Assembly: GCA_002838205.1 (NCBI GenBank)
Contig: CP017950.1
Span: 434,001-498,000 of the forward strand
Length of the DNA stretch: 64,000 bases
From: Tenericutes bacterium MZ-XQ
GTDB lineage: Bacteria > Bacillota_I > Bacilli_A > Acholeplasmatales > Acholeplasmataceae
Direction: 5' to 3'
Positions 1-64,000 of this stretch are shown piece after piece. The stretch's first letter is position 1. Every line of letters starts with the position of its first letter. The notes under the pieces were generated by a model. The model had not been told where the DNA came from. It worked only from the letters and a program-made list of their open reading frames with translations, and did not search any database. The position numbers and the translations under genes were made by a program.

Positions 1-845
1 TGTATAATCGTCACAATCACAATCATAATGAGTAAGACAATAGACAGTGCTGCAGCATAACCCATATTGAAATATCTAAATCCATAGGTATAAATACGCT
101 CAACTAACACTTGAGTCGATCCAAATGGTCCGCCTCCAGTCATAACCATGACTTGAGGGAAAAGTTGGAACGAGTTAATCATTGTCGTAATCAATACAAA
201 AAATAAAGTTGGTGATACAAGTGGTAATGTAATTTTTAAAGTCTTTTTAAATGAGCTAGCTCCATCAATCTCAGCCGCTTCATAAACCTCTTTATCAACA
301 TTTCTAAGTGCCCCAAAGATGATCAGTGAAAAGAAACCTAAGTCTTTCCAAATACTCACCATCACAATCGATACCATCGACCATTTTGGATCAGTTAGCC
401 ATCCAGGTCCCTGGATGCCCACAAGATCAAGTAAGTTATTGATAATACCATATTGTCCATTTAAAGCTGATCTCCATATAATAGAACCTGCAACCCAACT
501 GGTGAGTACTGGAATGAATAATAAGACTCTAAATGCACCGACACCTTTAACTTTTTGATCAAAGAGTAATGCTAATAAGAAAGATGAAATCATGATTAAC
601 GGTATATACATCACAATAAATTTTAATGTATTTTTTAAAACCCGGTAAAATTCATCAGAACTAAAGATATCTTTATAATTCGTGATACCTATCCAGTCTG
701 GTGTTCCACCGATAATATCCCATGACGTAAAACTTAAATAAAAAGCAGATAACATAGGAAGTAGTGAAAAGATGATGTAGCCAAGAATACTTGGTACTAG
801 AAATAAAACAATATAGAATTTGATGTTTTTTTGTAAGTGGTTCAT
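1..845 (-). CDS. Sugar ABC transporter permease, MalF/UgpA type (3' end beyond window)
   Basis: Membrane subunit of a carbohydrate importer. The gene starts with ATG at 845-843, preceded by a purine-rich AGGAAG/AGGA ribosome site, and runs off the window at base 1, so about 281 codons are visible. The translation shows a first hydrophobic segment right after a short basic N-terminus (MNHLQKNIKF). Several further membrane segments follow, then the cytoplasmic EAA loop (EAAEIDGASSFKKTLKITLP) that contacts the ATPase in this family. It lies 40 bp downstream of a sugar-binding lipoprotein and in the same direction, so it belongs to the alpha-glucoside operon headed by the LacI regulator. The substrate is inferred only from the neighbouring GH13 enzyme. 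The second permease is expected just outside the window. Confidence 0.9.
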   Translation of the reverse strand, partial: MNHLQKNIKFYIVLFLVPSILGYIIFSLLPMLSAFYLSFTSWDIIGGTPDWIGITNYKDIFSSDEFYRVLKNTLKFIVMYIPLIMISSFLLALLFDQKVKGVGAFRVLLFIPVLTSWVAGSIIWRSALNGQYGIINNLLDLVGIQGPGWLTDPKWSMVSIVMVSIWKDLGFFSLIIFGALRNVDKEVYEAAEIDGASSFKKTLKITLPLVSPTLFFVLITTMINSFQLFPQVMVMTGGGPFGSTQVLVERIYTYGFRYFNMGYAAALSIVLLIMIVIVTII

Positions 846-885
846 GCTTTTTTCCTACTTCCTATAGATATATCTACTCTATGAA

Positions 886-2118
886 TTAACTAAATTTTGA
901 AACGATTTCTGCTTGTGCATCATCAAGAGCTTTTTGTGCAGTAATCTCACCAGCGATTGCTAAATCTAAGTAAGATTGAAGTACATCTGCAACTTGACCA
1001 AATTTTTCTAATGATGGTGGCATCACTAAATGATTCAGTGATTCAAATACTGCTTCTTTATTTGCAGGAGGTGTAATCGCTGTATATGCAGTTCTTACTT
1101 CATCTGTAAGTGCAACTGGTAAATCCCAGTTCGCGTTTGCTCTAAGTAATGCAGCTTCTTCACTACCTGATAAGAATGCAGCAAATTTTTGAGCAGCTTC
1201 ACTTTCTTCTGTTTGTGCACTTACAACAACTGCATCAGAGAAGAAATGCGTAGCTTTTTGTGAGATACCTGGTTCAACTTCGATATCCCAAGCAAATGAT
1301 GCATTTTCAGCAAAGTTACTAAATGCCCAAATACCAGTAACGATCATACCTAAGCGACCTGATAAGAATAAATCCCAGTCACCCATACCACCCATTTGTT
1401 CTGCATTAGGTGTTACATTGGTTTCATTGATTCTTGCAATCATCATTTCTAATGCTTCAACGTTTTCAGTTGAGTTGATTGTAAATGCGCTTTGATCAGC
1501 ATTCATCATTGATCCGCCGTTTTGTGCAACAGTCTTATAAAACTCCCATGTTTGAATTGGACGGAAAATACCATAGATATCTGTACCTAAGTCACTAATT
1601 GCTTGTGCAGCAGCTAATTCTTCTGCCCAAGTCCAAGAGCTTGTAGGATAAGCTATTTCTGCTTGATCAAATAGATCTTTGTTATAGATTAACACAACAT
1701 TTGAAAATTTAGTAGGTAATCCGAATTGTTTATCACCAATTTGGAATGCTTCTAAAGTTGTTGCATGAACGTTATCTAAATCAAGATCATCTGTTTCGAT
1801 TTCTAGTAATGCATTTTTATCTGCATATGCTCTAAAGTTTTCGATGTTTAATTCAAATACATCTGGTGCTTGATTTCCAGCAACTCTAATTGCTAATTGA
1901 GTGAAATAATCATCATATCCAAGTGTTTCTACGTTTACCGTAATGTTTGGATTTTCTTCCTCAAAAGCTTCAACCATATCAGTAAGTGTATCTTCCTGAC
2001 CTCCATTAGAAGAATAGTTTAAGAATGTGATTTCTACATCTTCAGATTCTTCTTCTTGACATGCAACGATCATCACTGACGCAATGATGAGCATGCCTAA
2101 TAACATAAGTTTTTTCAT
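886..2118 (-). CDS. Extracellular sugar-binding lipoprotein of ABC importer
   Basis: Solute-binding protein of the MalE/UgpB class (410 residues) that captures a carbohydrate outside the membrane for the adjacent permease. The first 20 residues form a lipoprotein signal peptide: MKK, a hydrophobic stretch, then the lipobox IVAC with the lipid-carrying Cys at residue 20, followed by an acidic QEEESED linker. The body carries family-typical features such as the N-terminal VEITFLNYSS strand and an ENPNITV segment. The gene begins 12 bp after the GH13 glucosidase stop and is followed 40 bp later by the permease, which indicates one operon. Substrate is not readable from sequence; alpha-linked gluco-oligosaccharides are likely from context. 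Confidence 0.92.
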   Translation of the reverse strand: MKKLMLLGMLIIASVMIVACQEEESEDVEITFLNYSSNGGQEDTLTDMVEAFEEENPNITVNVETLGYDDYFTQLAIRVAGNQAPDVFELNIENFRAYADKNALLEIETDDLDLDNVHATTLEAFQIGDKQFGLPTKFSNVVLIYNKDLFDQAEIAYPTSSWTWAEELAAAQAISDLGTDIYGIFRPIQTWEFYKTVAQNGGSMMNADQSAFTINSTENVEALEMMIARINETNVTPNAEQMGGMGDWDLFLSGRLGMIVTGIWAFSNFAENASFAWDIEVEPGISQKATHFFSDAVVVSAQTEESEAAQKFAAFLSGSEEAALLRANANWDLPVALTDEVRTAYTAITPPANKEAVFESLNHLVMPPSLEKFGQVADVLQSYLDLAIAGEITAQKALDDAQAEIVSKFS

Positions 2119-2130
2119 ATTTTTCTCCTT

Positions 2131-3753
2131 TTATATTTTTGCCCTGTAAGCTATGACGATAGCTTCATAAGGTCTTAATACCGAAATTTCTGGTGATACG
2201 TCTTGATAATTATGAATCACAATATTTCCATCTGTTGATATTGGTTCATCTAATGTGATTTGTTCATCATAGAAATTACAGATGACTTTAAGTGTCATGT
2301 CATCAGTTACACGATCATAAGCAAAGATAGATGGATGATCTTTAAATGTCATGATGAATTTTCCATGTTTGATGATGTCTTGATAATCACTAAACCTTCT
2401 TAAGTGAATCAGTTTTTTATAATAATTGAATACTGAAGACGGATCATTTAAGTTAGCTAATACGTTAATGTCTATATAATTAGGATTCACTTTAATCCAA
2501 GGTTTGACATTTGAGAAGCCTGCATATGCTTGATCATTCCATTGCATCGGCGTTCTTGCGTTATCTCTACCCTTAGCTTCTATCGATTTAATGATATCTT
2601 TCATGTCGAATCCTTTTTGGATGCGATCATTGATCATATTGATCGTTTCAACATCTTGATATTCATCCATCTCAAAGGATAGATTGGTCATCCCAATTTC
2701 TTCACCTTGATAAATGTAAGGTGTGCCTTGCATGAAATGTAGGAGTGTCGCTAGCATTTTTGCTGATTCTACTCTGTAAGTCTTATCATTGCCCCACCTT
2801 GAAACGATTCTTGGCAAGTCATGATTATTCCAAAACAGTGAATTCCATCCTTGATTGTAAAGTGTTGTTTGTTGTTCTTCAAACACTTTTTTAAGATCCA
2901 TAAGATTTAATGGTTTTAAATCCCATTTTTCCTTGCCTGCTTCTTGATCAAGAAGACTGTGTTGGAAATTAAAGATCATTGAAAACTCTGATTGATCTGG
3001 ATTTGAATATAGTTTACTTTTCTCAGGTGTCGCACCCCATGTTTCACCAACTGTAATCAGATCGTGATTTTTAAAAGCTTCTTTGTTCATCTCTTTGATA
3101 TACTCGTGAAGTTTTGGTCCATCCCCAATGATGTTTTCATCAATCTCTTTTGCGATTAAATCAATGACATCGAATCTAAACCCTTTAATCCCTAAATCAA
3201 TCCAAAACTTTAAAATATCATAGATTTCTTTTCTTACAGGTTTGTGATGCCAATTAAGATCAGGCTGATCTTTATCAAATAGATGTAAGTAATATGAATC
3301 TGTAGGTTCATGATACGTCCAAGCAGAATTTAAGAATATTGATTGTAGGTCACTTGGTGGCCCTGATTCTGATTTTCTAAACACATAATAATCTCTATAA
3401 GGGCTCATCTCATCTTTTAAGGCTTCTTTAAACCACTCATGTTCACTTGATGTATGATTTGCGACGATATCCATCATGATATGGATATCTAAGGCTTTTG
3501 CTTCTTTGATGAGCATCTTCATATCATCTAATGTACCGAAGGTCTCATGGATGCCATAATAATCGGATATGTCATATCCGTTATCCTTTTGAGGTGATGG
3601 ATAGACTGGACATAACCAAATGACATTGATTCCTAAATCATGAAGATATGGGAGTTTTTTTATAATACCTTTGATATCTCCAATACCATCACCATTGGTA
3701 TCATAAAAACTTTTGGGATATATTTGATAAACTACTGCTTGTTTCCACCACAT
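2131..3753 (-). CDS. malL: GH13 alpha-glucosidase, oligo-1,6-glucosidase-like
   Basis: Cytoplasmic alpha-glucosidase of 540 residues (no signal peptide), usual length for GH13 subfamily 31. It opens with WWKQAVVYQIYPKSFYD, typical of the oligo-1,6-glucosidase/dextran glucosidase/TreC group. The catalytic residues are visible: nucleophile D195 in GFRFDVIDLI, acid/base E237 in VGETWG and D312 in NNHDLPR. The residue after the nucleophile is Val (V196), which in this family tends to mark alpha-1,6 rather than alpha-1,4 specificity; this is an inference from family knowledge. A strong GGAGGT ribosome site precedes the start, and a LacI-type palindrome lies just upstream. It probably hydrolyses the oligosaccharide imported by the downstream ABC system. 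Trehalose-6-phosphate hydrolase is a less likely alternative because no PTS gene is nearby. Confidence 0.88.
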   Translation of the reverse strand: MWWKQAVVYQIYPKSFYDTNGDGIGDIKGIIKKLPYLHDLGINVIWLCPVYPSPQKDNGYDISDYYGIHETFGTLDDMKMLIKEAKALDIHIMMDIVANHTSSEHEWFKEALKDEMSPYRDYYVFRKSESGPPSDLQSIFLNSAWTYHEPTDSYYLHLFDKDQPDLNWHHKPVRKEIYDILKFWIDLGIKGFRFDVIDLIAKEIDENIIGDGPKLHEYIKEMNKEAFKNHDLITVGETWGATPEKSKLYSNPDQSEFSMIFNFQHSLLDQEAGKEKWDLKPLNLMDLKKVFEEQQTTLYNQGWNSLFWNNHDLPRIVSRWGNDKTYRVESAKMLATLLHFMQGTPYIYQGEEIGMTNLSFEMDEYQDVETINMINDRIQKGFDMKDIIKSIEAKGRDNARTPMQWNDQAYAGFSNVKPWIKVNPNYIDINVLANLNDPSSVFNYYKKLIHLRRFSDYQDIIKHGKFIMTFKDHPSIFAYDRVTDDMTLKVICNFYDEQITLDEPISTDGNIVIHNYQDVSPEISVLRPYEAIVIAYRAKI

Positions 3754-3763
3754 ATGAACCTCC

Positions 3764-3777
3764 GTTTAACGTTAAAC
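3764..3777. promoter_or_regulatory. LacI-family operator candidate
   Basis: GTTTAACGTTAAAC is a perfect 14-bp palindrome with a central CG, the usual form of a LacI/GalR operator. It sits 10 bp upstream of the alpha-glucosidase start, between that gene and the divergently unrelated lacI-type regulator end. A related but imperfect copy lies before the regulator gene itself (4837-4850), consistent with autoregulation and control of the operon. Confidence 0.6.
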
Positions 3778-3792
3778 TAATTCTGTATTTTT

Positions 3793-3813
3793 AATACCCA
3801 ACTGGTGGGTATT
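3793..3813. repeat. Short inverted repeat between regulator and glucosidase
   Basis: AATACCC and GGGTATT are separated by a 7-nt loop and overlap the regulator's TAA stop. Read in the direction of the regulator transcript no T-run follows, so a rho-independent terminator is not well supported. It could be an RNA hairpin limiting read-through or a second protein-binding site. Confidence 0.35.
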
Positions 3814-4825
3814 ATGTTGTTTTTCTTTGAACCAGCTGTACTGGCATGATGATTTTTTCTGGCTTGTTCGTTTGATGCTGCATCTTCTTATTTAAAAGAT
3901 TGACTGCCACTTCACCTTTTAGGGTTATGTCTTGTTTGATGGTTGTTAAGGACGGTTGAGCAAGCTCACCGATGAACAGTCCATCAAATCCGACAATCGC
4001 AACATCTTCTGGTACTCTAATCCCATATTGATTTAAGCCCTTCATGACACTTAAAGCCATAATATCGGAATAAACGAATAATCCATCAATCGTTGAGATA
4101 TGTTCTTTTACAACTTTACCAATATCAAGTCCGAACTCATATGAGGTATAGCCTTCAAATACATTATCTTTGGTATACGTTAATCCGTATTTCTTTAAGG
4201 CTTTTTTATAGCCATCAAATCTTTTTGAAGAAACACCTACTTCTTCTAAAGATGATAAGACAATACCAATATTTTTTCTACCTGTTTGAATCAAATGCTC
4301 AGTTGCAAGATATCCACCTTGCTCATCATCGGTGATGATGAGATCTAATTGATCATTTTCGATGTAACTATCTAGAAAGACTGATGGGACATCAATATCT
4401 TTAAATATCGTCTTCATTTCTCTTTCAACAGCACCTAAGACAATCACACCATCAACATTCCAATTTAAGATGAGTTGTTTTAATGTTTCTTTTTCACTAA
4501 TGAAACGAAACATGAGATAATATCCAAGTTTTCTTAAGTTATACTCAATGCTATTAATCAATTCTCCATAAAAGGGATTGATTAATGCTTTATTCTTATA
4601 AGGATCCGCTTCTATCGTTTGTGGGATCGCAAGCATCACGATTTTTGATTCATGACTCTTTAAAGATCTCGCAAACAAATTAGGCGTATAGTTTAATTGT
4701 TCGATTAAGTTTTCAATTTTGATTCTAGTTTTTTCAGATACTTTATCATATCTTTTATTAATCACGTTTGACACAGTCATTTTACTGACATTGGCTAAAC
4801 GTGCAATATCCTCTAAAGACGGCAT
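3812..4825 (-). CDS. LacI-family transcriptional regulator
   Basis: DNA-binding regulator of 337 residues, normal for LacI/GalR proteins. Residues 1-57 hold the helix-turn-helix and hinge helix (MPSLEDIARLANVSKMTVSN, then LNYTPNLFARSL). The rest is the periplasmic-binding-protein-like effector domain, with DGVIVLG, the DEQGGYLATEHLI strand-helix and VPEDVAIVGFDG. A GAGGTG ribosome site precedes the start. It sits directly upstream of and in line with the alpha-glucosidase and ABC genes, so it most likely represses them until an alpha-glucoside or derivative is present. The effector cannot be read from sequence. Confidence 0.93.
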   Translation of the reverse strand: MPSLEDIARLANVSKMTVSNVINKRYDKVSEKTRIKIENLIEQLNYTPNLFARSLKSHESKIVMLAIPQTIEADPYKNKALINPFYGELINSIEYNLRKLGYYLMFRFISEKETLKQLILNWNVDGVIVLGAVEREMKTIFKDIDVPSVFLDSYIENDQLDLIITDDEQGGYLATEHLIQTGRKNIGIVLSSLEEVGVSSKRFDGYKKALKKYGLTYTKDNVFEGYTSYEFGLDIGKVVKEHISTIDGLFVYSDIMALSVMKGLNQYGIRVPEDVAIVGFDGLFIGELAQPSLTTIKQDITLKGEVAVNLLNKKMQHQTNKPEKIIMPVQLVQRKTT

Positions 4826-4836
4826 ATGTACACCTC

Positions 4837-4850
4837 GTTTACCGGTATAC
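4837..4850. promoter_or_regulatory. Imperfect LacI-type operator upstream of regulator gene
   Basis: GTTTACCGGTATAC is a near palindrome (two mismatching positions) similar to the perfect palindrome at 3764-3777. It lies about 12 bp upstream of the regulator start codon, as expected for autoregulation. Confidence 0.4.
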
Positions 4851-4867
4851 TAAAATTATATATGAGA

Positions 4868-4882
4868 TGTAAGCGTTTGTCA
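4868..4882. promoter_or_regulatory. cre-like site in lacI promoter region
   Basis: TGTAAGCGTTTGTCA resembles a catabolite-responsive element (TGWAANCGNTNWCA) with one extra base between the half sites. Together with the similar motifs at 57618-57631 and 61846-61860 it suggests a shared CcpA- or LacI-type regulator on sugar operons. Weak evidence taken alone. Confidence 0.3.
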
Positions 4883-4964
4883 ACGATATTTTTAAATTTT
4901 TTTATAAGAATAAAGTTGATATATGCTGACTCTAATCCTTCATATATAAATATATGAGGTATAA

Positions 4965-4994
4965 AAAAAATCTTTCAGCATCGAAAGATTTTTT
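4965..4994 (-). terminator. Intrinsic terminator after the hydrogenase operon
   Basis: A 12-bp stem (AAAAAATCTTTC with GAAAGATTTTTT) closes a 6-nt loop and ends in T-runs on both strands. It lies 36 bp downstream of the stop of the group B hydrogenase, the last gene of the minus-strand redox operon. Confidence 0.8.
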
Positions 4995-5029
4995 GTTTTA
5001 TCTACATAACACTCATCATAACCCAATCA

Positions 5030-6454
5030 TTATTTTAACTGGCTCACTGAATCCTTAATTGTTTTCTCAAATGCCATTTTTCCATATTTATCGACTTGCA
5101 TCTTATCCTTAGGTCCATGACTAAGTGATCCTGGACCACCAATACATCCCCCGATACAAGCCATACCCTCAACAAAGTTTCCAATAGATATATTTTTAGA
5201 TATTTTAAATAAAGCTTTCTTACATTCTTCTATCCCATCACAAATGACAGGATTCACTTCAAAATCATGGGTTTCGTTTTCTTTAAGTGACTGCATCACC
5301 GCTTCACTTAAACCTCCAGATCTTGCGAAGATTCTACCATAATAAGAAGCATTATCTAATGGTGATTCCTCTAAAGATTCAATATCTATATGTTTACTGT
5401 CTATGAGCGCTTGAAGTTCTTCAAAAGTCATGACACTGTCAACATAAGGTTTTACTTCATCTAATTGAGATTCTTGTTTCTTTGCGATACATGGTCCAAT
5501 AAAAACAACTTTAGCTGAAGGTTCATTTTCTTTAATATACTTCGCTAAAAATGCCATGGGTGATAAATTATGAGAAACATGCTTAAGTAAATCTTTATGA
5601 TTCTTTTTGATATATGATACAAAAGCTGGACAGCAGGAACTTGTTAAAAAACCTTTTTCAACAAGTTCTTTTGTTTCTAGATCAGCAATCATATCTGCAC
5701 CTAAAGCTGCTTCTACAACACTATGAAATCCAACCTTCTTAATCGCAGTAACCACTTGACTCAAATTCACATGCGTAAATTGACTTGCAATGGATGGCGC
5801 AACAACTGCATAGATCTTATATGCTTTATTTTCATTGCTCTTTTTAAGAAGATCAATCACATTAACAATATATGATTTATCTACTATAGCTCCAAATGGA
5901 CATTGATAGACACACGCACCACAACTGATACACTTCTCATTATCAATCACTGCAACTTTATTCGAATCCATGGTGATTGCATTGACTTTACAGGCACTAA
6001 CACATGGTCTCATATGATTTGATATTGCATGATAAGGACAAACCTTAGCACATAAACCACATTCAACACATTTCGACTTATCAATGATTGCTCGTTTATG
6101 ATCATCAAAAGATATCGCTTGTTTTGGGCAAACTGAAGCACATCTATGTGCCAGACACCCTCTACAACCGCTTCCGACTTCATAACCACCAACAGGACAC
6201 TCATCACATGCAATGTCTATAACTTCAACAATATTGCTGTTTTTTGAGTCTCCACCAATGGCTAGTTTGATCCGCTCTGTTAAGATTGCTCGTTCTTTAT
6301 AGATACAACATCTCGAGATTGGTTTTTTCGTCGGATTGATCAGTTTAGGTATATCAAGCATATTTTCAAATAAAGAATCCTTAAATGCTTGGTTAGATAC
6401 CTCTTTTAACACTTGATATTTTATATATTGTACTTGTGTATCGAATTTTCTCAT
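5030..6454 (-). CDS. [FeFe] hydrogenase, group B-like monomeric type
   Basis: Iron-iron hydrogenase of 474 residues, expected to reduce protons with electrons from ferredoxin in the cytoplasm. After a Cys-containing N-terminal region (RCC, CDECPVGG, CRGC around 49-100) come ferredoxin-like clusters at C129-C139 and C175-C185, plus the CVSAC segment near 151. The H-cluster motifs are visible: L1 TSSCCPAF (C274, C275), L2 IGPCIAKK (C322) and L3 GMACIGGCIGGPG (C433, C437). Both L1 cysteines are kept, including the one used for proton transfer in well-studied enzymes. The GPCIAKK and GGCIGGPG forms fit group B rather than group A. It starts 9 bp after the phosphatase gene and is the last gene of the Rex-headed operon. 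Maturases HydE/F/G are not in the window. Confidence 0.88.
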   Translation of the reverse strand: MRKFDTQVQYIKYQVLKEVSNQAFKDSLFENMLDIPKLINPTKKPISRCCIYKERAILTERIKLAIGGDSKNSNIVEVIDIACDECPVGGYEVGSGCRGCLAHRCASVCPKQAISFDDHKRAIIDKSKCVECGLCAKVCPYHAISNHMRPCVSACKVNAITMDSNKVAVIDNEKCISCGACVYQCPFGAIVDKSYIVNVIDLLKKSNENKAYKIYAVVAPSIASQFTHVNLSQVVTAIKKVGFHSVVEAALGADMIADLETKELVEKGFLTSSCCPAFVSYIKKNHKDLLKHVSHNLSPMAFLAKYIKENEPSAKVVFIGPCIAKKQESQLDEVKPYVDSVMTFEELQALIDSKHIDIESLEESPLDNASYYGRIFARSGGLSEAVMQSLKENETHDFEVNPVICDGIEECKKALFKISKNISIGNFVEGMACIGGCIGGPGSLSHGPKDKMQVDKYGKMAFEKTIKDSVSQLK

Positions 6455-6463
6455 CTTCTACTC

Positions 6464-7633
6464 CTAAAAATAACTGACTTTTATGTTTTTCCCCATTTTT
6501 TTTAAACATGTGCTAATCTCTTCTATCAATTGCATTTTAATACTAAAATGAATGGGAAGATCTGGATTTTGATGTGCTGGATTGATTGCTTTACCGACAT
6601 AAAAATTTATATCAGTGCCCTTTTCAAATAACCATCTAGCAATCATTGATGCTCCATCTTTTTGAAAAGACCATTGATCATGCAATTTGTTTTCCCCTAA
6701 AAAATCTTTTGCATAAATCAAGACTTGATTCATCGTTATGACACCTTCTGTGACTAAATCAACACCTTCAATCTCAGCAGTTGGTGGCATATTCGGATCA
6801 TTATAGTCTAAACTTGTCTTTATGGGTTTACCTAAATATTTTGAGACGATTTGACTTGTTGTTCCACCACAAACAATTTTCTTACCCCTTTTAGAAAAGA
6901 ACAACGATAACATTTGCTGATTATCAAATTTATTTTTAGGTGGACCAATCAATAAATTTAATGGTTCTCGTTTAATGACTTTAATCATTAAACAGGAAGC
7001 ATCATCTCCAGGTTGATGATCATATAAACCCTTACATTTATTCATCATCAGATTTACCAATACTTTTGCGTTTACATGCTTTCTATTGTAATGCTTAATG
7101 TATTTTATAATGTTTTCTCTTTCCCACCCAAAATTAAGCTTAGTACCTACTCCAGCATGAACACATCCATCAGACATCGCTAAAAAACAATCTCCAACTT
7201 GTAGTTTCAACTTAGAATGAAAGATTCTTTTATTCGCAATCATCATTTCAGTCTTATAAAATTCATAATGCTCTTGATCTCTAATCAAAATAACAGAGGG
7301 ATTGTCATATTGGACAATTTCTACTTCTTCTAAATGGTTCACTCGAATTAAAGTAAATGTTGAATAAGCTACTTGTCTAACCTTGCAGGTTGGTAGTGTA
7401 TGAGCAATAGTTTCAATGCAATCTACAAGGCTCATGCCTTGTGAGATCATTGTCGATACAATTTTTGCAGTAAGTGTTGCTAAAATGGATGCCTTCACAC
7501 CACTGCCTAATCCATCAGCAAGCACATAGATGTGACTATCTTCAGTTTTTACTTCTTCAATTTGATCACCACATAATGTTTCATTATGTTTACAAATAGA
7601 AGCATATCCAACATCTAAAAATAAATCATTCAT
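6464..7633 (-). CDS. SpoIIE/PP2C-type serine phosphatase linked to hydrogenase
   Basis: Protein of 389 residues with a PP2C/SpoIIE phosphatase domain in about residues 1-220. The metal-binding motifs are seen as LADGLGSGVKA, MSDGC and PGDDAS. Residues ~225-389 form a second domain I do not recognise (starting near LNLLIGPPKNKF, with a GGTTSQIVSKYLG segment). The start overlaps the preceding sensory hydrogenase gene by 8 bp, and the group B hydrogenase follows 9 bp later, so the three are translationally tight. PP2C genes beside PAS-containing hydrogenase homologues are a known arrangement for putative sensory [FeFe] proteins. It probably relays the sensor's signal by dephosphorylating an unknown protein. 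Confidence 0.83.
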   Translation of the reverse strand: MNDLFLDVGYASICKHNETLCGDQIEEVKTEDSHIYVLADGLGSGVKASILATLTAKIVSTMISQGMSLVDCIETIAHTLPTCKVRQVAYSTFTLIRVNHLEEVEIVQYDNPSVILIRDQEHYEFYKTEMMIANKRIFHSKLKLQVGDCFLAMSDGCVHAGVGTKLNFGWERENIIKYIKHYNRKHVNAKVLVNLMMNKCKGLYDHQPGDDASCLMIKVIKREPLNLLIGPPKNKFDNQQMLSLFFSKRGKKIVCGGTTSQIVSKYLGKPIKTSLDYNDPNMPPTAEIEGVDLVTEGVITMNQVLIYAKDFLGENKLHDQWSFQKDGASMIARWLFEKGTDINFYVGKAINPAHQNPDLPIHFSIKMQLIEEISTCLKKMGKNIKVSYF

Positions 7634-9302
7634 GTTCTAGATGCTCCTTAAGTTTTGTTAAAGCAATTTTGGTCTCTGCAGCTGTCTCCCCTAAAAGTGA
7701 AGCAATCTCTTGGACAATGCGCATTTGCTTTTCAACAACCTGATTTGTAACTTCTATCGTTTGTTTTTTATGCTGTTCTTTGATTTCATTTTGTCTATAA
7801 CTATCTGTGATATCATTCATCAGATACATGATGATATGATAATCACGATCATAAATGATAGACTCTTCAACATGCTTTTGATATTCTGCTAAGTATTTTT
7901 TTCTTTGATAGACACTTCTTTTTTGCTCTAACACTTTTTTAAAAGGTTCTTCATCTAAGATTTTGATGATCTTCTCACCTAAAACATCTTTTTCTGATCT
8001 TACATTGATGATTTTTCTTGCTGCATCATTAATTTTTTGTATTTCAAGATGTTCATTGATGACGATAATACCACTCGGCGTATAATTTAGAATATTACGA
8101 TAAAAACTCTCTGCTCTTTCCTTCAAAAAAGGTAGGCACATGGATATGTTTGCTTTGCCTTGGAAAATAGCGATTGCTTTTTCCCGACAAGTATCATATC
8201 CACAAGATCCACAGTTTAACTCATCTTTTTGATTTGTTTTTCCCATTTGTTTCATGATTTCATCAATCGTGTTTTTGTTTGGTATTTCATTTTTCTTTTT
8301 GATTGAATGAAACTTTTTCAGATAAGCCTTTTGTTCAAGTTTATCTACATCAATATCATTTTTACTGCCATAAGAAATCACTGTTAAATAATCTCTTAAC
8401 GGTGTTTTATGATACTTTTCCATAATCGGTCCATGAATACAACTTCCGACGCAACTTGACATTTCAATAAAACAGTTCTTCAAATCTCCTTTAGAGATAT
8501 CTTCTAGCACATTGATACAGTTTTCGACACCATCAACAGCTATATATTGATAATCATCATTTCTTCTTGACAGTGACTTAATGATACCCCCTGTCGTTGG
8601 AAAGAATCTAGCTTTAAACCCGTCGTGTTCTTCAACTTCTTTTTCTAATCTAACTTGACTGTATTCAAATAATCGACTGAGTTCCTCAAAAGTCAACACT
8701 GCATCGATATAACCTTGATAATAATCAGCTTCATCCTTTTTAGCAATACAAGGTCCAACAAAAACAACTTTAGCATCTTTGTATCTGCGTTTAATATCAA
8801 GTGCATGTGCTTGCATTGGGGATATGATTGGCGCTAAAAAAGGTAGAAGATTCGGATAATACTTTTGAATGAGTAGATTAACAGAATGACATGCAGAAGT
8901 GATGAGTATTTTCGGTTTTTTTGTATCGATATAATCTTCATACTCTGATTTAACTAGTGCTGCTCCGATTGCTGTTTCTTCACAATCAAAAAAACCTAAT
9001 CGCTTGATGGCTTTTCTCATCATACTGATACCAGCACCATCATAGTTTGCGACAAACGATGGTGCTAAAGAAACAATGACTTGATCATGTTGTTGTAATA
9101 ACACTTTAACTTTTTCGATATCACTGACAATCTCTTTAGCATTTTGAGGACAATCTACATAGCAGTTACCACATAGGATACACTCGTTTTTAACAACACT
9201 TGCTTGATTACCAGAAAACTTAATCGATTTAACCGGACAATGTCTAATGCATTTATAACAATTCTTACATTGATTACGGTTTAATGCAATAATCTCACTC
9301 AT
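7626..9302 (-). CDS. HydS-like sensory [FeFe] hydrogenase homologue with PAS domain
   Basis: Multi-domain iron-sulphur protein (558 residues). In order: a 2x[4Fe-4S] ferredoxin domain (C12/15/18/22 and C41/44/47/51), an H-cluster-type domain (~80-300), a further four-Cys FeS domain (CGSCGYDTC at 364-372 plus C389), then a PAS domain (~400-500) and a helical tail. The H-cluster motifs are altered: L1 is TSACHS, so the proton-transfer Cys is Ala (A137) while the cluster ligand C138 remains. L2 is VGPCIAKK (C185) and L3 is SSCVGSCIHGP (C284, C288). The Ala substitution is the hallmark of sensory HydS (group C/D) proteins rather than fast H2 producers. Position next to a PP2C phosphatase supports a redox/H2-sensing role. 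Confidence 0.86.
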   Translation of the reverse strand: MSEIIALNRNQCKNCYKCIRHCPVKSIKFSGNQASVVKNECILCGNCYVDCPQNAKEIVSDIEKVKVLLQQHDQVIVSLAPSFVANYDGAGISMMRKAIKRLGFFDCEETAIGAALVKSEYEDYIDTKKPKILITSACHSVNLLIQKYYPNLLPFLAPIISPMQAHALDIKRRYKDAKVVFVGPCIAKKDEADYYQGYIDAVLTFEELSRLFEYSQVRLEKEVEEHDGFKARFFPTTGGIIKSLSRRNDDYQYIAVDGVENCINVLEDISKGDLKNCFIEMSSCVGSCIHGPIMEKYHKTPLRDYLTVISYGSKNDIDVDKLEQKAYLKKFHSIKKKNEIPNKNTIDEIMKQMGKTNQKDELNCGSCGYDTCREKAIAIFQGKANISMCLPFLKERAESFYRNILNYTPSGIIVINEHLEIQKINDAARKIINVRSEKDVLGEKIIKILDEEPFKKVLEQKRSVYQRKKYLAEYQKHVEESIIYDRDYHIIMYLMNDITDSYRQNEIKEQHKKQTIEVTNQVVEKQMRIVQEIASLLGETAAETKIALTKLKEHLEHE

Positions 9303-9310
9303 GATCTACC

Positions 9311-9553
9311 TCACTTTATATTTGATAGAATTTCTTTATGAAATAAATCTTCTATATTCTCTTCATTTGCAGAAAAATGTTTTCCATTAAACTCTATGCT
9401 TACGCCTTTTTGACAATTGCCCATGCAAAACTTTCCACATAAATCAACTGATGTTTCAAGACCGTGTGCTTTTACTAACTCTTGTAAAGCACTAACAACT
9501 AATCTTGAACCTTTTAAATGACATGAACTACCGATACAAACATTGATTTTCAT
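9311..9553 (-). CDS. Thioredoxin-like [2Fe-2S] ferredoxin domain protein
   Basis: Small 80-residue protein with the Cys pattern of NuoE/HydC-type thioredoxin-fold ferredoxins: C6 and C11 near the N-terminus (CIGSSC) and CGKFCMGNC near residues 39-47. The family binds one [2Fe-2S] cluster and passes electrons to partner flavoproteins or hydrogenases. The gene lies 8 bp upstream of the sensory hydrogenase homologue and 13 bp downstream of the kinase-like gene, so it is part of the redox operon. It is much shorter than full NuoE because only the ferredoxin domain is present. Confidence 0.8.
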   Translation of the reverse strand: MKINVCIGSSCHLKGSRLVVSALQELVKAHGLETSVDLCGKFCMGNCQKGVSIEFNGKHFSANEENIEDLFHKEILSNIK

Positions 9554-9566
9554 AACTTCTTATCTC

Positions 9567-10310
9567 CTAAATATCATTTCTTTGATTGATAATTTCTAAT
9601 AGCTTATCTTTTTCATTCTTTTTCGCTTTTAAAAGCCTAGCAGCAGCAACAATTGGTAACCATGCTTTAACATAGGTCTTCGATGTCTTTGTTTTTTGAC
9701 AATAAAGATCAAGATATTTCTCTGCATGCTCTTGATTATCATTGATTAAAAAATCTAAGTAGGTTGCGGATGCATCTCCAGATGCATTTCCAATAGTTGC
9801 ATGTGCCCAGTCAATGATATAATATCTTCCATCTTGATCTATAATAATATTTGATGGATTAAAATCACCGTGACAAAGTTTTTTATGTACTCTCATCATA
9901 TCTAGTTTTCTTTGTAACTCATATCTAGTTGTTGCAAGTAAATCTGTTTTTTCTATCTTTTCAATCAGTCTATCTTTTTGCTTTCGCAAATGCATAATGT
10001 TTTGTTGATGTACTTCTAACTGTAGGTTTACAAAGATTTCAAGATAATGATCAAAACGATCACTGTTTTTTTGCATGATATGTTCAAGTGTTTGTCCTTG
10101 AACATATGCATAAACCATGACCCATTGTCCGTTCTGCTCAGTAACAGATAAAAGTTTTGGTACACAAAGCTCTGTCTCTTCTACTCGAGCATGATTTAAT
10201 GCTTCATTTAACACTTGAGCTTTCGTGTAGTTTTTATGAAAAGTTTTAATCACTAATGCTCCATCTTTAAATATCGTTTTATCATTTCTAATACCGATAA
10301 TTTTTTCCAT
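9567..10310 (-). CDS. Aminoglycoside-phosphotransferase-fold (choline-kinase-like) kinase
   Basis: APH/choline-kinase-fold protein of about 247 residues. The ATG at 10310 is chosen because the longer reading begins at a TTG without better ribosome-site support. The catalytic loop LCHGDFNPSNIII and the metal-binding IDWAHA segment are clear, matching the HGDxxxxN...D signature. An acceptor cannot be named; antibiotic resistance is unlikely given the setting. It sits between rex (10-bp gap) and the [2Fe-2S] protein, so it shares their transcript. A kinase of this class beside a phosphatase in a hydrogenase-sensing operon is suggestive, but a functional link is inference. Confidence 0.78.
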   Translation of the reverse strand: MEKIIGIRNDKTIFKDGALVIKTFHKNYTKAQVLNEALNHARVEETELCVPKLLSVTEQNGQWVMVYAYVQGQTLEHIMQKNSDRFDHYLEIFVNLQLEVHQQNIMHLRKQKDRLIEKIEKTDLLATTRYELQRKLDMMRVHKKLCHGDFNPSNIIIDQDGRYYIIDWAHATIGNASGDASATYLDFLINDNQEHAEKYLDLYCQKTKTSKTYVKAWLPIVAAARLLKAKKNEKDKLLEIINQRNDI

Positions 10311-10320
10311 ATTTATCAAG

Positions 10321-10911
10321 TCACTTCCGATCGTGTGTAAGTTTTGCTAATACTGATAAAGAACATGCCATGTTCTCATTTTTAACAATAATATGTTTGG
10401 GAACATCTAAAATCACAGGTGCAAAGTTCCATATGGCTTTGATGTTGCTTTCGACCATGAGGTCACAAATACTTTGTGCCATGTCTTTTGGAACTGTTAT
10501 GATGCCAATATCAATCTTTTTAAGTTTGCATATCGCTTTGAAGCGGTGAATATGCTCGTATGAGTTGTTTAAATCAAAGGCAGCAACAATCTTTATATGA
10601 TAAGGATCAAAACCATTGTAGTGATAAAGGGCTTTGCCTAATCTTCCCATACCAACAATAGCTGCTCTTGTCTCATGATCATATCCCATATAGCTTTTAA
10701 GGTCATTGAGTAACTGACTAACTTCATATCCTATTTTCGGTTTTCCACCTGTACTGATTTTTGCTAAGTCTTTTCTTACCATGACTTCACCATAATTTAA
10801 CTCACTTGCAATGATCGTTGCTGATATATAGCTGTTATGATAGTTTTCCAAAAATGCAATATATCCTGGAACTCTACTTAAGATAGCTTCTGATACGCCA
10901 TTTTGCAACAT
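10321..10911 (-). CDS. rex: Redox-sensing transcriptional repressor Rex
   Basis: NADH/NAD+-sensing repressor, about 196 residues. An N-terminal winged helix (SRVPGYIAFLENY, ISATIIASELNYGEVMVRKDLAKIS) is followed by a Rossmann domain with the nucleotide motif GMGRLG, AAFDL and FAPVIL. The RKDL recognition helix matches Rex proteins. ATG at 10911 is preferred over the upstream GTG because GAGGTG lies at a suitable distance from it. Rex usually represses fermentation and hydrogenase genes when NADH is low, and here it heads the operon containing two hydrogenase-type proteins. I found no convincing two-half Rex operator in front of it. Confidence 0.92.
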   Translation of the reverse strand: MLQNGVSEAILSRVPGYIAFLENYHNSYISATIIASELNYGEVMVRKDLAKISTGGKPKIGYEVSQLLNDLKSYMGYDHETRAAIVGMGRLGKALYHYNGFDPYHIKIVAAFDLNNSYEHIHRFKAICKLKKIDIGIITVPKDMAQSICDLMVESNIKAIWNFAPVILDVPKHIIVKNENMACSLSVLAKLTHDRK

Positions 10912-10970
10912 AAAAATCACCTCACACTACTATGTTAACAAACCCATGTTTTCAAGTGAAATGCTTATTT

Positions 10971-10986
10971 GATATATCGATATATC
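10971..10986. repeat. AT palindrome in rex/LysR intergenic region
   Basis: GATATATCGATATATC is a perfect 16-bp palindrome, and a partly overlapping second copy of the ATCGATATATC core follows to about 11000. It lies upstream of rex and downstream of the LysR gene's terminator, so it could be a binding site controlling the redox operon. Low-complexity composition limits confidence. Confidence 0.35.
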
Positions 10987-11005
10987 TTTATCGATATATC
11001 TATAT

Positions 11006-11032
11006 AAAAAAACTAACCACGGTTGGTTAGTT
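11006..11032 (-). terminator. Intrinsic terminator of LysR gene
   Basis: A 9-bp stem (AACTAACCA with TGGTTAGTT, 11011-11032) with a CGGT loop is followed on the minus strand by a run of T. The stem overlaps the regulator's TAA stop codon. Confidence 0.8.
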
Positions 11033-11957
11033 AGTAAATGTAACACCTTTTTTGAACAACTAATTCATCTAAAAACAATTGATCTACTTCACTAAATTGA
11101 TAGTTCTTTTTGTATATTAACACGTCTTTATAGATCTTATCGCAGTCAGCAACTGTTCTTTCAATTAAATCATGTTTATCCAGTAACTCTTTTGGAACCC
11201 TTGAAACCCACATAAATGTTGAATGTATGGTTTCTAGTAGTGTGAACTGAGATGCTCTTTCAAAAACATATATTCTTTGATTGACCGTCTCGGGTAATTC
11301 CATCTTCTTCACTTCAGTCATCGGCATGTCAGGCACATATGGATCTGCATGTGCGATTTCTACATAATCATTTAAGTCTTTGTTATAAATTATATCTTTA
11401 TGTGCAAGTGCATGATTTTTAGACATCACAATAACTGGTTTAAACTCACAAATAACCTCTGACTCAAGTGCTTTATCTTTTAGCATGAGTTTGAAATATG
11501 ATTCATACTTACTCTGATATCTAATAATGCCTAAATTGTAATGTGAACTTAAAATGTTTTTAATTGCTCTTAATGCATTGGTTTCTTTATAGTATAGCTC
11601 ACATTTGCATGAGACTTGTAGTTTTCTTGCAAACTCAGTAAATGATTTTGCGATATAACTTGATCTAGGAACAGAAATTGAAAATTTCACATACTCTTCG
11701 TCTTTAGCATTTAGCATATGTTCAATTTCATCGACTTCATTTAATATGCGATATGCATATTGAATGAACTCTTCTCCTTTTGATGTTAATCTCATCCCTT
11801 TAGAGCTTCTTGTAAATATTTCAATATTTAAAGAAGCTTCAAGTTCCTTGATCGCTCGACTTAAGTTTGGCTGAGACATAAAAAGGTTTTCTGCAGCCTG
11901 AGATATGGATTGTGTTTTTGCGATTTCGCAAACGTATCGTAAATGCATGATATTCAT
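11031..11957 (-). CDS. LysR-family transcriptional regulator
   Basis: DNA-binding regulator of 308 residues, standard LysR length. Residues 1-60 hold the winged helix (MNIMHLRYVCEIAKTQSISQ, FMSQPNLSRAIKELEASL, IFTRSSKGMRLTSKGEEF). The remainder is the effector-binding domain. Of the two close N-terminal methionines the first is used here; the start could be M4. It is a single-gene unit with its own terminator. No divergent target gene is adjacent, so its regulon is unknown; the redox operon next to it is one candidate. Confidence 0.92.
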   Translation of the reverse strand: MNIMHLRYVCEIAKTQSISQAAENLFMSQPNLSRAIKELEASLNIEIFTRSSKGMRLTSKGEEFIQYAYRILNEVDEIEHMLNAKDEEYVKFSISVPRSSYIAKSFTEFARKLQVSCKCELYYKETNALRAIKNILSSHYNLGIIRYQSKYESYFKLMLKDKALESEVICEFKPVIVMSKNHALAHKDIIYNKDLNDYVEIAHADPYVPDMPMTEVKKMELPETVNQRIYVFERASQFTLLETIHSTFMWVSRVPKELLDKHDLIERTVADCDKIYKDVLIYKKNYQFSEVDQLFLDELVVQKRCYIY

Positions 11958-12057
11958 GTTTTTTTCACCTAAATGTATTATATCATGTAGATTTTAATTA
12001 AGAAAAAGTAAACGATTTCAGTTGTTTAAAAAATGTTTTTATGTATGATGAGTCTTC

Positions 12058-12444
12058 TTATTTAGTCATGTAATAACATTGATTTTGTTTTTTAAAGTGT
12101 TCTTTCTCATATAAAGCAATCGCATCATTATTTGATAGTTCGACATAAAGTCTTTGCGGTTTGTCTTTAAATGTTTGATGCATATGATCTAACAATTGTT
12201 TTGCATATCCCTTATGTCTGTTTTCAGGTGCAATATAGAGTTCATCTAAATAATAGATACTATCAACGTAACCAATTTTAGGTATTTTAACAATGCTTAT
12301 CCATCCATAGACCGCTTCATCATGGATGACGTATAGATAAAGATGATCGTCTTCTATTGAGTTGATACTTAATGGTTGAGATGTACGCTTTTGATAGATT
12401 TCTTCAAACAAATGAATGTTATCTTTATGGATTCTTGTAATCAT
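12058..12444 (-). CDS. GNAT-family N-acetyltransferase
   Basis: Small 128-residue acetyl-CoA-dependent acetyltransferase. The conserved acetyl-CoA loop appears as APENRHKGYAKQLLDHMHQ (motif A, Q/RxxGxA), followed by LYVELSNNDAIALYEKEHFK, the motif B region that closes GNAT domains. The substrate is unknown. It lies 32 bp downstream of the ADP-ribosyltransferase-like gene in the same direction and may be co-transcribed with it. Confidence 0.82.
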   Translation of the reverse strand: MITRIHKDNIHLFEEIYQKRTSQPLSINSIEDDHLYLYVIHDEAVYGWISIVKIPKIGYVDSIYYLDELYIAPENRHKGYAKQLLDHMHQTFKDKPQRLYVELSNNDAIALYEKEHFKKQNQCYYMTK

Positions 12445-12476
12445 AAATTTCCTTCTTTCTAAAGACTTTAATCATC

Positions 12477-13475
12477 TTAAAATGGCAACCCATCTTTATT
12501 TAAGATAATGACTTCTTGTTCAAGATATTGATGGCTAAATGCTGGTGTTTCTAGATAAGTCATCAGTATTTGTGATACAGGCATATTTAACTTCAGCAAA
12601 TAAGCACTTTTATGCTTTGGATGTATCGTTTCATCAAAAAATGCTTTAGTAGATTCTAAATGCGCTGTAGTAGAGATCAAAGGTCGTTCAAATGATTTAA
12701 ATGTCTGTTCAGATGTCATACCTCTATAAACTGTTAATTCTTTTTGATGTGCTTTTTCAAACATGGCTTGAACAAAAGCCAATCTATGCATCAAATATCT
12801 TTTTCTTGTTTCTTTTTCGTATGGTTTCGTAAAAGTTGATTTTTTTCTGACTTCAAATCCTTGATAATTGACAAGTCCTAATTCAGCTAAACAAATGATC
12901 ATACCTTTGATGAGTTCTCCTGAATGCGGATTAAGACAAAAATTACTTGTTGTTTCATCTTCTAGATATAAAAGATGCTCATTATCTAAATATCTTTTTA
13001 AATCTTCTGACAATAATGGACTTCCTTTTTTCATAGACCAATCAAGCTTGTCATAAGATTTGAAATACTTACTTTCTTTATTCATCCAAGCAATGATATC
13101 TTCTTTGATTTTGGTAATGTTTTTGAATGTTTGTTTTTGGGTGTCGATATCGATTTTGATATTGAGTTCAATTTTCTTTTGTTTAATGATATCTTCATAT
13201 AGCCTGATGACATCTTTATCACTATATTTTTCATCATCTAAAAACTGAAATTGACTGATATCTTCAAAAGGTAACTCCCAACATTTGCCCTTATCTTCAA
13301 AATCTAAGATACGCCAAGTAAACATTCCAGATTCCATATCTATATCTTCAATTATCCCAGGTGTTCTTCTTCCATCAAGAAGGACACAAGGATTATCTTT
13401 AACAAGATACTTAAGTGTTCCTTTTGTATAAAGTGCATCGTCTATTTTATTTTTGTTTTGTTGATGTATGGACAT
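12477..13475 (-). CDS. Probable mono-ADP-ribosyltransferase (R-S-E type) with unknown N-terminal domain
   Basis: Protein of 332 residues without signal peptide. The C-terminal ~110 residues carry what looks like the R-S-E signature of arginine-type ADP-ribosyltransferases: VYRG (R251), LISTT (S268-T270) and YLEQEVI (E319 and E321, the ExE turn), in the right order and spacing. The N-terminal ~80 residues (LLDGRRTPGIIEDID, FTWRILDFEDKG) look like a small beta domain, followed by a charged helical stretch. I do not recognise the whole architecture. With no secretion signal it would act inside the cell, unlike exported toxins. The downstream GNAT is close. The motif assignment is by eye and the function is inference. 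Confidence 0.6.
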   Translation of the reverse strand: MSIHQQNKNKIDDALYTKGTLKYLVKDNPCVLLDGRRTPGIIEDIDMESGMFTWRILDFEDKGKCWELPFEDISQFQFLDDEKYSDKDVIRLYEDIIKQKKIELNIKIDIDTQKQTFKNITKIKEDIIAWMNKESKYFKSYDKLDWSMKKGSPLLSEDLKRYLDNEHLLYLEDETTSNFCLNPHSGELIKGMIICLAELGLVNYQGFEVRKKSTFTKPYEKETRKRYLMHRLAFVQAMFEKAHQKELTVYRGMTSEQTFKSFERPLISTTAHLESTKAFFDETIHPKHKSAYLLKLNMPVSQILMTYLETPAFSHQYLEQEVIILNKDGLPF

Positions 13476-13525
13476 AGTGATGTTCCTTTCTTCAAAATTT
13501 TAATACTTTATCTATTATATATTGT

Positions 13526-13678
13526 TTATGTGATGAGATATATGATACCTAATATCATTAAAACAAGAATGATAGTAAAATGAGTGATCGTTATGAAAGT
13601 AAGCCATGTCGTTCTCTTTTTCTTCCTTTGATAAACATGAAAACATACATATTTTTTGTATAGTTCATTTTCATCTAT
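13526..13678 (-). CDS. Possible small single-span membrane protein (non-ATG start)
   Basis: An open frame of about 50 codons ends at TAA (13526-13528). Its C-terminal half reads as a basic patch (QRKKKR) followed by a hydrophobic stretch (FTIILVLMILGIIYLIT) typical of a one-pass membrane protein. No ATG, GTG or TTG lies in frame; only an ATA at 13678 is available, so it may be a decayed gene. Nothing else coding is visible in 13476-13841, which otherwise holds AT-rich spacer and a distant AAAAAGCTTTA/TAAAGCTTTTT inverted pair near 13766 and 13820. Confidence 0.25.
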   Translation of the reverse strand: MDENELYKKYVCFHVYQRKKKRTTWLTFITITHFTIILVLMILGIIYLIT

Positions 13679-13841
13679 CCTATGTATAAGTGCATTTCAT
13701 TGATTTGTATACGTAATTATTATGTCATAAATCGTTGGTGTTTAATTATATTTATTATTAATTATAAAAAGCTTTAATCATTGTCAATTATTTTCATTAA
13801 GAGCTTAAGTTTTCATGAGTAAAGCTTTTTAAGTACTATGG

Positions 13842-14807
13842 CTAGAATTTTATAAACGTTTGTCCATTTAAATCTGAATAACTTCCATGAACTGCAAATT
13901 TTAAACTGTTTGTTATAGTGTCAGTATCAAAAGTGATTATCACCGGAAAAGATGAAAGTATAAACTGATGTTTATTTTCTTTAATTGGTATGAGTGTGAT
14001 ATCTTTCCATTTAAGATCTGTTACTAATTCATTGTTTATTAGTTTTATCGTACATGTTTTTGATTGATCTTCATTATGATAGGTTCCGCAGTAATCATTC
14101 AAATGTGATAAAGCCTTCTCTATAGATGCTTCAAGGTAAGTGATATCTAAACATGCACATATCTCTTTTTTAATATCTGGCCAAGTATAGTCGTTTTTAT
14201 CAATTCTTATCTTAGTAAACATAAACTCGTTAAATAAAATATCAGTTAAATCTTGATATGATTTCCATAACTGAATCACTCGATCTTCATCTTTCATGGT
14301 TAAAGACTTAACAAATGGTGTTTGAATATCAGATGAGATAAACCAGTTTTTCCAACGTTCACCTCTTCTTTCCCAAATTGTATTAATCGCCATATGAACA
14401 TCTGGCTCGTGAAAATATATAAAATAAGGATTTAAAGGCTTTATAATGTCTTGAATTTTGTTTGTGAATTCTTTAATCATCGATATAGGCACAAGATTTT
14501 GAAATAAGATTCTAACTGTGTCTTGGTAGAAATGACTTTCAATGATATGGACTTGATCTGAGTCTATGGCTTTTTTGGTAAAAGATGCCCATAATGAGAT
14601 GATTGAAGTCATGAAATGCTTCATCTCATGCTCATTTTCAAACACTTCTACATCTTTTTCGTAAGCGAGTGGATGGTTTGAAGATTCTTCGTGATACCAA
14701 ATAGATGCAATCTGATTTTCAGATAACACTTGATTTAAGTATTGTGAGGTGCTTGATTTACCAGAACCTGTGATACCATCGATTAATATAAGTTTTGTTT
14801 GCTGCAT
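13842..14807 (-). CDS. P-loop kinase-like protein with C-terminal beta-rich domain
   Basis: Protein of 321 residues beginning with a clear Walker A loop (IDGITGSGKSSTSQYL, residues 8-23), so it binds ATP or GTP. The first ~220 residues resemble deoxynucleoside/thymidylate-kinase-like or similar small-molecule P-loop kinases, with HIIESHF and an ERRGERW segment that could be a lid. From about residue 235 a second region starts (LNDYCGTYHNED), rich in beta-forming residues and resembling the small barrel appended to some hydrolases. Substrate unknown. It stands alone, with about 140 bp to the guaA terminator region upstream. Confidence 0.6.
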   Translation of the reverse strand: MQQTKLILIDGITGSGKSSTSQYLNQVLSENQIASIWYHEESSNHPLAYEKDVEVFENEHEMKHFMTSIISLWASFTKKAIDSDQVHIIESHFYQDTVRILFQNLVPISMIKEFTNKIQDIIKPLNPYFIYFHEPDVHMAINTIWERRGERWKNWFISSDIQTPFVKSLTMKDEDRVIQLWKSYQDLTDILFNEFMFTKIRIDKNDYTWPDIKKEICACLDITYLEASIEKALSHLNDYCGTYHNEDQSKTCTIKLINNELVTDLKWKDITLIPIKENKHQFILSSFPVIITFDTDTITNSLKFAVHGSYSDLNGQTFIKF

Positions 14808-14900
14808 ATGTTGTAACCTCTTTTTGTAGATGTTTTAATGATTTGATAACATATATCTAGATATGTAATGTATCGTTCATAGAACATATCTATATTATCA

Positions 14901-14930
14901 AAAAAGTCTATAATTTCCTATAGACTTTTT
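14901..14930 (-). terminator. Terminator downstream of guaBA
   Basis: A 12-bp stem (AAAAAGTCTATA with TATAGACTTTTT) closes a 6-nt loop and gives T-runs on both strands, 26 bp after the guaA stop. Confidence 0.8.
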
Positions 14931-14955
14931 AATATTTATCAGTATATGCTAATAT

Positions 14956-16479
14956 TTACTCCCATTCAATCGTTCCTGGAGGTTTTGATGTAATATCATA
15001 AACCACACGATTAATACCTCTAACTTGATTGATAATACTTGTAGAGACTTCATCTAAAAAATCATAAGAAAGCCTTGAGATATCAGCGGTCATAAAGTCA
15101 GTACTATTGACTGATCTGATCGCAAGCACATGTTCATAGGTTCTCATATCACCCATCACACCTACAGTTTTTACAGGTAGTAAAACCGCAAATGCTTGTG
15201 AGACTTGATTATAAAGACCATGTGATCTTAATGCTTTAATAAAGATGTCATCAGCTTCTTGTAAGATATGAACCTTTTCTTCTGTAATTTCACCAATGAT
15301 TCTTATGCCTAATCCAGGACCTGGAAAAGGATGACGATTCACAAGTTCTTCTCCGAGACCTAAAGATTTACCTACGGCTCTCACTTCATCTTTAAAAAGT
15401 TCTTTTAATGGCTCTAAGATTTTAAATGTTGATTGTTTAGGAAGTCCACCAACATTATGATGAGATTTAATCGTATGAGAGGGTCCTTTGATCGATATCG
15501 ATTCAATGACATCTGGGTAAATCGTACCTTGAGCTAAATAACTAACGTTCTTAAGTTTTGCTTTTTCTTTTTCAAAGACTTCGAAAAAGACACGTCCAAT
15601 GATTTTTCTTTTACTTTCAGGATCTGTGATCCCCTTAAGTGCTTGATAAAAGTCTTGTTTTGCATCAACTTTAATGATATGCATGTCACTAAAGACTTCA
15701 TAGTTTTGAATGACTTCAATGGCTTCATGCTTTCTTAGAAGTCCGGTATCTACAAAGATACACGTTAAGTTTTTTCCAATCGCTTTTGATAATAATGCAG
15801 CAGCAACCGTAGAATCGACACCACCTGAAAGACCTAAGATGACTTCTTCATCTTTGACTTCTTCTTTAATCTCTTTGAGCTTTGAAGTGATGAAATCTTT
15901 AATACTCCAATTAGGTTTCGCTTTTGCAATTTCAAAAACAAAGTTACTTAAGAGTGTCTTACCTTCTGTTGTATGTGTGACTTCTGGATGAAACTGAACA
16001 CCATAGATATTATGATCTTTATGTTTCACCATAGCCATTGCATGTTTGGATGATGCAAGCATTTCAAAGGTTTCTGGAAGTTTTAAAACTTTATCACCAT
16101 GAGACATCCAAACCGTCGATGTATCATGCATGTTTAGTGTCAATAAACTTTCATGTTCAATAGTAATTTGATTTTTACCATATTCTCTAATATCTCCTGG
16201 AGCGACTTTCCCACCAAAGGTTTGAATGAGAAGTTGCATCCCATAACAAATTCCTAAGATAGGTACATTTAAAGCTAAGACTGATGGATGTAGTTTAGGT
16301 GCAAGTTCATCATAAACCGAGTTAGGTCCTCCAGATAAGATGACTGCTTTAATGCTTTGATCAGGTATAATCTCATCCAGATGAGAAATCACTTCTGCAT
16401 AAACATGTATTTCTCTAATCCGTCTAGCAATTAATGCATTATATTGTGATCCAAAATCAATGATAACTATTTTGTCCAT
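14956..16479 (-). CDS. guaA: GMP synthase (glutamine-hydrolysing)
   Basis: Converts XMP to GMP with glutamine and ATP. The 507 residues contain the class I amidotransferase domain (GILGICYGMQLL with the nucleophilic Cys, and GVQFHPEV with His-Glu). The ATP-pyrophosphatase domain follows with the SGGVDS P-loop (LGLSGGVDSTVAAAL). The C-terminal dimerisation domain ends in the highly conserved KPPGTIEWE. The start overlaps the guaB 3' end by 13 bp, so both are made from one riboswitch-controlled transcript. Confidence 0.98.
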   Translation of the reverse strand: MDKIVIIDFGSQYNALIARRIREIHVYAEVISHLDEIIPDQSIKAVILSGGPNSVYDELAPKLHPSVLALNVPILGICYGMQLLIQTFGGKVAPGDIREYGKNQITIEHESLLTLNMHDTSTVWMSHGDKVLKLPETFEMLASSKHAMAMVKHKDHNIYGVQFHPEVTHTTEGKTLLSNFVFEIAKAKPNWSIKDFITSKLKEIKEEVKDEEVILGLSGGVDSTVAAALLSKAIGKNLTCIFVDTGLLRKHEAIEVIQNYEVFSDMHIIKVDAKQDFYQALKGITDPESKRKIIGRVFFEVFEKEKAKLKNVSYLAQGTIYPDVIESISIKGPSHTIKSHHNVGGLPKQSTFKILEPLKELFKDEVRAVGKSLGLGEELVNRHPFPGPGLGIRIIGEITEEKVHILQEADDIFIKALRSHGLYNQVSQAFAVLLPVKTVGVMGDMRTYEHVLAIRSVNSTDFMTADISRLSYDFLDEVSTSIINQVRGINRVVYDITSKPPGTIEWE

Positions 16480-17930
16480 GTGTGATTCCCCTGATAGTTC
16501 GGTGCAGCTCTCGTAATTGAAATATCATGTGGATGACTTTCTTTTAAGCCTGCAGATGAGATTTCTATAAACTCTGACTTTGTTTTTAGTTCTGAAATGG
16601 TTTTAGCACCAATATAACCCATGCCTGAGCGTAGCCCACCACAAAGTTGATATAAAACATCAGCAACTTCTCCTCGATAAGGGACTCTACCTTCAATGCC
16701 TTCTGGAACAAGTTTCTTTAAATCTTTTCCTTTTTGAAAATAGCGATCACTTGATCCTCTATGCATCGCTGCAAGTGATCCCATACCAACATATGTTTTA
16801 TATGAACGTCCCTCATAGATGATTTCTTCTCCTGGACTTTCTTTAGTCCCTGCAAGAAGTGATCCTAACATAACAGTATCTGCTCCAGCAGTTAAAGCTT
16901 TTGTGATATCACCACTATATTTGACACCACCATCCGCAATAATCTTAATATCTGTATCTTTTAATGCTTCATAAACTTCCATGATGGCAGTGATTTGTGG
17001 TGCACCAATACCAGCAACCACTCTTGTTGTGCATATAGATCCAGGACCTACACCCACTTTCACTGCATCAACACCTGCTTCTTTAAGAGCAAGTGCAGCT
17101 GCTTTAGTGACAATGTTACCTGCAATGAGTTTAAGATTTGGATATGTTGATTTAATCAGTTTCACCATATCAATCACACCTTTAGAATGTCCATGAGCAC
17201 TATCCACTGTGATGACATCAACACCTGCTTTGATAAGTGCATCTACTCTTTCTAAAGTATCAGATGAAACTCCTACTGCAGCACCACATAAAAGACGGCC
17301 ATGAGCATCTTTTGCAGCATGTGGGTAATCTAGGATATTATCGATATCCTTAGATGTGATAAGTCCTTTGAGATGATAGGTGTCATCAACAATCAGTAGT
17401 TTTTCTAAGCGGTGTTCCATTAAGATTTGTTTAGCTTCATCTAGTGATGTGTTTGTCGGTGCTGTGATAAGATTTGATTTAGTCATAACTTCACTGATTG
17501 GTGTATCATCAAGTTCTCGATATCTTAAATCTCTGTTGGTCACAATCCCTTTTAGGATCCCTTCATCGTTAATGATTGGAATACCAGAGATTTTGTAAGT
17601 TGACATGATCATTTCCGCATCATGAAGCGTGTTTGTCTCTTTTAGAGTGATTGGATGTTTGATCATACCTGATTCATTTCTTTTAACGTAATCAATTTCT
17701 TTTGCTTGATTTTCAATACTCATATTTTTATGAATAAATCCAATCCCACCTTGTCTTGCAATTGCAATCGCGAGTTTACTTTCTGTAACTGTATCCATAG
17801 CAGCAGATAATATAGGGATATTAAGTGATATCCCACCCACGAGTGATGTTTTTAAAGATACTTCACTTGGAACAACTTCTGATGCTCCTGGAAGGATTAA
17901 AACATCATCAAATGTTAAACCTTTTTTCAT
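16467..17930 (-). CDS. guaB: IMP dehydrogenase
   Basis: Oxidises IMP to XMP with NAD+, the committed step to guanine nucleotides. The 487 residues show the usual order: N-terminal barrel strand ([11 protein letters not shown]), two CBS domains around residues 95-200, then the catalytic barrel with the active-site loop [11 protein letters not shown] and GYIGAKTI near the C-terminus. Expression is almost certainly set by the guanine-type riboswitch and terminator directly upstream. guaA follows with a 13-bp overlap. Confidence 0.98.
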
Positions 17931-17951
17931 ATGTTTCCTCCTATTTATAAT

Positions 17952-17995
17952 AAAAAAATGGTTTTATTTGCGCATATGCAAAAAAACCATTTTGG
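17952..17995 (-). terminator. Riboswitch-associated terminator before guaB
   Basis: A long hairpin (AAAATGGTTTT...TTTGC paired with GCAAA...AAAACCATTTT) ends in a T-run on the minus strand, about 20 bp upstream of the guaB start and directly after the aptamer. It is the expression platform of the riboswitch: purine binding should favour termination. Confidence 0.85.
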
Positions 17996-18001
17996 TCTTT
18001 T

Positions 18002-18064
18002 TGCGTAGTCTCAAATTTGAGGTTTGAGGTAGAAACGGCTTGCCATATTCAAGCTTTATACGCA
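18002..18064 (-). promoter_or_regulatory. Purine (guanine-type) riboswitch aptamer
   Basis: Read on the minus strand: P1 (TGCGTA with TACGCA), J1/2 TATAA, P2 hairpin GCTTG/CAAGC with an ATATGG loop, J2/3 with the invariant GTTTCTACC, P3 hairpin closed by TCAAA/TTTGA with a CCTCAAA loop, and J3/1 GACTAC. These match the purine riboswitch consensus in order. The specificity position in GACTAC is C, which pairs with guanine (adenine switches carry U). It lies between a good promoter and the guaB terminator. Confidence 0.95.
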
Positions 18065-18076
18065 TATATTAAGAGT

Positions 18077-18105
18077 ATTATAACAAATGATTTCGAGATA
18101 AGCAA
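18077..18105 (-). promoter_or_regulatory. guaB: Promoter of guaBA transcript
   Basis: On the minus strand a TATAAT -10 box (18077-18082) and TTGCTT -35 box (18100-18105) are separated by 17 bp, placing the transcription start just upstream of the riboswitch. Confidence 0.75.
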
Positions 18106-18115
18106 TTGTAAAACG

Positions 18116-18144
18116 AAAAACTTACACAAGTGTAATGTGTAAGT
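18116..18144 (-). terminator. Probable terminator of polysaccharide cluster
   Basis: A 9-bp stem (ACTTACACA with TGTGTAAGT) and 7-nt loop are followed on the minus strand by TTTTTCG. It would stop minus-strand transcripts from the polysaccharide cluster, whose last gene ends at 18337, before the guaBA promoter. Confidence 0.65.
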
Positions 18145-18242
18145 CATATCTTTTCCGTAAAACATTGTACTAGTATTGATATGCAAAAATAGACGTTTTT
18201 TTCTATGAACTAGTTAGACACTTATTATCTTTACAAAGGCCA

Positions 18243-18262
18243 AATCATGCAATTGCATGATT
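18243..18262. repeat. 20-bp perfect palindrome downstream of polysaccharide cluster
   Basis: AATCATGCAATTGCATGATT is self-complementary over its whole length. No T-run follows on either strand, so it is more likely a dimeric protein-binding site than a terminator. It lies between the cluster's last gene and the guaBA promoter. Confidence 0.5.
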
Positions 18263-18295
18263 GTAATGTATACAATGTTATTAATCTTGCCTTAT

Positions 18296-18328
18296 CCCTT
18301 TACTAAAGACTGTCGGTCATTGTGAAAA
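18296..18328 (-). repeat. Copy A of imperfect inverted repeat bracketing ~33 kb
   Basis: The minus strand reads TTTTCACAATGAC, a four-base insert, then AGTCTTTAGTAAAGGG. A second copy in the opposite orientation lies at 51657-51685. Apart from the four-base gap, 26 of 29 bases agree. It begins 9 bp after the stop of the last polysaccharide gene. Confidence 0.45.
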
Positions 18329-18336
18329 CCTACACT

Positions 18337-19473
18337 TTAAACATCGTTAATTAGAAAATTTTTTATTGTCATTGATATATACTCAATATCTTCATCGGTT
18401 AAATATGGATGCATTGGTAAAGATAAAACCGTTTCACATAACCTATTAGTGACAGTGTAATCCTCATCCCCAATACCTAAATCTAAAAATGCTGTTTGCT
18501 TATGCATAGGTTTTGTATAATATATCATACTTGGTATTCCATTTTCTGACAAGTATTGTTTCAATGCATCTCTTTGGTTTTTACTTTTTAGTTTCACTGT
18601 ATACTGTGCAAAACTTGATATATATCCATTTGGAATGTATGGAACATCAAGGAAGTCAGATAGTAACTTATTATATTTCAAATAAACATTGTTAATAGAT
18701 GTTAGCTCATTATTTATGAACTCATCAAACTTCACATTAAGAATTGCAGCTTGTAAAGTGTCTAATCTTGAATTTACACCTATTCTGATGTTATCATATT
18801 TGTCCTCACCTTTACCATGAATTCTAAGAGATATAAGTAATGCAGCTAAGTCCTCATCATTTGTAAAAATTGCTCCACCATCACCGTAACAGCCAAGTGG
18901 TTTTGCTGGAAAAAACGAAGTGGTTGCGGCATCGCCAAAACTACATGCTCTTTTTCCATCTTGTTCAGCTCCAAATCCTTGTGCACCATCTTCTAAAATT
19001 AACAGATTATATTTTTTTGCGATTTTTTCTATATTTTTATAGTCTGCTAATAATCCAAACAAATCAACTGGAATTATAACTTTTGGCTTTAAATTAGAAT
19101 TTTTTATAGTTTCATTGATTTTCACTTCTAGTTTTTTAGGATCAATATTAAATGTTTTTTCATCTACATCGACAAATATTGGTGTTGCTCCAACAAAAGA
19201 AACCACTTCTGCTGTTGCGAAAAATGTAAAGTCAGGAACAAATACTGCATCACCTTTTCCGATTCCCCATGCTCTTAAGACGAGAGACAAGGCATCAGTC
19301 CCATTAGCACAAGAGATGCAATGTTTAACACCAACATATTCAGCTAATCTTCTCTCAAGTTCATTAACTTGTTTTCCACTAATGAAGTTCGTTGAATTTA
19401 TAACATCTTGTATAGCATCTTGAACTCTATCTCTAATCACATAATATTGTTTACTCAAATCTCTAAATTCCAT
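18337..19473 (-). CDS. wbpE: PLP-dependent sugar aminotransferase, WbpE-like (DegT/DnrJ/EryC1/StrS)
   Basis: Aminotransferase of 378 residues that should convert UDP-3-keto-GlcNAcA to UDP-2-acetamido-3-amino-glucuronate using glutamate. The family motifs are visible: SCANGTDAL (phosphate binding), ILEDGAQGFGAE (Asp for the PLP ring nitrogen) and FFPAKPLGCYGDGG with the PLP lysine. Its place next to WbpD-, WbpB-, WbpA- and WbpI-like genes is the main reason for assigning the substrate. It is the last gene of the polysaccharide operon, 10 bp after the acyltransferase gene. Confidence 0.87.
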   Translation of the reverse strand: MEFRDLSKQYYVIRDRVQDAIQDVINSTNFISGKQVNELERRLAEYVGVKHCISCANGTDALSLVLRAWGIGKGDAVFVPDFTFFATAEVVSFVGATPIFVDVDEKTFNIDPKKLEVKINETIKNSNLKPKVIIPVDLFGLLADYKNIEKIAKKYNLLILEDGAQGFGAEQDGKRACSFGDAATTSFFPAKPLGCYGDGGAIFTNDEDLAALLISLRIHGKGEDKYDNIRIGVNSRLDTLQAAILNVKFDEFINNELTSINNVYLKYNKLLSDFLDVPYIPNGYISSFAQYTVKLKSKNQRDALKQYLSENGIPSMIYYTKPMHKQTAFLDLGIGDEDYTVTNRLCETVLSLPMHPYLTDEDIEYISMTIKNFLINDV

Positions 19474-19483
19474 ACATGTTCAC

Positions 19484-20380
19484 CTATCTTATTGTTTTTA
19501 AGAAAGCAATAAACTTACTATGATCAATAGCAAAGTTTCCAGTTACAGTTGAGTTATCAGGGACATTACGTGTTACTACAGAACCTAAAGATACAGTAAC
19601 ATTATCACCTATTACTAAACCGTTGCTTATCGTCGCGTTGATACCTAACCAACAATCCTTACCTACAACTGTTCTTCCACCAAATTTTACACCTGCAGTA
19701 ATAAATGTTCTTTCACCAATTATGCAATCATGAGCTATATGAACAAAATTATCAATTTTGACATCATTTTTCAGAATTGTTTTTCCACCAAGTACACCTC
19801 TATCTATACAACAATTATGCTGAACTTCTACATTATCATTTATATACAATAATCCACCAGTTTTTACAGGAATTACTGTGTTGTTATCACTTAAAAACTG
19901 AAAACCTGATGAACCTAGCACAGTATTAGATCTAATAGTTACATTATCTCCAATAATGACTCCGCCATGTATAATAACACCATCCTCAATTTTGCTATTT
20001 TTTCCAATTTGAATACTGTTATTATCTAATGTTGCATTTGGAGAAATAGAAGCACTTTGATCTATCATATTATCAAATTTTTCCCAATAAAATTCTTTTT
20101 CAACTAAATGATTATGGAGTGCATAAAAACTTGCTTTTGGATTCTCGGTAACGATTACTCCTATTTCACTTTGAATAAACCTTTCTACTAAATCTTCTGT
20201 TGTAATTACAGCAGAAATACTTTGATTATCTAATATTGAATTAATAAACTTCACATCACTTAAAAATGATAACACTCCAAATTTTGTAAATTCACTTGTA
20301 GCCATGCCTAATTGATTAAAATCAGCATCCTTGACTAACTTTGTATCGTTTATTAACTTCACTACTTCTGATAGTTTCAT
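19484..20380 (-). CDS. LpxD-like hexapeptide acyltransferase in WbpD position
   Basis: Left-handed beta-helix acyltransferase of 298 residues. An N-terminal domain (~1-100) resembling the UDP-sugar-binding domain of LpxD precedes hexapeptide repeats (VIIHGGVIIGDNVTIRSNTV and others) with the probable catalytic His in FVHIAHDCIIG. It overlaps the WbpB-like gene by 4 bp and precedes the WbpE-like gene. In the pathway order it fills the role of WbpD, the 3-N-acetyltransferase. True WbpD proteins are much shorter, so this is an LpxD-form enzyme probably adapted to acetylate UDP-GlcNAc3NA. Lipid A synthesis is not suggested by anything else here. Confidence 0.8.
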   Translation of the reverse strand: MKLSEVVKLINDTKLVKDADFNQLGMATSEFTKFGVLSFLSDVKFINSILDNQSISAVITTEDLVERFIQSEIGVIVTENPKASFYALHNHLVEKEFYWEKFDNMIDQSASISPNATLDNNSIQIGKNSKIEDGVIIHGGVIIGDNVTIRSNTVLGSSGFQFLSDNNTVIPVKTGGLLYINDNVEVQHNCCIDRGVLGGKTILKNDVKIDNFVHIAHDCIIGERTFITAGVKFGGRTVVGKDCWLGINATISNGLVIGDNVTVSLGSVVTRNVPDNSTVTGNFAIDHSKFIAFLKTIR

Positions 20381-21453
20381 TTTAAAATCTCCTTTTTCAT
20401 ACTTAAGGTTGAAAAATTGTAAATTGGAAGTTTTACAGGTTTTCTCTCTTGTGCAGATTTATATATAGCTAAAACCAATTCTAAAGCATTACGTCCATCT
20501 AAAGCCGTTACATATGGTGTAACATTATTTTCTATAGAGGTAATTACATTTGCATATAAAGGTGTATGTCCAAAACCATAAACCGTAGGTGGATTTTCTC
20601 TATACTTTTCTTTAACTTCTTCTGAATCATCTAGATTATCTGCAAACATCCATTCTTCAATAATATTTACAGATTTACCACCAGCTTTGACGGTTCCTTT
20701 TTCTCCAAAAATGTATAGCGTTTCTTCTAAATTTCTTGGATAAACATTTGTAGTTCCTTCAATGATGCCATATGATCCATTTCTGAATTTTACAATTGCT
20801 ATCCCTAAATCTTCGGCTTCAATATAATCATGTTTAAGATTATCCGTGTATGCAAACACTTCGTCGATTTCATTTCCCATCATCCATCTCAATAAATCTA
20901 TGTTGTGTATACACTGATTCATTAATGCACCACCATCTTGTTCCCATGTACCTCTCCAAGGTGCTTGGGTATAATAATCTTTTCCTCTATTCCATCTAAT
21001 ATGTGCAGTTCCATAGAATAATTTCCCAAATCTGTTTTGTTCAATCGATTCTCTTATCTTTTGTACTGATTTGTTAAATCTATTTTGATGACAAGCACTT
21101 ACAACAACACTGTATTTTTTTGATAGTTCAATGATTTCATCAGCATCATTTAGAGAAAGTGCTATTGGTTTTTCAATTATCAAGTGAATACCTTTTTTAA
21201 TACAATACTTTGCAATTTCTGCATGATTTCCACTTTCGGTCGCAATTGCAATTAAATCTGGTTTTTCATGATCAATCATTAACTTGTAATCAGTGTAACT
21301 TTTTGCAGTTGATTGCAATTCATAATCATTAATATGTTTGATTGCTTTGTCAATAACAATATCACATAATCCAACGATATTTAATTTATTATTTATTGCA
21401 GCTGTTAGATGATTGGGTGAAATTCTCCCACATCCAATCAATGCGTATTTCAT
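20377..21453 (-). CDS. wbpB: Gfo/Idh/MocA oxidoreductase, WbpB-like
   Basis: NAD-dependent oxidoreductase (about 358 residues from ATG at 21453; three extra codons upstream are possible). The Rossmann motif GCGRISPNHLTA opens the protein, IIEKPIALSLNDAD carries the conserved EKP, and GGALMNQCIHNIDLL with its Gly-Gly and His-Asp pair is the family's active-site helix. In the WbpABEDI pathway it oxidises C3 of UDP-GlcNAcA. The gene lies directly between wbpA-like and acyltransferase genes with tight spacing. Confidence 0.85.
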   Translation of the reverse strand: MKYALIGCGRISPNHLTAAINNKLNIVGLCDIVIDKAIKHINDYELQSTAKSYTDYKLMIDHEKPDLIAIATESGNHAEIAKYCIKKGIHLIIEKPIALSLNDADEIIELSKKYSVVVSACHQNRFNKSVQKIRESIEQNRFGKLFYGTAHIRWNRGKDYYTQAPWRGTWEQDGGALMNQCIHNIDLLRWMMGNEIDEVFAYTDNLKHDYIEAEDLGIAIVKFRNGSYGIIEGTTNVYPRNLEETLYIFGEKGTVKAGGKSVNIIEEWMFADNLDDSEEVKEKYRENPPTVYGFGHTPLYANVITSIENNVTPYVTALDGRNALELVLAIYKSAQERKPVKLPIYNFSTLSMKKEILK

Positions 21454-21467
21454 TCTAATCATCCTTC

Positions 21468-22769
21468 CTAGAGCAACTCAATGTTTTCTCTATTTTTCAC
21501 TTTTTTTAATGCATTCTTTGTGTCAAAAATTATTTGTGAATTTTCTTGAACATAATTATAATCCACATTAGTGTGGGCAGTTGTAACTATAACAAGATCG
21601 GCATGCTTCAATGCGTCCGAACTTAATTCTTGCAGACCATTTTTCACTTTACCGTGTTCTTTATATTCAAAAATATATGGATCGTAATACATAACATTTG
21701 CTCCAAGTTTCTCAAGTTCATTGATAACCTCGATTGCAGGACTTTCTCTATAATCTTCAATATCTTGTTTATATGCAACACCTAATACTAAAATATTTGA
21801 ACCATTAACTGATTTTTTAAATCTATTTAGAATTTTAGAACTACGTTCAGCACAATATTCTGACATTCTATCATTTATCATCATTGATGATTCAATCATA
21901 GATGTATGAAAACCGTATTCTCTAGCTTTCCATGAAAGGTAATAAGGGTCAAGAGGAATACAGTGTCCACCTAAACCTGGCCCTGGATAAAAAGCTTGAA
22001 ATCCGTAAGGTTTTGATTTTGCAGCATCAATAACTTCCCAAATGTTAATGTCCATCTTATTGCATAATATTGCCAACTCATTTACTAAACCAATATTAAT
22101 GTTTCGATATGTATTCTCAAGAATTTTTTCCATTTCTGCTATTGCTGGTGATGATACTCTGTGAACAGGTGCTTCAAGAATATTCTCATACATAGTAGCC
22201 GCAATGTCAGTACATTGTTTTGTAACACCACCTACAACTTTTGGTGTATTTTTTGTCTTATATATTAGATTACCCGGATCAACTCTTTCAGGAGAAAATG
22301 CAAGGAAAAAATCCACACCACACTTTAAACCTGATTTTTCTAAGATGGGTTTTAATAATTCTTCTGTTGTGCCAGGATATGTTGTAGACTCGAGTATAAT
22401 TAACATATCTTTGTGCATGTATGGAACAATGCTTTCAGCTGAGGCTCTAACGTAAGTAATATCTGGTTGTTGATACTCATCAAGTGGTGTTGGCACACAT
22501 ATACAAACTGCATCAGCAGAAGCGACTTCAGAAAAATCTGTCGTTGCTCTAAGTTTCCCATTATCAACAATCTTCTTTAAATCTTCATTTATAACATCAC
22601 CAATATAATTTATTCCCGAGTTAACCTTAAGAATTTTATCCTCTTGAATATCAAACCCAATGGTAGTATACCCTGCTTTTGCCTTTTCTACAGCTAGTGG
22701 TAGACCTACATATCCTAGTCCAATAACCCCTAGTATTGCTGTTTTATCCTTTAACTTATCTTTTAACAT
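21468..22769 (-). CDS. wbpA: UDP-GlcNAc 6-dehydrogenase, WbpA/WecC family
   Basis: Nucleotide-sugar dehydrogenase of 433 residues, NAD-dependent, oxidising UDP-HexNAc C6 to the uronic acid. The N-terminal Rossmann motif is GVIGLGYVGLPLAVEKAKAG. The STTYPGTTEELL segment and PGPGLGGHCIPLDPYYLSW with the catalytic Cys are diagnostic of the UDP-GlcNAc/ManNAc dehydrogenase branch. The C-terminal UDP-binding domain includes VAYKQDIEDYRESPA. It follows the epimerase gene by 2 bp. The choice of GlcNAc as substrate follows from the presence of wbpB- and wbpE-like genes. Confidence 0.92.
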   Translation of the reverse strand: MLKDKLKDKTAILGVIGLGYVGLPLAVEKAKAGYTTIGFDIQEDKILKVNSGINYIGDVINEDLKKIVDNGKLRATTDFSEVASADAVCICVPTPLDEYQQPDITYVRASAESIVPYMHKDMLIILESTTYPGTTEELLKPILEKSGLKCGVDFFLAFSPERVDPGNLIYKTKNTPKVVGGVTKQCTDIAATMYENILEAPVHRVSSPAIAEMEKILENTYRNINIGLVNELAILCNKMDINIWEVIDAAKSKPYGFQAFYPGPGLGGHCIPLDPYYLSWKAREYGFHTSMIESSMMINDRMSEYCAERSSKILNRFKKSVNGSNILVLGVAYKQDIEDYRESPAIEVINELEKLGANVMYYDPYIFEYKEHGKVKNGLQELSSDALKHADLVIVTTAHTNVDYNYVQENSQIIFDTKNALKKVKNRENIELL

Positions 22770-22771
22770 TG

Positions 22772-23842
22772 TTATCTCCCTTCGAAATCTTTTATCATAA
22801 TCTCTACTATCAATTTAGATGCAGTACCATTACCATATATGTTTTTATTCTCTATTTTCATGGGCTCACTCAATGAGTCGTTAATGAAATTATTACAATC
22901 TCTTAGTTTATTGTAACCAAGTTCAACTAATTCAATCCATCCAGTATCTGGCATTATTACTATTGCTTCCTTATTGCTATAATATGCTTCTTTTTGCAAT
23001 CCACCGCTATCAGTAATGACTTTATATGAGTTTGCTACTAATCCCATTAGGTGAAAGTAATCGACTGGATTAATAATTACTAAATTATCGGTAAACTTAC
23101 TAAGATTGAATTTTTTTAATCTATCCGCTGTTCTAGGATGAATTGGTATAACAACAGGGAATTGATTTGAAATAGTATTCAAAGATTTTATTAAGGGTTC
23201 TAGTACCTCAATTTTATCAACATTAAAATCCCTATGTATGGTGCATAAAATATATTTATTTTTTTCTAATCCTAATTCTGAGAAATAGTCATAATTAAAT
23301 TGATCCTTCATTAGTAAAAATAAATCATACATAATGTCACCGACATTAAATACTGATTGTGTTATGCCCTCATTTTTTAAAACATCAATACCAAGTTGTG
23401 ACGAAACAAATAAGATATCAGAAGAATGATCAGTAAGAACCCTATTAATTTCCTCTGGCATACTTTTTGGGTTTTGTCGCAAACCCGCTTCTATATGTAC
23501 AATGCGAATATTTAGCTTTCTAGCAACTAATGCACCTGCTAAAGTCGAATTTGTATCACCATACAGAACTACATAATCCGGTTGTTCTAACATTAAAATC
23601 TCTTCTATTTTTATCATCATTAAACCAGTCATTTTACCATGAGTAGAGTTATTTATCTCCAAATTGTAGTCAGGCTGTTCAAGTTTTAGTATTTCAAAAA
23701 AACTACCAGACATATTGTAATCATAATGCTGGCCCGTATGAATTAATTTTTTCTTAATAAATGGATGTTTTTTTAATTCTTTTTGCATCATTGCTTCTTT
23801 AATGAATTGTGGTCTCGCTCCCACTATTGATATGATTTTCAT
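22772..23842 (-). CDS. wbpI: UDP-HexNAc 2-epimerase, non-hydrolysing (WbpI/WecB family)
   Basis: Epimerase of 356 residues starting with the family signature IVGARPQFIKEAMM. HTGQHYDYNMSG, YGDTNSTLAGAL, HIEAGLRQNPKSMPEEINR and a late TDSGGLQKEAYY are also present. In this cluster the likely reaction is UDP-GlcNAc3NAcA to UDP-ManNAc3NAcA (WbpI), but a UDP-GlcNAc to UDP-ManNAc role (WecB) cannot be ruled out by eye. It is followed by the wbpA-like gene after 2 bp. Confidence 0.9.
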   Translation of the reverse strand: MKIISIVGARPQFIKEAMMQKELKKHPFIKKKLIHTGQHYDYNMSGSFFEILKLEQPDYNLEINNSTHGKMTGLMMIKIEEILMLEQPDYVVLYGDTNSTLAGALVARKLNIRIVHIEAGLRQNPKSMPEEINRVLTDHSSDILFVSSQLGIDVLKNEGITQSVFNVGDIMYDLFLLMKDQFNYDYFSELGLEKNKYILCTIHRDFNVDKIEVLEPLIKSLNTISNQFPVVIPIHPRTADRLKKFNLSKFTDNLVIINPVDYFHLMGLVANSYKVITDSGGLQKEAYYSNKEAIVIMPDTGWIELVELGYNKLRDCNNFINDSLSEPMKIENKNIYGNGTASKLIVEIMIKDFEGR

Positions 23843-23928
23843 ATATTATCCTTTCTTTTATACGAATTTTATTCTACTAACTATAAGCTATCAAAAAAGT
23901 GTTTCTAATCCAGTAATATGATAAATGA

Positions 23929-25395
23929 TTACACAATTTTATAGTTATTTATGTCACGCCATGTCGAGATCAACTTACTTTTAAACAATAGTAAATATAT
24001 TACTCCCCAAACTAATGCTAATGAAATCGATTCAAATGTTTCACCTAAGTAGTTTTCAATAGTAAACAAGTTTTTGATAGTATAAAATAATGTCCCCAAT
24101 AATATATTTACTGACAATATTGATAGCATACCCTTCCATGGAAAAACATAAGATAATTTTACAGATATTTTTTTGCAAGTAATCAGTAATTGAAAAAAAT
24201 TCATAATTAAGATAGAGCACAATGTAGCAAGGGCTGGCCCAACAAAACCAAATATACTTAAAAATAAAAAATTCAAAATTACATTCAATATTAATGAGCC
24301 TACAGAACTATACAAGATTAATTTAGTCTTTCCCATGGCAGAAAGGATCATTCCAAAGTAAGTAAATCTCAATAGCAAAACCAAAGTGTAGATCCTAAAA
24401 ACATTGACACCCAATGAATATTTACTAGAATATAAAATTGAAACTACATCTGGTGCAAAAACAAAAATTCCAATTGATAAATAACAAATAAATATGAAAC
24501 TTATAGTTATCGAGTCTTTCCATAAAAATATTGCTTCATGTGTTCGTTGACTGCTTATCTTTTTAACTATTATTGGCATCACAATAGCAGTAAATGCAGT
24601 GGCAATGAATGTTACCGGTAATTCCCTTGATGCGTTAGTATATATTGCTAATTGCTCAGTTGAGAAATATCTACCAATAATCAATTTATCTAGTTGAATG
24701 CTAATTGTGCCTACAATGGTTGCTAATCCAATAGGTAAAGAATAATACAAAATATTTTTTACATTCACAAAACTTATTTTTGTATAAAGTCTTGCTTTCA
24801 ATCTAAATATTATTACGTACACAAAAATTGAAAAAATGGAATGAATTATCAAGAATAGTAAAATATAGTGTTCAAATTTGGGACTAAAAAGATAAACAAG
24901 CACTATACTTAATAATAGAAAAATTCCATGGGTAGTTTGATATATCAATAATAATTTAGTTTTTTTATAAACAATTAATACGTTTTCTATACTCGTTCGT
25001 GATATTTGAGTCCACGGAAAAATAGCAAGGAAATAGATGAAATTTTCTAATAGAGTGTTTTTAAAATATAAGACTATAATTGGGGAAACTAAGATTAGTA
25101 CCACTCCAATTATAATACTAATAACTGTTGATAATGTAAAATAAATCGACAAAAATTTTCTCTTTTGTTCTTCATCTTTGGCAAGTGCTAAAAAATAGTT
25201 AATACTATAAGGAAGCCCAAGCATAAATATCGTTGTAGCCAAATTAACAACAATTAATAACTGTGAGTATGTCCCATACTCAACCAATGATACAAGTCTC
25301 GATAAAAGCATAGCAAAAACTAATGAAACGGTCATGGTAAAGATTTTAGAGATAGTTAATTTGATTGTATCCTGCCCGATCGAATTATTTTCCAA
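23929..25395 (-). CDS. wzx: Oligosaccharide flippase, Wzx/PST family
   Basis: Integral membrane protein of 488 residues with about 12-14 hydrophobic segments spread along its length, the size and profile of Wzx-type lipid-linked oligosaccharide flippases. The N-terminal region (FAMLLSRLVSLVEYGTYSQL) and the middle GRYFSTEQLAIYTNASRELP match the MATE/PST style seen in these proteins. It would move undecaprenyl-linked repeat units to the outer face for Wzy. It lies within the polysaccharide operon, between rmlC and the epimerase. Confidence 0.85.
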   Translation of the reverse strand: MENNSIGQDTIKLTISKIFTMTVSLVFAMLLSRLVSLVEYGTYSQLLIVVNLATTIFMLGLPYSINYFLALAKDEEQKRKFLSIYFTLSTVISIIIGVVLILVSPIIVLYFKNTLLENFIYFLAIFPWTQISRTSIENVLIVYKKTKLLLIYQTTHGIFLLLSIVLVYLFSPKFEHYILLFLIIHSIFSIFVYVIIFRLKARLYTKISFVNVKNILYYSLPIGLATIVGTISIQLDKLIIGRYFSTEQLAIYTNASRELPVTFIATAFTAIVMPIIVKKISSQRTHEAIFLWKDSITISFIFICYLSIGIFVFAPDVVSILYSSKYSLGVNVFRIYTLVLLLRFTYFGMILSAMGKTKLILYSSVGSLILNVILNFLFLSIFGFVGPALATLCSILIMNFFQLLITCKKISVKLSYVFPWKGMLSILSVNILLGTLFYTIKNLFTIENYLGETFESISLALVWGVIYLLLFKSKLISTWRDINNYKIV

Positions 25396-25410
25396 GGTTT
25401 ACTCCCACTT

Positions 25411-26052
25411 TTATAATTTGTTAACTAAGTACTTAGTAAATGTTTTACCTGAATTTACTAAATCTAAAAACTTTTTATTAGATTTATCTTTTACAGAAAG
25501 CTTTATATCGCAATCAATATGTGGCCAAATAATTTTATCACCTTCAACTAATTCGCTGTTCCAAAGTAGTCCGACTTCATCATCCGGTGCATATATTCTT
25601 GTACATTTATATGCGAAAATAGCGTAATCAGATAAAACCAAATACCCGTGCGCAAAACCCTCAGGTATTAGTAATTGTTTTTTATTTTCTGAGGATAACT
25701 CAATACCATACCATGAACCGAATGTTTCTGAATTCACTCTTAAATCAACCACCACATCATAAACTTTCCCAGATATAACTCTTACACATTTTCCTTGAGG
25801 ATTATTCAGTTGAAAATGCAATCCTCTTAAAACACCTTTATTTGATTTAGATTCATTGTCTTGGACATATAAAGCAGGACTCCCATCTATATGTTTAATA
25901 TACCTATTAAACTCTTCATTGTGTGTTTCCATGAAGTAACCTCTGTGATCACCGAATACAGTGGGAGTTATTAAAAATAGATCTGAAATAATTCTATTAT
26001 TTTTGTCTTTACATAAATCAAATTGAAATTTAGATTTTTCTTTAAGATTCAT
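25411..26052 (-). CDS. rfbC: dTDP-4-dehydrorhamnose 3,5-epimerase
   Basis: RmlC-type cupin epimerase, about 213 residues from ATG at 26052, which has AGAAGG seven bases upstream. A longer reading to a GTG at 26094 overlaps the neighbouring glycosyltransferase and is less likely. Motifs: FGDHRGYFMET, GVLRGLHFQ with the catalytic His, VVVDLRVNSETFG and IPEGFAHGYLVLSD. It epimerises the dTDP-4-keto-6-deoxyglucose made by RmlA/RmlB encoded further up the same operon, giving an L-rhamnose-type precursor. Confidence 0.92.
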   Translation of the reverse strand: MNLKEKSKFQFDLCKDKNNRIISDLFLITPTVFGDHRGYFMETHNEEFNRYIKHIDGSPALYVQDNESKSNKGVLRGLHFQLNNPQGKCVRVISGKVYDVVVDLRVNSETFGSWYGIELSSENKKQLLIPEGFAHGYLVLSDYAIFAYKCTRIYAPDDEVGLLWNSELVEGDKIIWPHIDCDIKLSVKDKSNKKFLDLVNSGKTFTKYLVNKL

Positions 26053-26081
26053 TTCATAACCTTCTTTCTGATTGATAACAT

Positions 26082-27293
26082 CTAGATATCCCACAAATTT
26101 TTTGCATAGAATTCTAATATTTTTTCAGCCTGCTTACTAGAATCGAAATCTGCTAATATTTTTTTTCTTGCATTCAATCCCATCTCTCTTAAAACATCCT
26201 TATTTTTTAACAAATACTCAATTTTGTCAGCATATTTCATGTGATCCATTTCAACCATAAATCCTGATATTTCATTTTCAATAATTAAGTTACCTCCATT
26301 ACTTTTTTGTATTATTGGCACATTTTGGTAAGCCATAGCTTCTATTAAACTATGATTCACAAACACCATATCAGTTGGTAAGATAAATATAGATGCATCC
26401 AAGAAATATTCATAAGTTTTATTTGAAAAATTATGCAACTCAAAATATGATTCAAGTTTTTCTTTTTTTATACTAGTAATAAATTTTGTTTCCTCGATAT
26501 TTGCATCAAAAGCAGTCATATATCCTTTAGTGAAACCAACAACAACAAATTTAAAATCCATCTCTCTTTTTCTCAGTTCTAAAGCGATATCAATCATCAT
26601 ATATGGATTTCTAAATGCTTTTAGTGAATTCAAATAAAGAATAATATTCGTCGGCAATTTATTATACTCGTTTGGAACAGGGGTATGATTATGAAAAAAA
26701 TTCACATTTTTCATTGAGCAAATATTATATTTAACTATGTGATCGACCATATAAAGTTCTCTTATTAAGATTATATTTGATCTTCGCAATGTGTATCTAT
26801 ACGCAATTCTCAAAATTTTTCTATGTTGTGTCCAATTTAGAATTTCTCCTCCTCTACACCTAGATACTATAGGTATTTTTTTAAGTTTTGCATAAAATAC
26901 AAAAAACATTAAATCCCAAGGCATTACATCAAGATACAACTCAATATGTATAGGTTTATATTTTTTTATTAATCTAATGTAATTAATAGCATTCTTAAAA
27001 GGATTAAATACAATTTTTTTTGCAACTAATTTATCTTTAATTATATTTTCGTCACTCAAGCCTGTCTTATCAGCTGCAAAAAAAACAGTCTTTACTCCTT
27101 TTTTTTCCAACTCTTTCGAAAGATAATAAGCTTTATGAGTTAATTGATCCTGTCCAACATCTAAAATACAGTATTCAATTTCTCTGATTTTTTTATCAAC
27201 TATCATTTTGTAATCTAAATCTATTGATTTTCTATTGATTATAGGGACTATATACTCAATGCCATTAATGTTTTTTTTATAACTATTATCCAT
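26082..27293 (-). CDS. Glycosyltransferase, GT4-like (GT-B fold)
   Basis: Cytoplasmic glycosyltransferase of 403 residues. The N-terminal half contains VGQDQLTHKAYYLSKELEKK, a donor-independent acceptor domain layout. The C-terminal half carries GT4-like features (ILPTDMVFVNHSLIEAMAYQ and the NEISGFMVE turn). One of only a few transferases in the cluster, so it adds one residue of the repeat unit; donor and linkage are unknown. Confidence 0.78.
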   Translation of the reverse strand: MDNSYKKNINGIEYIVPIINRKSIDLDYKMIVDKKIREIEYCILDVGQDQLTHKAYYLSKELEKKGVKTVFFAADKTGLSDENIIKDKLVAKKIVFNPFKNAINYIRLIKKYKPIHIELYLDVMPWDLMFFVFYAKLKKIPIVSRCRGGEILNWTQHRKILRIAYRYTLRRSNIILIRELYMVDHIVKYNICSMKNVNFFHNHTPVPNEYNKLPTNIILYLNSLKAFRNPYMMIDIALELRKREMDFKFVVVGFTKGYMTAFDANIEETKFITSIKKEKLESYFELHNFSNKTYEYFLDASIFILPTDMVFVNHSLIEAMAYQNVPIIQKSNGGNLIIENEISGFMVEMDHMKYADKIEYLLKNKDVLREMGLNARKKILADFDSSKQAEKILEFYAKNLWDI

Positions 27294-27468
27294 ATTAGAA
27301 AAACCTCCATGTTATTTTGTTTAACAATCATTAAAATATAGTGAAAGCATTAAAAGATCTTATCAAAATTTATCATTAATTAACGCCTTATTATTTTATG
27401 TTTATAAGTATCCGAACCTCAATTATACTTTTCAATTAATCTTATAGTGTTTTTTTGAGTACCCAAGA

Positions 27469-28770
27469 TTATTTTAATCGAAATCTAAACCTGTAAAATA
27501 TTTTAGAAATCCCCAAAACTATGAATTGAATTGTTATTGAAAACAAATATAAAACAGATAAACCAAAATCAAAAATCAAAATCCTATATAATACAAAATC
27601 AAAAATAGTAGTTTCTTTTCTAGTTATATGAACATATGCTATTTTGTATACGAGTCCTATCATGAAACCACCAAATATAATACCCAATACTCCAAAATTT
27701 GCAAATAGTATCCCCTGTGTTGTGAATGGAGTTGAAATCTTAATAACTAAACTTTGAAAGCTTTGATTTGGTGTCACAAATATTCCATTCATCAAGTTGG
27801 TTAAATATACACCTTCATCAATCGGGGGTTTAGCAGTCCAGATGCTAGATGGTACAAATGAATATGGGAAATTAATATAACTCTTACCTAGCCATAAACC
27901 ATTATCTGTAAAATAATTATATGTGAAAATGTCTCTCCCTACCATGGATAGTCTTGCAATGATGTCGGTAATACTTTGAGTGATATTAATATTTGAATTA
28001 ACAAAACTAAAATTACTAAAATTACTTAATCTTACATAAGGTAAAACAACAATAGTGGTGAAGACGAGGAAAAACAATGAAATATATTTGAATTTAAATA
28101 AGTTCTTAACCTTAATTTTTTTATTGAAATAATTAATTGAAAAAAGTATTAAAATAGCTATTGTTATTGTTGTGCTTCTTCTAGAATATATTAAATCCAA
28201 AAACAAATATATCGAAATCATATTTATAGCTATGAAGATATTTAGTTTTGAACCAGTCTTTGAAACTTTATATATGATGAATATAATTGATATGTATACG
28301 AAATATTTCAACATTTCTAAATAACCTGATCCTGAAGAAAGATTTACATATGCTAACGCTGGATTATTAATAACATAACTAATTCCACCACTTTTAACGA
28401 TTGTATAAATTTTCCCGCTTAATCCAATAAAATATAGGAGTAGTATATAGCCTAAACTAATATTGATGTTTTTCTCTCTCGCAACATAAATTGGTTTTTT
28501 TGATGATTTTTTATTTGAAGGAAAGCTTGTGTATCCTAGAAAAACAAAAATAACGAATACAAGTTGAAAAATTATCAATAATAATAATGTCTCATTGTTA
28601 ATTTCTTGGCCATATTCAAGACTAGAGAAAAATATACCTGGCACATAAAATATAAATTGATAGAATGCGAATACGCTTAAAGGAGAAAATACATCCTTGT
28701 TCTTTTTATAGTTTACTATAAATATTAGCATTAAAATAATTCCAAGAATTACACCATATAAGTATCTCAT
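27469..28770 (-). CDS. wzy: Oligosaccharide repeat-unit polymerase, Wzy-like
   Basis: Very hydrophobic protein of about 433-440 residues with 10 or more predicted membrane segments and a long external loop near residues 270-345 (VGRDIFTYNYF, PSSIWTAKPPIDEGVYLTNL), the layout of O-antigen/capsule polymerases. ATG at 28770 (MRYLYGVILG) is the likelier start because upstream codons lack a ribosome site. Wzy proteins have little sequence conservation, so the call rests on topology and on the Wzx gene in the same operon. A 175-bp non-coding gap follows before the next gene. Confidence 0.75.
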   Translation of the reverse strand: MRYLYGVILGIILMLIFIVNYKKNKDVFSPLSVFAFYQFIFYVPGIFFSSLEYGQEINNETLLLLIIFQLVFVIFVFLGYTSFPSNKKSSKKPIYVAREKNINISLGYILLLYFIGLSGKIYTIVKSGGISYVINNPALAYVNLSSGSGYLEMLKYFVYISIIFIIYKVSKTGSKLNIFIAINMISIYLFLDLIYSRRSTTITIAILILFSINYFNKKIKVKNLFKFKYISLFFLVFTTIVVLPYVRLSNFSNFSFVNSNINITQSITDIIARLSMVGRDIFTYNYFTDNGLWLGKSYINFPYSFVPSSIWTAKPPIDEGVYLTNLMNGIFVTPNQSFQSLVIKISTPFTTQGILFANFGVLGIIFGGFMIGLVYKIAYVHITRKETTIFDFVLYRILIFDFGLSVLYLFSITIQFIVLGISKIFYRFRFRLK

Positions 28771-28792
28771 ATTAACTCCTAATAAAAGCATA

Positions 28793-30022
28793 TCATTTTA
28801 AAATCAATGATTTATACAAATCTATATAAGCTTCTGTCATTGTTTTCAAAGAATTTTTTGACTTTGTAATTTCAATGATTTGATCAGAATCTAGTAAAGA
28901 ACTTTTTTTGTTTAATACTTCTAATACTGCATCATTTAAAGCTGACTGATCTCCTGCAGGAACTACTAGTCCTAATCCATTTTCTACTTGCTTAGGTATT
29001 CCTCCCACATCGAAACCTACAACTGGCGTGCCACATGCAAAAGATTCTAGCACTACTGTTGCATAGTTTTCTGCTAAAGATGGAATTACAAAAACATCCG
29101 ATATTGAATAATAATCTGCTAACTCATCCTGATTTTTTGTGAAAGGTACAATTCTTATATTTTCTCTTTGCTTAATTAAAGGATCCACCTTATCTTTCCA
29201 TCCAATCAGTATAATTTTAATATTAGAAAATTCTGACAAATCTTTAGCTAATTGTATAAGATAGCTAACTCCTTTTCTATACTCAGTTATACCATCAGCA
29301 ATTCCTAAGATAATCTTATCTTTAAACGTGTATCCATATTTTTCTCTAGTAATAGAGTTTTCTCTTTTGTAAAAAACTCCTTCAGTATCAATACCATTAT
29401 GAATAGTGATGCATTTATATTTACCTAAAAAAGATTTTTCTGCTAAACTGGTCATCCATTCTGAAGGGGAAACAATAGTCATTTTGTTAATTTTAGTGAA
29501 AGCTTTCTTCTTATCTATATACATTTTTCTAGTAAAATCTACACCTAATGATTTGGGGTATTCTTTTATTAGCGGGCACTTCTCACATTGAGTTTTCCAT
29601 TTTTCGCATGTATATGGGTAAGCACATTTCCCTGTAAATGCAAATGTGTCATGAAATGTCCACACAATCGGAATATCTTTTTTAGATAAAAATTTAAATA
29701 GCTTAATATAATTAAGATAGTATCCATGAACACCATGCAAATGAATAATATCAGGATTAATTTTATTTATCATTTTTTTTGCTTTATTTGTTGAAAAAAA
29801 ATTTGTATAGCCATTAAGACCAAAGATTCTTGATATAAAAGCATCTAATTTTACTTCAATCTCACTTGCAATTTTTATTACATAATTATCATTTGAAACA
29901 TAGTCTCTTCCATACATAACGAATGACTCAATACTTTGTTGTTTTAACTCGTTATGCAGATTATAAACAATTTTTCCAGCTCCACCAATCTTATATTTAA
30001 TGTTAATTTGTAATATTTTCAT
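28793..30022 (-). CDS. Glycosyltransferase family 4
   Basis: GT-B fold transferase of about 409 residues. The start at 30022 (MKILQINIKYKIGGAGKIVY) has GAGG nine bases upstream. The N-terminal GGAGKIVYNL loop, a Cys-rich insert (CAYPYTCEKWKTQCEKCP) and the C-terminal donor-site motif PSLAENYATVVLESFACGTPVVGFDVGG are typical for GT4 enzymes such as WcaL/WbdB-like transferases. The gene overlaps the upstream epimerase by 20 bp. Donor unknown. Confidence 0.87.
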   Translation of the reverse strand: MKILQINIKYKIGGAGKIVYNLHNELKQQSIESFVMYGRDYVSNDNYVIKIASEIEVKLDAFISRIFGLNGYTNFFSTNKAKKMINKINPDIIHLHGVHGYYLNYIKLFKFLSKKDIPIVWTFHDTFAFTGKCAYPYTCEKWKTQCEKCPLIKEYPKSLGVDFTRKMYIDKKKAFTKINKMTIVSPSEWMTSLAEKSFLGKYKCITIHNGIDTEGVFYKRENSITREKYGYTFKDKIILGIADGITEYRKGVSYLIQLAKDLSEFSNIKIILIGWKDKVDPLIKQRENIRIVPFTKNQDELADYYSISDVFVIPSLAENYATVVLESFACGTPVVGFDVGGIPKQVENGLGLVVPAGDQSALNDAVLEVLNKKSSLLDSDQIIEITKSKNSLKTMTEAYIDLYKSLILK

Positions 30023-30860
30023 TTTTCCAAACCTCATATTTCATTAAGATTTCTTCTAACCTCGAATTGTTTCCCCAAATTGTGCTTGAATCATAATTGC
30101 GATCTGGGTATGCTCCGTATTGTAGAGATATATCTAGACCATTTTTTCTTATGAATTCTTCAATTACGGTTCCAATTTTCGTTGGTTTTCCAGAAGAAAT
30201 GTTTATTATTTCGCTAATATTGTTCTGAATTGAGCATGCTACTACTGCATAACAAAACTTATCATATTCAAGAAAATCATATTTTTTTGAACCGTCAGTA
30301 AAAGGGAAAGTCTTTTTACCTTCTAAATTAGCTCTTATAATCTTTGAAAATATGGATTCACCTACAGGAGAATTTCCAATGATATAAAAGCCTCTTAGCC
30401 ACTTAATCTTTACATCGTGTTCTTTTGATTTTATAAACACCGCTTGCCTAAGTGCATTTTTTGAAATACCATAGAGATTCGAGGGATTACAGCAAGTAAA
30501 TTCATTTATTTCACCTTCATGAAAACCTATTTCATGCATGGTACCCAAAATATTTATGTTTTTAATACCACTGGACATTAATTTTTCTATAAAACGGAAA
30601 TGTTTTGATATATCATCAATATGATTAATCGAGTTATGAACAAAACCATTTTGCCATGCAAGATGAATCAAAACATCAGGCTTATTAAAAGTAATATATG
30701 GATCATCAATTTCAAATATATTTGATGAAATCTTGTGTGCTCTACAATCAATACCATCTAATACAAAATCAGTAGCAATTACTTCATTGCCTTCATCTAT
30801 AGCTTTTTTTACAATTCCTCTACCTAAAAATCCATTTGCTCCTGTTATTAAAACTTTCAT
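30003..30860 (-). CDS. NAD-dependent epimerase/dehydratase-family sugar reductase
   Basis: Short-chain dehydrogenase-fold protein of 285 residues with the nucleotide motif TGANGFLGRG and an active-site YGISKNAL (YxxxK). It directly follows rmlB (4-bp overlap). It may act like RmlD, reducing the RmlC product, or produce another dTDP-6-deoxyhexose such as a talose or fucose form. It is not a clear RmlD by sequence; the sugar made remains open. Confidence 0.75.
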   Translation of the reverse strand: MKVLITGANGFLGRGIVKKAIDEGNEVIATDFVLDGIDCRAHKISSNIFEIDDPYITFNKPDVLIHLAWQNGFVHNSINHIDDISKHFRFIEKLMSSGIKNINILGTMHEIGFHEGEINEFTCCNPSNLYGISKNALRQAVFIKSKEHDVKIKWLRGFYIIGNSPVGESIFSKIIRANLEGKKTFPFTDGSKKYDFLEYDKFCYAVVACSIQNNISEIINISSGKPTKIGTVIEEFIRKNGLDISLQYGAYPDRNYDSSTIWGNNSRLEEILMKYEVWKNENITN

Positions 30861-31897
30861 ACAATCATCTCACTTTGACTAACTTCGGTAATATTAATAT
30901 CGCGATAATCACCATTTAAAATTGGTTTCCACCAATGGGAATTGTTAACATACCATGAAATGGTGTCAATTATACCATCTTCAAATCTTATACTAGGTTC
31001 CCATCCGGTATCTATTTTTACTTTTTTAGGATTAACAGCGTATCTTTTATCGTGGCCTTTTCTATCTTCTACATACTTTATTAAACTAATAGGTTTACCT
31101 AATTTTTCAAGAATAATATTTACTATTTCAATATTTTTCTTTTCATTATTTCCTCCAATATTATATATTTCCCCTATTTTTCCACTAACAATAATATTAT
31201 CAAGAGCCTTGCAATGATCATCAACATGTAACCAATCTCTAATATTTAATCCATCTCCATATACTGGTAATTTTTCATCATTTAATGCTTTCAAAATCAT
31301 TAATGGAATTAACTTTTCAGGAAATTGAAATGGACCATAATTATTTGAACATCTTGATATCGTAATTGGTAAACCAAATGTACGATGATAAGAATATACT
31401 AAAAAATCCGCAGAAGCTTTTGAAACTGAATATGGTGAAGATGGTTTTATTTTAGATTTTTCCGTGAATAACATATTTGGTTTATCTAAAGGCAAATCGC
31501 CGTACACTTCATCTGTACTTACCTGATGGAATCTCTTCACTCCAACCTTTATGCTAGCATCTAATAATACTTCAGTTCCTAAAATATTTGTTTCCAAAAA
31601 TAGTGATGGATTATCAATTGATCTATCCACATGGCTTTCTGCAGCAAAATTTATCACAATATCAGGTTTTTCATAATTGAAAATATCAATCACCATAGCT
31701 CTATTACAAATATTAACTTTATAAAAACGGAAATTTTCATTCTTCATAGCATTATCCAATGTTTTTATATTTCCTGCATAGGTTAAATCATCCAAACAAA
31801 TGATTTTTTTCTTCGGATACTTTTCTAGCATGTAATATATAAAATTCGCACCAATGAAACCAGCTCCTCCAGTGATGCATATTTTTTCGTATTTCAT
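30857..31897 (-). CDS. rfbB: dTDP-glucose 4,6-dehydratase
   Basis: RmlB of 346 residues converting dTDP-glucose to dTDP-4-keto-6-deoxyglucose. It has the Rossmann motif TGGAGFIGANFI, FAAESHVDRSI, STDEVYGDLP with the catalytic Asp-Glu, and YSVSKASADFLV (YxxxK). RNYGPFQFPEKLIP is another family hallmark, seen here as NNYGPFQFPEKLIP. It lies 16 bp downstream of rmlA. Confidence 0.96.
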   Translation of the reverse strand: MKYEKICITGGAGFIGANFIYYMLEKYPKKKIICLDDLTYAGNIKTLDNAMKNENFRFYKVNICNRAMVIDIFNYEKPDIVINFAAESHVDRSIDNPSLFLETNILGTEVLLDASIKVGVKRFHQVSTDEVYGDLPLDKPNMLFTEKSKIKPSSPYSVSKASADFLVYSYHRTFGLPITISRCSNNYGPFQFPEKLIPLMILKALNDEKLPVYGDGLNIRDWLHVDDHCKALDNIIVSGKIGEIYNIGGNNEKKNIEIVNIILEKLGKPISLIKYVEDRKGHDKRYAVNPKKVKIDTGWEPSIRFEDGIIDTISWYVNNSHWWKPILNGDYRDINITEVSQSEMIV

Positions 31898-31913
31898 ATT
31901 CGTATCTCCTTTT

Positions 31914-32804
31914 TTAATATTTTAAATTGCCTTTTGCAACATTACTCAAATGTTCTCCATAAGGAGATTTCCCATAAGTTTTTGAAATTTCTAAAAGTTT
32001 ATCTTTAGAAATCCACCCATTGCGATATGCAATCTCCTCAGGAGCAGAAATCTTAACTCCCTGTCTTTTTTCAAGCATCTGGACAAACAATGATGCCTCC
32101 ATAAGACTGTCCATTGTCCCTGTGTCTAACCATGCATATCCTCTCCCTAGTACTTCTGCTCGAAGCATGTTATTTTGTAAATATACTTCATTCACACTTG
32201 TTATTTCTAATTCTCCTCGATTAGAAGGTTTTATAGATCTTGCAATTTCTATTACTGAATTATCATAAAAGTATAATCCTGTAATACAGTAATTTGATTT
32301 GGGATTTTTTGGTTTTTCCTCGACAGAAAGAACATTAAAATCTGAATCAAATTCCATTATTCCAAACCTTTCAGGATCACTTACATAATATCCGAAAATG
32401 GTTGAAAAACCCTCTTCAAGGTTTTTTCTTGCTTTTTCTAACCTTTTTATAAATCCACTGCCATAAAATATGTTATCACCAAGAATAAGAGCACATGACT
32501 CTTTACCAATAAATTCTTCTCCAATTAAAAATGCTTGTGCAAGTCCGTCTGGTGAGGGTTGAACTTCATATAATATCTGTATTCCGAGTTGACTTCCATC
32601 TCCCAGCAGCTTTTGAAATGAGGTCTTGTCTTCTTTTGTTGTAATAATCAAAATTTCTTTTATTCCAGCTAGCATCAATGTAGAAAGCGGGTAATAGATC
32701 ATTGGTTTATCATAGACAGGTAGTAATTGCTTTGATGTTACTTTAGTTATTGGGTAAAGCCTGCTACCGCTACCTCCTGCAAGTATAATTCCTTTCATTT
32801 TCAC
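31914..32804 (-). CDS. rfbA: Glucose-1-phosphate thymidylyltransferase
   Basis: RmlA of 296 residues, making dTDP-glucose from glucose-1-phosphate and dTTP. The N-terminal [13 protein letters not shown] nucleotide motif, [16 protein letters not shown] and [10 protein letters not shown] are diagnostic, as are the [12 protein letters not shown] and [11 protein letters not shown] segments. It overlaps the acyltransferase gene by 4 bp and is followed by rmlB. Confidence 0.97.
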
Positions 32805-33379
32805 TTATTCCTTTCCCATTTTTTTGTAAAAATATTAAATCTCTTCACTACTGTTGCTGGTGAGCCTACAACAATAGTATTTTCTTCTACAATACCCTTT
32901 ACTACTGAATTTGCTCCAATTATTGCCCCAGAATTGACTATAGATCCGGCAAGAATCACAGAATTCTCTCCAATCCACACATTGTTGCCAATAAAGACAT
33001 CTTTTTTTTCTAATATTCTCTTTGAAGGAGCTTCATAGGGCGATGATTGTTGAATACCATTGTATAAACCGTGATTCGTATCACTAATAAATACTTTGGA
33101 AGCGATTAAAACATTATTTCCAATTTCCACATGATTCAACGCAACAATATGAGTATTATCACCAAACTGACAATCAGAACCAATAAATAATGTTTTCTTT
33201 GTCCCATCTAAGTCAAATCTACAATTGTAACCGATTGTAAGCCTTTTCCCTCCATAAATACTTTTTTTTCCTCTTATATAGACGGGTAATCTTACTAGTT
33301 TTATGTCTTTGAAGAATAATTTCGTATGTAACAAAGCTATCAAATTTTTGATTATTTCATATAAGGAATATCTATTCAT
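32801..33379 (-). CDS. Hexapeptide-repeat O-acetyltransferase (LacA/WcaF-like)
   Basis: Left-handed beta-helix transferase of 192 residues. The repeats run from about residue 70 to 170 ([39 protein letters not shown]), with the family's catalytic His in [12 protein letters not shown]. It would O-acetylate a sugar of the repeat unit or precursor with acetyl-CoA. It sits between a glycosyltransferase-like gene and rmlA. Confidence 0.85.
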
Positions 33380-33380
33380 T

Positions 33381-34412
33381 TTACTCCTCCTTTTCTAGAA
33401 ATATATCTTTTATCCAACAATCTAAAGAATATCTTGCCAGTATTTTTTTTGAAATAATTGAAAGTGGTTTATCGAAAAAATTATTCTGAATTATTATATT
33501 TTCTCTTGGGATAATTTCGATATTATCACCATTATAAAAATCGTAGTTTATAATATCTTCATTGGTGGTAATTATTTTGCATTGCATAGCTATACTTTCA
33601 ATTGTCCTCATAGTAAGACCAGTATTCTTTGGATGTTGCATGTCTAAAATAAATTTCGAATTTTTTAGAATGGTGAATATTTCTTCTGAATCAATTTTTT
33701 TATATTTGAAATCAGTAATTTTCTTATTTCTGAAACTAGATTTTGTAAACTTATAAAACCAAAATATAAACTTACTTTGTAAATATGGGTAATTAAAATA
33801 TTTTAGATTGTAAATTTTTGAGTAGTCAATAAAATAATTTATTATTTTTTGTCTATCTGAATGAATAGTACCTATAAAAGACCAATCATAAGTGTGAGTT
33901 TGTGTTTCAATACCGTTTATGTCTAATATGTATTTGTCCAAATAAAATAACGGTCTAAAATATAGATTATCGTATTTGATTGAGTAAAAATCGTAATCTT
34001 TCCGGTCATATGTAAAAAACTTATCAAAATAGGGAATTATTCTTTCATAACGGCGTTTCTTATAAATTGAATCAGCACAATAAGCAATAAGCACTGCGTT
34101 AGGGAAATGCGCTCTTAACTTTTTCATTATTGAAGGTGTGATCATATCAGGGCCATATATGAATACGTAGTTATAAATATTAAATTTAAGTTTTTTTATT
34201 AATCGCGTGTAATATCTTTTTGTAATAGGAGTATACAAAATTGGAACGACTTTTAATAATGCTCTATTAAAAGCTGATTTTATAGGTCTTTCATCAAACA
34301 TATCTACTTTTGCACCTAGTTCCTCCATTTTCATTTTCATCTTCACATCATACGAAAAAAACTTTACAGAAAAGAACAATATATTATTACCTTTCATACG
34401 AACCACCATCAA
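33381..34412 (-). CDS. Glycosyltransferase-like protein (CgeB-like)
   Basis: Protein of 343 residues (338 if M6 at 34397 is the start). It has GT-B style features: YNYVFIYGPDMITPSIMKKL in the N-terminal domain, TYDRKDYDFY, and a C-terminal MRTIESIAMQCKIITTNEDI that resembles the donor-binding helix of CgeB-type and related bacterial transferases. Basic and Lys/Tyr rich. It probably transfers one sugar of the repeat unit. Confidence in the exact family is moderate. Confidence 0.68.
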   Translation of the reverse strand: MMVVRMKGNNILFFSVKFFSYDVKMKMKMEELGAKVDMFDERPIKSAFNRALLKVVPILYTPITKRYYTRLIKKLKFNIYNYVFIYGPDMITPSIMKKLRAHFPNAVLIAYCADSIYKKRRYERIIPYFDKFFTYDRKDYDFYSIKYDNLYFRPLFYLDKYILDINGIETQTHTYDWSFIGTIHSDRQKIINYFIDYSKIYNLKYFNYPYLQSKFIFWFYKFTKSSFRNKKITDFKYKKIDSEEIFTILKNSKFILDMQHPKNTGLTMRTIESIAMQCKIITTNEDIINYDFYNGDNIEIIPRENIIIQNNFFDKPLSIISKKILARYSLDCWIKDIFLEKEE

Positions 34413-34603
34413 ATCTGATTATTTTCAGAGTTAATATTCTCCTTTCTAATATTAAATAACATATAGAACTTATGAGCTAGATATACTCTACTATAATAAT
34501 TTAATTGTTGTAAAATTCTAACTATCCATATATGTCGATTACTTACATTAATGCTAACTTGATCCGAAATAAGCTGATATTTATTTCCACCAGTGATAAA
34601 CAT
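34409..34603 (-). CDS. Hypothetical 64-residue protein in polysaccharide operon
   Basis: A short frame wedged between the GNAT gene (23-bp overlap) and the glycosyltransferase-like gene (4-bp ATGA overlap), fully in line with an operon. The peptide (HIWIVRILQQLNYYSRVYLA in the middle) is basic, with no motif I know. It may be a real small protein, a translational coupling leader, or the remnant of a longer gene. Confidence 0.35.
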   Translation of the reverse strand: MFITGGNKYQLISDQVSINVSNRHIWIVRILQQLNYYSRVYLAHKFYMLFNIRKENINSENNQI

Positions 34604-35312
34604 CAGTAGTGGATTTTACAAAAAATCCATTTTTCATATAGAAATTAATAGCAAAAATATTAGATATTTGAGTTCCAACATGTATAAATGCTATATTACT
34701 ATCAATGGCAAATCTTTTTAAATAGTCTATTAGATTACTCCCTATTTTTTGATTATGATATCCAGATTTTACAGAAATCAATTCAATCGTTATAGAATCA
34801 TCAATAACATGATAAAGAATAAAACCAAGCACTTCATTCTTTTTTCTAATAATTAAGAATTTTTTATTTTCAATATTAAATGAATTTTTTATCCAATCTA
34901 TGTAAATATTAGATTTCATTCTGTTTTTCAATCTAATATCCATTATGAATCTTGAATCACTAAAATTAATAAAGTCATTCAATTCAATATTCAGCTCTGA
35001 TTCTATTGCATAAGTGAAATCAGAATAGTCGTCGACTCGAAATTGCACAGAATTTTTAAGATTTAAAACAAATGAAATGTTAGTATCATACATAATTGCT
35101 GAGGTTTCTTCACCAATAAACCTTGAATTTAATCTATTTTTAGTGTTGTTTTTTATATATAATAAATCAGCACTATTCCAAATCGATTTTATCTCATTTA
35201 TACTTACAGCATTCAAATCTTGCTTTAGTTGAAGTTCATATGTTTCTAGTCCTAAATTACGACTGTCCCAATCTAATCTTTTATATGTGAAATACTCATT
35301 ATCAATTATCAT
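34581..35312 (-). CDS. GNAT-family amino-sugar N-acetyltransferase (WecD-like)
   Basis: Acetyltransferase of about 243 residues; ATG at 35312 (MIIDNEYFTYKRLDWDSRNL) is preferred over a start that overlaps the preceding gene more deeply. The KRLDWDSRNLG N-terminus recalls WecD/dTDP-fucosamine acetyltransferase, and the C-terminal GNAT core has SGYHNQKIGSNLIDYL and SNIFAINFYMKNGF. With the PglE-like aminotransferase and RmlA/B nearby it probably N-acetylates a 4-amino-6-deoxy sugar. Confidence 0.75.
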   Translation of the reverse strand: MIIDNEYFTYKRLDWDSRNLGLETYELQLKQDLNAVSINEIKSIWNSADLLYIKNNTKNRLNSRFIGEETSAIMYDTNISFVLNLKNSVQFRVDDYSDFTYAIESELNIELNDFINFSDSRFIMDIRLKNRMKSNIYIDWIKNSFNIENKKFLIIRKKNEVLGFILYHVIDDSITIELISVKSGYHNQKIGSNLIDYLKRFAIDSNIAFIHVGTQISNIFAINFYMKNGFFVKSTTDVYHWWK

Positions 35313-35910
35313 CTGAGTCACCATTTTCAACATATACATTGTTCCTTTTTATAATAACCAAAATAGTTTTAAAAATAATTTTTAAATCTAACAGTAAACT
35401 AAGTTGATCCACATAATATATGTCATGTACAATTCTTTTCTTCCAAGGAATCGCATTTCTATAATATGCTTGATTTAATCCAGTAATTCCTGGTCTTACT
35501 TCAAGTTTTCTTATTTCATTGCCTTCATATAGTCGTAAGTGTTCAGGTAAATCAGGTCTTGGTCCAACAAAACTCATATTACCCTTCAAAACATTTAGAA
35601 TTTGTGGAATCTCATCAATACTTGTTTTCCTTATAAATTTACCGATTTTTGTTAATCTTAAATCGCTTTCTGAATTAAATGTGGAACCATCTTCGTTTCT
35701 AATATCAGGAGCATTCATTCTCATACTGCGAAATTTATACATTTTAAATATCTTACCATTCTTTCCTAAACGCGGTGCATTATAAAATATAGAGCCTTTA
35801 TCACTTAAGTATACTAAAGGGGCAATTATAAGCAGCAAAATCAAAAAGAAAGGTATAACTAATAGAGAAATTAAAATGTCAAAAAACCTTTTAAAGAATT
35901 TTTTATACAA
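35302..35910 (-). CDS. Undecaprenyl-phosphate sugar phosphotransferase, PglC-like
   Basis: Initiating enzyme of 202 residues that moves a phospho-sugar onto undecaprenyl phosphate at the membrane. An N-terminal re-entrant/hydrophobic helix (~10-33) is followed by the catalytic core: MYKFRSM, TSIDEIPQILNVLKGNMS with the DE pair and VGPRPDLPEH. RPGITGLNQAYYR follows. It is the short PglC form lacking the extra membrane domain of WbaP. It is followed by the GNAT gene and lies directly after the aminotransferase gene. Confidence 0.92.
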   Translation of the reverse strand: MYKKFFKRFFDILISLLVIPFFLILLLIIAPLVYLSDKGSIFYNAPRLGKNGKIFKMYKFRSMRMNAPDIRNEDGSTFNSESDLRLTKIGKFIRKTSIDEIPQILNVLKGNMSFVGPRPDLPEHLRLYEGNEIRKLEVRPGITGLNQAYYRNAIPWKKRIVHDIYYVDQLSLLLDLKIIFKTILVIIKRNNVYVENGDSDDN

Positions 35911-35911
35911 G

Positions 35912-37129
35912 TTATTCTACCTCCCGATCAAGAATTTGATTAACACATTGTGAAACGTACACAACGTCCTCATTAGATAATAATGTATATAAGGGTAGAG
36001 TTATTTCATTCGAATATTTATTATAGGCATTCGGATAATCTTCAATGTGAAAACCCAAATTTTTATAAGCTGTGAACATAGGTAATGGTTTATAGTGAAC
36101 GTTTGTAGATATACCTTTTTCTGCCAATTCTATAATGACCTTATTTCTTTGTTCTACCGATAGTCCAATTAAATTACACAGTAGTAAGTGTCCAGAACTT
36201 CTAAAATTGCTGTCATAATGTTTGATGACTTGAATTTTATTACGATCCAAAACTTTCTCATATAACTTTATGAGTTCAAATCTACGTTCCAATAATCCAT
36301 CATATCGCTTTAGTTGGACCAGACCAACACCAGCTAAAATGTCAGTCATGTTATTTTTAAAAGCTGGGTAAAGAATATCATACTCCCATGCCCCTTTTTG
36401 CATTTTAGAAAATGCGTCTTTAGATTGTCCATGTAAACTATAAAGCATAAATTCTTTGTAGAGTTCATCATCAGTCATACCAAATAAATGTTGCCAAACA
36501 ACAGCACCACCTTCAGCTGTAGTAAGGTTTTTGACTGCATGAAAAGAAAAGCATGTTATATCCGCAAATAACCCTGATTTCTTACCATTTTTTGTTGCAC
36601 CAAATGAATGAGCAGCATCTGAAAGAACAATGACTCTCCCAACAACTTCTTGTCTTTTATTGCTAGGTTTGAAAAGATGCTTTTTATTTTCAATAGCTTT
36701 ATAAATTCTATCATAATCACAAATAACACCTGCAATATCTACCGGTATTATCGCTTTAGTTTTTTTTGTAATTGCTTTTTCTAATTGATCATAATCCATT
36801 TCAAAGGAGTCAGCTGCAGTGTCTACTAATACTATTTTTGCTCCAACATGATGTATGACTGAGGCTGAAGCAGTATAGGTATAAGCAGATGTAATGACTT
36901 CATCACCAGGTCCAATCCCTAAAATATGAAGAGATAATTCCATTGCTGCAGTTGCCGAGTTTAAACAAACTGCTTTATTAACACCAATATATTCAGCAAT
37001 TTTTTTTTCAAACTCTTTAGTTTTTGGTCCAGTAGTTATCCAACCTGAACGTAATGCATCAACAACTTCATTAATTTCTTCTTCTGTTATATCAGGAGGA
37101 GAAAAAGGTATATTTCTTAGTTCATTCAT
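35912..37129 (-). CDS. PLP-dependent sugar aminotransferase, PglE-like
   Basis: DegT/DnrJ/EryC1/StrS aminotransferase of about 405 residues. ATG at 37129 has AGAGGT nine bases upstream; a further ATG at 37147 has no ribosome site. Motifs: NSATAAMELSL, LSDAAHSFGATKNG and SFHAVKNLTTAEGG with the PLP lysine. The direct link to a PglC-like transferase suggests a UDP- or dTDP-4-amino-4,6-dideoxy sugar as product, the first sugar of the repeat unit. The matching 4,6-dehydratase for a UDP route is not in the window, while RmlA/B supply dTDP-4-keto-6-deoxyglucose. Confidence 0.86.
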   Translation of the reverse strand: MNELRNIPFSPPDITEEEINEVVDALRSGWITTGPKTKEFEKKIAEYIGVNKAVCLNSATAAMELSLHILGIGPGDEVITSAYTYTASASVIHHVGAKIVLVDTAADSFEMDYDQLEKAITKKTKAIIPVDIAGVICDYDRIYKAIENKKHLFKPSNKRQEVVGRVIVLSDAAHSFGATKNGKKSGLFADITCFSFHAVKNLTTAEGGAVVWQHLFGMTDDELYKEFMLYSLHGQSKDAFSKMQKGAWEYDILYPAFKNNMTDILAGVGLVQLKRYDGLLERRFELIKLYEKVLDRNKIQVIKHYDSNFRSSGHLLLCNLIGLSVEQRNKVIIELAEKGISTNVHYKPLPMFTAYKNLGFHIEDYPNAYNKYSNEITLPLYTLLSNEDVVYVSQCVNQILDREVE

Positions 37130-37148
37130 ATTTAAGTGACCTCTCATT

Positions 37149-37784
37149 TTATAATTGAAAAAAATTTAGCACTTTATTTATATCGTAATTCTGATTAAGC
37201 AAGTTAGTCATAATTTGATTTTTATTTGTGTAACTTGCTATTAATACACCATCGTGTTTGATATTACCAATTGAATCTAGTGATACTATTGGAGTAGTTA
37301 ACAGTGTTTGTCCCTGTTTGTTGTAATCATCATCTATAACACCAACTACTTCTATTAGTATATCTTTATCAGTTAATATAGACTGTAGTAGTATTTCTGA
37401 AACTTCTCCAGCACCATAAAGTAATATTTTTTTAAATCCTTTGCCGCTAATATGATTGATAAATATTTCAATATTTTCTTTCGCTGATTTATATATTTTT
37501 AACGAATTGCTTAAGTAGGAAATATTTAACACTTTTCTTCTTTCAGAACCCTTTTTAGTGACAAAATACTCTACATTCTTTGTAGAGTGTTTTTTTCTTT
37601 TGACTAACCCTCTTTTTTCAAATTCATTGATGTAATCATTTGTCATAGAAACAGAGATACCAATACTTTTACTCATTTCTCTTTGAGTGATATTAGAATT
37701 TTTTTCAATCATATCTAATATCATATACTCTTTGTACAAAACTGTCGGTTTAAAGAAATTGTTATCATTCAAGATTAACACCAT
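37149..37784 (-). CDS. Winged-helix regulator fused to Rossmann-like sugar/nucleotide domain
   Basis: First gene of the polysaccharide operon (211 residues). Residues ~20-85 form a MarR/Lrp-style winged helix (ITQREMSKSIGISVSMTNDY, then a wing KRKKHSTKNVEYFVTKKG). Residues ~115-205 resemble the N-terminal Rossmann-like domain of PglD-type proteins or CoA-binding regulators (KKILLYGAGEVSEILLQSIL, VVGVIDDD). The likely role is control of the cluster in response to a nucleotide or nucleotide sugar. The ATG at 37784 lies very close to the AAAGGA motif, so the true start may be a few codons further in (TTG at 37772). Confidence 0.75.
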   Translation of the reverse strand: MVLILNDNNFFKPTVLYKEYMILDMIEKNSNITQREMSKSIGISVSMTNDYINEFEKRGLVKRKKHSTKNVEYFVTKKGSERRKVLNISYLSNSLKIYKSAKENIEIFINHISGKGFKKILLYGAGEVSEILLQSILTDKDILIEVVGVIDDDYNKQGQTLLTTPIVSLDSIGNIKHDGVLIASYTNKNQIMTNLLNQNYDINKVLNFFQL

Positions 37785-38008
37785 CCTTTGTTCGATAATT
37801 GAATAATTCCATTTTATATGATTGCATTATAAATTACAAGGGCAAATAACATTTTTTGTTATAAAAACGAACATTTATTTCAAATCACTTTCTTAGATTT
37901 TCAAAAAAGTGGTTCCGAGTAAATTGTCCGTCCCGCTACACGGTACCCTAGAAGACTGCACTGCTATGATTTTCTAGGACACATAGGTACCTACCTAGAT
38001 ATAAAAAT

Positions 38009-38040
38009 AGCGACATGCAACTTTCCTTTGTTGCTATTAT
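38009..38040 (-). terminator. Terminator of IS transposase
   Basis: AATAGCGACA and TGTTGCTATT pair over ten positions with one G-T pair, followed on the minus strand by TTTTTATATC. It lies 19 bp after the orfB stop, inside the IS. Confidence 0.65.
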
Positions 38041-38058
38041 TTTATCATTATTTAGTGT

Positions 38059-38946
38059 TTAAGTAAATCCATTAATCATTCTATATTCAACTGGTGTTAT
38101 GTAATCAAGACGATATGCTAATCGATGATTATTAAAGTAATGAACATATAATTCTATAGCTGTATGTATATCTGAGAAATCATGAAGTTTCATGTATTGT
38201 TTTAAGTCCCCTTTAATCCAACCTATTAGTGATTCAATTACTGGATTATCTGTAGGTGTTCCTGCACGTGACATAGAACGAGTAATCGGATAGTCTTTAT
38301 GTGCTTTTTCGAACTTAACTGAAGAATAAACTCTTCCTTGATCACTATGTAAGATAGTATGTTCTTCACCGTATCCTCGTTCCTCTTTGATACGCAAGAA
38401 TTTATACAAACTTCTTAAGTGATTCATCACGCCATTTCCGTGATGATAGTTTGCTAAATCATATCCAACTATCTCATTGTTGAATACATCAATATGCAAG
38501 TTTAAATCGTATTTCTTTCCATCATGTTTAAGCATTGTTGTGTCACTACACACTTTCTCAAATGGTCTTGTAGTACTCCAATCACCATTGATTATATTAG
38601 GAAACTTATCCGATACTCCTTTTGGTCTTCTAAATGCTTTTCTACGCGCTCTAGAGTAAATTCCCATTTCTCTAAATGCTTGATATGCTGAATAGAATGA
38701 TACAATCCATCCAGTTTCATTAAGTATCATTTTCCTAATTGCTCTATATCCGCATTCTGGATGGATTGAATGATAATTCTTAACTAACATTTTTAGTGTT
38801 TCCTTTGTTTCTTGTCGCTCTGTTTTATTCTCTTTTCTTCTTAGCCATCTATAATATCCGCTTCTTGTGATTCCCATGTATTCACATAGATCTTTTATGT
38901 AATACTTGATTCTAAATTTATGAACTAAAGTATACTCATAATTCAA
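38059..38946 (-). CDS. IS3-family transposase OrfB (DDE integrase domain)
   Basis: Transposase catalytic part, 295 residues. An HTH_21-like segment (MGITRSGYYRWLRRKENK, HPECGYRAIRKMI) precedes the rve integrase core with the DDE residues in VCSDTTML, LHSDQGRVYSS and TDNPVIESLIGWIKGDL. The tail FNNHRLAYRLDYITPVEY is typical of the family. It overlaps orfA by 4 bp in a different frame and is probably also made as an OrfAB fusion through the A-run at the junction. Confidence 0.95.
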   Translation of the reverse strand: MNYEYTLVHKFRIKYYIKDLCEYMGITRSGYYRWLRRKENKTERQETKETLKMLVKNYHSIHPECGYRAIRKMILNETGWIVSFYSAYQAFREMGIYSRARRKAFRRPKGVSDKFPNIINGDWSTTRPFEKVCSDTTMLKHDGKKYDLNLHIDVFNNEIVGYDLANYHHGNGVMNHLRSLYKFLRIKEERGYGEEHTILHSDQGRVYSSVKFEKAHKDYPITRSMSRAGTPTDNPVIESLIGWIKGDLKQYMKLHDFSDIHTAIELYVHYFNNHRLAYRLDYITPVEYRMINGFT

Positions 38947-39263
38947 GATCTGTTTTTTTTTACATATTTTGCTTCTTCACTTGAATACCCTCTTTTTAGT
39001 CTTTCAATTTCAACTTTAAGCATTAAGATTTCATGCTTTAGTGATTCTACTGATTCGGGTTCTTGATTGGATGGTATTTGATCTTTTATTTTACGTTTAC
39101 TTACTAGTCCACTAATACCTTCTGCTTGATACTTACGTACCCACTCTCTTTGTGTTTTCCTAGCTACACTATATGTTCGTTCTATTTGATGTTTCGATAT
39201 ATTTTCATTCAATATCATCTTTACTATTTTAAGTTTAAAGTCTAAACTGTACTGATTTACCAC
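38943..39263 (-). CDS. IS3-family transposase OrfA (HTH)
   Basis: DNA-binding partner of 106 residues: a helix-turn-helix (MVNQYSLDFKLKIVKMILNE, ISKHQIERTYSVARKTQREW) and a C-terminal leucine-zipper-like helix (EVESLKHEILMLKVEI-type heptads at ~72-92). Near the end, nine consecutive A residues (minus strand, 38953-38961) provide an A_AAA_AAA slippery site. A -1 shift there reads directly into OrfB (KKQILNYEYTL). Confidence 0.92.
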   Translation of the reverse strand: MVNQYSLDFKLKIVKMILNENISKHQIERTYSVARKTQREWVRKYQAEGISGLVSKRKIKDQIPSNQEPESVESLKHEILMLKVEIERLKRGYSSEEAKYVKKNRS

Positions 39264-39345
39264 ATTATCAACTCCTTCGTGTTATTATACTACATTATTC
39301 TTAGAAAGGGAGGGGGAATGTGTCCCACTTTTTCGTGGCAGTGCA

Positions 39346-39579
39346 ACTTTTGATCACCACCATTTGTTTTTGAATGGTGGTTGCTTTTAAGCCTTCATCT
39401 CTCATTGAATCTCGATATTTGATCACATCAGATCTTTTAGCATATTTGATGTTATGTCTTTTAAGATAATCAATATATCGATTAATGAGTAATTCATAAT
39501 CTTTAACACTTTTTCTTTTTAAATCTAGGTCTTCTAAATAAGCATCTTTTGCTTCTTCTAATGGATGATATTTAATCAT
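39346..39579 (-). pseudogene. Tyrosine recombinase/integrase N-terminal fragment cut by IS
   Basis: Starts with ATG at 39579 and encodes about 78 residues of a SAM-like core-binding domain of XerC/D-type integrases (YELLINRYIDYLKRHNIKYA, DVIKYRDSMRDEGLKATTIQ). Real coding stops at the IS boundary after MVVIKS; the frame then runs 14 codons into IS sequence. The catalytic domain is absent on the other side of the IS, so the gene is truncated and probably inactive. It overlaps the upstream XRE gene by 8 bp. Confidence 0.8.
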
Positions 39580-39814
39580 AATCTTTTAACACGCCCTTTT
39601 CTTTTTGATATAAACATTCTTGATGATAAAACTCACCAATATCCATTTGATATGCTTTAGCAATCTTAACCATTAAGATAAATGATGCTTTATCGCCTTG
39701 ATGTCCATTTTCAATATTTAATAAATAGTTATAACTAACCCCAATATCATAAGCGATATCTTCTAATGTTTTATGTAATGCTTTTCTACGCATTTTTAAA
39801 TAAGATCTTTTCAT
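39572..39814 (-). CDS. XRE-family HTH regulator
   Basis: Small 80-residue protein whose first 65 residues form a Cro/C1 helix-turn-helix (RKALHKTLEDIAYDIGVSYN, NIENGHQGDKASFILMVKIA). It is coupled by an 8-bp overlap to the truncated integrase gene, so it probably regulated that recombinase and its excision before the IS insertion. Confidence 0.82.
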   Translation of the reverse strand: MKRSYLKMRRKALHKTLEDIAYDIGVSYNYLLNIENGHQGDKASFILMVKIAKAYQMDIGEFYHQECLYQKEKGVLKDYD

Positions 39815-40554
39815 AGTTTTATAAAGCTGGCGCGCACGCGCTTTTATCTAAATTTATCAATTTATCTTTTTTTCTTTCTCCTTTTTCTTTTTCTTTGTCT
39901 TTAATAGTTAAAGACCTACTCATACTGCTAAATTCTTGATTTCATGAAATGCAAAAAAGTCGATTGTTCATCAACTAGTTAATTAAAGATTAGAATGTTT
40001 ACGCCATCTCAAACCTATCGTCACTTATATAAAGACATAAGCAAACACATTTATTGAACACGGTATGTAAGATGTACTTCATAGACAAGACCTTATAGCT
40101 TTTGGTGAAGAACAAGGACGGTAGAAGACATCATATAGTATGTTTGTTAAACGGATAAGTAAAGGGTGAAAACTTCTGCTTTACTAACTAGCCATAAACG
40201 TTTGGCCTACTACTATTCTAACAAGCAAAAAATCATTTAAGATAATTACTTAATAATAAAGAAATTTCATAAATGATCCTAGATTTGTTTATGAACTAAT
40301 AGCATTATTTTTGTAAACATATGTTAAAAACATCAAAAATGTGGTATCAATTTTCCTACTGAGGACATGATATGACTAAGGATGCCTATTGGTTTAACCG
40401 CTTTTTCCAATTTATTCAATTTTATAGATAATTTCTAGCTATTTTTAGAAACTGTAAACCCCTTGATCAAAAACATAAAATATTTTCTAAGTAAAATCGA
40501 TTGCTTATGATACAATATGTTTTGATAATTTAAGAAAATAAGAGGAACTTCACC
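39815..40554. other. Gene-poor stretch between divergent regulators
   Basis: No convincing gene on either strand over 740 bp. A GC-rich hairpin-like block (GGCGCGCACGCGC, about 39838-39851) stands out in AT-rich surroundings next to the XRE start, followed by a pyrimidine-rich tract. The right end holds the plus-strand promoter region and an AGAGGAA ribosome site of the following regulator. It may include decayed genes of the mobile region. Confidence 0.4.
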
Positions 40555-41262
40555 ATGCCCTACAAAGAAAAAAAGTATTATGCGATTGGAAAATACGAAA
40601 GAGAATTAAATAGATTAACTGTACCTCAAGTCATTGAAGAACTTAAGTTTCATAAAATCTATATTAACAAACAAACACTTTATAATTACGAAAACGGAAC
40701 CAGTGACATGCCTATGTCTGTACTGATTGCTTTAGCTGAGATATATCATTGCACGCTTGCTGAATTGTTACAAGTATATATTCCAACAAGTAAAAAAGAA
40801 AAAAGTGAATATTATGAGTTAAATGGCTATAATGAACTACTCAATGTATACCCTATAGATCGTTTAGAAGATACATTTGATCTTAAAAAGAATATCTTTC
40901 ATTCTAAATATATTATGACTCATGTGATTCTATATGTAGATGATGTTGATACAGGACTTCCTAAGTTTACAAGAATCATCTACAGGAAAACAGGCGGCTT
41001 TAAATTTAATTTAACCACTGAATATAATTATTATTTCATTTCTATACCCGATATTGTTGATGGCATAGTTACGACAAGAAAACATTTCACAAAAGCTAAA
41101 GTTATAGAAAACAGTGTTACGCCAAGAATTGTTCAATACTTCTATAAGGGACAAGTTGCTCACATAGCTGAAAAATACTTTAAAGAGATGGTTGAAGGCA
41201 TTGTTGTTAAAGTGATCTATGATCGTCAGATGAAAAAAACAGAAGGTGCATTTTTTTATTAA
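40555..41262 (+). CDS. XRE-like HTH regulator upstream of serine recombinases
   Basis: Protein of 235 residues. The N-terminal ~75 residues form a Cro/C1-type helix-turn-helix (RLTVPQVIEELKFHKIYINK, TLYNYENGTSDMPMSVLIAL, YHCTLAELLQVYI). The C-terminal 150 residues are not recognised. Its separate transcript ends in a strong hairpin before the recombinase pair, so it likely controls recombinase expression and element excision. Confidence 0.75.
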   Translation: MPYKEKKYYAIGKYERELNRLTVPQVIEELKFHKIYINKQTLYNYENGTSDMPMSVLIALAEIYHCTLAELLQVYIPTSKKEKSEYYELNGYNELLNVYPIDRLEDTFDLKKNIFHSKYIMTHVILYVDDVDTGLPKFTRIIYRKTGGFKFNLTTEYNYYFISIPDIVDGIVTTRKHFTKAKVIENSVTPRIVQYFYKGQVAHIAEKYFKEMVEGIVVKVIYDRQMKKTEGAFFY

Positions 41263-41324
41263 AATACCAACAACTGTTGGTTGTGATAACCAAATAACCG
41301 TTATATACTGATAGCGGTGAAGAC

Positions 41325-41381
41325 AAAGAAAGTGGACAAGACCTATCCCTAGTGGATGGATATTGTTCACTTTCTTTTTTT
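41325..41381 (+). terminator. Strong hairpin terminator between regulator and recombinases
   Basis: AAAGAAAGTGGACAA (41325-41339) pairs with TTGTTCACTTTCTTT (41363-41377, one G-T pair) and is followed by a T-run. An inner ATCC/GGAT pair stabilises the 23-nt loop. It lies 60 bp after the regulator stop and 100 bp before the first recombinase. Confidence 0.85.
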
Positions 41382-41480
41382 ATACTGCTTTTGACCCATT
41401 AGTATAGCCAAAAAGACTTGCTATAAAGAAAGTAACTAGGTAATATGCTCACTAATAAAAAGAAATAGGAGGTCTTCACC

Positions 41481-43178
41481 ATGAGACAAATTGTAGAAAT
41501 TATTGAACCAAAACCTAAGTTTAAAGACTTTATCACGAATCAAGTGATTAGAAAGAAAAAAGTAGCTGCTTACGCTAGAGTATCTACTGATGAAACAGAT
41601 CAGCTTCACAGTTATCAAGCACAAATTGAAGAGTTTACACAAAGAATTAATAAAAATGATGAATGGGAGTTTGCAGGGATGTACTGTGATGAAGGCATCA
41701 CAGGAACGATGATGAGCAAACGCCCAGGATTCTTAAGTATGATTCAAGCAGCTGAAGATGGACATATTGATTTAATCTTAACAAAGTCCATTTCAAGATT
41801 TTCAAGAAATACCATTGATATTCTTACAGTCATACAAACCCTAAGAAATATCAATGTTGAAATTTTTTTTGAGAAAGAAAATTTATCTTCTCTTGATCCA
41901 AAGATAGACTTTATTCTAACAGTCATGTCATCCATGGCTCAAGAAGAATCAAGATCGATTAGTGAAAACACCAAGTGGGGTATTCAAAAACGATTTGAGC
42001 AAGGTAAGCTCATCATGAATACCAATCGTTTCTTGGGCTATGACAAAGATAGAGAAGGCACCTTGATCATTAACGAGGAACAAGCTAAAACCGTTAAATA
42101 CATCTTTCATAAATATTTAAATGGGATGAGTATTACAAGTCTTGCTAGACATTTAACGGATGAAAAAATTAAAAATGGACTCGGTCGTGTGAACTGGTAT
42201 TCAGATACCGTTAAAGAAATCTTAATGAATGAAAAATATGCAGGCGATTTAATGCTTCAAAAAACTGTAACTATTGATTATCTAACGCATCAAGCAGTCA
42301 TCAATGATGGTCATGCGACAAAATATTATATTAAAAATGCACATGAACCCATCATTGACCGTGAAACCTTTGATATCGTTCAAACCATGATACATGCAAG
42401 AGATGTGATTCTATCTGAAGATTCAAAAGAAAGATTTAAGCATCTTGCACATAAACCCATGAAAGGATTGGTTTACTGTTCTAGATGCCATCGTATCTAT
42501 AATTCAAAGATGCATAACTCAGGCACAACATTTAAAAAGAGTATGCTTAAATGTCATACCTCTAGAAATAATCCTCATAACTTTGATAATCCATCCATAC
42601 ATGAACCATTGATAGAACGTGCAACACTTCATGTCATTGAAAGACTCACACAAACCAAAGATATGCAAAAATCAATAATGGATTATATGAAAGAAACATT
42701 AGAACAAACCAATTCACACGAACCATTAAAAGCACTCAAACACGAATATGTTGAAATTGGTAATCAAATCAAAGCACTTTCTAAAAATCAACTTCACAGT
42801 AATATGACAGATTTAGAATATAAAAAAGAATTTAAGCGATTAGAGCAGAATCTAAAAGACACAGAGCTTAACATAGAGAACCTAACCAATCAAATCAAGA
42901 AAGAGCATCTCATGCGTAGACGCTATTATGCATTAGAATCATTTATACAAACGAATTTTCAAGATTTAAGCATCATTAAAAGCTTCTTTGGTTTAGTGCT
43001 TATGATGGGTAAACATCATGTAAGATACGTCATTGATGATACATTCTCAACCATAGATGATCTGCATTTACAAATTGATACTATAAAGAAAACACCTTCT
43101 GTTTTAGAAGGCACATATTTTGATTACATAACAAAAGAAAATATATACTACGAGGTAACCATTCATGAAGGAAATTAA
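41481..43178 (+). CDS. Large serine recombinase 1 (with zinc ribbon)
   Basis: Site-specific recombinase of 565 residues. The N-terminal resolvase domain has YARVSTDE with catalytic S35, and GITGTMMSKRPGF and TKSISRFSRNTIDILT. The recombinase domain follows, with LNGMSITSLARHL and NWYSDTVKEILMNEKYAGDL. A zinc ribbon (YCSRCHRIYN plus a later C at LKCHTSR) and a coiled-coil follow. A GGAGG ribosome site precedes the start. It overlaps the second recombinase by 14 bp, an arrangement reminiscent of paired Ccr or transposon recombinases that act together on att sites. Confidence 0.93.
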   Translation: MRQIVEIIEPKPKFKDFITNQVIRKKKVAAYARVSTDETDQLHSYQAQIEEFTQRINKNDEWEFAGMYCDEGITGTMMSKRPGFLSMIQAAEDGHIDLILTKSISRFSRNTIDILTVIQTLRNINVEIFFEKENLSSLDPKIDFILTVMSSMAQEESRSISENTKWGIQKRFEQGKLIMNTNRFLGYDKDREGTLIINEEQAKTVKYIFHKYLNGMSITSLARHLTDEKIKNGLGRVNWYSDTVKEILMNEKYAGDLMLQKTVTIDYLTHQAVINDGHATKYYIKNAHEPIIDRETFDIVQTMIHARDVILSEDSKERFKHLAHKPMKGLVYCSRCHRIYNSKMHNSGTTFKKSMLKCHTSRNNPHNFDNPSIHEPLIERATLHVIERLTQTKDMQKSIMDYMKETLEQTNSHEPLKALKHEYVEIGNQIKALSKNQLHSNMTDLEYKKEFKRLEQNLKDTELNIENLTNQIKKEHLMRRRYYALESFIQTNFQDLSIIKSFFGLVLMMGKHHVRYVIDDTFSTIDDLHLQIDTIKKTPSVLEGTYFDYITKENIYYEVTIHEGN

Positions 43179-44796
43179 AGTTATAGAAAAAAACAGTGTT
43201 AAATATGCACAAACAAGATTGAAACGCGTTGCAGCTTATGCACGCGTTTCAACCAAACTAGAAATGCAACAATCATCCATTGATTTACAAATTAAACATT
43301 ATGCCAAAGAAATTATTTTTAATCCTGATTATGTCTTTGCAGGTATTTATGCAGATCATGGCAAATCAGGAAGATCGATGGAGAAAAGAGATGGCTTGCA
43401 AAAGTTACTGAAAAAAATTAGAGCTGGACATATTGATCTAGTATTAGTTAAATCTTTGTCTAGGTTTGCTAGAAATACGGTTGATTCGCTTAAAATCATC
43501 CAAGAAACTAGAAGATTAGGTGTCGAGTTCTACTTTGAAAAGGAAGGTATCTATAGTTCAGATACAACCGTTGATATGATTTTATCCATGATGTCTGGTA
43601 TGGCTGAACAAGAATCACAATCCATGGGACAAAATATCAGTTGGGGATTTCAAAAACGTGCACAAAAAGGACAGGTTGTACTTCATAAGCTTCTTGGCTA
43701 TGAAATCACTGAAGACAAACAATATAAGCCAATTCCCAAAATTGTGCCTATTATTCAAACGATATATAAAATGAAACTTGATGGATCGGAAATGTCAGAA
43801 CTTATAGCTTACGCACAGTCACAAGACTTAAAATCAACTAAAGGACATCCAGTTGCTAATTATCAACAGATTAATAGTATCTTAAGAGATATTAGATATA
43901 CTGGTACCATTGAATATGGTAAAACGTATATGAAACATGATGGAAAAGGAAAAAGAACGATTGTTAATGATGGTGATAAACCAAAATATGTGATAAGAAA
44001 TCATCATGAAGCTATCATTGATCAGGACACTTTCCAAAAAGTACAGTCATTAATGATTAGTGAAAAAAGAACTTATGACAAAAACACAAATATACCAAAT
44101 GTATTAAGTGATTTTGTCTTTGACTTAGATAGCTATAAAACATATGATAGACCACTTGATAAGGATATAGATATAATCGATAATATGTTTGATCCTAATT
44201 ACTTAAATAACCCCCATTTTCCCAAAGGTATGAGCAAAACACTTATCCATATCCTCAAACGAAGTTTAAACGCCTTAGGACGCAAATTTAGCGACTTAGA
44301 GCCAAAGTTTGACAAACGTGTTCAGCAATTATTATCTATTGATAAAATAGATGAACAATTAAATGACTTAGGTTATATCATTAAAACGTATAAAGATAAA
44401 TATTATACATTAAAAAGAAAAGATCATAGAGATGCGGCTGAACTTTCGATGCTTAAAGATCTAGAAGATGAGATTATCAAGTTCAGTATTGATTACATTA
44501 ATATTGAAGATGAAAAGATTAAACATGATCATGCATTAAAACATGCAAAAAATCTTAAACAAAGGATTCAGTCATTTGAATATCCTTTAGAGTCATTAAC
44601 CCCTAATATGCTTCTAAGTTTCGTTAACCAGCTTGTTAAGGTTGATGAGCAAAATTATGTGTTGGTGATTAATGCAACTGGTGATATCGTATCACCTTAT
44701 AAAATTAAAAAAGCAATGACAGAAAAGCCATTGCTTGAAGGTGATTGTAAAATGCATCGTTCTAAATTGTTTAATTGGAAGATAATACTAATCTAG
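43165..44796 (+). CDS. Large serine recombinase 2 (no zinc ribbon)
   Basis: Second recombinase, 543 residues. Catalytic S29 sits in YARVSTKLEMQQSSI; the resolvase fold continues with YADHGKSGRSMEKRDGL and KSLSRFARNTVDSLKII. The recombinase domain includes NYQQINSILRDIRYTGTI. Unlike its partner it has no Cys-rich zinc ribbon; the region from ~310 on is charged and helical with a coiled-coil near 380-470. Translational coupling with the first recombinase suggests a two-protein recombinase. The 3' end overlaps the convergent DUF262 gene by 9 bp. Confidence 0.92.
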   Translation: MKEIKVIEKNSVKYAQTRLKRVAAYARVSTKLEMQQSSIDLQIKHYAKEIIFNPDYVFAGIYADHGKSGRSMEKRDGLQKLLKKIRAGHIDLVLVKSLSRFARNTVDSLKIIQETRRLGVEFYFEKEGIYSSDTTVDMILSMMSGMAEQESQSMGQNISWGFQKRAQKGQVVLHKLLGYEITEDKQYKPIPKIVPIIQTIYKMKLDGSEMSELIAYAQSQDLKSTKGHPVANYQQINSILRDIRYTGTIEYGKTYMKHDGKGKRTIVNDGDKPKYVIRNHHEAIIDQDTFQKVQSLMISEKRTYDKNTNIPNVLSDFVFDLDSYKTYDRPLDKDIDIIDNMFDPNYLNNPHFPKGMSKTLIHILKRSLNALGRKFSDLEPKFDKRVQQLLSIDKIDEQLNDLGYIIKTYKDKYYTLKRKDHRDAAELSMLKDLEDEIIKFSIDYINIEDEKIKHDHALKHAKNLKQRIQSFEYPLESLTPNMLLSFVNQLVKVDEQNYVLVINATGDIVSPYKIKKAMTEKPLLEGDCKMHRSKLFNWKIILI

Positions 44797-46692
44797 ATCT
44801 TCCACATGGTCAAATAAACTCTTAATTACTTTTTCTTTTATCTTTTCAAATCTTCTATCTAAGAATTCTATGTATGAAATCTTAAAAACATCATTAGATG
44901 ACTGATGTTCAATCCAATCAAAATCACTTTTAGTTGTAAATGTGTATTTATTTTCAATTTCAGTTATATTTAATTTTCCTAAGTAATTAATGTCATCATA
45001 AATCAGTTTGTCTTGTTTAGCGCGATTATTGTATTCTGGCAAAAGACAAAGATTTCCTATAGAACTTATTGGCAGACCTAAACCAGGTCTGTCTTTTAAT
45101 AGTGTCTTCATAAGCTTCTTAGTACAAAGATGCTCGATATCATATTTCGAACTATCAAGATGTTGTTGAGCAGTAAACTCTTGGGCATAAATGATATTTA
45201 ATATCACTTTATCAGCATCAGATGGCGCAGCAACTTTATCTCTTTCATTTCTGTTGTCTTTTGTTTTTTCATACCATAACTCAAACTCTTTTGTAAATGA
45301 AGCTATATTGTAATTTTTTATATAGTGGTCGTGTTGAGATAGCAATATATCATTTAATCGTTTATCTCCAGTACCTTTCCAAACCTCATTAAGTATATCG
45401 CTAACATAATAAGCTATTAGATTAGATTTTATTAATTTTCTATCTTCTTTCCAAGATATTTTTTTATGATTTATCAAATAAGTCGGATTTATCAATATGT
45501 TGTTATCGTCTAATTCGTATTCAACATATCTTATCTTATATGCTTGAGCAATAATTGAAACTATTTGTAACTCAGCGTGAGGAGGTGAAAAATTTTTCGT
45601 TCTTTTGTTTCCTTTAAAAGCGTAAAGCGGATTTAAAATAGGCTGTATGAACTCAATTGAATTAAGAATTTGATTTAAAAACTGATTGATATCATTATCT
45701 AAACCAACTTTTTTAATATTCTCATTCAAGTATGGCATTTCACTAGCTTTTCTCATCAAGCAAGCATTTATCAGATTAAATCCTAAACTGCTAATATCGT
45801 TAGGTTTAGTATCATTTCCAAAAATGTCTGAGTATCTGATATATAAATATTTACCAAAAGCATATCCCAGTTCAAAAACATTAAGTTTTGCATCCCGTTT
45901 AAATACTGTTGAATCATAATTATCTACTTTCAGTTTACCCTTGCCACCTAATTTGTCATATCTATCTGCAACAATTGATACCAACTCTTGCAATCTAGTA
46001 TCAGAAATTTTAATTTTATAGTTTGTCCAAGAAGCTGCATAAATCTGATATCTATTAAGTTTAGTGCCTTCTCTATTAATACGTTCAAATATAGTAGGGA
46101 GATTTGATGAATCACCTTTATAAACTAATGCTGGAATTTTTGTATCTGATAATGATTTACATAATTTTTGAAATTTCTTCATCATAGGTTGCAGTAATTC
46201 AGCAACTTTTTTTTCTTTTCCAATGAGAAATCCAAAATTCTTAGCGAGTTCATCAGCTAAATCTCTAAACTGCATACCTTGCATTGATTCCATATTTTCG
46301 TGGTTCTTTTTAATCCATTTTGTAATCTCATCATACATCTTTGATTTAATTATTTCGATAGAATTATTTATACCACCAATTTTTATTATTTCTTTTACAG
46401 CTGATTCGTCTATGTCATCATTATTAAAGTAATCTGCAGGTTTAGTAATAAAATCGTAAACTGTTATACTACGTTGAAGACCATCAATTAACTGAGTGTG
46501 GTTCTTTTCATCCTCATAAATTAATATACTTCCGAAAGGAAATCCCTTTTTAATAGAATCAATAAGTAGTCTACTTTGTTCTGGTTTCCAGACAACTCCT
46601 CTTTGAAAAGAAGGTATTGTAACTTTACCTTGTTTTACGTCATTAATCAAATCAACAGCATCGATCTCTGTTTGCTCCCAAAAATCTTTCAC
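44788..46692 (-). CDS. DUF262-family protein with C-terminal HNH-like domain (GmrSD-type)
   Basis: Large 634-residue protein. The N-terminus has the DUF262/ParB-like motifs IPSFQRGVVW, FPFGSILIYED and QLIDGLQRS. The C-terminal region has an HNH-type block: DIEHLCTKKLMKTL and SSIGNLCLLPEYNNRAKQDK. This fusion is the single-chain form of GmrSD-like (type IV restriction) and related defence proteins, thought to be nucleotide-triggered nucleases. The start is a GTG with GGGGTGA upstream. It is divergent from the NdpA/RelA-like pair (186-bp gap) and next to recombinases, as expected for island-borne defence cargo. Confidence 0.82.
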   Translation of the reverse strand: MKDFWEQTEIDAVDLINDVKQGKVTIPSFQRGVVWKPEQSRLLIDSIKKGFPFGSILIYEDEKNHTQLIDGLQRSITVYDFITKPADYFNNDDIDESAVKEIIKIGGINNSIEIIKSKMYDEITKWIKKNHENMESMQGMQFRDLADELAKNFGFLIGKEKKVAELLQPMMKKFQKLCKSLSDTKIPALVYKGDSSNLPTIFERINREGTKLNRYQIYAASWTNYKIKISDTRLQELVSIVADRYDKLGGKGKLKVDNYDSTVFKRDAKLNVFELGYAFGKYLYIRYSDIFGNDTKPNDISSLGFNLINACLMRKASEMPYLNENIKKVGLDNDINQFLNQILNSIEFIQPILNPLYAFKGNKRTKNFSPPHAELQIVSIIAQAYKIRYVEYELDDNNILINPTYLINHKKISWKEDRKLIKSNLIAYYVSDILNEVWKGTGDKRLNDILLSQHDHYIKNYNIASFTKEFELWYEKTKDNRNERDKVAAPSDADKVILNIIYAQEFTAQQHLDSSKYDIEHLCTKKLMKTLLKDRPGLGLPISSIGNLCLLPEYNNRAKQDKLIYDDINYLGKLNITEIENKYTFTTKSDFDWIEHQSSNDVFKISYIEFLDRRFEKIKEKVIKSLFDHVEDLD

Positions 46693-46878
46693 ATGATCAC
46701 CCCGAATTTCTTTAGTTTAATTAGATCATGATTTTTATAATTTGTCAAATTGCCAAGAATGGAATTACTTTTATTGATGAAAATATTCCTAAGTTTTCAC
46801 TATATTTCTTTGATAATTTGTTTTTTGAGTCATTTAGTATTATAATTATTTATAAATTAACCATTTTGGGAGGGTAAT

Positions 46879-47904
46879 ATGATTTTAGATAATCTAGTAA
46901 TAACTAGAATGATTATTCATGAAGTTTTCCAGATACCTGACAATGGAGTGAAAAAGTCTCCTGTACTTTCTAATCAACTTGTACCTTTAAACGAAAAAAT
47001 TCAAAAAGAACTATCTACAAGAATTGTCGATGTTATAAGAAAAGCTATAGAGATTAAAAAAGATGATGAAATTGAAGGTTCTTATAACCATATATTGGAA
47101 ATAAAAGATTTAGATGATAATCAATTTATAGAAAAATCTAAAATCATCGTGTCATTATTAGCTGATGCTCAAAATACAAGAATAATTAAGGACAGTGCTA
47201 TATTTGTAATGTCTGGTGAAGTTGGTTTCGAAAATCAAAAATTTTCTTGTCTAATCAAAGCTGAGTTTGACAATAGTTTTCAACCAGTTACAGAAAATGA
47301 TTCGAATGAGATCATTGGTTTAGAAGCTGTGGTTTCTTTCTTGGGGAAGGAGCAAAAATTATACAAACTTGTAGTTTTCACCCCTTCAAATAATGCATAT
47401 AAATCTTATCTCTTTGATTCAAATTTATCATTCAGAAACACTGCAAGTGCTGCCAAGTATTTCTATAAAGACTTTTTAGGAAGCGAGTTTTCAAATCAAG
47501 GTGGAGTCGCAATTCAAAATTTCAATAACCTAACACAAATATTCATTGATAGTATGTTTGACGACTATATCGATAAAATTAGGTATTTAAGTATATTGTT
47601 AGGATATATAAGAGGGACTAATAATACTTTAAGCATACATGATTTTTCTATTCAAGCATTTGACAATCCAGAGACTAGCCAAGAATATATCAACTTCATG
47701 CTAGAAAATGACTTTTTCGAGGAATCTGTCCCAAAAGACTCTGAGATAGCATCTAAAATACAAATTAAACCAAAACTTAAATTTAATAGTGGTATTTCAA
47801 TTTCAGGAAACATAAATGACATTAGTAGTAATTTAATTAGCATTAGCAAAGACGATTGTATTACTACTCTTAAAATAAGAGGAGATATCGAGGTATTGAA
47901 ATGA
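46879..47904 (+). CDS. YejK/NdpA-like nucleoid-associated protein
   Basis: Protein of 341 residues resembling the 37-kDa nucleoid-associated family (PF04245 type). The N-terminus ITRMIIHEV fits the family's opening. The middle AAKYFYKDFLGSEFSNQGG and the C-terminal FMLENDFFEESVPKDSEIAS, then a late hydrophobic-charged repeat and LKIRGDIEVLK, follow the order seen in E. coli YejK (the FLG, EESFPxDRSxL and LTIKG segments). A GGAGGG ribosome site lies before ATG. Its last four bases (ATGA) overlap the start of the RelA/SpoT-like gene, so the two are translationally coupled. Alignment is by eye; binding to DNA is inferred from the family. Confidence 0.65.
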   Translation: MILDNLVITRMIIHEVFQIPDNGVKKSPVLSNQLVPLNEKIQKELSTRIVDVIRKAIEIKKDDEIEGSYNHILEIKDLDDNQFIEKSKIIVSLLADAQNTRIIKDSAIFVMSGEVGFENQKFSCLIKAEFDNSFQPVTENDSNEIIGLEAVVSFLGKEQKLYKLVVFTPSNNAYKSYLFDSNLSFRNTASAAKYFYKDFLGSEFSNQGGVAIQNFNNLTQIFIDSMFDDYIDKIRYLSILLGYIRGTNNTLSIHDFSIQAFDNPETSQEYINFMLENDFFEESVPKDSEIASKIQIKPKLKFNSGISISGNINDISSNLISISKDDCITTLKIRGDIEVLK

Positions 47905-48887
47905 TAGAATTAGAACTGAGAGAAAAATATAATTCCCGTCAAAAATTACTTGAACTATGGGGCAACCATATTAAAGATTACGTTATTAGAAAACTAAAAG
48001 ATTTTGGTTTAGGAACTGATACTTTTTTAAAGGTTACTCCAATTGTAAGAGTTAAAAGTATTGAAAGTTTTATAGATAAAGCATTATATAGACCAGGAAA
48101 AAATTACAAAAAACCTTTAGATGATATAACTGATCAAGTTGGAACTAGATTTGTGGTTTTACTCGAAAGTGACATAGATATAGTTTTTAATATTCTAGAT
48201 AAGTCAGATCATTTTAGGGTTGAAGTCGATAGAGATTATGTAATGGATCAAATAAATTATCCCTCATTATTTGATTATGCTTCTAAACATGTACTAATTA
48301 GACCTTTGACAGCCTATAAAATAGATTCTTTTACAATTACACCAGATATTACATGCGAAGTCCAAATTCGAACGCTATTACAACATGCTTATGCTGAACT
48401 AACCCACGACTTACTTTATAAACCAAGATATTGTAGACCTGAAAGTAATCTTTATAGAGATGTTAACCGATGTATGGCTTTATTAGAAGCTACTGATAGA
48501 ACCTTTTTAGACACAAACAACAAGATTCAAGAAAATAATAAAATGTTCAAAAACATACTAGAAAAAACACGCAATATAGCAAATGAGTTAAATTTAAACT
48601 ACGTTGAAAATGATAAACTTAATATCTCAATTCTTTCAACAATTAAAACAATAGCAATGAATAAGTATGAAACCTATTTTAAAATGTATGAATCTGATAG
48701 TACATTAAAAAAAATGATTAGCTCTTTTTACAGTAAGAACAAAGACAACTATTTCTTGAACCAACCCATTATTATTTTCATTTTACTTAGCATTCAAACA
48801 AATGAAAACACATATAAAAAAATTTGGGATTATGATCCGGATTATTTGAATCAAATTTTGACTTATAGAGGTCTAACAACATTTTAA
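47901..48887 (+). CDS. RelA/SpoT-fold nucleotidyltransferase
   Basis: Protein of 328 residues with a (p)ppGpp-synthetase-like domain in ~45-180: IVRVKSIESFIDK (R50, K52), DDITDQVGTRFVV (D74/D75, R83), the YASKH segment (S128, H130) in the place of the GYxSxH motif, and CEVQIRTLLQHAYAELTHDL followed by LYK (E153, Q155, R157, H169). Catalytic-type residues are therefore present. The C-terminal 140 residues are helical and unknown; there is no hydrolase or TGS/ACT domain. Known relatives include alarmone synthetases and toxic enzymes that pyrophosphorylate ATP or tRNA. The coupled NdpA-like gene is an unusual partner. Confidence 0.82.
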   Translation: MIELELREKYNSRQKLLELWGNHIKDYVIRKLKDFGLGTDTFLKVTPIVRVKSIESFIDKALYRPGKNYKKPLDDITDQVGTRFVVLLESDIDIVFNILDKSDHFRVEVDRDYVMDQINYPSLFDYASKHVLIRPLTAYKIDSFTITPDITCEVQIRTLLQHAYAELTHDLLYKPRYCRPESNLYRDVNRCMALLEATDRTFLDTNNKIQENNKMFKNILEKTRNIANELNLNYVENDKLNISILSTIKTIAMNKYETYFKMYESDSTLKKMISSFYSKNKDNYFLNQPIIIFILLSIQTNENTYKKIWDYDPDYLNQILTYRGLTTF

Positions 48888-48893
48888 GAATAT

Positions 48894-48927
48894 AGGATAG
48901 TTTAAAAATTTGGCTATCCTTTTTTTA
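48894..48927 (+). terminator. Terminator of the NdpA-like/RelA-like operon
   Basis: AGGATAG and CTATCCT pair across a 13-nt loop and are followed by a T-run on the plus strand, 7 bp after the stop of the RelA/SpoT-like gene. The right arm overlaps the stop of the convergent gene. Confidence 0.75.
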
Positions 48928-49312
48928 TCACCCATGCTGTATAAACCGAACGATAACTACAATCCCATGTGTCAAATATGACTCCATCAATACACGCTGC
49001 TATATGCCCAGCCATTTTAAGAATATATGTTCCTTTAGGATGTAGTTTTGTAAAATTACTACCTTTAATTCTTGGTTCACCTTTAACTGGTTTAAATATC
49101 AGTCTAGGATAACCTTTTAAGTATTCATATAAGAATTGTGTATCTTTATAACTTGAGAAGCCTAGTTCTTTTTTCATTCGGTTAAGTTCTCTTTTAACTT
49201 CTAGGTAATCAGAGTTAGTTGCTGTTGTAATTGCTCTTACCACACAATCAGTTGTCTTGATACCTTTAGGATGTGCATTAAATTCTTTAAACATTGTCCT
49301 GCCACCCTTCAT
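48914..49312 (-). CDS. Papain-like cysteine peptidase-fold protein, phage/plasmid type
   Basis: Protein of 123-132 residues (start at 49312 or M7 at 49294). A possible Cys-His-Asp triad is seen in TTDCVVRAITTATNSDYLEV (Cys), MAGHIAACIDG (His) and IFDTWDCSYRSVYTAWVI (Asp). This pattern occurs in small papain-like proteins of phages and plasmids. Its substrate is unknown. It overlaps the upstream gene by 26 bp and is therefore co-expressed with it. Confidence 0.6.
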   Translation of the reverse strand: MKGGRTMFKEFNAHPKGIKTTDCVVRAITTATNSDYLEVKRELNRMKKELGFSSYKDTQFLYEYLKGYPRLIFKPVKGEPRIKGSNFTKLHPKGTYILKMAGHIAACIDGVIFDTWDCSYRSVYTAWVIKKG

Positions 49313-49721
49313 TAAACCAATTAACTAACTCCTTGATTGAATCCGTATTGTAAAGTGGTGTATCAAAATTGTTTTTCTTACCATAAATTGTATATCGCTT
49401 TTCTTCTCTAAAACAGTTGATTTGAATGGTAAATAGTGTATCACCAGATTCTATATCAGCAATTCTAAAGTCATCATATAAAGATCCGGCAAGTGGACAG
49501 TTATTTTTGAACCATACATACATTGTTTCAAGATTAACTTTTCCACCGTCTTTAAATTGTTTAACAATGTTGCCCATGCGCTTTGTTTTGTTTACAAGAC
49601 TTTCATCTTTACAAAACCAATCATACCAACCAGCTTTAATTTGTGTTTGTAAATCTTTTGAGTCGAATTCACCTTTGTTAAATGATTCGATCCATGTTCT
49701 TAAACTTTGTTCTTTACTCAT
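49287..49721 (-). CDS. Hypothetical protein, accessory-region type
   Basis: Protein of 144 residues with AAGGAG upstream of its ATG. No known motif is evident; it is rich in Trp and charged residues (WYDWFCKDE, MYVWFKNNCPLAGSLYDDF) and looks soluble. Its 26-bp overlap with the papain-like gene marks them as a pair. Function unknown. Confidence 0.6.
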   Translation of the reverse strand: MSKEQSLRTWIESFNKGEFDSKDLQTQIKAGWYDWFCKDESLVNKTKRMGNIVKQFKDGGKVNLETMYVWFKNNCPLAGSLYDDFRIADIESGDTLFTIQINCFREEKRYTIYGKKNNFDTPLYNTDSIKELVNWFNEGWQDNV

Positions 49722-50191
49722 AAGTCTATAATCTCCTTATAATTTTTTGGTTACTATATATATCACTCTAAAGGATAATAATAGCAACCCAAGAAACTCA
49801 CTAAAGTGTACTATTCATATGATTAATTACAAAAAGTAAAGAAAAGACTGCTCTAAGCAATGGGACAAGGTCAAAACATCGTATTCATTATCATTTATCG
49901 TATATTCCAACAAATAATGACAGCTAACCGTAATTAAGAGATTATAACCGTTTTTATATACACAAGTTCTCACTCATTCCTTTCAAACCACATAAGACTC
50001 AAAATCTTGAATGAGTATATGATATATAAGTAAATTTTTCACTTTAATTTTTTCAACTATGGCTCTATTTAGCTCATAAGTATATATCATGTTTAAAAAT
50101 ATGCATGGAATTGAAACCTATGGATTAAAAACATTAAAAAAGACAAGTTTTTCACTCATCTTAATAGTTTTTACAAATATTGATGTAATAG
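49722..50191. other. Non-coding spacer of accessory region
   Basis: About 470 AT-rich bases with no gene I can support. A convergent-looking set of short frames is not coding. It precedes the possible structured RNA described next. Confidence 0.35.
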
Positions 50192-50299
50192 ATGTCAAGC
50201 GCTGCATAAGGATGACATAGTAATCGACAGTTCACTGTCCAAGGTCAAGGTGCCGACGCATAATTCACCGCAAAAGTCAAGTAAATAATGACTTTTTTT
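50192..50299 (+). ncRNA. Possible small structured RNA with terminator
   Basis: Four successive hairpins lie in ~108 bp that is more GC-rich than its surroundings: ATGTCA/TGACAT (50192-50218), GACAGT/ACTGTC (50226-50239), GGTG/CACC (about 50250-50271) and AAAAGTCA/TGACTTTT with a T-run (50272-50299). The last is a good plus-strand terminator although no plus-strand gene ends there. No known RNA family was recognised. It could be an sRNA or a cis-acting leader of the following AbiEi-like gene. Confidence 0.35.
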
Positions 50300-50527
50300 C
50301 TCTTTATTAAGACGTTTAGTCACTACGATTTTCATAACAAAATACATTGGTTTCATAACAACAACATAACAAAGCACAGTTCTCTAAATCACATTGTTCA
50401 TGCATGTTTTTGTAAATCACTGGTTTTCAACGTGTCAAGACGATATATCATTTTACGTTTTCAGTATAAAGGGTATTTTATAAAATCTATTATTTTGGTA
50501 TCATATTATGACAAGGACGTGATCAAC

Positions 50528-51208
50528 GTGAATATAACAAGTGAAGTGAAAGAAATAATCCTGCAGCTGCCAAAGAATCAGCTATTCAATTCAAGAGAAA
50601 TTTACGAAAGATATTTTATAGATTTTTGTATGGAATCGACTTATTCTAAAATTATAAACCGCATGCAGAAAGATGAACTAATTATTATGTTTCAAAAAGG
50701 TATCTTTTATCTCCCTAGATATCGAAATGGAAAACGCGTTAATATTAGACAATATCAAATCAAATCATTTATCTTCTCTAACAATAACGATGGCACTCTA
50801 GTAGGTGATGGATTATATTATCGGTTAAAGTTATCTAAGGTTATTGCTAAAGAGTATCTATATTATACAAATCGAATAGACGAGCTATCAAAGAAAATCG
50901 GTAACGCAAGATTCTTATTCTTGCCTTTTGATTTTGATCCTACTACAACTTCTATTATTCAGCTCATGGATGTTCTATGTGGATTTCATAAAATAGCAAA
51001 CATTGATCTAGACCAGTTTCATCAATTTTTAGATTCATCTGTTAAACTTTATGAAGACATAGCATTTTATGAGATCCATAAAATTATGAAGTATCCAAAA
51101 CATGTAATTGCATTCTTAAAAACCGTACTCGATCATTTTGGTATTGATAATGTTCTTGAGAGGTATTTATCTACAAGAAGTATCTATAAGATTCCTGATT
51201 GGAAATAA
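50528..51208 (+). CDS. AbiEi-like (type IV antitoxin family) DNA-binding protein
   Basis: Protein of about 226 residues from a GTG at 50528 with AAGGA ten bases upstream; the frame is open further upstream but those codons look non-coding. The N-terminal winged-helix region (LFNSREIYERYFIDFCMEST, KIINRMQKDELIIMFQKGIF) is followed by the AbiEi/DUF6088-like block (GTLVGDGLYYRLKLSKVIAK, YYTNRIDELSKKIGNARFLF). The C-terminal half, ~110 residues, is helical. These proteins repress their own toxin operon, but no AbiEii-type nucleotidyltransferase follows, so it is an orphan here. Confidence 0.65.
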   Translation: MNITSEVKEIILQLPKNQLFNSREIYERYFIDFCMESTYSKIINRMQKDELIIMFQKGIFYLPRYRNGKRVNIRQYQIKSFIFSNNNDGTLVGDGLYYRLKLSKVIAKEYLYYTNRIDELSKKIGNARFLFLPFDFDPTTTSIIQLMDVLCGFHKIANIDLDQFHQFLDSSVKLYEDIAFYEIHKIMKYPKHVIAFLKTVLDHFGIDNVLERYLSTRSIYKIPDWK

Positions 51209-51413
51209 GCGATTTTAAAAAATTGAGTCCATATAATTACTATCATCATTACACTAAAAAAATCGGAAACTTAAAAAGTGACCGATTTTTATTACGCTTG
51301 TATATATTTTGATTCTTCTTATATTTTTTTATATTAGTTTTCGTTACATATGAGTTAATTTATATAAGACCAGTTCAATTACAACCGTGTACTTTTTGAG
51401 ATGCTTTTCCTAA

Positions 51414-51443
51414 TGTGATGATAATATTTATCACAAATGTGTA
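51414..51443 (+). repeat. 30-bp direct repeat, copy 1, with internal TGTGAT/ATCACA palindrome
   Basis: The copy begins TGTGATGATAATATTT and continues ATCACAAATGTGTA. The TGTGAT and ATCACA arms form a 22-bp imperfect operator-like palindrome. Copy 2 lies 96 bp downstream with only two base changes. Confidence 0.7.
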
Positions 51444-51509
51444 TATAGATTAAAAACTAACATACCTATTTTAATTACATATGTATACTCTTGTTGTTAT
51501 TTTTTCTAT

Positions 51510-51539
51510 TGTGATGAGAATATTTGTCACAAATGTGTA
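51510..51539 (+). repeat. 30-bp direct repeat, copy 2
   Basis: Agrees with copy 1 at 28 of 30 positions (changes at positions 9 and 17); the second change turns the right arm into GTCACA. Two copies only, so not a CRISPR array. Candidate binding sites of an element-encoded regulator or recombinase. Confidence 0.7.
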
Positions 51540-51656
51540 GGTTCCTATTAATTTAAAATGTCATCAAATTATAGACCCAACACCTGAAAAAAAATAATTT
51601 AGGCATAATTAGTCGTTTTCATAATAATGTATATAGAAAGGGTATATAACATACAG

Positions 51657-51685
51657 TTCTCACAATGACAGTCCTTACTAAAGGG
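51657..51685 (+). repeat. Copy B of imperfect inverted repeat bracketing ~33 kb
   Basis: TTCTCACAATGAC then AGTCCTTACTAAAGGG matches the reverse complement of 18296-18328 at 26 of 29 positions once a four-base gap is allowed. The two copies enclose the polysaccharide cluster, IS, recombinases and accessory genes. Confidence 0.45.
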
Positions 51686-52020
51686 TCAAAGGCCCTAATC
51701 ATTAATTTTAAAAACTTAGTAAAAATTCTTGAAAAAACCATTATAAATCATTGTAAACCATTAAGAAATAGAGTGAATCTTTGACATCTTAACAAAGCCA
51801 TTTCATAGCCACATACATGCCTTTCATCAGGATAGACAGTTGTAAAAGATGGGGTAGTGTGAGTATTATACTAATGCCTATACCCTTATACTTTAAGCTC
51901 ATTATATCTAATACATAAAAAACTTAAGTTGATTACGGATATATTTTTTTATCCTTATTAAAAAAACAAATTTTTATAAAATTCGTTTTATCTAATTATA
52001 TTTAATTTTGTAGTACATTT

Positions 52021-53127
52021 CTAATTTTTTTGTAGTTCCAATGCAATATATAAGCTAATCAAATCTTTTAATTGTCTTGGATTATATCCAGTCATCGTGA
52101 AAATTTTATTTAATCGATACTGGACAGTATTTTTATGAATATATAAAGCTTCACTGACTGCATTAATTGATCCGTTATGAGCAATATAGTTTTGAATAAT
52201 TTCACTAATTTCTGATATTTCTTCTTCACTTAGATGTTCGAGCACTCTCTTTGAAAATTCTTTATTTGATTGTGATGCAAGTGATTGAAACAAGAATTCT
52301 AAGCTTGATCCATCAAATTGTTTGATCAGTCCACTATCTTTATGTGAATCAATCTCAACAACCATATCTGCTTGTTTGTAAGCTTGATAAAAACCATTAA
52401 GTCCATTTATTTTTTCTGAAATCCCAACCGTCATTTTCACTCTGTATTTTTGCTCAACATAGTTCTTAATCTCCAAGAACTTATTTTTTAATGATTCGTA
52501 ATCTTGAATTTCAGAAAGCAACATAAATTTAGATTCACTTCTGCCTAAGATTGCATCAATATGAATTCTTTTTTCAATTGAATTATAAATCATATTACTT
52601 AATTCAATATTTTGCATATCGAAGTTGCTAAGCTCAGCAATTAAAAAATATGCATATTTGCTGGCATCAAGTCCTAATTCGTCCATTTTGATCTTAAATA
52701 TTTCTGGATTAAATTTACCTTTTGTCACTAATTCCATAATGACTCTATTATTTTCTCTTTTAAATTGTTTTTGCACATTTAAAAAATTTTCTTTTATTAA
52801 AATCTCACTCATTTTCACAATAACATTAGAAAACTGAATAATCGCTCCTGCTTCTCCAGTAATCCCAACGATTGCAATCAAGTTTTGATCATAAAAAACC
52901 GGAAGATTAATGCCTTTTTTTGCACCTAAATAATCATAATCACTACTGATAATCAAGGGTTGTTTAGTTTGTGCCACTTTAACTGCACCTTCGTGAAAAT
53001 CTCCAACTCTAGATTCATCAGAGCTAGAAATAATTGTTCCACTTGGACTTATAAAATTGATATCTTCATTAATAACACTTTTTAAGTTTTTTATGATTTC
53101 ATCTGCTTGACGTTTACTTATTTCCAT
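52021..53127 (-). CDS. cdaR: CdaR-type sugar-diacid/glycerate-sensing regulator
   Basis: Transcriptional regulator of 368 residues. The N-terminal ~130 residues form the diacid-recognition domain (RQADEIIKNLKSVINEDINF, GINLPVFYDQNLIAIVGITG). A GGDEF-like middle region follows, and the C-terminal PucR helix-turn-helix (SINAVSEALYIHKNTVQYRL) ends the protein. In E. coli CdaR responds to glycerate and galactarate/glucarate. Here it follows the ABC operon that ends in glycerate metabolism genes, so glycerate sensing is a natural inference. It has ATG at 53127. Confidence 0.88.
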   Translation of the reverse strand: MEISKRQADEIIKNLKSVINEDINFISPSGTIISSSDESRVGDFHEGAVKVAQTKQPLIISSDYDYLGAKKGINLPVFYDQNLIAIVGITGEAGAIIQFSNVIVKMSEILIKENFLNVQKQFKRENNRVIMELVTKGKFNPEIFKIKMDELGLDASKYAYFLIAELSNFDMQNIELSNMIYNSIEKRIHIDAILGRSESKFMLLSEIQDYESLKNKFLEIKNYVEQKYRVKMTVGISEKINGLNGFYQAYKQADMVVEIDSHKDSGLIKQFDGSSLEFLFQSLASQSNKEFSKRVLEHLSEEEISEISEIIQNYIAHNGSINAVSEALYIHKNTVQYRLNKIFTMTGYNPRQLKDLISLYIALELQKN

Positions 53128-53154
53128 AATCGATACACCTCATCATTATTGTAT

Positions 53155-53180
53155 CATAAAAAAAGACCCAGAGGTCTTTT
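53155..53180 (-). terminator. Terminator of the ABC importer operon
   Basis: AAAAGACC and GGTCTTTT pair around a CAGA loop (53161-53180) and are followed on the minus strand by a run of T. It is 10 bp downstream of the ATPase stop. Confidence 0.85.
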
Positions 53181-53190
53181 AATATCTTTA

Positions 53191-54273
53191 TCAAATGATT
53201 CTTCGTTCGGTTTTCTTATCAAAAAACTGAACAATATCTCCAAATCCGATGTTGATCTTTTCCCCAACTTTCATATCAAGGATTTCAGATTGAATCTTAA
53301 TATCTTCACCATTTACATCAGCTGAAATAATAATATGTGAACCTTGTGGTTCAATTATTGCTGCTTTTGTTTCAAATAAAGCATCTTTTTTATTAATTGT
53401 GATTTTCTCTGGTCTAACACTTAAGATGATGCTTTGATCCAAGTACTCTTTTTCAAGTGTCTTTGTTACTTTACGATCTAAATAGTACTTAAATGATGGA
53501 TGCTCTAAATACAGCCCTTTATCGTCTTTTTTAACAACAACTTCAAAGAAGTTCGCTGGAGGTGATCCAATAAACTTCGCAATAAACATCGTTGCACTTT
53601 CATGATAAATCTCATTCGGTGTACCAATTTGTTCAATCACACCATGATTCATGACAACAATACGATCAGCTAAGCTAAGTGCCTCTGATTGATCATGTGT
53701 AACAAATATGGATGTAGATTTTAATTCTTGATGGATACGTTTTAAATCTGTTCTCATCGCAACTCTTAATTTAGCATCTAAATTAGATAGTGGTTCATCC
53801 ATTAAGAACAATTTAGGTTTAACTGCAATAGCTCTAGCAACTGCAACCCTTTGTCTTTGCCCCCCTGAAAGTTGTGAAGGATAACGATCCAAATATTGAG
53901 AAATATCAGCTATTTTTGCAACTTCTTGAACGATTTCATCGATTTCTTCTTTAGATTTCTTCTTTAATTTTAAAGCATATGCAACATTATCGTAAACACT
54001 CATGTGTGGCCATACTGCATAGCTTTGAAAAATCATAGAAATATTTCTATCTTTAGGTTCAAGTTGAATGATTGATTTACCTTCTAAAACGATATCCCCT
54101 TCGGTAACAGATTCTAAGCCGGCAATCATTCTCAAGGTTGTTGTTTTACCACAACCCGATGGGCCTAAGAAAGCGATGAATTCACCTTGTTCTATATCTA
54201 AGTTAAATTCCTTTACAGCAACAACTTTCTTATTATACACTTTTTTAACTTTATCAAATTTTAAATATGACAT
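53191..54273 (-). CDS. Sugar ABC transporter ATPase, UgpC/MsmK type
   Basis: ATP-hydrolysing subunit of about 360 residues. The start at 54273 (MSYLKFDKVKKVYNK) has AGGAAGG upstream; a longer TTG-initiated reading is unlikely. Walker A GPSGCGKTT, signature LSGGQRQRVAVARA, Walker B LFLMDEPLSNLD and the switch His in SIFVTHDQ are complete. The C-terminal ~120 residues form the OB-like regulatory domain common to MalK-type proteins. It is the last gene of the importer operon. Confidence 0.95.
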   Translation of the reverse strand: MSYLKFDKVKKVYNKKVVAVKEFNLDIEQGEFIAFLGPSGCGKTTTLRMIAGLESVTEGDIVLEGKSIIQLEPKDRNISMIFQSYAVWPHMSVYDNVAYALKLKKKSKEEIDEIVQEVAKIADISQYLDRYPSQLSGGQRQRVAVARAIAVKPKLFLMDEPLSNLDAKLRVAMRTDLKRIHQELKSTSIFVTHDQSEALSLADRIVVMNHGVIEQIGTPNEIYHESATMFIAKFIGSPPANFFEVVVKKDDKGLYLEHPSFKYYLDRKVTKTLEKEYLDQSIILSVRPEKITINKKDALFETKAAIIEPQGSHIIISADVNGEDIKIQSEILDMKVGEKINIGFGDIVQFFDKKTERRII

Positions 54274-54287
54274 ATATACCTTCCTTT

Positions 54288-55319
54288 CTAGCCCCAAATC
54301 TTATTAATATAATTTTTAAGTAAAAACGTAAATGCTAATGCAGGTAAAATTAATATAATTGCCCCACTAGCCGCATAGTGAATCGATGATGATCCACCGA
54401 TAGATTTATAAATTAAAAGGGCAAGCGTTTCATTTTCATCAGTCAATAATAACGATACCGCAGTATCATTCCATGCTGTAATAAATGCATACATCGAAGA
54501 TGCAGCGAACGCTGGTAAAACTAAAGGCAATGTAATCTTTCTAAATGTTTGATTCTTAGTTGCTCCAAAAACCAAACTTGCTTCTTCTAGCTCTTTATTA
54601 ACACTCATAAAAATTGATCTGGTAATCCATGCTGTAAGACCAATATTTGGAATGGCATAAATAATAGCCAAACCTAACATCGTATCAAACATACCATAAC
54701 GAATAAGTAATACAGCCATTGGAACACTAATAGAAACTACAGGAAACATTCTAACAATGAGAGAGCCTAATGAAATTGCATCTTTACCTTTAATTGGAGT
54801 TCTAGCAAGTGCATAACCGATGGCCCCACCAAAACTCATTGAAATGATGATGGTATAAAGTGCAGCTTTAATACTATTGATAAGTGCACTATCTGCACCT
54901 GGAAAAACACTGAAGAACTTTTGAAAATTATTAAAAATTGATTTCCGATAAACAACTTCTATCACTGTACCATCATTTCTGGTTTCAATAAAATCAGCTT
55001 CTAACTCTTCTGGATCGACTCTTAAATTTAAATAATCTCTAAAATAATCGCTGATACGTTCAAAATTACTTGATGCATACAAATCTACGATAGTCCCACT
55101 TGCATTTTCTCTACTGACTAAGTAATACTCTTCTTCCTCATCCCAATCTACAATAAGTTCTTCTCTAAATGAAGGAAGCATACTTTTTGGAAACTCACTT
55201 AGTTCAACAGAATTACTAAAAGAAATGGTCACTAAATAGCTAAGAGGAATTAAAACAACTAACATAATACCTACAATAAACATATAAAATAACGTCGATT
55301 TAACAATGCTCGTGTTCAT
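54288..55319 (-). CDS. Sugar ABC permease, MalG type, with large extracytoplasmic insert
   Basis: Membrane subunit of about 343 residues. ATG at 55319 has GGAGG at good distance and overlaps the previous permease by ATGA. The C-terminal half is a standard MalG-type permease with the EAA loop (KELEEASLVFGATKNQTFRKI). Between the first membrane segment (~10-32) and the second (~150) lies an unusual hydrophilic, acidic stretch of about 95 residues (WDEEEEYYLVSRENASG), which should sit outside the membrane. Typical MalG-type proteins are ~270-280 residues. Confidence 0.9.
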   Translation of the reverse strand: MNTSIVKSTLFYMFIVGIMLVVLIPLSYLVTISFSNSVELSEFPKSMLPSFREELIVDWDEEEEYYLVSRENASGTIVDLYASSNFERISDYFRDYLNLRVDPEELEADFIETRNDGTVIEVVYRKSIFNNFQKFFSVFPGADSALINSIKAALYTIIISMSFGGAIGYALARTPIKGKDAISLGSLIVRMFPVVSISVPMAVLLIRYGMFDTMLGLAIIYAIPNIGLTAWITRSIFMSVNKELEEASLVFGATKNQTFRKITLPLVLPAFAASSMYAFITAWNDTAVSLLLTDENETLALLIYKSIGGSSSIHYAASGAIILILPALAFTFLLKNYINKIWG

Positions 55320-56236
55320 GTTTGATTCCTCCAATCTTTACCTTTAGTAAGTTTGATAAAACCAAATGCAACGATAAACACAAGTGCTAATGTAAACACA
55401 CTATAAGCAACAGCTAATTGATAGCTAAATTCACCTGTTCTTACTTTGTCTGAATAAAAGACGATTCTTTCTAGCAAGAAAGGTATGCGTTCAAATCCAA
55501 AGATCATAACACTAATGAGCCATACTTGAACACCAGCAATTAATCTTAGTAAAAGTGCTGTAATTAAAGATGGCTTAATAATTGGAATAACGATATCTTT
55601 TAAAGCCTGAAATTTAGTTGCACCAAAGACTTGTGCAGCTTCCTTAAATTCTTTATTAAAGTTTTGAAGACCCGCTAATATGATAATCATCACAGAAGGC
55701 ATAACTGTCCATGTATCAATCAATATGATTAGAAATACTGCTTGCATCCCAGAAACATCTTTCCAGATGATTCTACCGTCAATAACACTTAATCCTTCAA
55801 GTAATGATTGAAGTCCAAAAACTTCAAATAATGAGTTAATCCATCCTACTTGAATCAGTCCAGTATTCCATAAAATACCAACAGCTGATTGAGGTAGTGC
55901 CATAGGAATTAACATCACAAATAAAAATAGTTTAGAACCCTTGAAATTCCTATTAACTAATAGTGCAACACCAAGTGCAATAAAAAATTGCAAAATCAGT
56001 GATATCACTGCAAATACTAATGTATTCGTTAAGGCTTCCAAAAAGAGCGGATCATCAAACATCATTCTATAGTTATCTAATGAGAAACCGCCATATTTAG
56101 CAGTAAAACTTTGGATTAACGATAGCATGACAGGGAAAAACCAAAACATTAAATAAAACAATAAAGCCGGTAATAAAAGCATATATGGAGATTTAAAAAT
56201 ATTCTTTTTCGGCTTTAAATCCATCTGTTCTACCAT
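55316..56236 (-). CDS. Sugar ABC permease, MalF/UgpA type
   Basis: Membrane subunit of 306 residues with six hydrophobic segments and the cytoplasmic EAA loop (KEFKEAAQVFGATKFQALKD). GAGGTG precedes ATG at 56236. It forms the importer with the second permease, the ATPase and the binding protein encoded around it. A strong hairpin separates it from the binding-protein gene, which probably lowers its expression relative to that gene. Confidence 0.92.
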   Translation of the reverse strand: MVEQMDLKPKKNIFKSPYMLLLPALLFYLMFWFFPVMLSLIQSFTAKYGGFSLDNYRMMFDDPLFLEALTNTLVFAVISLILQFFIALGVALLVNRNFKGSKLFLFVMLIPMALPQSAVGILWNTGLIQVGWINSLFEVFGLQSLLEGLSVIDGRIIWKDVSGMQAVFLIILIDTWTVMPSVMIIILAGLQNFNKEFKEAAQVFGATKFQALKDIVIPIIKPSLITALLLRLIAGVQVWLISVMIFGFERIPFLLERIVFYSDKVRTGEFSYQLAVAYSVFTLALVFIVAFGFIKLTKGKDWRNQT

Positions 56237-56281
56237 TTTCTCACCTCTTTTTCTTTCATCTTACATTTTTTTTAAAAAAAA

Positions 56282-56312
56282 TACAAGAAGGAATATCCTT
56301 CTTGTACTTTTA
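56282..56312 (-). terminator. Hairpin between binding-protein and permease genes
   Basis: TACAAGAAGGA and TCCTTCTTGTA form an 11-bp stem with a 3-nt loop, followed on the minus strand by a long T-run. Partial terminators of this kind after solute-binding-protein genes raise their transcript level over the permeases. Confidence 0.82.
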
Positions 56313-56327
56313 TGGAGAAGGCTATAA

Positions 56328-57575
56328 TTAAGCTAATAAGTCTTCCAATTCATCTTGTTGATCATCTAAAGTAGCTTCAATATTTGCATTAGTTATTGTA
56401 CCATTCATAATGCCAGTAAATACTGTATCATAAACGCCTTTAACTTCTGACCATGAAGTATATGATGAAATCATTTGTAGTCCTTCAACATTTGCATTAG
56501 CAACTGTTTGTAAACCTTGTCTAATCACTTCGTCTTCAGGATCATTTCCTAATGCTTCTGATGCTTCTTCAATTGTTGGAATTGTACCTAAAGCTGCATG
56601 TACGATTTGTTCAGGAGCTGTAAACCATTTGATAAATTCTTCAGCTAATTCTTGGTTTGGTGCATTATTAACGATACCAATACCGTGTCCACCAATAATT
56701 GAACCAGCTTTACCTGATGTACCTTGTGGCCCTGGGAAAATTTCAAATGCTGCAGGAGATTGACTTACTGCTGTTGCAAGTGGAGCCATTAATTCAAACG
56801 CTAGTTTAACACCACTTTCCGCATTAACCATATGTTCATTAGAAACATTGCTTGTTAAGCTTTCTGGAGCAATACTACCATCTTCATATAAAGCAATAAT
56901 ATCTTGCCATGCTTTTAAGTTACCAGTATCGTTTAAAACTGGGAATGCACCACCATTTGATAATGCCATACCGCCAACTTCATATAATAACATTGAAGTT
57001 GCTTGACCTTTAATATGAACACTATGGTCACCAATTTCATCTGCCCAAGCAATAAAGTCTGCCCATGTATAATCACCAGCTAATATTTCATCTTTAGTTA
57101 ATCCAGTAGGTAGTGTATCAAATGCTTCTTTTCTAGCATATGATAAATATACATCTGAATTAATAGGGAAGAAATAACGATTGCCATCACTATTTGTTGA
57201 TCCATTAAATGTTTGTAGGAATGTTCTATCATCCATTTCATCTTCTAGATCGTCAACTTCTTGCATATATCCTTCTGAGATATAGTCAGACATTGTACCG
57301 TAGTGAGAAATCAAAAGATCTACTGTATAATTTTCTGCTTTTTGTTCTGTATCTATCTTGTTGAAAGTATCTTCAGCTTGTGCAAGTGTTTCAAAGCTGA
57401 TCTTAACATTATGTTCTTCTTCGAACGCATCAAATATTTCAGTTCTGTAAGTTTCTTTCTCAATTACCTCACGACCAAAATCACTTAAAATCACTAATTC
57501 TACTTCTTCGTTATTACAACCAATTAATACTATTGATGCTGTAATAATCATTAAAAAAGCTAATATTTTTTTCAT
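56328..57575 (-). CDS. Sugar-binding lipoprotein of ABC importer
   Basis: Solute-binding protein of 415 residues. A lipoprotein signal peptide (MKKILAFLMIITASIVLIGC, lipobox LIGC with Cys 20) is followed by the family fold, including the LVILSDFGREV strand and a hinge-like segment with FLQTFNGS. AGGAGTG precedes the start. Placement before two permeases and an ATPase and after the glucosylglycerate-type phosphorylase suggests a glycerate-linked glycoside as ligand. It is the most highly expressed gene of the unit if the downstream hairpin acts as an attenuator. Confidence 0.92.
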   Translation of the reverse strand: MKKILAFLMIITASIVLIGCNNEEVELVILSDFGREVIEKETYRTEIFDAFEEEHNVKISFETLAQAEDTFNKIDTEQKAENYTVDLLISHYGTMSDYISEGYMQEVDDLEDEMDDRTFLQTFNGSTNSDGNRYFFPINSDVYLSYARKEAFDTLPTGLTKDEILAGDYTWADFIAWADEIGDHSVHIKGQATSMLLYEVGGMALSNGGAFPVLNDTGNLKAWQDIIALYEDGSIAPESLTSNVSNEHMVNAESGVKLAFELMAPLATAVSQSPAAFEIFPGPQGTSGKAGSIIGGHGIGIVNNAPNQELAEEFIKWFTAPEQIVHAALGTIPTIEEASEALGNDPEDEVIRQGLQTVANANVEGLQMISSYTSWSEVKGVYDTVFTGIMNGTITNANIEATLDDQQDELEDLLA

Positions 57576-57607
57576 CTTTCTTCACTCCTCTTTTTATTTA
57601 TGTTCAC

Positions 57608-57631
57608 ATTATATCATTGTGAAAGCGTTTT
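57608..57631 (-). promoter_or_regulatory. Internal promoter region with cre/LacI-type motif before binding-protein gene
   Basis: On the minus strand a TATAAT -10 box (57608-57613) lies just downstream of AAAACGCTTTCACA (57618-57631), a cre/LacI-like half-palindrome placed where the -35 spacer would be. No good -35 hexamer is present, so activator dependence or repression is plausible. Confidence 0.4.
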
Positions 57632-57664
57632 TTATATGTTATTAAAAACAATTTATAGGATTTA

Positions 57665-59020
57665 TTAACTTATTTGTTTGTTACTTATAATATTTTTCAG
57701 AATATTTCTTAATTCTTTAAAAGATAATTTATCTTTTGCAATTTCAAAATTTTTTTCTGTTAAATCTTTATACCTAGTGCTGTCAAATAAGATTTCTGAT
57801 ATTTGGATTTCAGCTTGTTCAATAATCTCATGATCGACATAAACCATCTGATCATCATTAACCTTATGTGTATCTCCTAAAGATACGACATCAAATCCTA
57901 AAGCTTTTATATCCGTGAGATAAACTGGATACTCATAAATCAGTAATGGTTTTTTAGCAAAAACCGCTTCAATAAATTGATTACCCCATCCTTCTAAGAT
58001 AGATGGATAGGTTACAAAATCACACATGGTATAAATATCCCATAAAGCATATTTTTTTTGTGTGCTATCCTCATTTCTTTTTGATTCAACGATATCATTG
58101 ATCAGTTTAACGTCATAACTAGCTTTATTTATTTTTTCTTCTAGTTTCTTAAACTTATCAGCCTTAAGCTCATTTAAGCCCGATAATATCAGATATACTT
58201 TAGACGCATTGGTAATAACTTTTCCATTATATAGAGTCATGCCAACATAAGATGCTAATTTTTGGTTAAAGATTTCTATCGTATCAATGGCTAGTTCAAT
58301 CGCTTTTCTATCTTCAATACGAGTCGCTTGAAGAAAAACAATATCATTATCTTTTATATTGAATCGTTCTCTTAAATCTTTATTATATGCATCTAATTTC
58401 CATAAATCCTGTGAAAAATCAAAGACATTAGGGATGACGATGGCATCAATATTTTTTCGATCTTTGATTTCTCTTTTTGCGATTTGATTGATCACGCAGT
58501 GCGTTGCTTCATGTTTTGTATTTGGAAAATATCGTTCTAACATCTCATTGACTTTTGGTGTAGTTGGATGTCCATATCGTTCTCTTTCCCAATAAAAATC
58601 ATGATGATGGTAAATCACTTTAACTTTTGTTTCATCGATCACATCAGAGATGGCTTTACAAACTGCTAAGTTTAATCCTAATGATGAGACGTTATTTGGT
58701 ATAATTAAATCAATTCGCTCATTTTTAATGATTTGAATGAGTTTAGTTTTAATCATATCTGCCTGATGATCAATATCATGCATTAAATCTATATCACTCT
58801 CATAATCATCAAGACTTTCATAACAATTGTGGAAAAAAGTTTTATGTTTTTCTCCATAAATACTCATTTCTTTGATTAAATGTGCTTTAGCATTATTTTC
58901 TTCTGCTGCTATATAGATCACATGATGTCCTAATTTTCCTAAACTCTCTTTCCATTTATCCATTTCAAGTGAAACCCCGTCAGTTGCACCTACTCGAAAG
59001 TGAATCATTGCAATATTCAT
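57665..59020 (-). CDS. GT4-like glycosyltransferase in glycerate-glycoside operon
   Basis: GT-B-fold transferase of 451 residues. The N-terminus IAMIHFRVGATDGVSLEMDK has the acceptor-domain glycine loop. The donor site appears as TYPSILEGWGNQFIEAVFAKKPLLIYEYPVY, with the E-x7-E arrangement of retaining GT4 enzymes. It is placed between the GH13_18 phosphorylase and the binding protein. Mannosylglucosylglycerate synthases belong to related GT4 groups, so a role in making, or acting in reverse on, a mannosylated glycerate glycoside is plausible, but a purely biosynthetic gene in an uptake operon is odd. Specificity is inference. Confidence 0.75.
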   Translation of the reverse strand: MNIAMIHFRVGATDGVSLEMDKWKESLGKLGHHVIYIAAEENNAKAHLIKEMSIYGEKHKTFFHNCYESLDDYESDIDLMHDIDHQADMIKTKLIQIIKNERIDLIIPNNVSSLGLNLAVCKAISDVIDETKVKVIYHHHDFYWERERYGHPTTPKVNEMLERYFPNTKHEATHCVINQIAKREIKDRKNIDAIVIPNVFDFSQDLWKLDAYNKDLRERFNIKDNDIVFLQATRIEDRKAIELAIDTIEIFNQKLASYVGMTLYNGKVITNASKVYLILSGLNELKADKFKKLEEKINKASYDVKLINDIVESKRNEDSTQKKYALWDIYTMCDFVTYPSILEGWGNQFIEAVFAKKPLLIYEYPVYLTDIKALGFDVVSLGDTHKVNDDQMVYVDHEIIEQAEIQISEILFDSTRYKDLTEKNFEIAKDKLSFKELRNILKNIISNKQIS

Positions 59021-59035
59021 GATTTATACCTCTTT

Positions 59036-60703
59036 TTAACTTAAGAGTATCCAGCGATACTGATAAGGTTTCAATATGATTGTGTCTTTTATATGTTCTT
59101 GATGAATCAAATCTTCTCCTTGATAAAGCGTATCCAGTTTGATTTCTTGATCAGATACATTAACTAAAACAAGTATGCGTTCAGAAGTTTTCTCATCGGC
59201 TCTAATTAAAGAAAAAACGCGATGATCCAACATCAAAACCTCTTGAATCGCAAAAGGTGAAAATGCTTTGTGTTGTTTCCTAATATCAATCAAATCTAAA
59301 TATTGATTAAAAACTTGGTATCTCGTAGAATTTGAATCTTTGATTTCTTTGGCTAACAAATCATAATTTAATTTCTCACGGTTTATTCTTCGGTTAATCT
59401 TTGATGATTCTAAACCTTCATAATCATTTCTAGACCCTAATAAACTATGAATGTATATACCTGGTATACCAATCATAGATAACAAAATCACTTGAGCTCC
59501 TAAAAACTTAGATATTCTGACCTTCTGTGTATCTCCTAATTTGGAAACAGCATCTTGATAACTAATATTGAGTTCATAAGGTGTGGTAGAACCATCTTTG
59601 TTATTTTTATAACTGATTTTACCACCATTAACTGTTACATGATTAACCAGCATTTGTTTTTCTTCATGATTTAATATATCTTCAACAGGTCTCATACCTA
59701 TACCATCATGACTCGCAAGAAAGTTAAAATAAGTCGTTTGATTGGTTAATTTAGTATCATCTAGACTTTTTGCCCAATCCGTTAGTTTGGTTGCATCACC
59801 ACTTACAAATGAAAATAAGGTAAGTGGTGGTAGTGGAAATTGATAAACCATATGTGCTTCATTCGTTCCATCACCAAAATAAGTAATATTTTCTTTATGT
59901 GGTACATTAGTTTCTGAGACAATGATTGTACCAGGTACTGTTTGATCCAATACATATCTCATCAGTTGAACAAGTAAATGCGTCTCATGTAGATGTATAG
60001 ACGATGTCCCTATTTTTTTCCATAAGAAACCTACTGCATCAAATCTAATGAATCGTGCACCATTTTTTGCATATTTAATCAGTATTTCTAAGATATGGAT
60101 TAACACATCTGGATGCCCATAATTTAAATCGATTTGATCATCAGAAAATGTTGCCCAAACATATTTAATACCTTCACTTGTCTGATATGGATAATAAAGA
60201 GGTAGTGCTCTTGGTCTAACCACATCACTATAATCTTTTTTAGGATCACATTCCACAAAATAGTTTTTATAAGTTTCATCACCATTGAGATATCCTTGAA
60301 ACCAGTCACTTGATTTTGAAATATGATTGATCACAGCATCAAACATAAGACCACGGTGTTTTGCTAACGCGTTGATATCATCCCAATCACCTAAATCTGG
60401 ATTTATTTTTTCATAATCAATAACTGAAAATCCATCATCTGATGAAAATGGAAACATCGGTAAAAGATGTACATTAGTCAATTGATCTTTTGTGAATGTA
60501 TTTAAAAAATGATTCAATGTTTTTAAAGGTTTTTCTCCTTCTTTTATGATTGAGTCTCCATATGTTATTAACATGATATCTTCTTCTGATACCCAATTGA
60601 TTTGTTTTTCTATTTTGTGTTTATCTATAAGCTTTTCAATCTTCACATGAACATCTTCAAATTGTTCTGGATAGATTGTTTTTAATATTTCAATCACTTT
60701 CAT
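59036..60703 (-). CDS. GH13_18 sugar phosphorylase, probable glucosylglycerate phosphorylase
   Basis: Sucrose-phosphorylase-family enzyme of 555 residues. Catalytic residues: nucleophile D222 in FIRFDAVGFLWKK, acid/base E264 in IVSETNVPHK and D333 in LASHDGIGMRP. The SETNVPHKENITYFG block is typical of the E. coli YcjM/glucosylglycerate and sucrose-6-phosphate phosphorylase branch rather than plain sucrose phosphorylase. The adjoining glycerate kinase argues strongly for glucosylglycerate plus phosphate giving glucose-1-phosphate and D-glycerate. It overlaps the kinase gene by 4 bp (ATGA), so the two are translationally coupled. Confidence 0.85.
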   Translation of the reverse strand: MKVIEILKTIYPEQFEDVHVKIEKLIDKHKIEKQINWVSEEDIMLITYGDSIIKEGEKPLKTLNHFLNTFTKDQLTNVHLLPMFPFSSDDGFSVIDYEKINPDLGDWDDINALAKHRGLMFDAVINHISKSSDWFQGYLNGDETYKNYFVECDPKKDYSDVVRPRALPLYYPYQTSEGIKYVWATFSDDQIDLNYGHPDVLIHILEILIKYAKNGARFIRFDAVGFLWKKIGTSSIHLHETHLLVQLMRYVLDQTVPGTIIVSETNVPHKENITYFGDGTNEAHMVYQFPLPPLTLFSFVSGDATKLTDWAKSLDDTKLTNQTTYFNFLASHDGIGMRPVEDILNHEEKQMLVNHVTVNGGKISYKNNKDGSTTPYELNISYQDAVSKLGDTQKVRISKFLGAQVILLSMIGIPGIYIHSLLGSRNDYEGLESSKINRRINREKLNYDLLAKEIKDSNSTRYQVFNQYLDLIDIRKQHKAFSPFAIQEVLMLDHRVFSLIRADEKTSERILVLVNVSDQEIKLDTLYQGEDLIHQEHIKDTIILKPYQYRWILLS

Positions 60704-61803
60704 ATGGTTACCTCTACATCGTTTAACATCTTTATTAATGCTTTTTTGGGTTCATTCATTGAGAAATCAGCACTTGCATATTTTGGAACAATCACATGAA
60801 CTTCATCAAGATAATTTGCTTCTCTAATCCCTTCACTGACAGCAAATATACCAATCACTTTCTTGTTATATTTTTTAGCTATTTTAGCTATACCATAAGG
60901 TGCTTTACCAAATGAAGTTTGCTTATCTAATTTACCTTCACCTACAATTACGATGTCTGAGGTTTTAATATATGAATCCAAATTTAATAAATCAATCATG
61001 TAATCAATACCACTATGAATTTTAGCATTCAAAAATGCCATTGCTCCAAATCCAAATCCACCTGCAGCACCAGCACCTTCAAAGAATCGATATGTCTGAT
61101 TATAATGATTTTCAACAACATCTGCAAAATGGGTCATATTGGTTTCTAACTTAGATCTCATCTTTTGATTTGCACCTTTTTGTTTTGCATAAATGTGCGC
61201 ACAACCATCACTACCTAATAAGAGATTTTTTACATCACTCGCTAGTTCAAAAGAAATACCCTTAATTTTTTGATCAAGTGCAGCTGTATCAAATGAAGTG
61301 ATTTTTGATAGCAACTTCCCACTCATGGGTTCTAATATCAGTTCTTCGTTATGATAAAATTTTACCCCTAATGCTTGAAGCATACCTGCCCCACCGTCAT
61401 TAGTAGCACTTCCCCCAAGGCCAAGAACTATTTTTTTCGCACCTTGATCAATGGCATCTAAAACTAAAAGACCAAGTCCATAAGTTGATGTTTCTAATGG
61501 ATTTAATCTTGACTTATCAATTTTATTTAATCCCGATACGCTACTGAGTTCAATAAAGGCAATATCTTGATATTTTATATAGTTTGCTTGAATAGCATCT
61601 TGTAATGGGCCATATGTGTCTACAGTAATCAGTCCATTATTAAAAAGATAATCTATAGCATCGACAAAACCTTCTCCACCATCACTTATCGGTATCGGTA
61701 ATACATGATGGCCTTGCTTTTCAAAATGCAGTTTTAATAAATGCGATATTTCTAAAGAAGATAGTGTTCCTTTAAATGAGTCAACCGCTACGATAATATT
61801 CAT
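60700..61803 (-). CDS. glxK: Glycerate kinase
   Basis: Class II glycerate 2-kinase of about 367 residues; ATG at 61803 is chosen because AAGGAG lies eight bases upstream and the longer reading starts at a GTG too close to that site. Family motifs: MNIIVAVDSFKGTLSS at the N-terminus, PISDGGEGFVDA, LGLGGSATNDGGAGMLQALG and EGAGAAGGFGFGAMAF. It phosphorylates D-glycerate for entry into lower glycolysis. It is the first gene of the phosphorylase/transporter operon, fitting use of the glycerate released by the phosphorylase and regulation by the CdaR protein. Confidence 0.95.
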   Translation of the reverse strand: MNIIVAVDSFKGTLSSLEISHLLKLHFEKQGHHVLPIPISDGGEGFVDAIDYLFNNGLITVDTYGPLQDAIQANYIKYQDIAFIELSSVSGLNKIDKSRLNPLETSTYGLGLLVLDAIDQGAKKIVLGLGGSATNDGGAGMLQALGVKFYHNEELILEPMSGKLLSKITSFDTAALDQKIKGISFELASDVKNLLLGSDGCAHIYAKQKGANQKMRSKLETNMTHFADVVENHYNQTYRFFEGAGAAGGFGFGAMAFLNAKIHSGIDYMIDLLNLDSYIKTSDIVIVGEGKLDKQTSFGKAPYGIAKIAKKYNKKVIGIFAVSEGIREANYLDEVHVIVPKYASADFSMNEPKKALIKMLNDVEVTI

Positions 61804-62113
61804 AAACGCCACTCCTTAACTTGTTTACCTATATTTTATATTTTTTTGAAACGTTTTCATATATTACACAACATATATTTTACCACTATAATCGAATATT
61901 ATTGTTACATGTAACATTTTTTATTCGTGCTTCTTTTGAAAACAGAATGATACCAAAACAATATGGTGATATATTAAGAAATAAAAATAAAAAGATGATC
62001 GCTCAAAATTAGAACAACCACCTTTAATTCATTTAATTAAATATTAATGGATAAGCTATAATAACGTAGACCCATAGTTAAGAGAATAAATAATTATAAT
62101 AATGATAATGTGT
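61804..62113. other. Promoter region of the glycerate-glycoside operon
   Basis: About 310 bp without a gene. It contains TTGAAACGTTTTCAT (61846-61860), an imperfect LacI/cre-type palindrome 43 bp upstream of the glycerate kinase start, and the AAGGAG ribosome site at 61813-61818. A short plus-strand frame inside is not gene-like. Towards 62113 the spacer downstream of manA shows no clear terminator. Confidence 0.5.
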
Positions 62114-63064
62114 CTAAACATAAGATTCATAGGGTCTTTGTGTCATCATGATGCGCATATTGCCTTTAAATACAATTTCTTCTACCCTCTCTTGTCCAGT
62201 AAGGATAAAATGGTCTCCTTTTTTGATTTCATGATTATTGACATAACCATGACCTTCTAATACACTGCATAACTGATATTTATGCGTTTTTAATACAAAT
62301 GATTGTTTAACATCTACACGAGTTAATTCAAAATATTCATTTTTAATATAGTGATATAAATCATATGATTCATGATTTATGAACTTTACATCAACATCAA
62401 TGTCTTTAGAAGGCAAATCAATCACATCTAAAGCTTTATCTAAATGCAAGTCTCTTTTCTTACCATGATCATCTTTTCTATCATAATCGTATATTCTATA
62501 GGTTGTATCTGATGATTGTTGTACTTCATATATCAAAGAACCTTTACCAATCGCATGTACTTTTTTAGCTGGAATATAGATAAAATCATCTTTTTTGATT
62601 TGTCTTGTTTTCCATAAAGACAAATCATTTTGTTTAATCTTTTCAATAAACTCCTGTTTTGTAAGTGCATAATGACCATCAATGATGATTGCATCTTCAT
62701 CGGCATCTATCACATACCAGCACTCAGTTTTTCCATAATCATTTTCATGTGTCATGGCATACTGATCATCTGGATGTACTTGAATTGATAAATCATCATT
62801 CGCATCTAAAATCTTGACGAGAAGTGGAAATCTATCACTTGGATCATTGTTAAATAATTGAGTTTTAAAGTTACTAAATAAATCATCTAACTTCATACCC
62901 TCATAAGGACCATTTAAGACTTTAGATGATCCATGTTGATGTCCAGATATAGCCCAGCACTCACCAATAGGTTTATCTTTTATTGGATAATTAAACACTT
63001 TTTTTAATTTTTGCCCACCCCATATACGTTCTTTAAATATAGGTTCTAAGAATAATATTTCCAT
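62114..63064 (-). CDS. manA: Mannose-6-phosphate isomerase, class I
   Basis: Zinc enzyme of about 316 residues interconverting mannose-6- and fructose-6-phosphate. ATG at 63064 has AAGGAG seven bases upstream; a longer TTG reading is unlikely. The zinc ligands are in LSIQVHPDDQYA (Gln and His), KTECWYVID (Glu) and PAKKVHAIG (His). WGGQKL near the start is also a hallmark. Adjacent to the glycerate-glycoside operon, it may process a mannose unit released from a mannosylglucosylglycerate-like compound. Confidence 0.93.
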   Translation of the reverse strand: MEILFLEPIFKERIWGGQKLKKVFNYPIKDKPIGECWAISGHQHGSSKVLNGPYEGMKLDDLFSNFKTQLFNNDPSDRFPLLVKILDANDDLSIQVHPDDQYAMTHENDYGKTECWYVIDADEDAIIIDGHYALTKQEFIEKIKQNDLSLWKTRQIKKDDFIYIPAKKVHAIGKGSLIYEVQQSSDTTYRIYDYDRKDDHGKKRDLHLDKALDVIDLPSKDIDVDVKFINHESYDLYHYIKNEYFELTRVDVKQSFVLKTHKYQLCSVLEGHGYVNNHEIKKGDHFILTGQERVEEIVFKGNMRIMMTQRPYESYV

Positions 63065-63085
63065 CTTTACTCCTTTTCTTACAAA

Positions 63086-63106
63086 ACGGATCAAATTGAT
63101 CCGTTA
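63086..63106. repeat. Inverted repeat between SGNH hydrolase and manA
   Basis: AACGGATCAAATTGATCCGTT is a near-perfect palindrome of 21 bp spanning the SGNH hydrolase stop. On the minus strand only four T follow, so it is at best a weak terminator; it may be an RNA stabilising hairpin or operator. Confidence 0.5.
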
Positions 63107-63799
63107 TTTTTTTAAATATGGTTGAATAACTTTTGAAACCACTTCATATCCTTCTTGATTCAAATGAAGCCCTTCTAATGAATAATCCGGATTTAAAACA
63201 TCTTCATTAATCAGTTTATCATAAATATTAATGAATGTAATCCCTTGAATTGTTTTTATTAAGCTGTTTGTTTTTTGAATGTTTTCATTAGTTCTTCTGC
63301 CTACAGTGGTCTTATCCATAAGCGGATTGACTGGATAAAGAGAAATCAAATAGATTTCAGTCTTTTTAAAATGTGTTCTGATATGTGTAACAACTTCACT
63401 GATACGCTTATAAATCTCATCAGGTGTAGCTTCTAATAGTTCTAAATCATTAGTCCCCATCTGAATAAATACTTGAGATGGTTTTAACTCATCAATTGAA
63501 ACATCTAACCTTTTTAATAAACCTTCAGTTGTATCTCCACCAATACCTCTATTATAGACATGATATCCTTTAAAATATTCATGAACATTGAAATCTTGAG
63601 TAATTGAATCCCCAACAAAAACAATACCATCTGGTTTTGCATGTTTATTCAAAGACTTAAAAGCTTTAACTTTTGAATCAAAACCAAACTTAAACAGCAT
63701 CTCAAAAAAAGCTTGACTTGCTTTTTTAAAACCATATCTATATCCGATGTAAAATATAACTGGCATCAAACAAATAAGCCCTATAATCGCATATATCAT
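63104..63799 (-). CDS. Membrane-anchored SGNH/GDSL-type hydrolase
   Basis: Esterase/acetyl-hydrolase-like protein of 231 residues. An N-terminal hydrophobic helix (~2-22) followed by RYGFKK makes it membrane-anchored, with the catalytic domain probably outside. SGNH blocks are intact: VFVGDSITQDF (Ser), RGIGGD (Gly), FIQMGTNDLELL (Asn) and YSLEGLHLNQEGY with the Asp-x-x-His equivalent at E-G-L-H-L-N. It likely deacylates a carbohydrate; the exact substrate is unknown. It precedes manA in the same direction. Confidence 0.85.
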   Translation of the reverse strand: MIYAIIGLICLMPVIFYIGYRYGFKKASQAFFEMLFKFGFDSKVKAFKSLNKHAKPDGIVFVGDSITQDFNVHEYFKGYHVYNRGIGGDTTEGLLKRLDVSIDELKPSQVFIQMGTNDLELLEATPDEIYKRISEVVTHIRTHFKKTEIYLISLYPVNPLMDKTTVGRRTNENIQKTNSLIKTIQGITFINIYDKLINEDVLNPDYSLEGLHLNQEGYEVVSKVIQPYLKK

Positions 63800-63803
63800 A
63801 CTA

Positions 63804-64000
63804 TCATCTCACATGTGCTTTGATCACTTTACAACCCTTTGGATCTAAGCATTTCATCTTTACTTTTTGTATCTTAGCAGGCATAATAAATGTTTCGGCA
63901 TAATGAACTTCATAATCGTCAAAACTATGATCTAAACTCATGATTTTAGCATGTGTGCCTTCAACTAAGTTACCCACATTAACACTACCTTTTAGATCTA
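63804..64000 (-). CDS. C-terminal fragment of a CDS entering from outside the window
   Basis: A minus-strand frame is open from base 64000 to TGA at 63804-63806 (64 codons), so the start lies beyond the window. The tail reads EGTHAKIMSLDHSFDDYEVH then YAETFIMPAKI, a cupin-like stretch similar to the C-terminus of long class I mannose-6-phosphate-isomerase-type or related cupin proteins. Its stop precedes the SGNH gene start by 5 bp, so they share an operon. The function is a guess. Confidence 0.55.
   Translation of the reverse strand, partial: DLKGSVNVGNLVEGTHAKIMSLDHSFDDYEVHYAETFIMPAKIQKVKMKCLDPKGCKVIKAHVR

Follow-up and report, generated by a model that had tools for sequence, protein, structure and literature searches.

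A mobile pair of a YejK-like protein and a RelA/SpoT-type synthetase as a candidate anti-phage module

The gene pair and its cargo slot

The window, the whole stretch of 64,000 nucleotides of Tenericutes bacterium MZ-XQ DNA analysed here, carries two linked genes on its plus strand. P1 (46879..47904) encodes a 341-residue protein that was assigned to the YejK/NdpA family (PF04245) by a family alignment, an AlphaFold2 model and Foldseek, and P2 (47901..48887) encodes a 328-residue protein that combines a RelA/SpoT-type (RSH) synthetase domain (PF04607, residues ~50-174) with a C-terminal half. The end of P1 and the start of P2 share the letters ATGA, exactly as a preliminary description of this DNA had claimed. 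GGGAGGG (46868..46874, plus strand), four bases 5' of the ATG at 46879, is the likely ribosome-binding site of P1. A 9-bp hairpin with a T-run (48894..48926, plus strand; -11.2 kcal/mol, fold z -3.7) is the probable intrinsic terminator of the unit. It is the sole candidate for the common terminator proposed earlier, but it is missing from the output of the strict terminator scan, because its loop is too long.

The recombinase-bearing surroundings and the adjoining DUF262 gene that had been described for this region were both recovered. Two serine recombinases (41481..43178 and 43165..44796, plus strand) form the conserved left flank of a cargo slot; the former is 98% identical in the sister genome G001 and 65-74% identical in two further genomes (G002 and G004), and the latter was recognised from its open reading frame and the comparison with the sister genome. 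A DUF262/GmrSD_N protein (44788..46692, minus strand; PF03235, 4.8e-26) lies as a cargo neighbour between the recombinases and P1. The window sequence is 94% identical to G001 as far as 44790 and 87% identical again from 48926 onwards, with unrelated sequence in between. This exchangeable segment (44791..48925, to which no strand applies) holds DUF262 and P1-P2 in the window and is replaced in G001 by ~1.3 kb of other sequence with an unrelated open reading frame, exactly behind the second serine recombinase, the G001 sister genome being 94-98% identical around the replaced segment. In two other relatives, homologous recombinases are followed by yet other genes. The region 41481-51208 is likely an exchange element for defence cargo.

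Because the segment is swapped in the sister genome, DUF262 and P1-P2 are co-resident cargo. We discarded DUF262 as a possible third component: it shares the cargo segment, but was not seen next to the pair at other loci, whether in annotated or in scanned neighbourhoods. Only P1-P2 is a conserved unit within the window cargo. The pair is absent from the four other genomes of the window's genus, and no effector gene (SLATT or patatin) adjoins it in the window.

Further side observations concern the same region. Each of four genomes in the genus holds different content in the slot behind the two serine recombinases (window 41481-51208), and sister genomes have a tyrosine recombinase upstream of these two genes. 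At 50288-51208, the window encodes a 306-residue protein that matches AbiEi strongly (3.9e-36) and has a shorter counterpart in G001 and no AbiEii-like gene beside it among the listed open reading frames.

Identity of the two proteins

Taken alone, the P1 protein of the window has no match in Pfam, PADLOC or NCBIfam and no convincing PDB-sequence match, and its membership in the YejK/NdpA family is established via its homologues and its fold. PF04245 is matched at 1e-3 or better by 71 of the 73 aligned P1-family members. Homologues beside P2-like genes are annotated as 'nucleoid-associated protein' and match this family (NA37) at 1e-11 to 1e-18, with scores of 65 and 64 bits against a cut-off of 24.6. 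The AlphaFold2 prediction for this protein, based on the family alignment (mean pLDDT 89.4, pTM 0.81), has a single significant Foldseek match among solved structures, E. coli YejK (PDB 9be2, E 2.5e-7), to which it aligns with Z 14.2 over 295 residues at 13% identity; the rmsd of 9.3 suggests a domain shift. The NdpA/YejK likeness that had been read from the order of several segments is hence upheld at the level of family and fold. According to the title of the published YejK structure, as cited in PMC12040237, this protein is a novel DNA binding clamp.

P2 matches PF04607 (RelA_SpoT) over residues 50-174 (6.1e-14, 52.7 bits against a cut-off of 27), which agrees with its earlier reading as a synthetase. 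The Pfam search returned no other family and no HD hydrolase domain, marking P2 as a small synthetase. Its C-terminal half proved as unfamiliar as first described: no Pfam or sequence match, the pZFD antitoxin domain included, was found there, and the single-sequence fold model reaches a pLDDT of only 38. The nearest solved structures are small synthetases of the RelQ/RelP type, which the synthetase domain matches at 1e-15, versus 1e-3 for the solved toxic CapRel. We discarded a PADLOC match of P2 to GajB (1e-4) as chance, since it falls in a helical part and is not common to the homologues tested. Two PF04607 proteins are encoded in the single-contig, 2.157-Mb genome of the host, P2 and a 733-residue open frame, the latter presumably the housekeeping Rel.

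The catalytic motifs of RelA/SpoT enzymes, namely RxKxxxS, DxxGxR, the G-loop tyrosine and ExQ, are present in the P2 family. Invariant in 78 homologues are R50, K52, K60, D78, R83, H130, E153, Q155, H162, E166, H169, D170, Y173 and K174; Y126 is a tyrosine in 77 of them, the serine of RxKxxxS is kept in 68, and position 157 is R or K. Among the synthetase residues named in the preliminary description, R50, K52, E153, Q155 and, with this exchange, R157 were therefore well chosen, but position 74 varies (N, D, E, K or T), and the alignment identifies D78 instead of D74 as the homologous catalytic aspartate. In FaRel2, the donor-phosphate, Mg and G-loop residues are R64, K66, S70, K74, D90 and Y128 (PMC11782079), and the P2 arrangement of RxKxxxS...K, D and G-loop tyrosine matches them. 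As its active-site residues are invariant and arranged in the same way, P2 is very probably an active pyrophosphotransferase.

Conservation, distribution and neighbourhood of the pair

Scanning genome contigs with P2-only patterns yielded 119 relatives, 80 of which were kept, and P2-only searches of viral contigs added 78 loci. In a sample biased towards the clade of the query, P1 lies directly upstream of P2 in 79 of 79 genome loci with upstream sequence, remnants included (74 full-length copies, three cut by a contig end and two remnants, L016 and L078), and the same holds on viral contigs for all 69 of the family members whose upstream sequence is available, a few of which have shortened or frame-shifted P1 copies (L099, L100, L130 and L165). 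With these loci, the test of conserved adjacency that the preliminary description had set for itself turns out strongly positive. The 4-bp overlap is found in 56 of 78 cases, and the distance matrices of P1 and P2 correlate with r 0.93, a value reached in none of 999 permutations, none of which exceeded 0.16. Adjacency at such a rate is beyond any chance process, and the pairing is real and obligate. A P1-only scan of the genome contigs found nothing.

In the window's phylum, 9 of 392 genomes have any match at 1e-25, and eight of these belong to a solitary RSH family (L089-L098). Like P2, its members have a RelA/SpoT domain and ~350 residues and occur in this phylum, and the three that we tested match the PADLOC candidate PDC-S33; unlike P2, they have no YejK-like gene beside them and reach only ~1e-30 against the P2 profile. 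We rejected them as members of the module on account of the missing partner and the much weaker scores. An orphan RSH gene in a Mycobacterium abscessus prophage (L193:3941-4960), located beside a holin gene and without P1, scores like this family against the P2 profile.

Carriers of the pair belong to at least nine phyla (Pseudomonadota, Bacillota, Bacteroidota, Mycoplasmatota, Verrucomicrobiota, Planctomycetota, Kiritimatiellota, Thermodesulfobacteriota and Rhodothermota), which are intermixed in the tree. In E. coli, inspection located it in at least 5 of 5426 complete genomes, with CEC15 as a probable, uninspected sixth; these counts, from a DNA-level search, are lower bounds. Three of the E. 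coli copies occupy thrW islands adjoining an integrase, one sits in an integrase island behind guaA, and that of L725 resides in a prophage resembling phage P2, where an ogr-like gene and the late-control D gene flank it. Plasmid-borne copies also exist. On one viral contig the pair is placed inside a phage tail operon, between the major tail and tape-measure genes, and further copies have helicase-loader, replication or HNH endonuclease genes nearby. A further copy was noticed in an apparent Mu-like prophage region of Neisseria gonorrhoeae (L004:6928-8974), where P2 is frame-shifted and P1 open; intact copies occur elsewhere.

About one in eight systems has an added gene for a SLATT protein with two transmembrane segments, while most lack it. 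This SLATT/DUF4231 gene stands immediately upstream of P1 in enterobacterial, vibrio-type and oceanospirillum-type systems, which make up a large gamma-proteobacterial clade, and separate cases were seen in L162, where it precedes the pair, and in L125, where it follows. The SLATT label changes ~3-4 times on the P2 tree, and the module acquired the gene at least two to three times. A single system, in Hymenobacter (L077), has a patatin-like phospholipase gene (5830-6870) 23 bp upstream of the YejK-like gene, possibly an alternative membrane effector for the module. SLATT proteins with two transmembrane segments are typical of nucleotide-signal immunity, and SLATT and patatin proteins alike are typical receivers of nucleotide-type signals. 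Phage defence by DRT10 requires SLATT proteins, which are predicted pore formers (PMC12632851). In L060 the pair follows an HsdS gene and precedes an open reading frame that, by eye, is HsdR-like, and the immediate neighbours, 150 in all, repeatedly include, by raw count, integrases, restriction helicases and matches to helicase or restriction models of PADLOC. On viral contig L101 a BRCT-domain protein (5997-6914) is encoded 1 bp upstream of the pair.

Proposed function and relation to known systems

The pyrophosphate that RSH synthetases take from ATP goes to the 3'-OH of GTP/GDP, of adenosine nucleotides or of tRNA, and several of these enzymes, such as CapRel and FaRel2, serve phage defence. 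We propose, with moderate confidence, that P1 and P2 form a mobile conflict module of two genes, most likely directed against phages, in which P1 ties P2 to DNA or nucleoid state and P2 arrests growth. The overlap and co-inheritance of the genes argue that both proteins work together, probably as a complex, and the nature of the partner, a DNA clamp, suggests control of P2 by DNA or nucleoid state. P1, made from the same message, would hold P2 ready and couple its activity to this state; a phage that disturbs DNA or nucleoid would cause P1 to release or activate P2, which would then move pyrophosphate from ATP to an acceptor 3'-OH and thereby stop growth or translation as an abortive switch. 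SLATT and patatin genes entered the module on more than one occasion, and for this reason we slightly favour a free purine nucleotide as acceptor, with an alarmone-type product, over the 3' end of tRNA. In the systems with SLATT or patatin the nucleotide product would also signal and open the membrane effector, and in the window system, which has none, P2 would act directly.

We infer the defence role, the acceptor, the sensing by P1 and the gating of a membrane protein from several lines of evidence: the obligate pairing, the conserved active site, the mobile and prophage context, the SLATT and patatin genes, the HsdS and HsdR-like neighbours and a transcription unit reported by DefensePredictor (Science 2026, PMC13092281), which bears a YejK nucleoid-associated domain and was validated as protecting E. 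coli against phage. Counting against this proposal are the likeness of the synthetase domain to housekeeping RelQ/RelP rather than to toxic CapRel, which makes a non-toxic metabolic role of P2 possible, the low pLDDT of the P2 model, the many systems without SLATT and locus L078. More tentatively, the module could form a separate class of nucleotide-signalling immunity, in which a YejK-type clamp senses a phage-induced change of nucleoid or topology and switches on an RSH enzyme, whose alarmone-type product would arrest growth and, in the SLATT and patatin versions, gate the effector.

The overlapping operon with its non-enzymatic gene in front and the near-perfect co-inheritance could also indicate a toxin-antitoxin pair of the toxSAS type, since RSH toxins with neutralisers are known (PMC11782079); P2 would then be constitutively toxic by pyrophosphorylating tRNA or ATP, P1 would only neutralise it, and phage defence would be a by-product or absent. 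We regard this as possible but doubtful. The YejK-like P1 proteins (341-365 residues) are unlike the toxSAS antitoxins named in the literature we read, namely alarmone hydrolases and pZFD domains, and a search beside P2 for a known toxSAS antitoxin family found a PF04245 protein instead. SLATT and patatin partners would be left unexplained. Moreover, L078 retains an intact P2 next to a P1 that has lost ~270 N-terminal residues, and because most of P1 is gone there, its role as an essential partner or antitoxin fits poorly, which weakens the plain-antitoxin reading.

The SLATT genes of the gamma-proteobacterial clade, of L162 and of L125, together with the patatin gene of L077, may point to a CBASS-like layout, in which P1 senses, P2 makes a messenger and a separate effector, at times encoded elsewhere, does the killing. 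This appears unlikely, as most systems, that of the window included, have no adjoining effector gene; in the window operon neither a CD-NTase, P2 being an RSH synthetase, nor a nucleotide-gated effector was found. Quite improbable, finally, is a non-defensive role in housekeeping or element stability, in which P1 and P2 would adjust alarmone level or DNA topology to serve the replication, partition or lysogeny of a mobile element. It would suit the carriage by prophages and integrative elements, the nature of YejK as a nucleoid protein and the closeness of P2 to RelQ/RelP. However, the very patchy distribution with wide phylum hopping, the restriction and defence genes among the neighbours and the defence reported in the main text on the YejK unit (PMC13092281) speak against it.

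If the regulator of the proposed anti-phage module is a nucleoid protein, a widespread gene pair would link alarmone chemistry to DNA state, and mobile YejK-like proteins annotated only as 'nucleoid-associated protein' would be given a function. Whether phage takeover of the nucleoid is itself sensed would become directly testable, and systems with SLATT could be used to ask if alarmone-type products can act as second messengers in immunity. To our knowledge, RSH enzymes in immunity have so far been found only with small antitoxins or fused antitoxin domains. The preliminary description had called the system undescribed, and no description of the pair appeared in the papers that our literature search covered; the unit of DefensePredictor, as presented in its main text (PMC13092281), may nevertheless be the same module, whose function would thus already be shown.

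Several known systems share single features with the module. P1 has the fold (295 residues, Z 14.2) and PF04245 membership in common with E. coli YejK/NdpA, which is a chromosomal nucleoid protein, whereas P1 is mobile, tied to a synthetase gene and only 13% identical. Kiwa KwaB, the next plausible Foldseek row, aligns weakly with the N-terminal ~135 residues of P1 (Z 5.4); Kiwa has KwaA, which was not seen with P1, a P1-KwaB sequence match is absent, and we rejected homology, as Z ~5 over the N-terminal part only is in the range of chance resemblance or common arrangements. CBASS and DRT10 likewise combine SLATT or patatin genes with an enzyme whose product is a nucleotide or nucleic acid, but this enzyme is a CD-NTase or a reverse transcriptase, whereas P2 is an RSH enzyme with an optional effector that is absent in the window. 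ToxSAS (FaRel2/ATfaRel2, PhRel and FaRel) and CapRelSJ46 likewise consist of a small RSH synthetase without hydrolase in an overlapping two-gene or fused unit, and are likewise mobile, theirs being linked to anti-phage immunity. Their partner, however, is an alarmone hydrolase or a pZFD antitoxin, while that of P2 is a YejK-like protein of ~350 residues, and P2 itself is nearer to RelQ/RelP than to CapRel in its synthetase domain and matches no family in its C-terminal half. The DefensePredictor unit, compared here by its YejK domain only, with partner genes given outside the main text (PMC13092281), has this domain in common with P1. P1-P2 itself falls among the RSH-based conflict modules.
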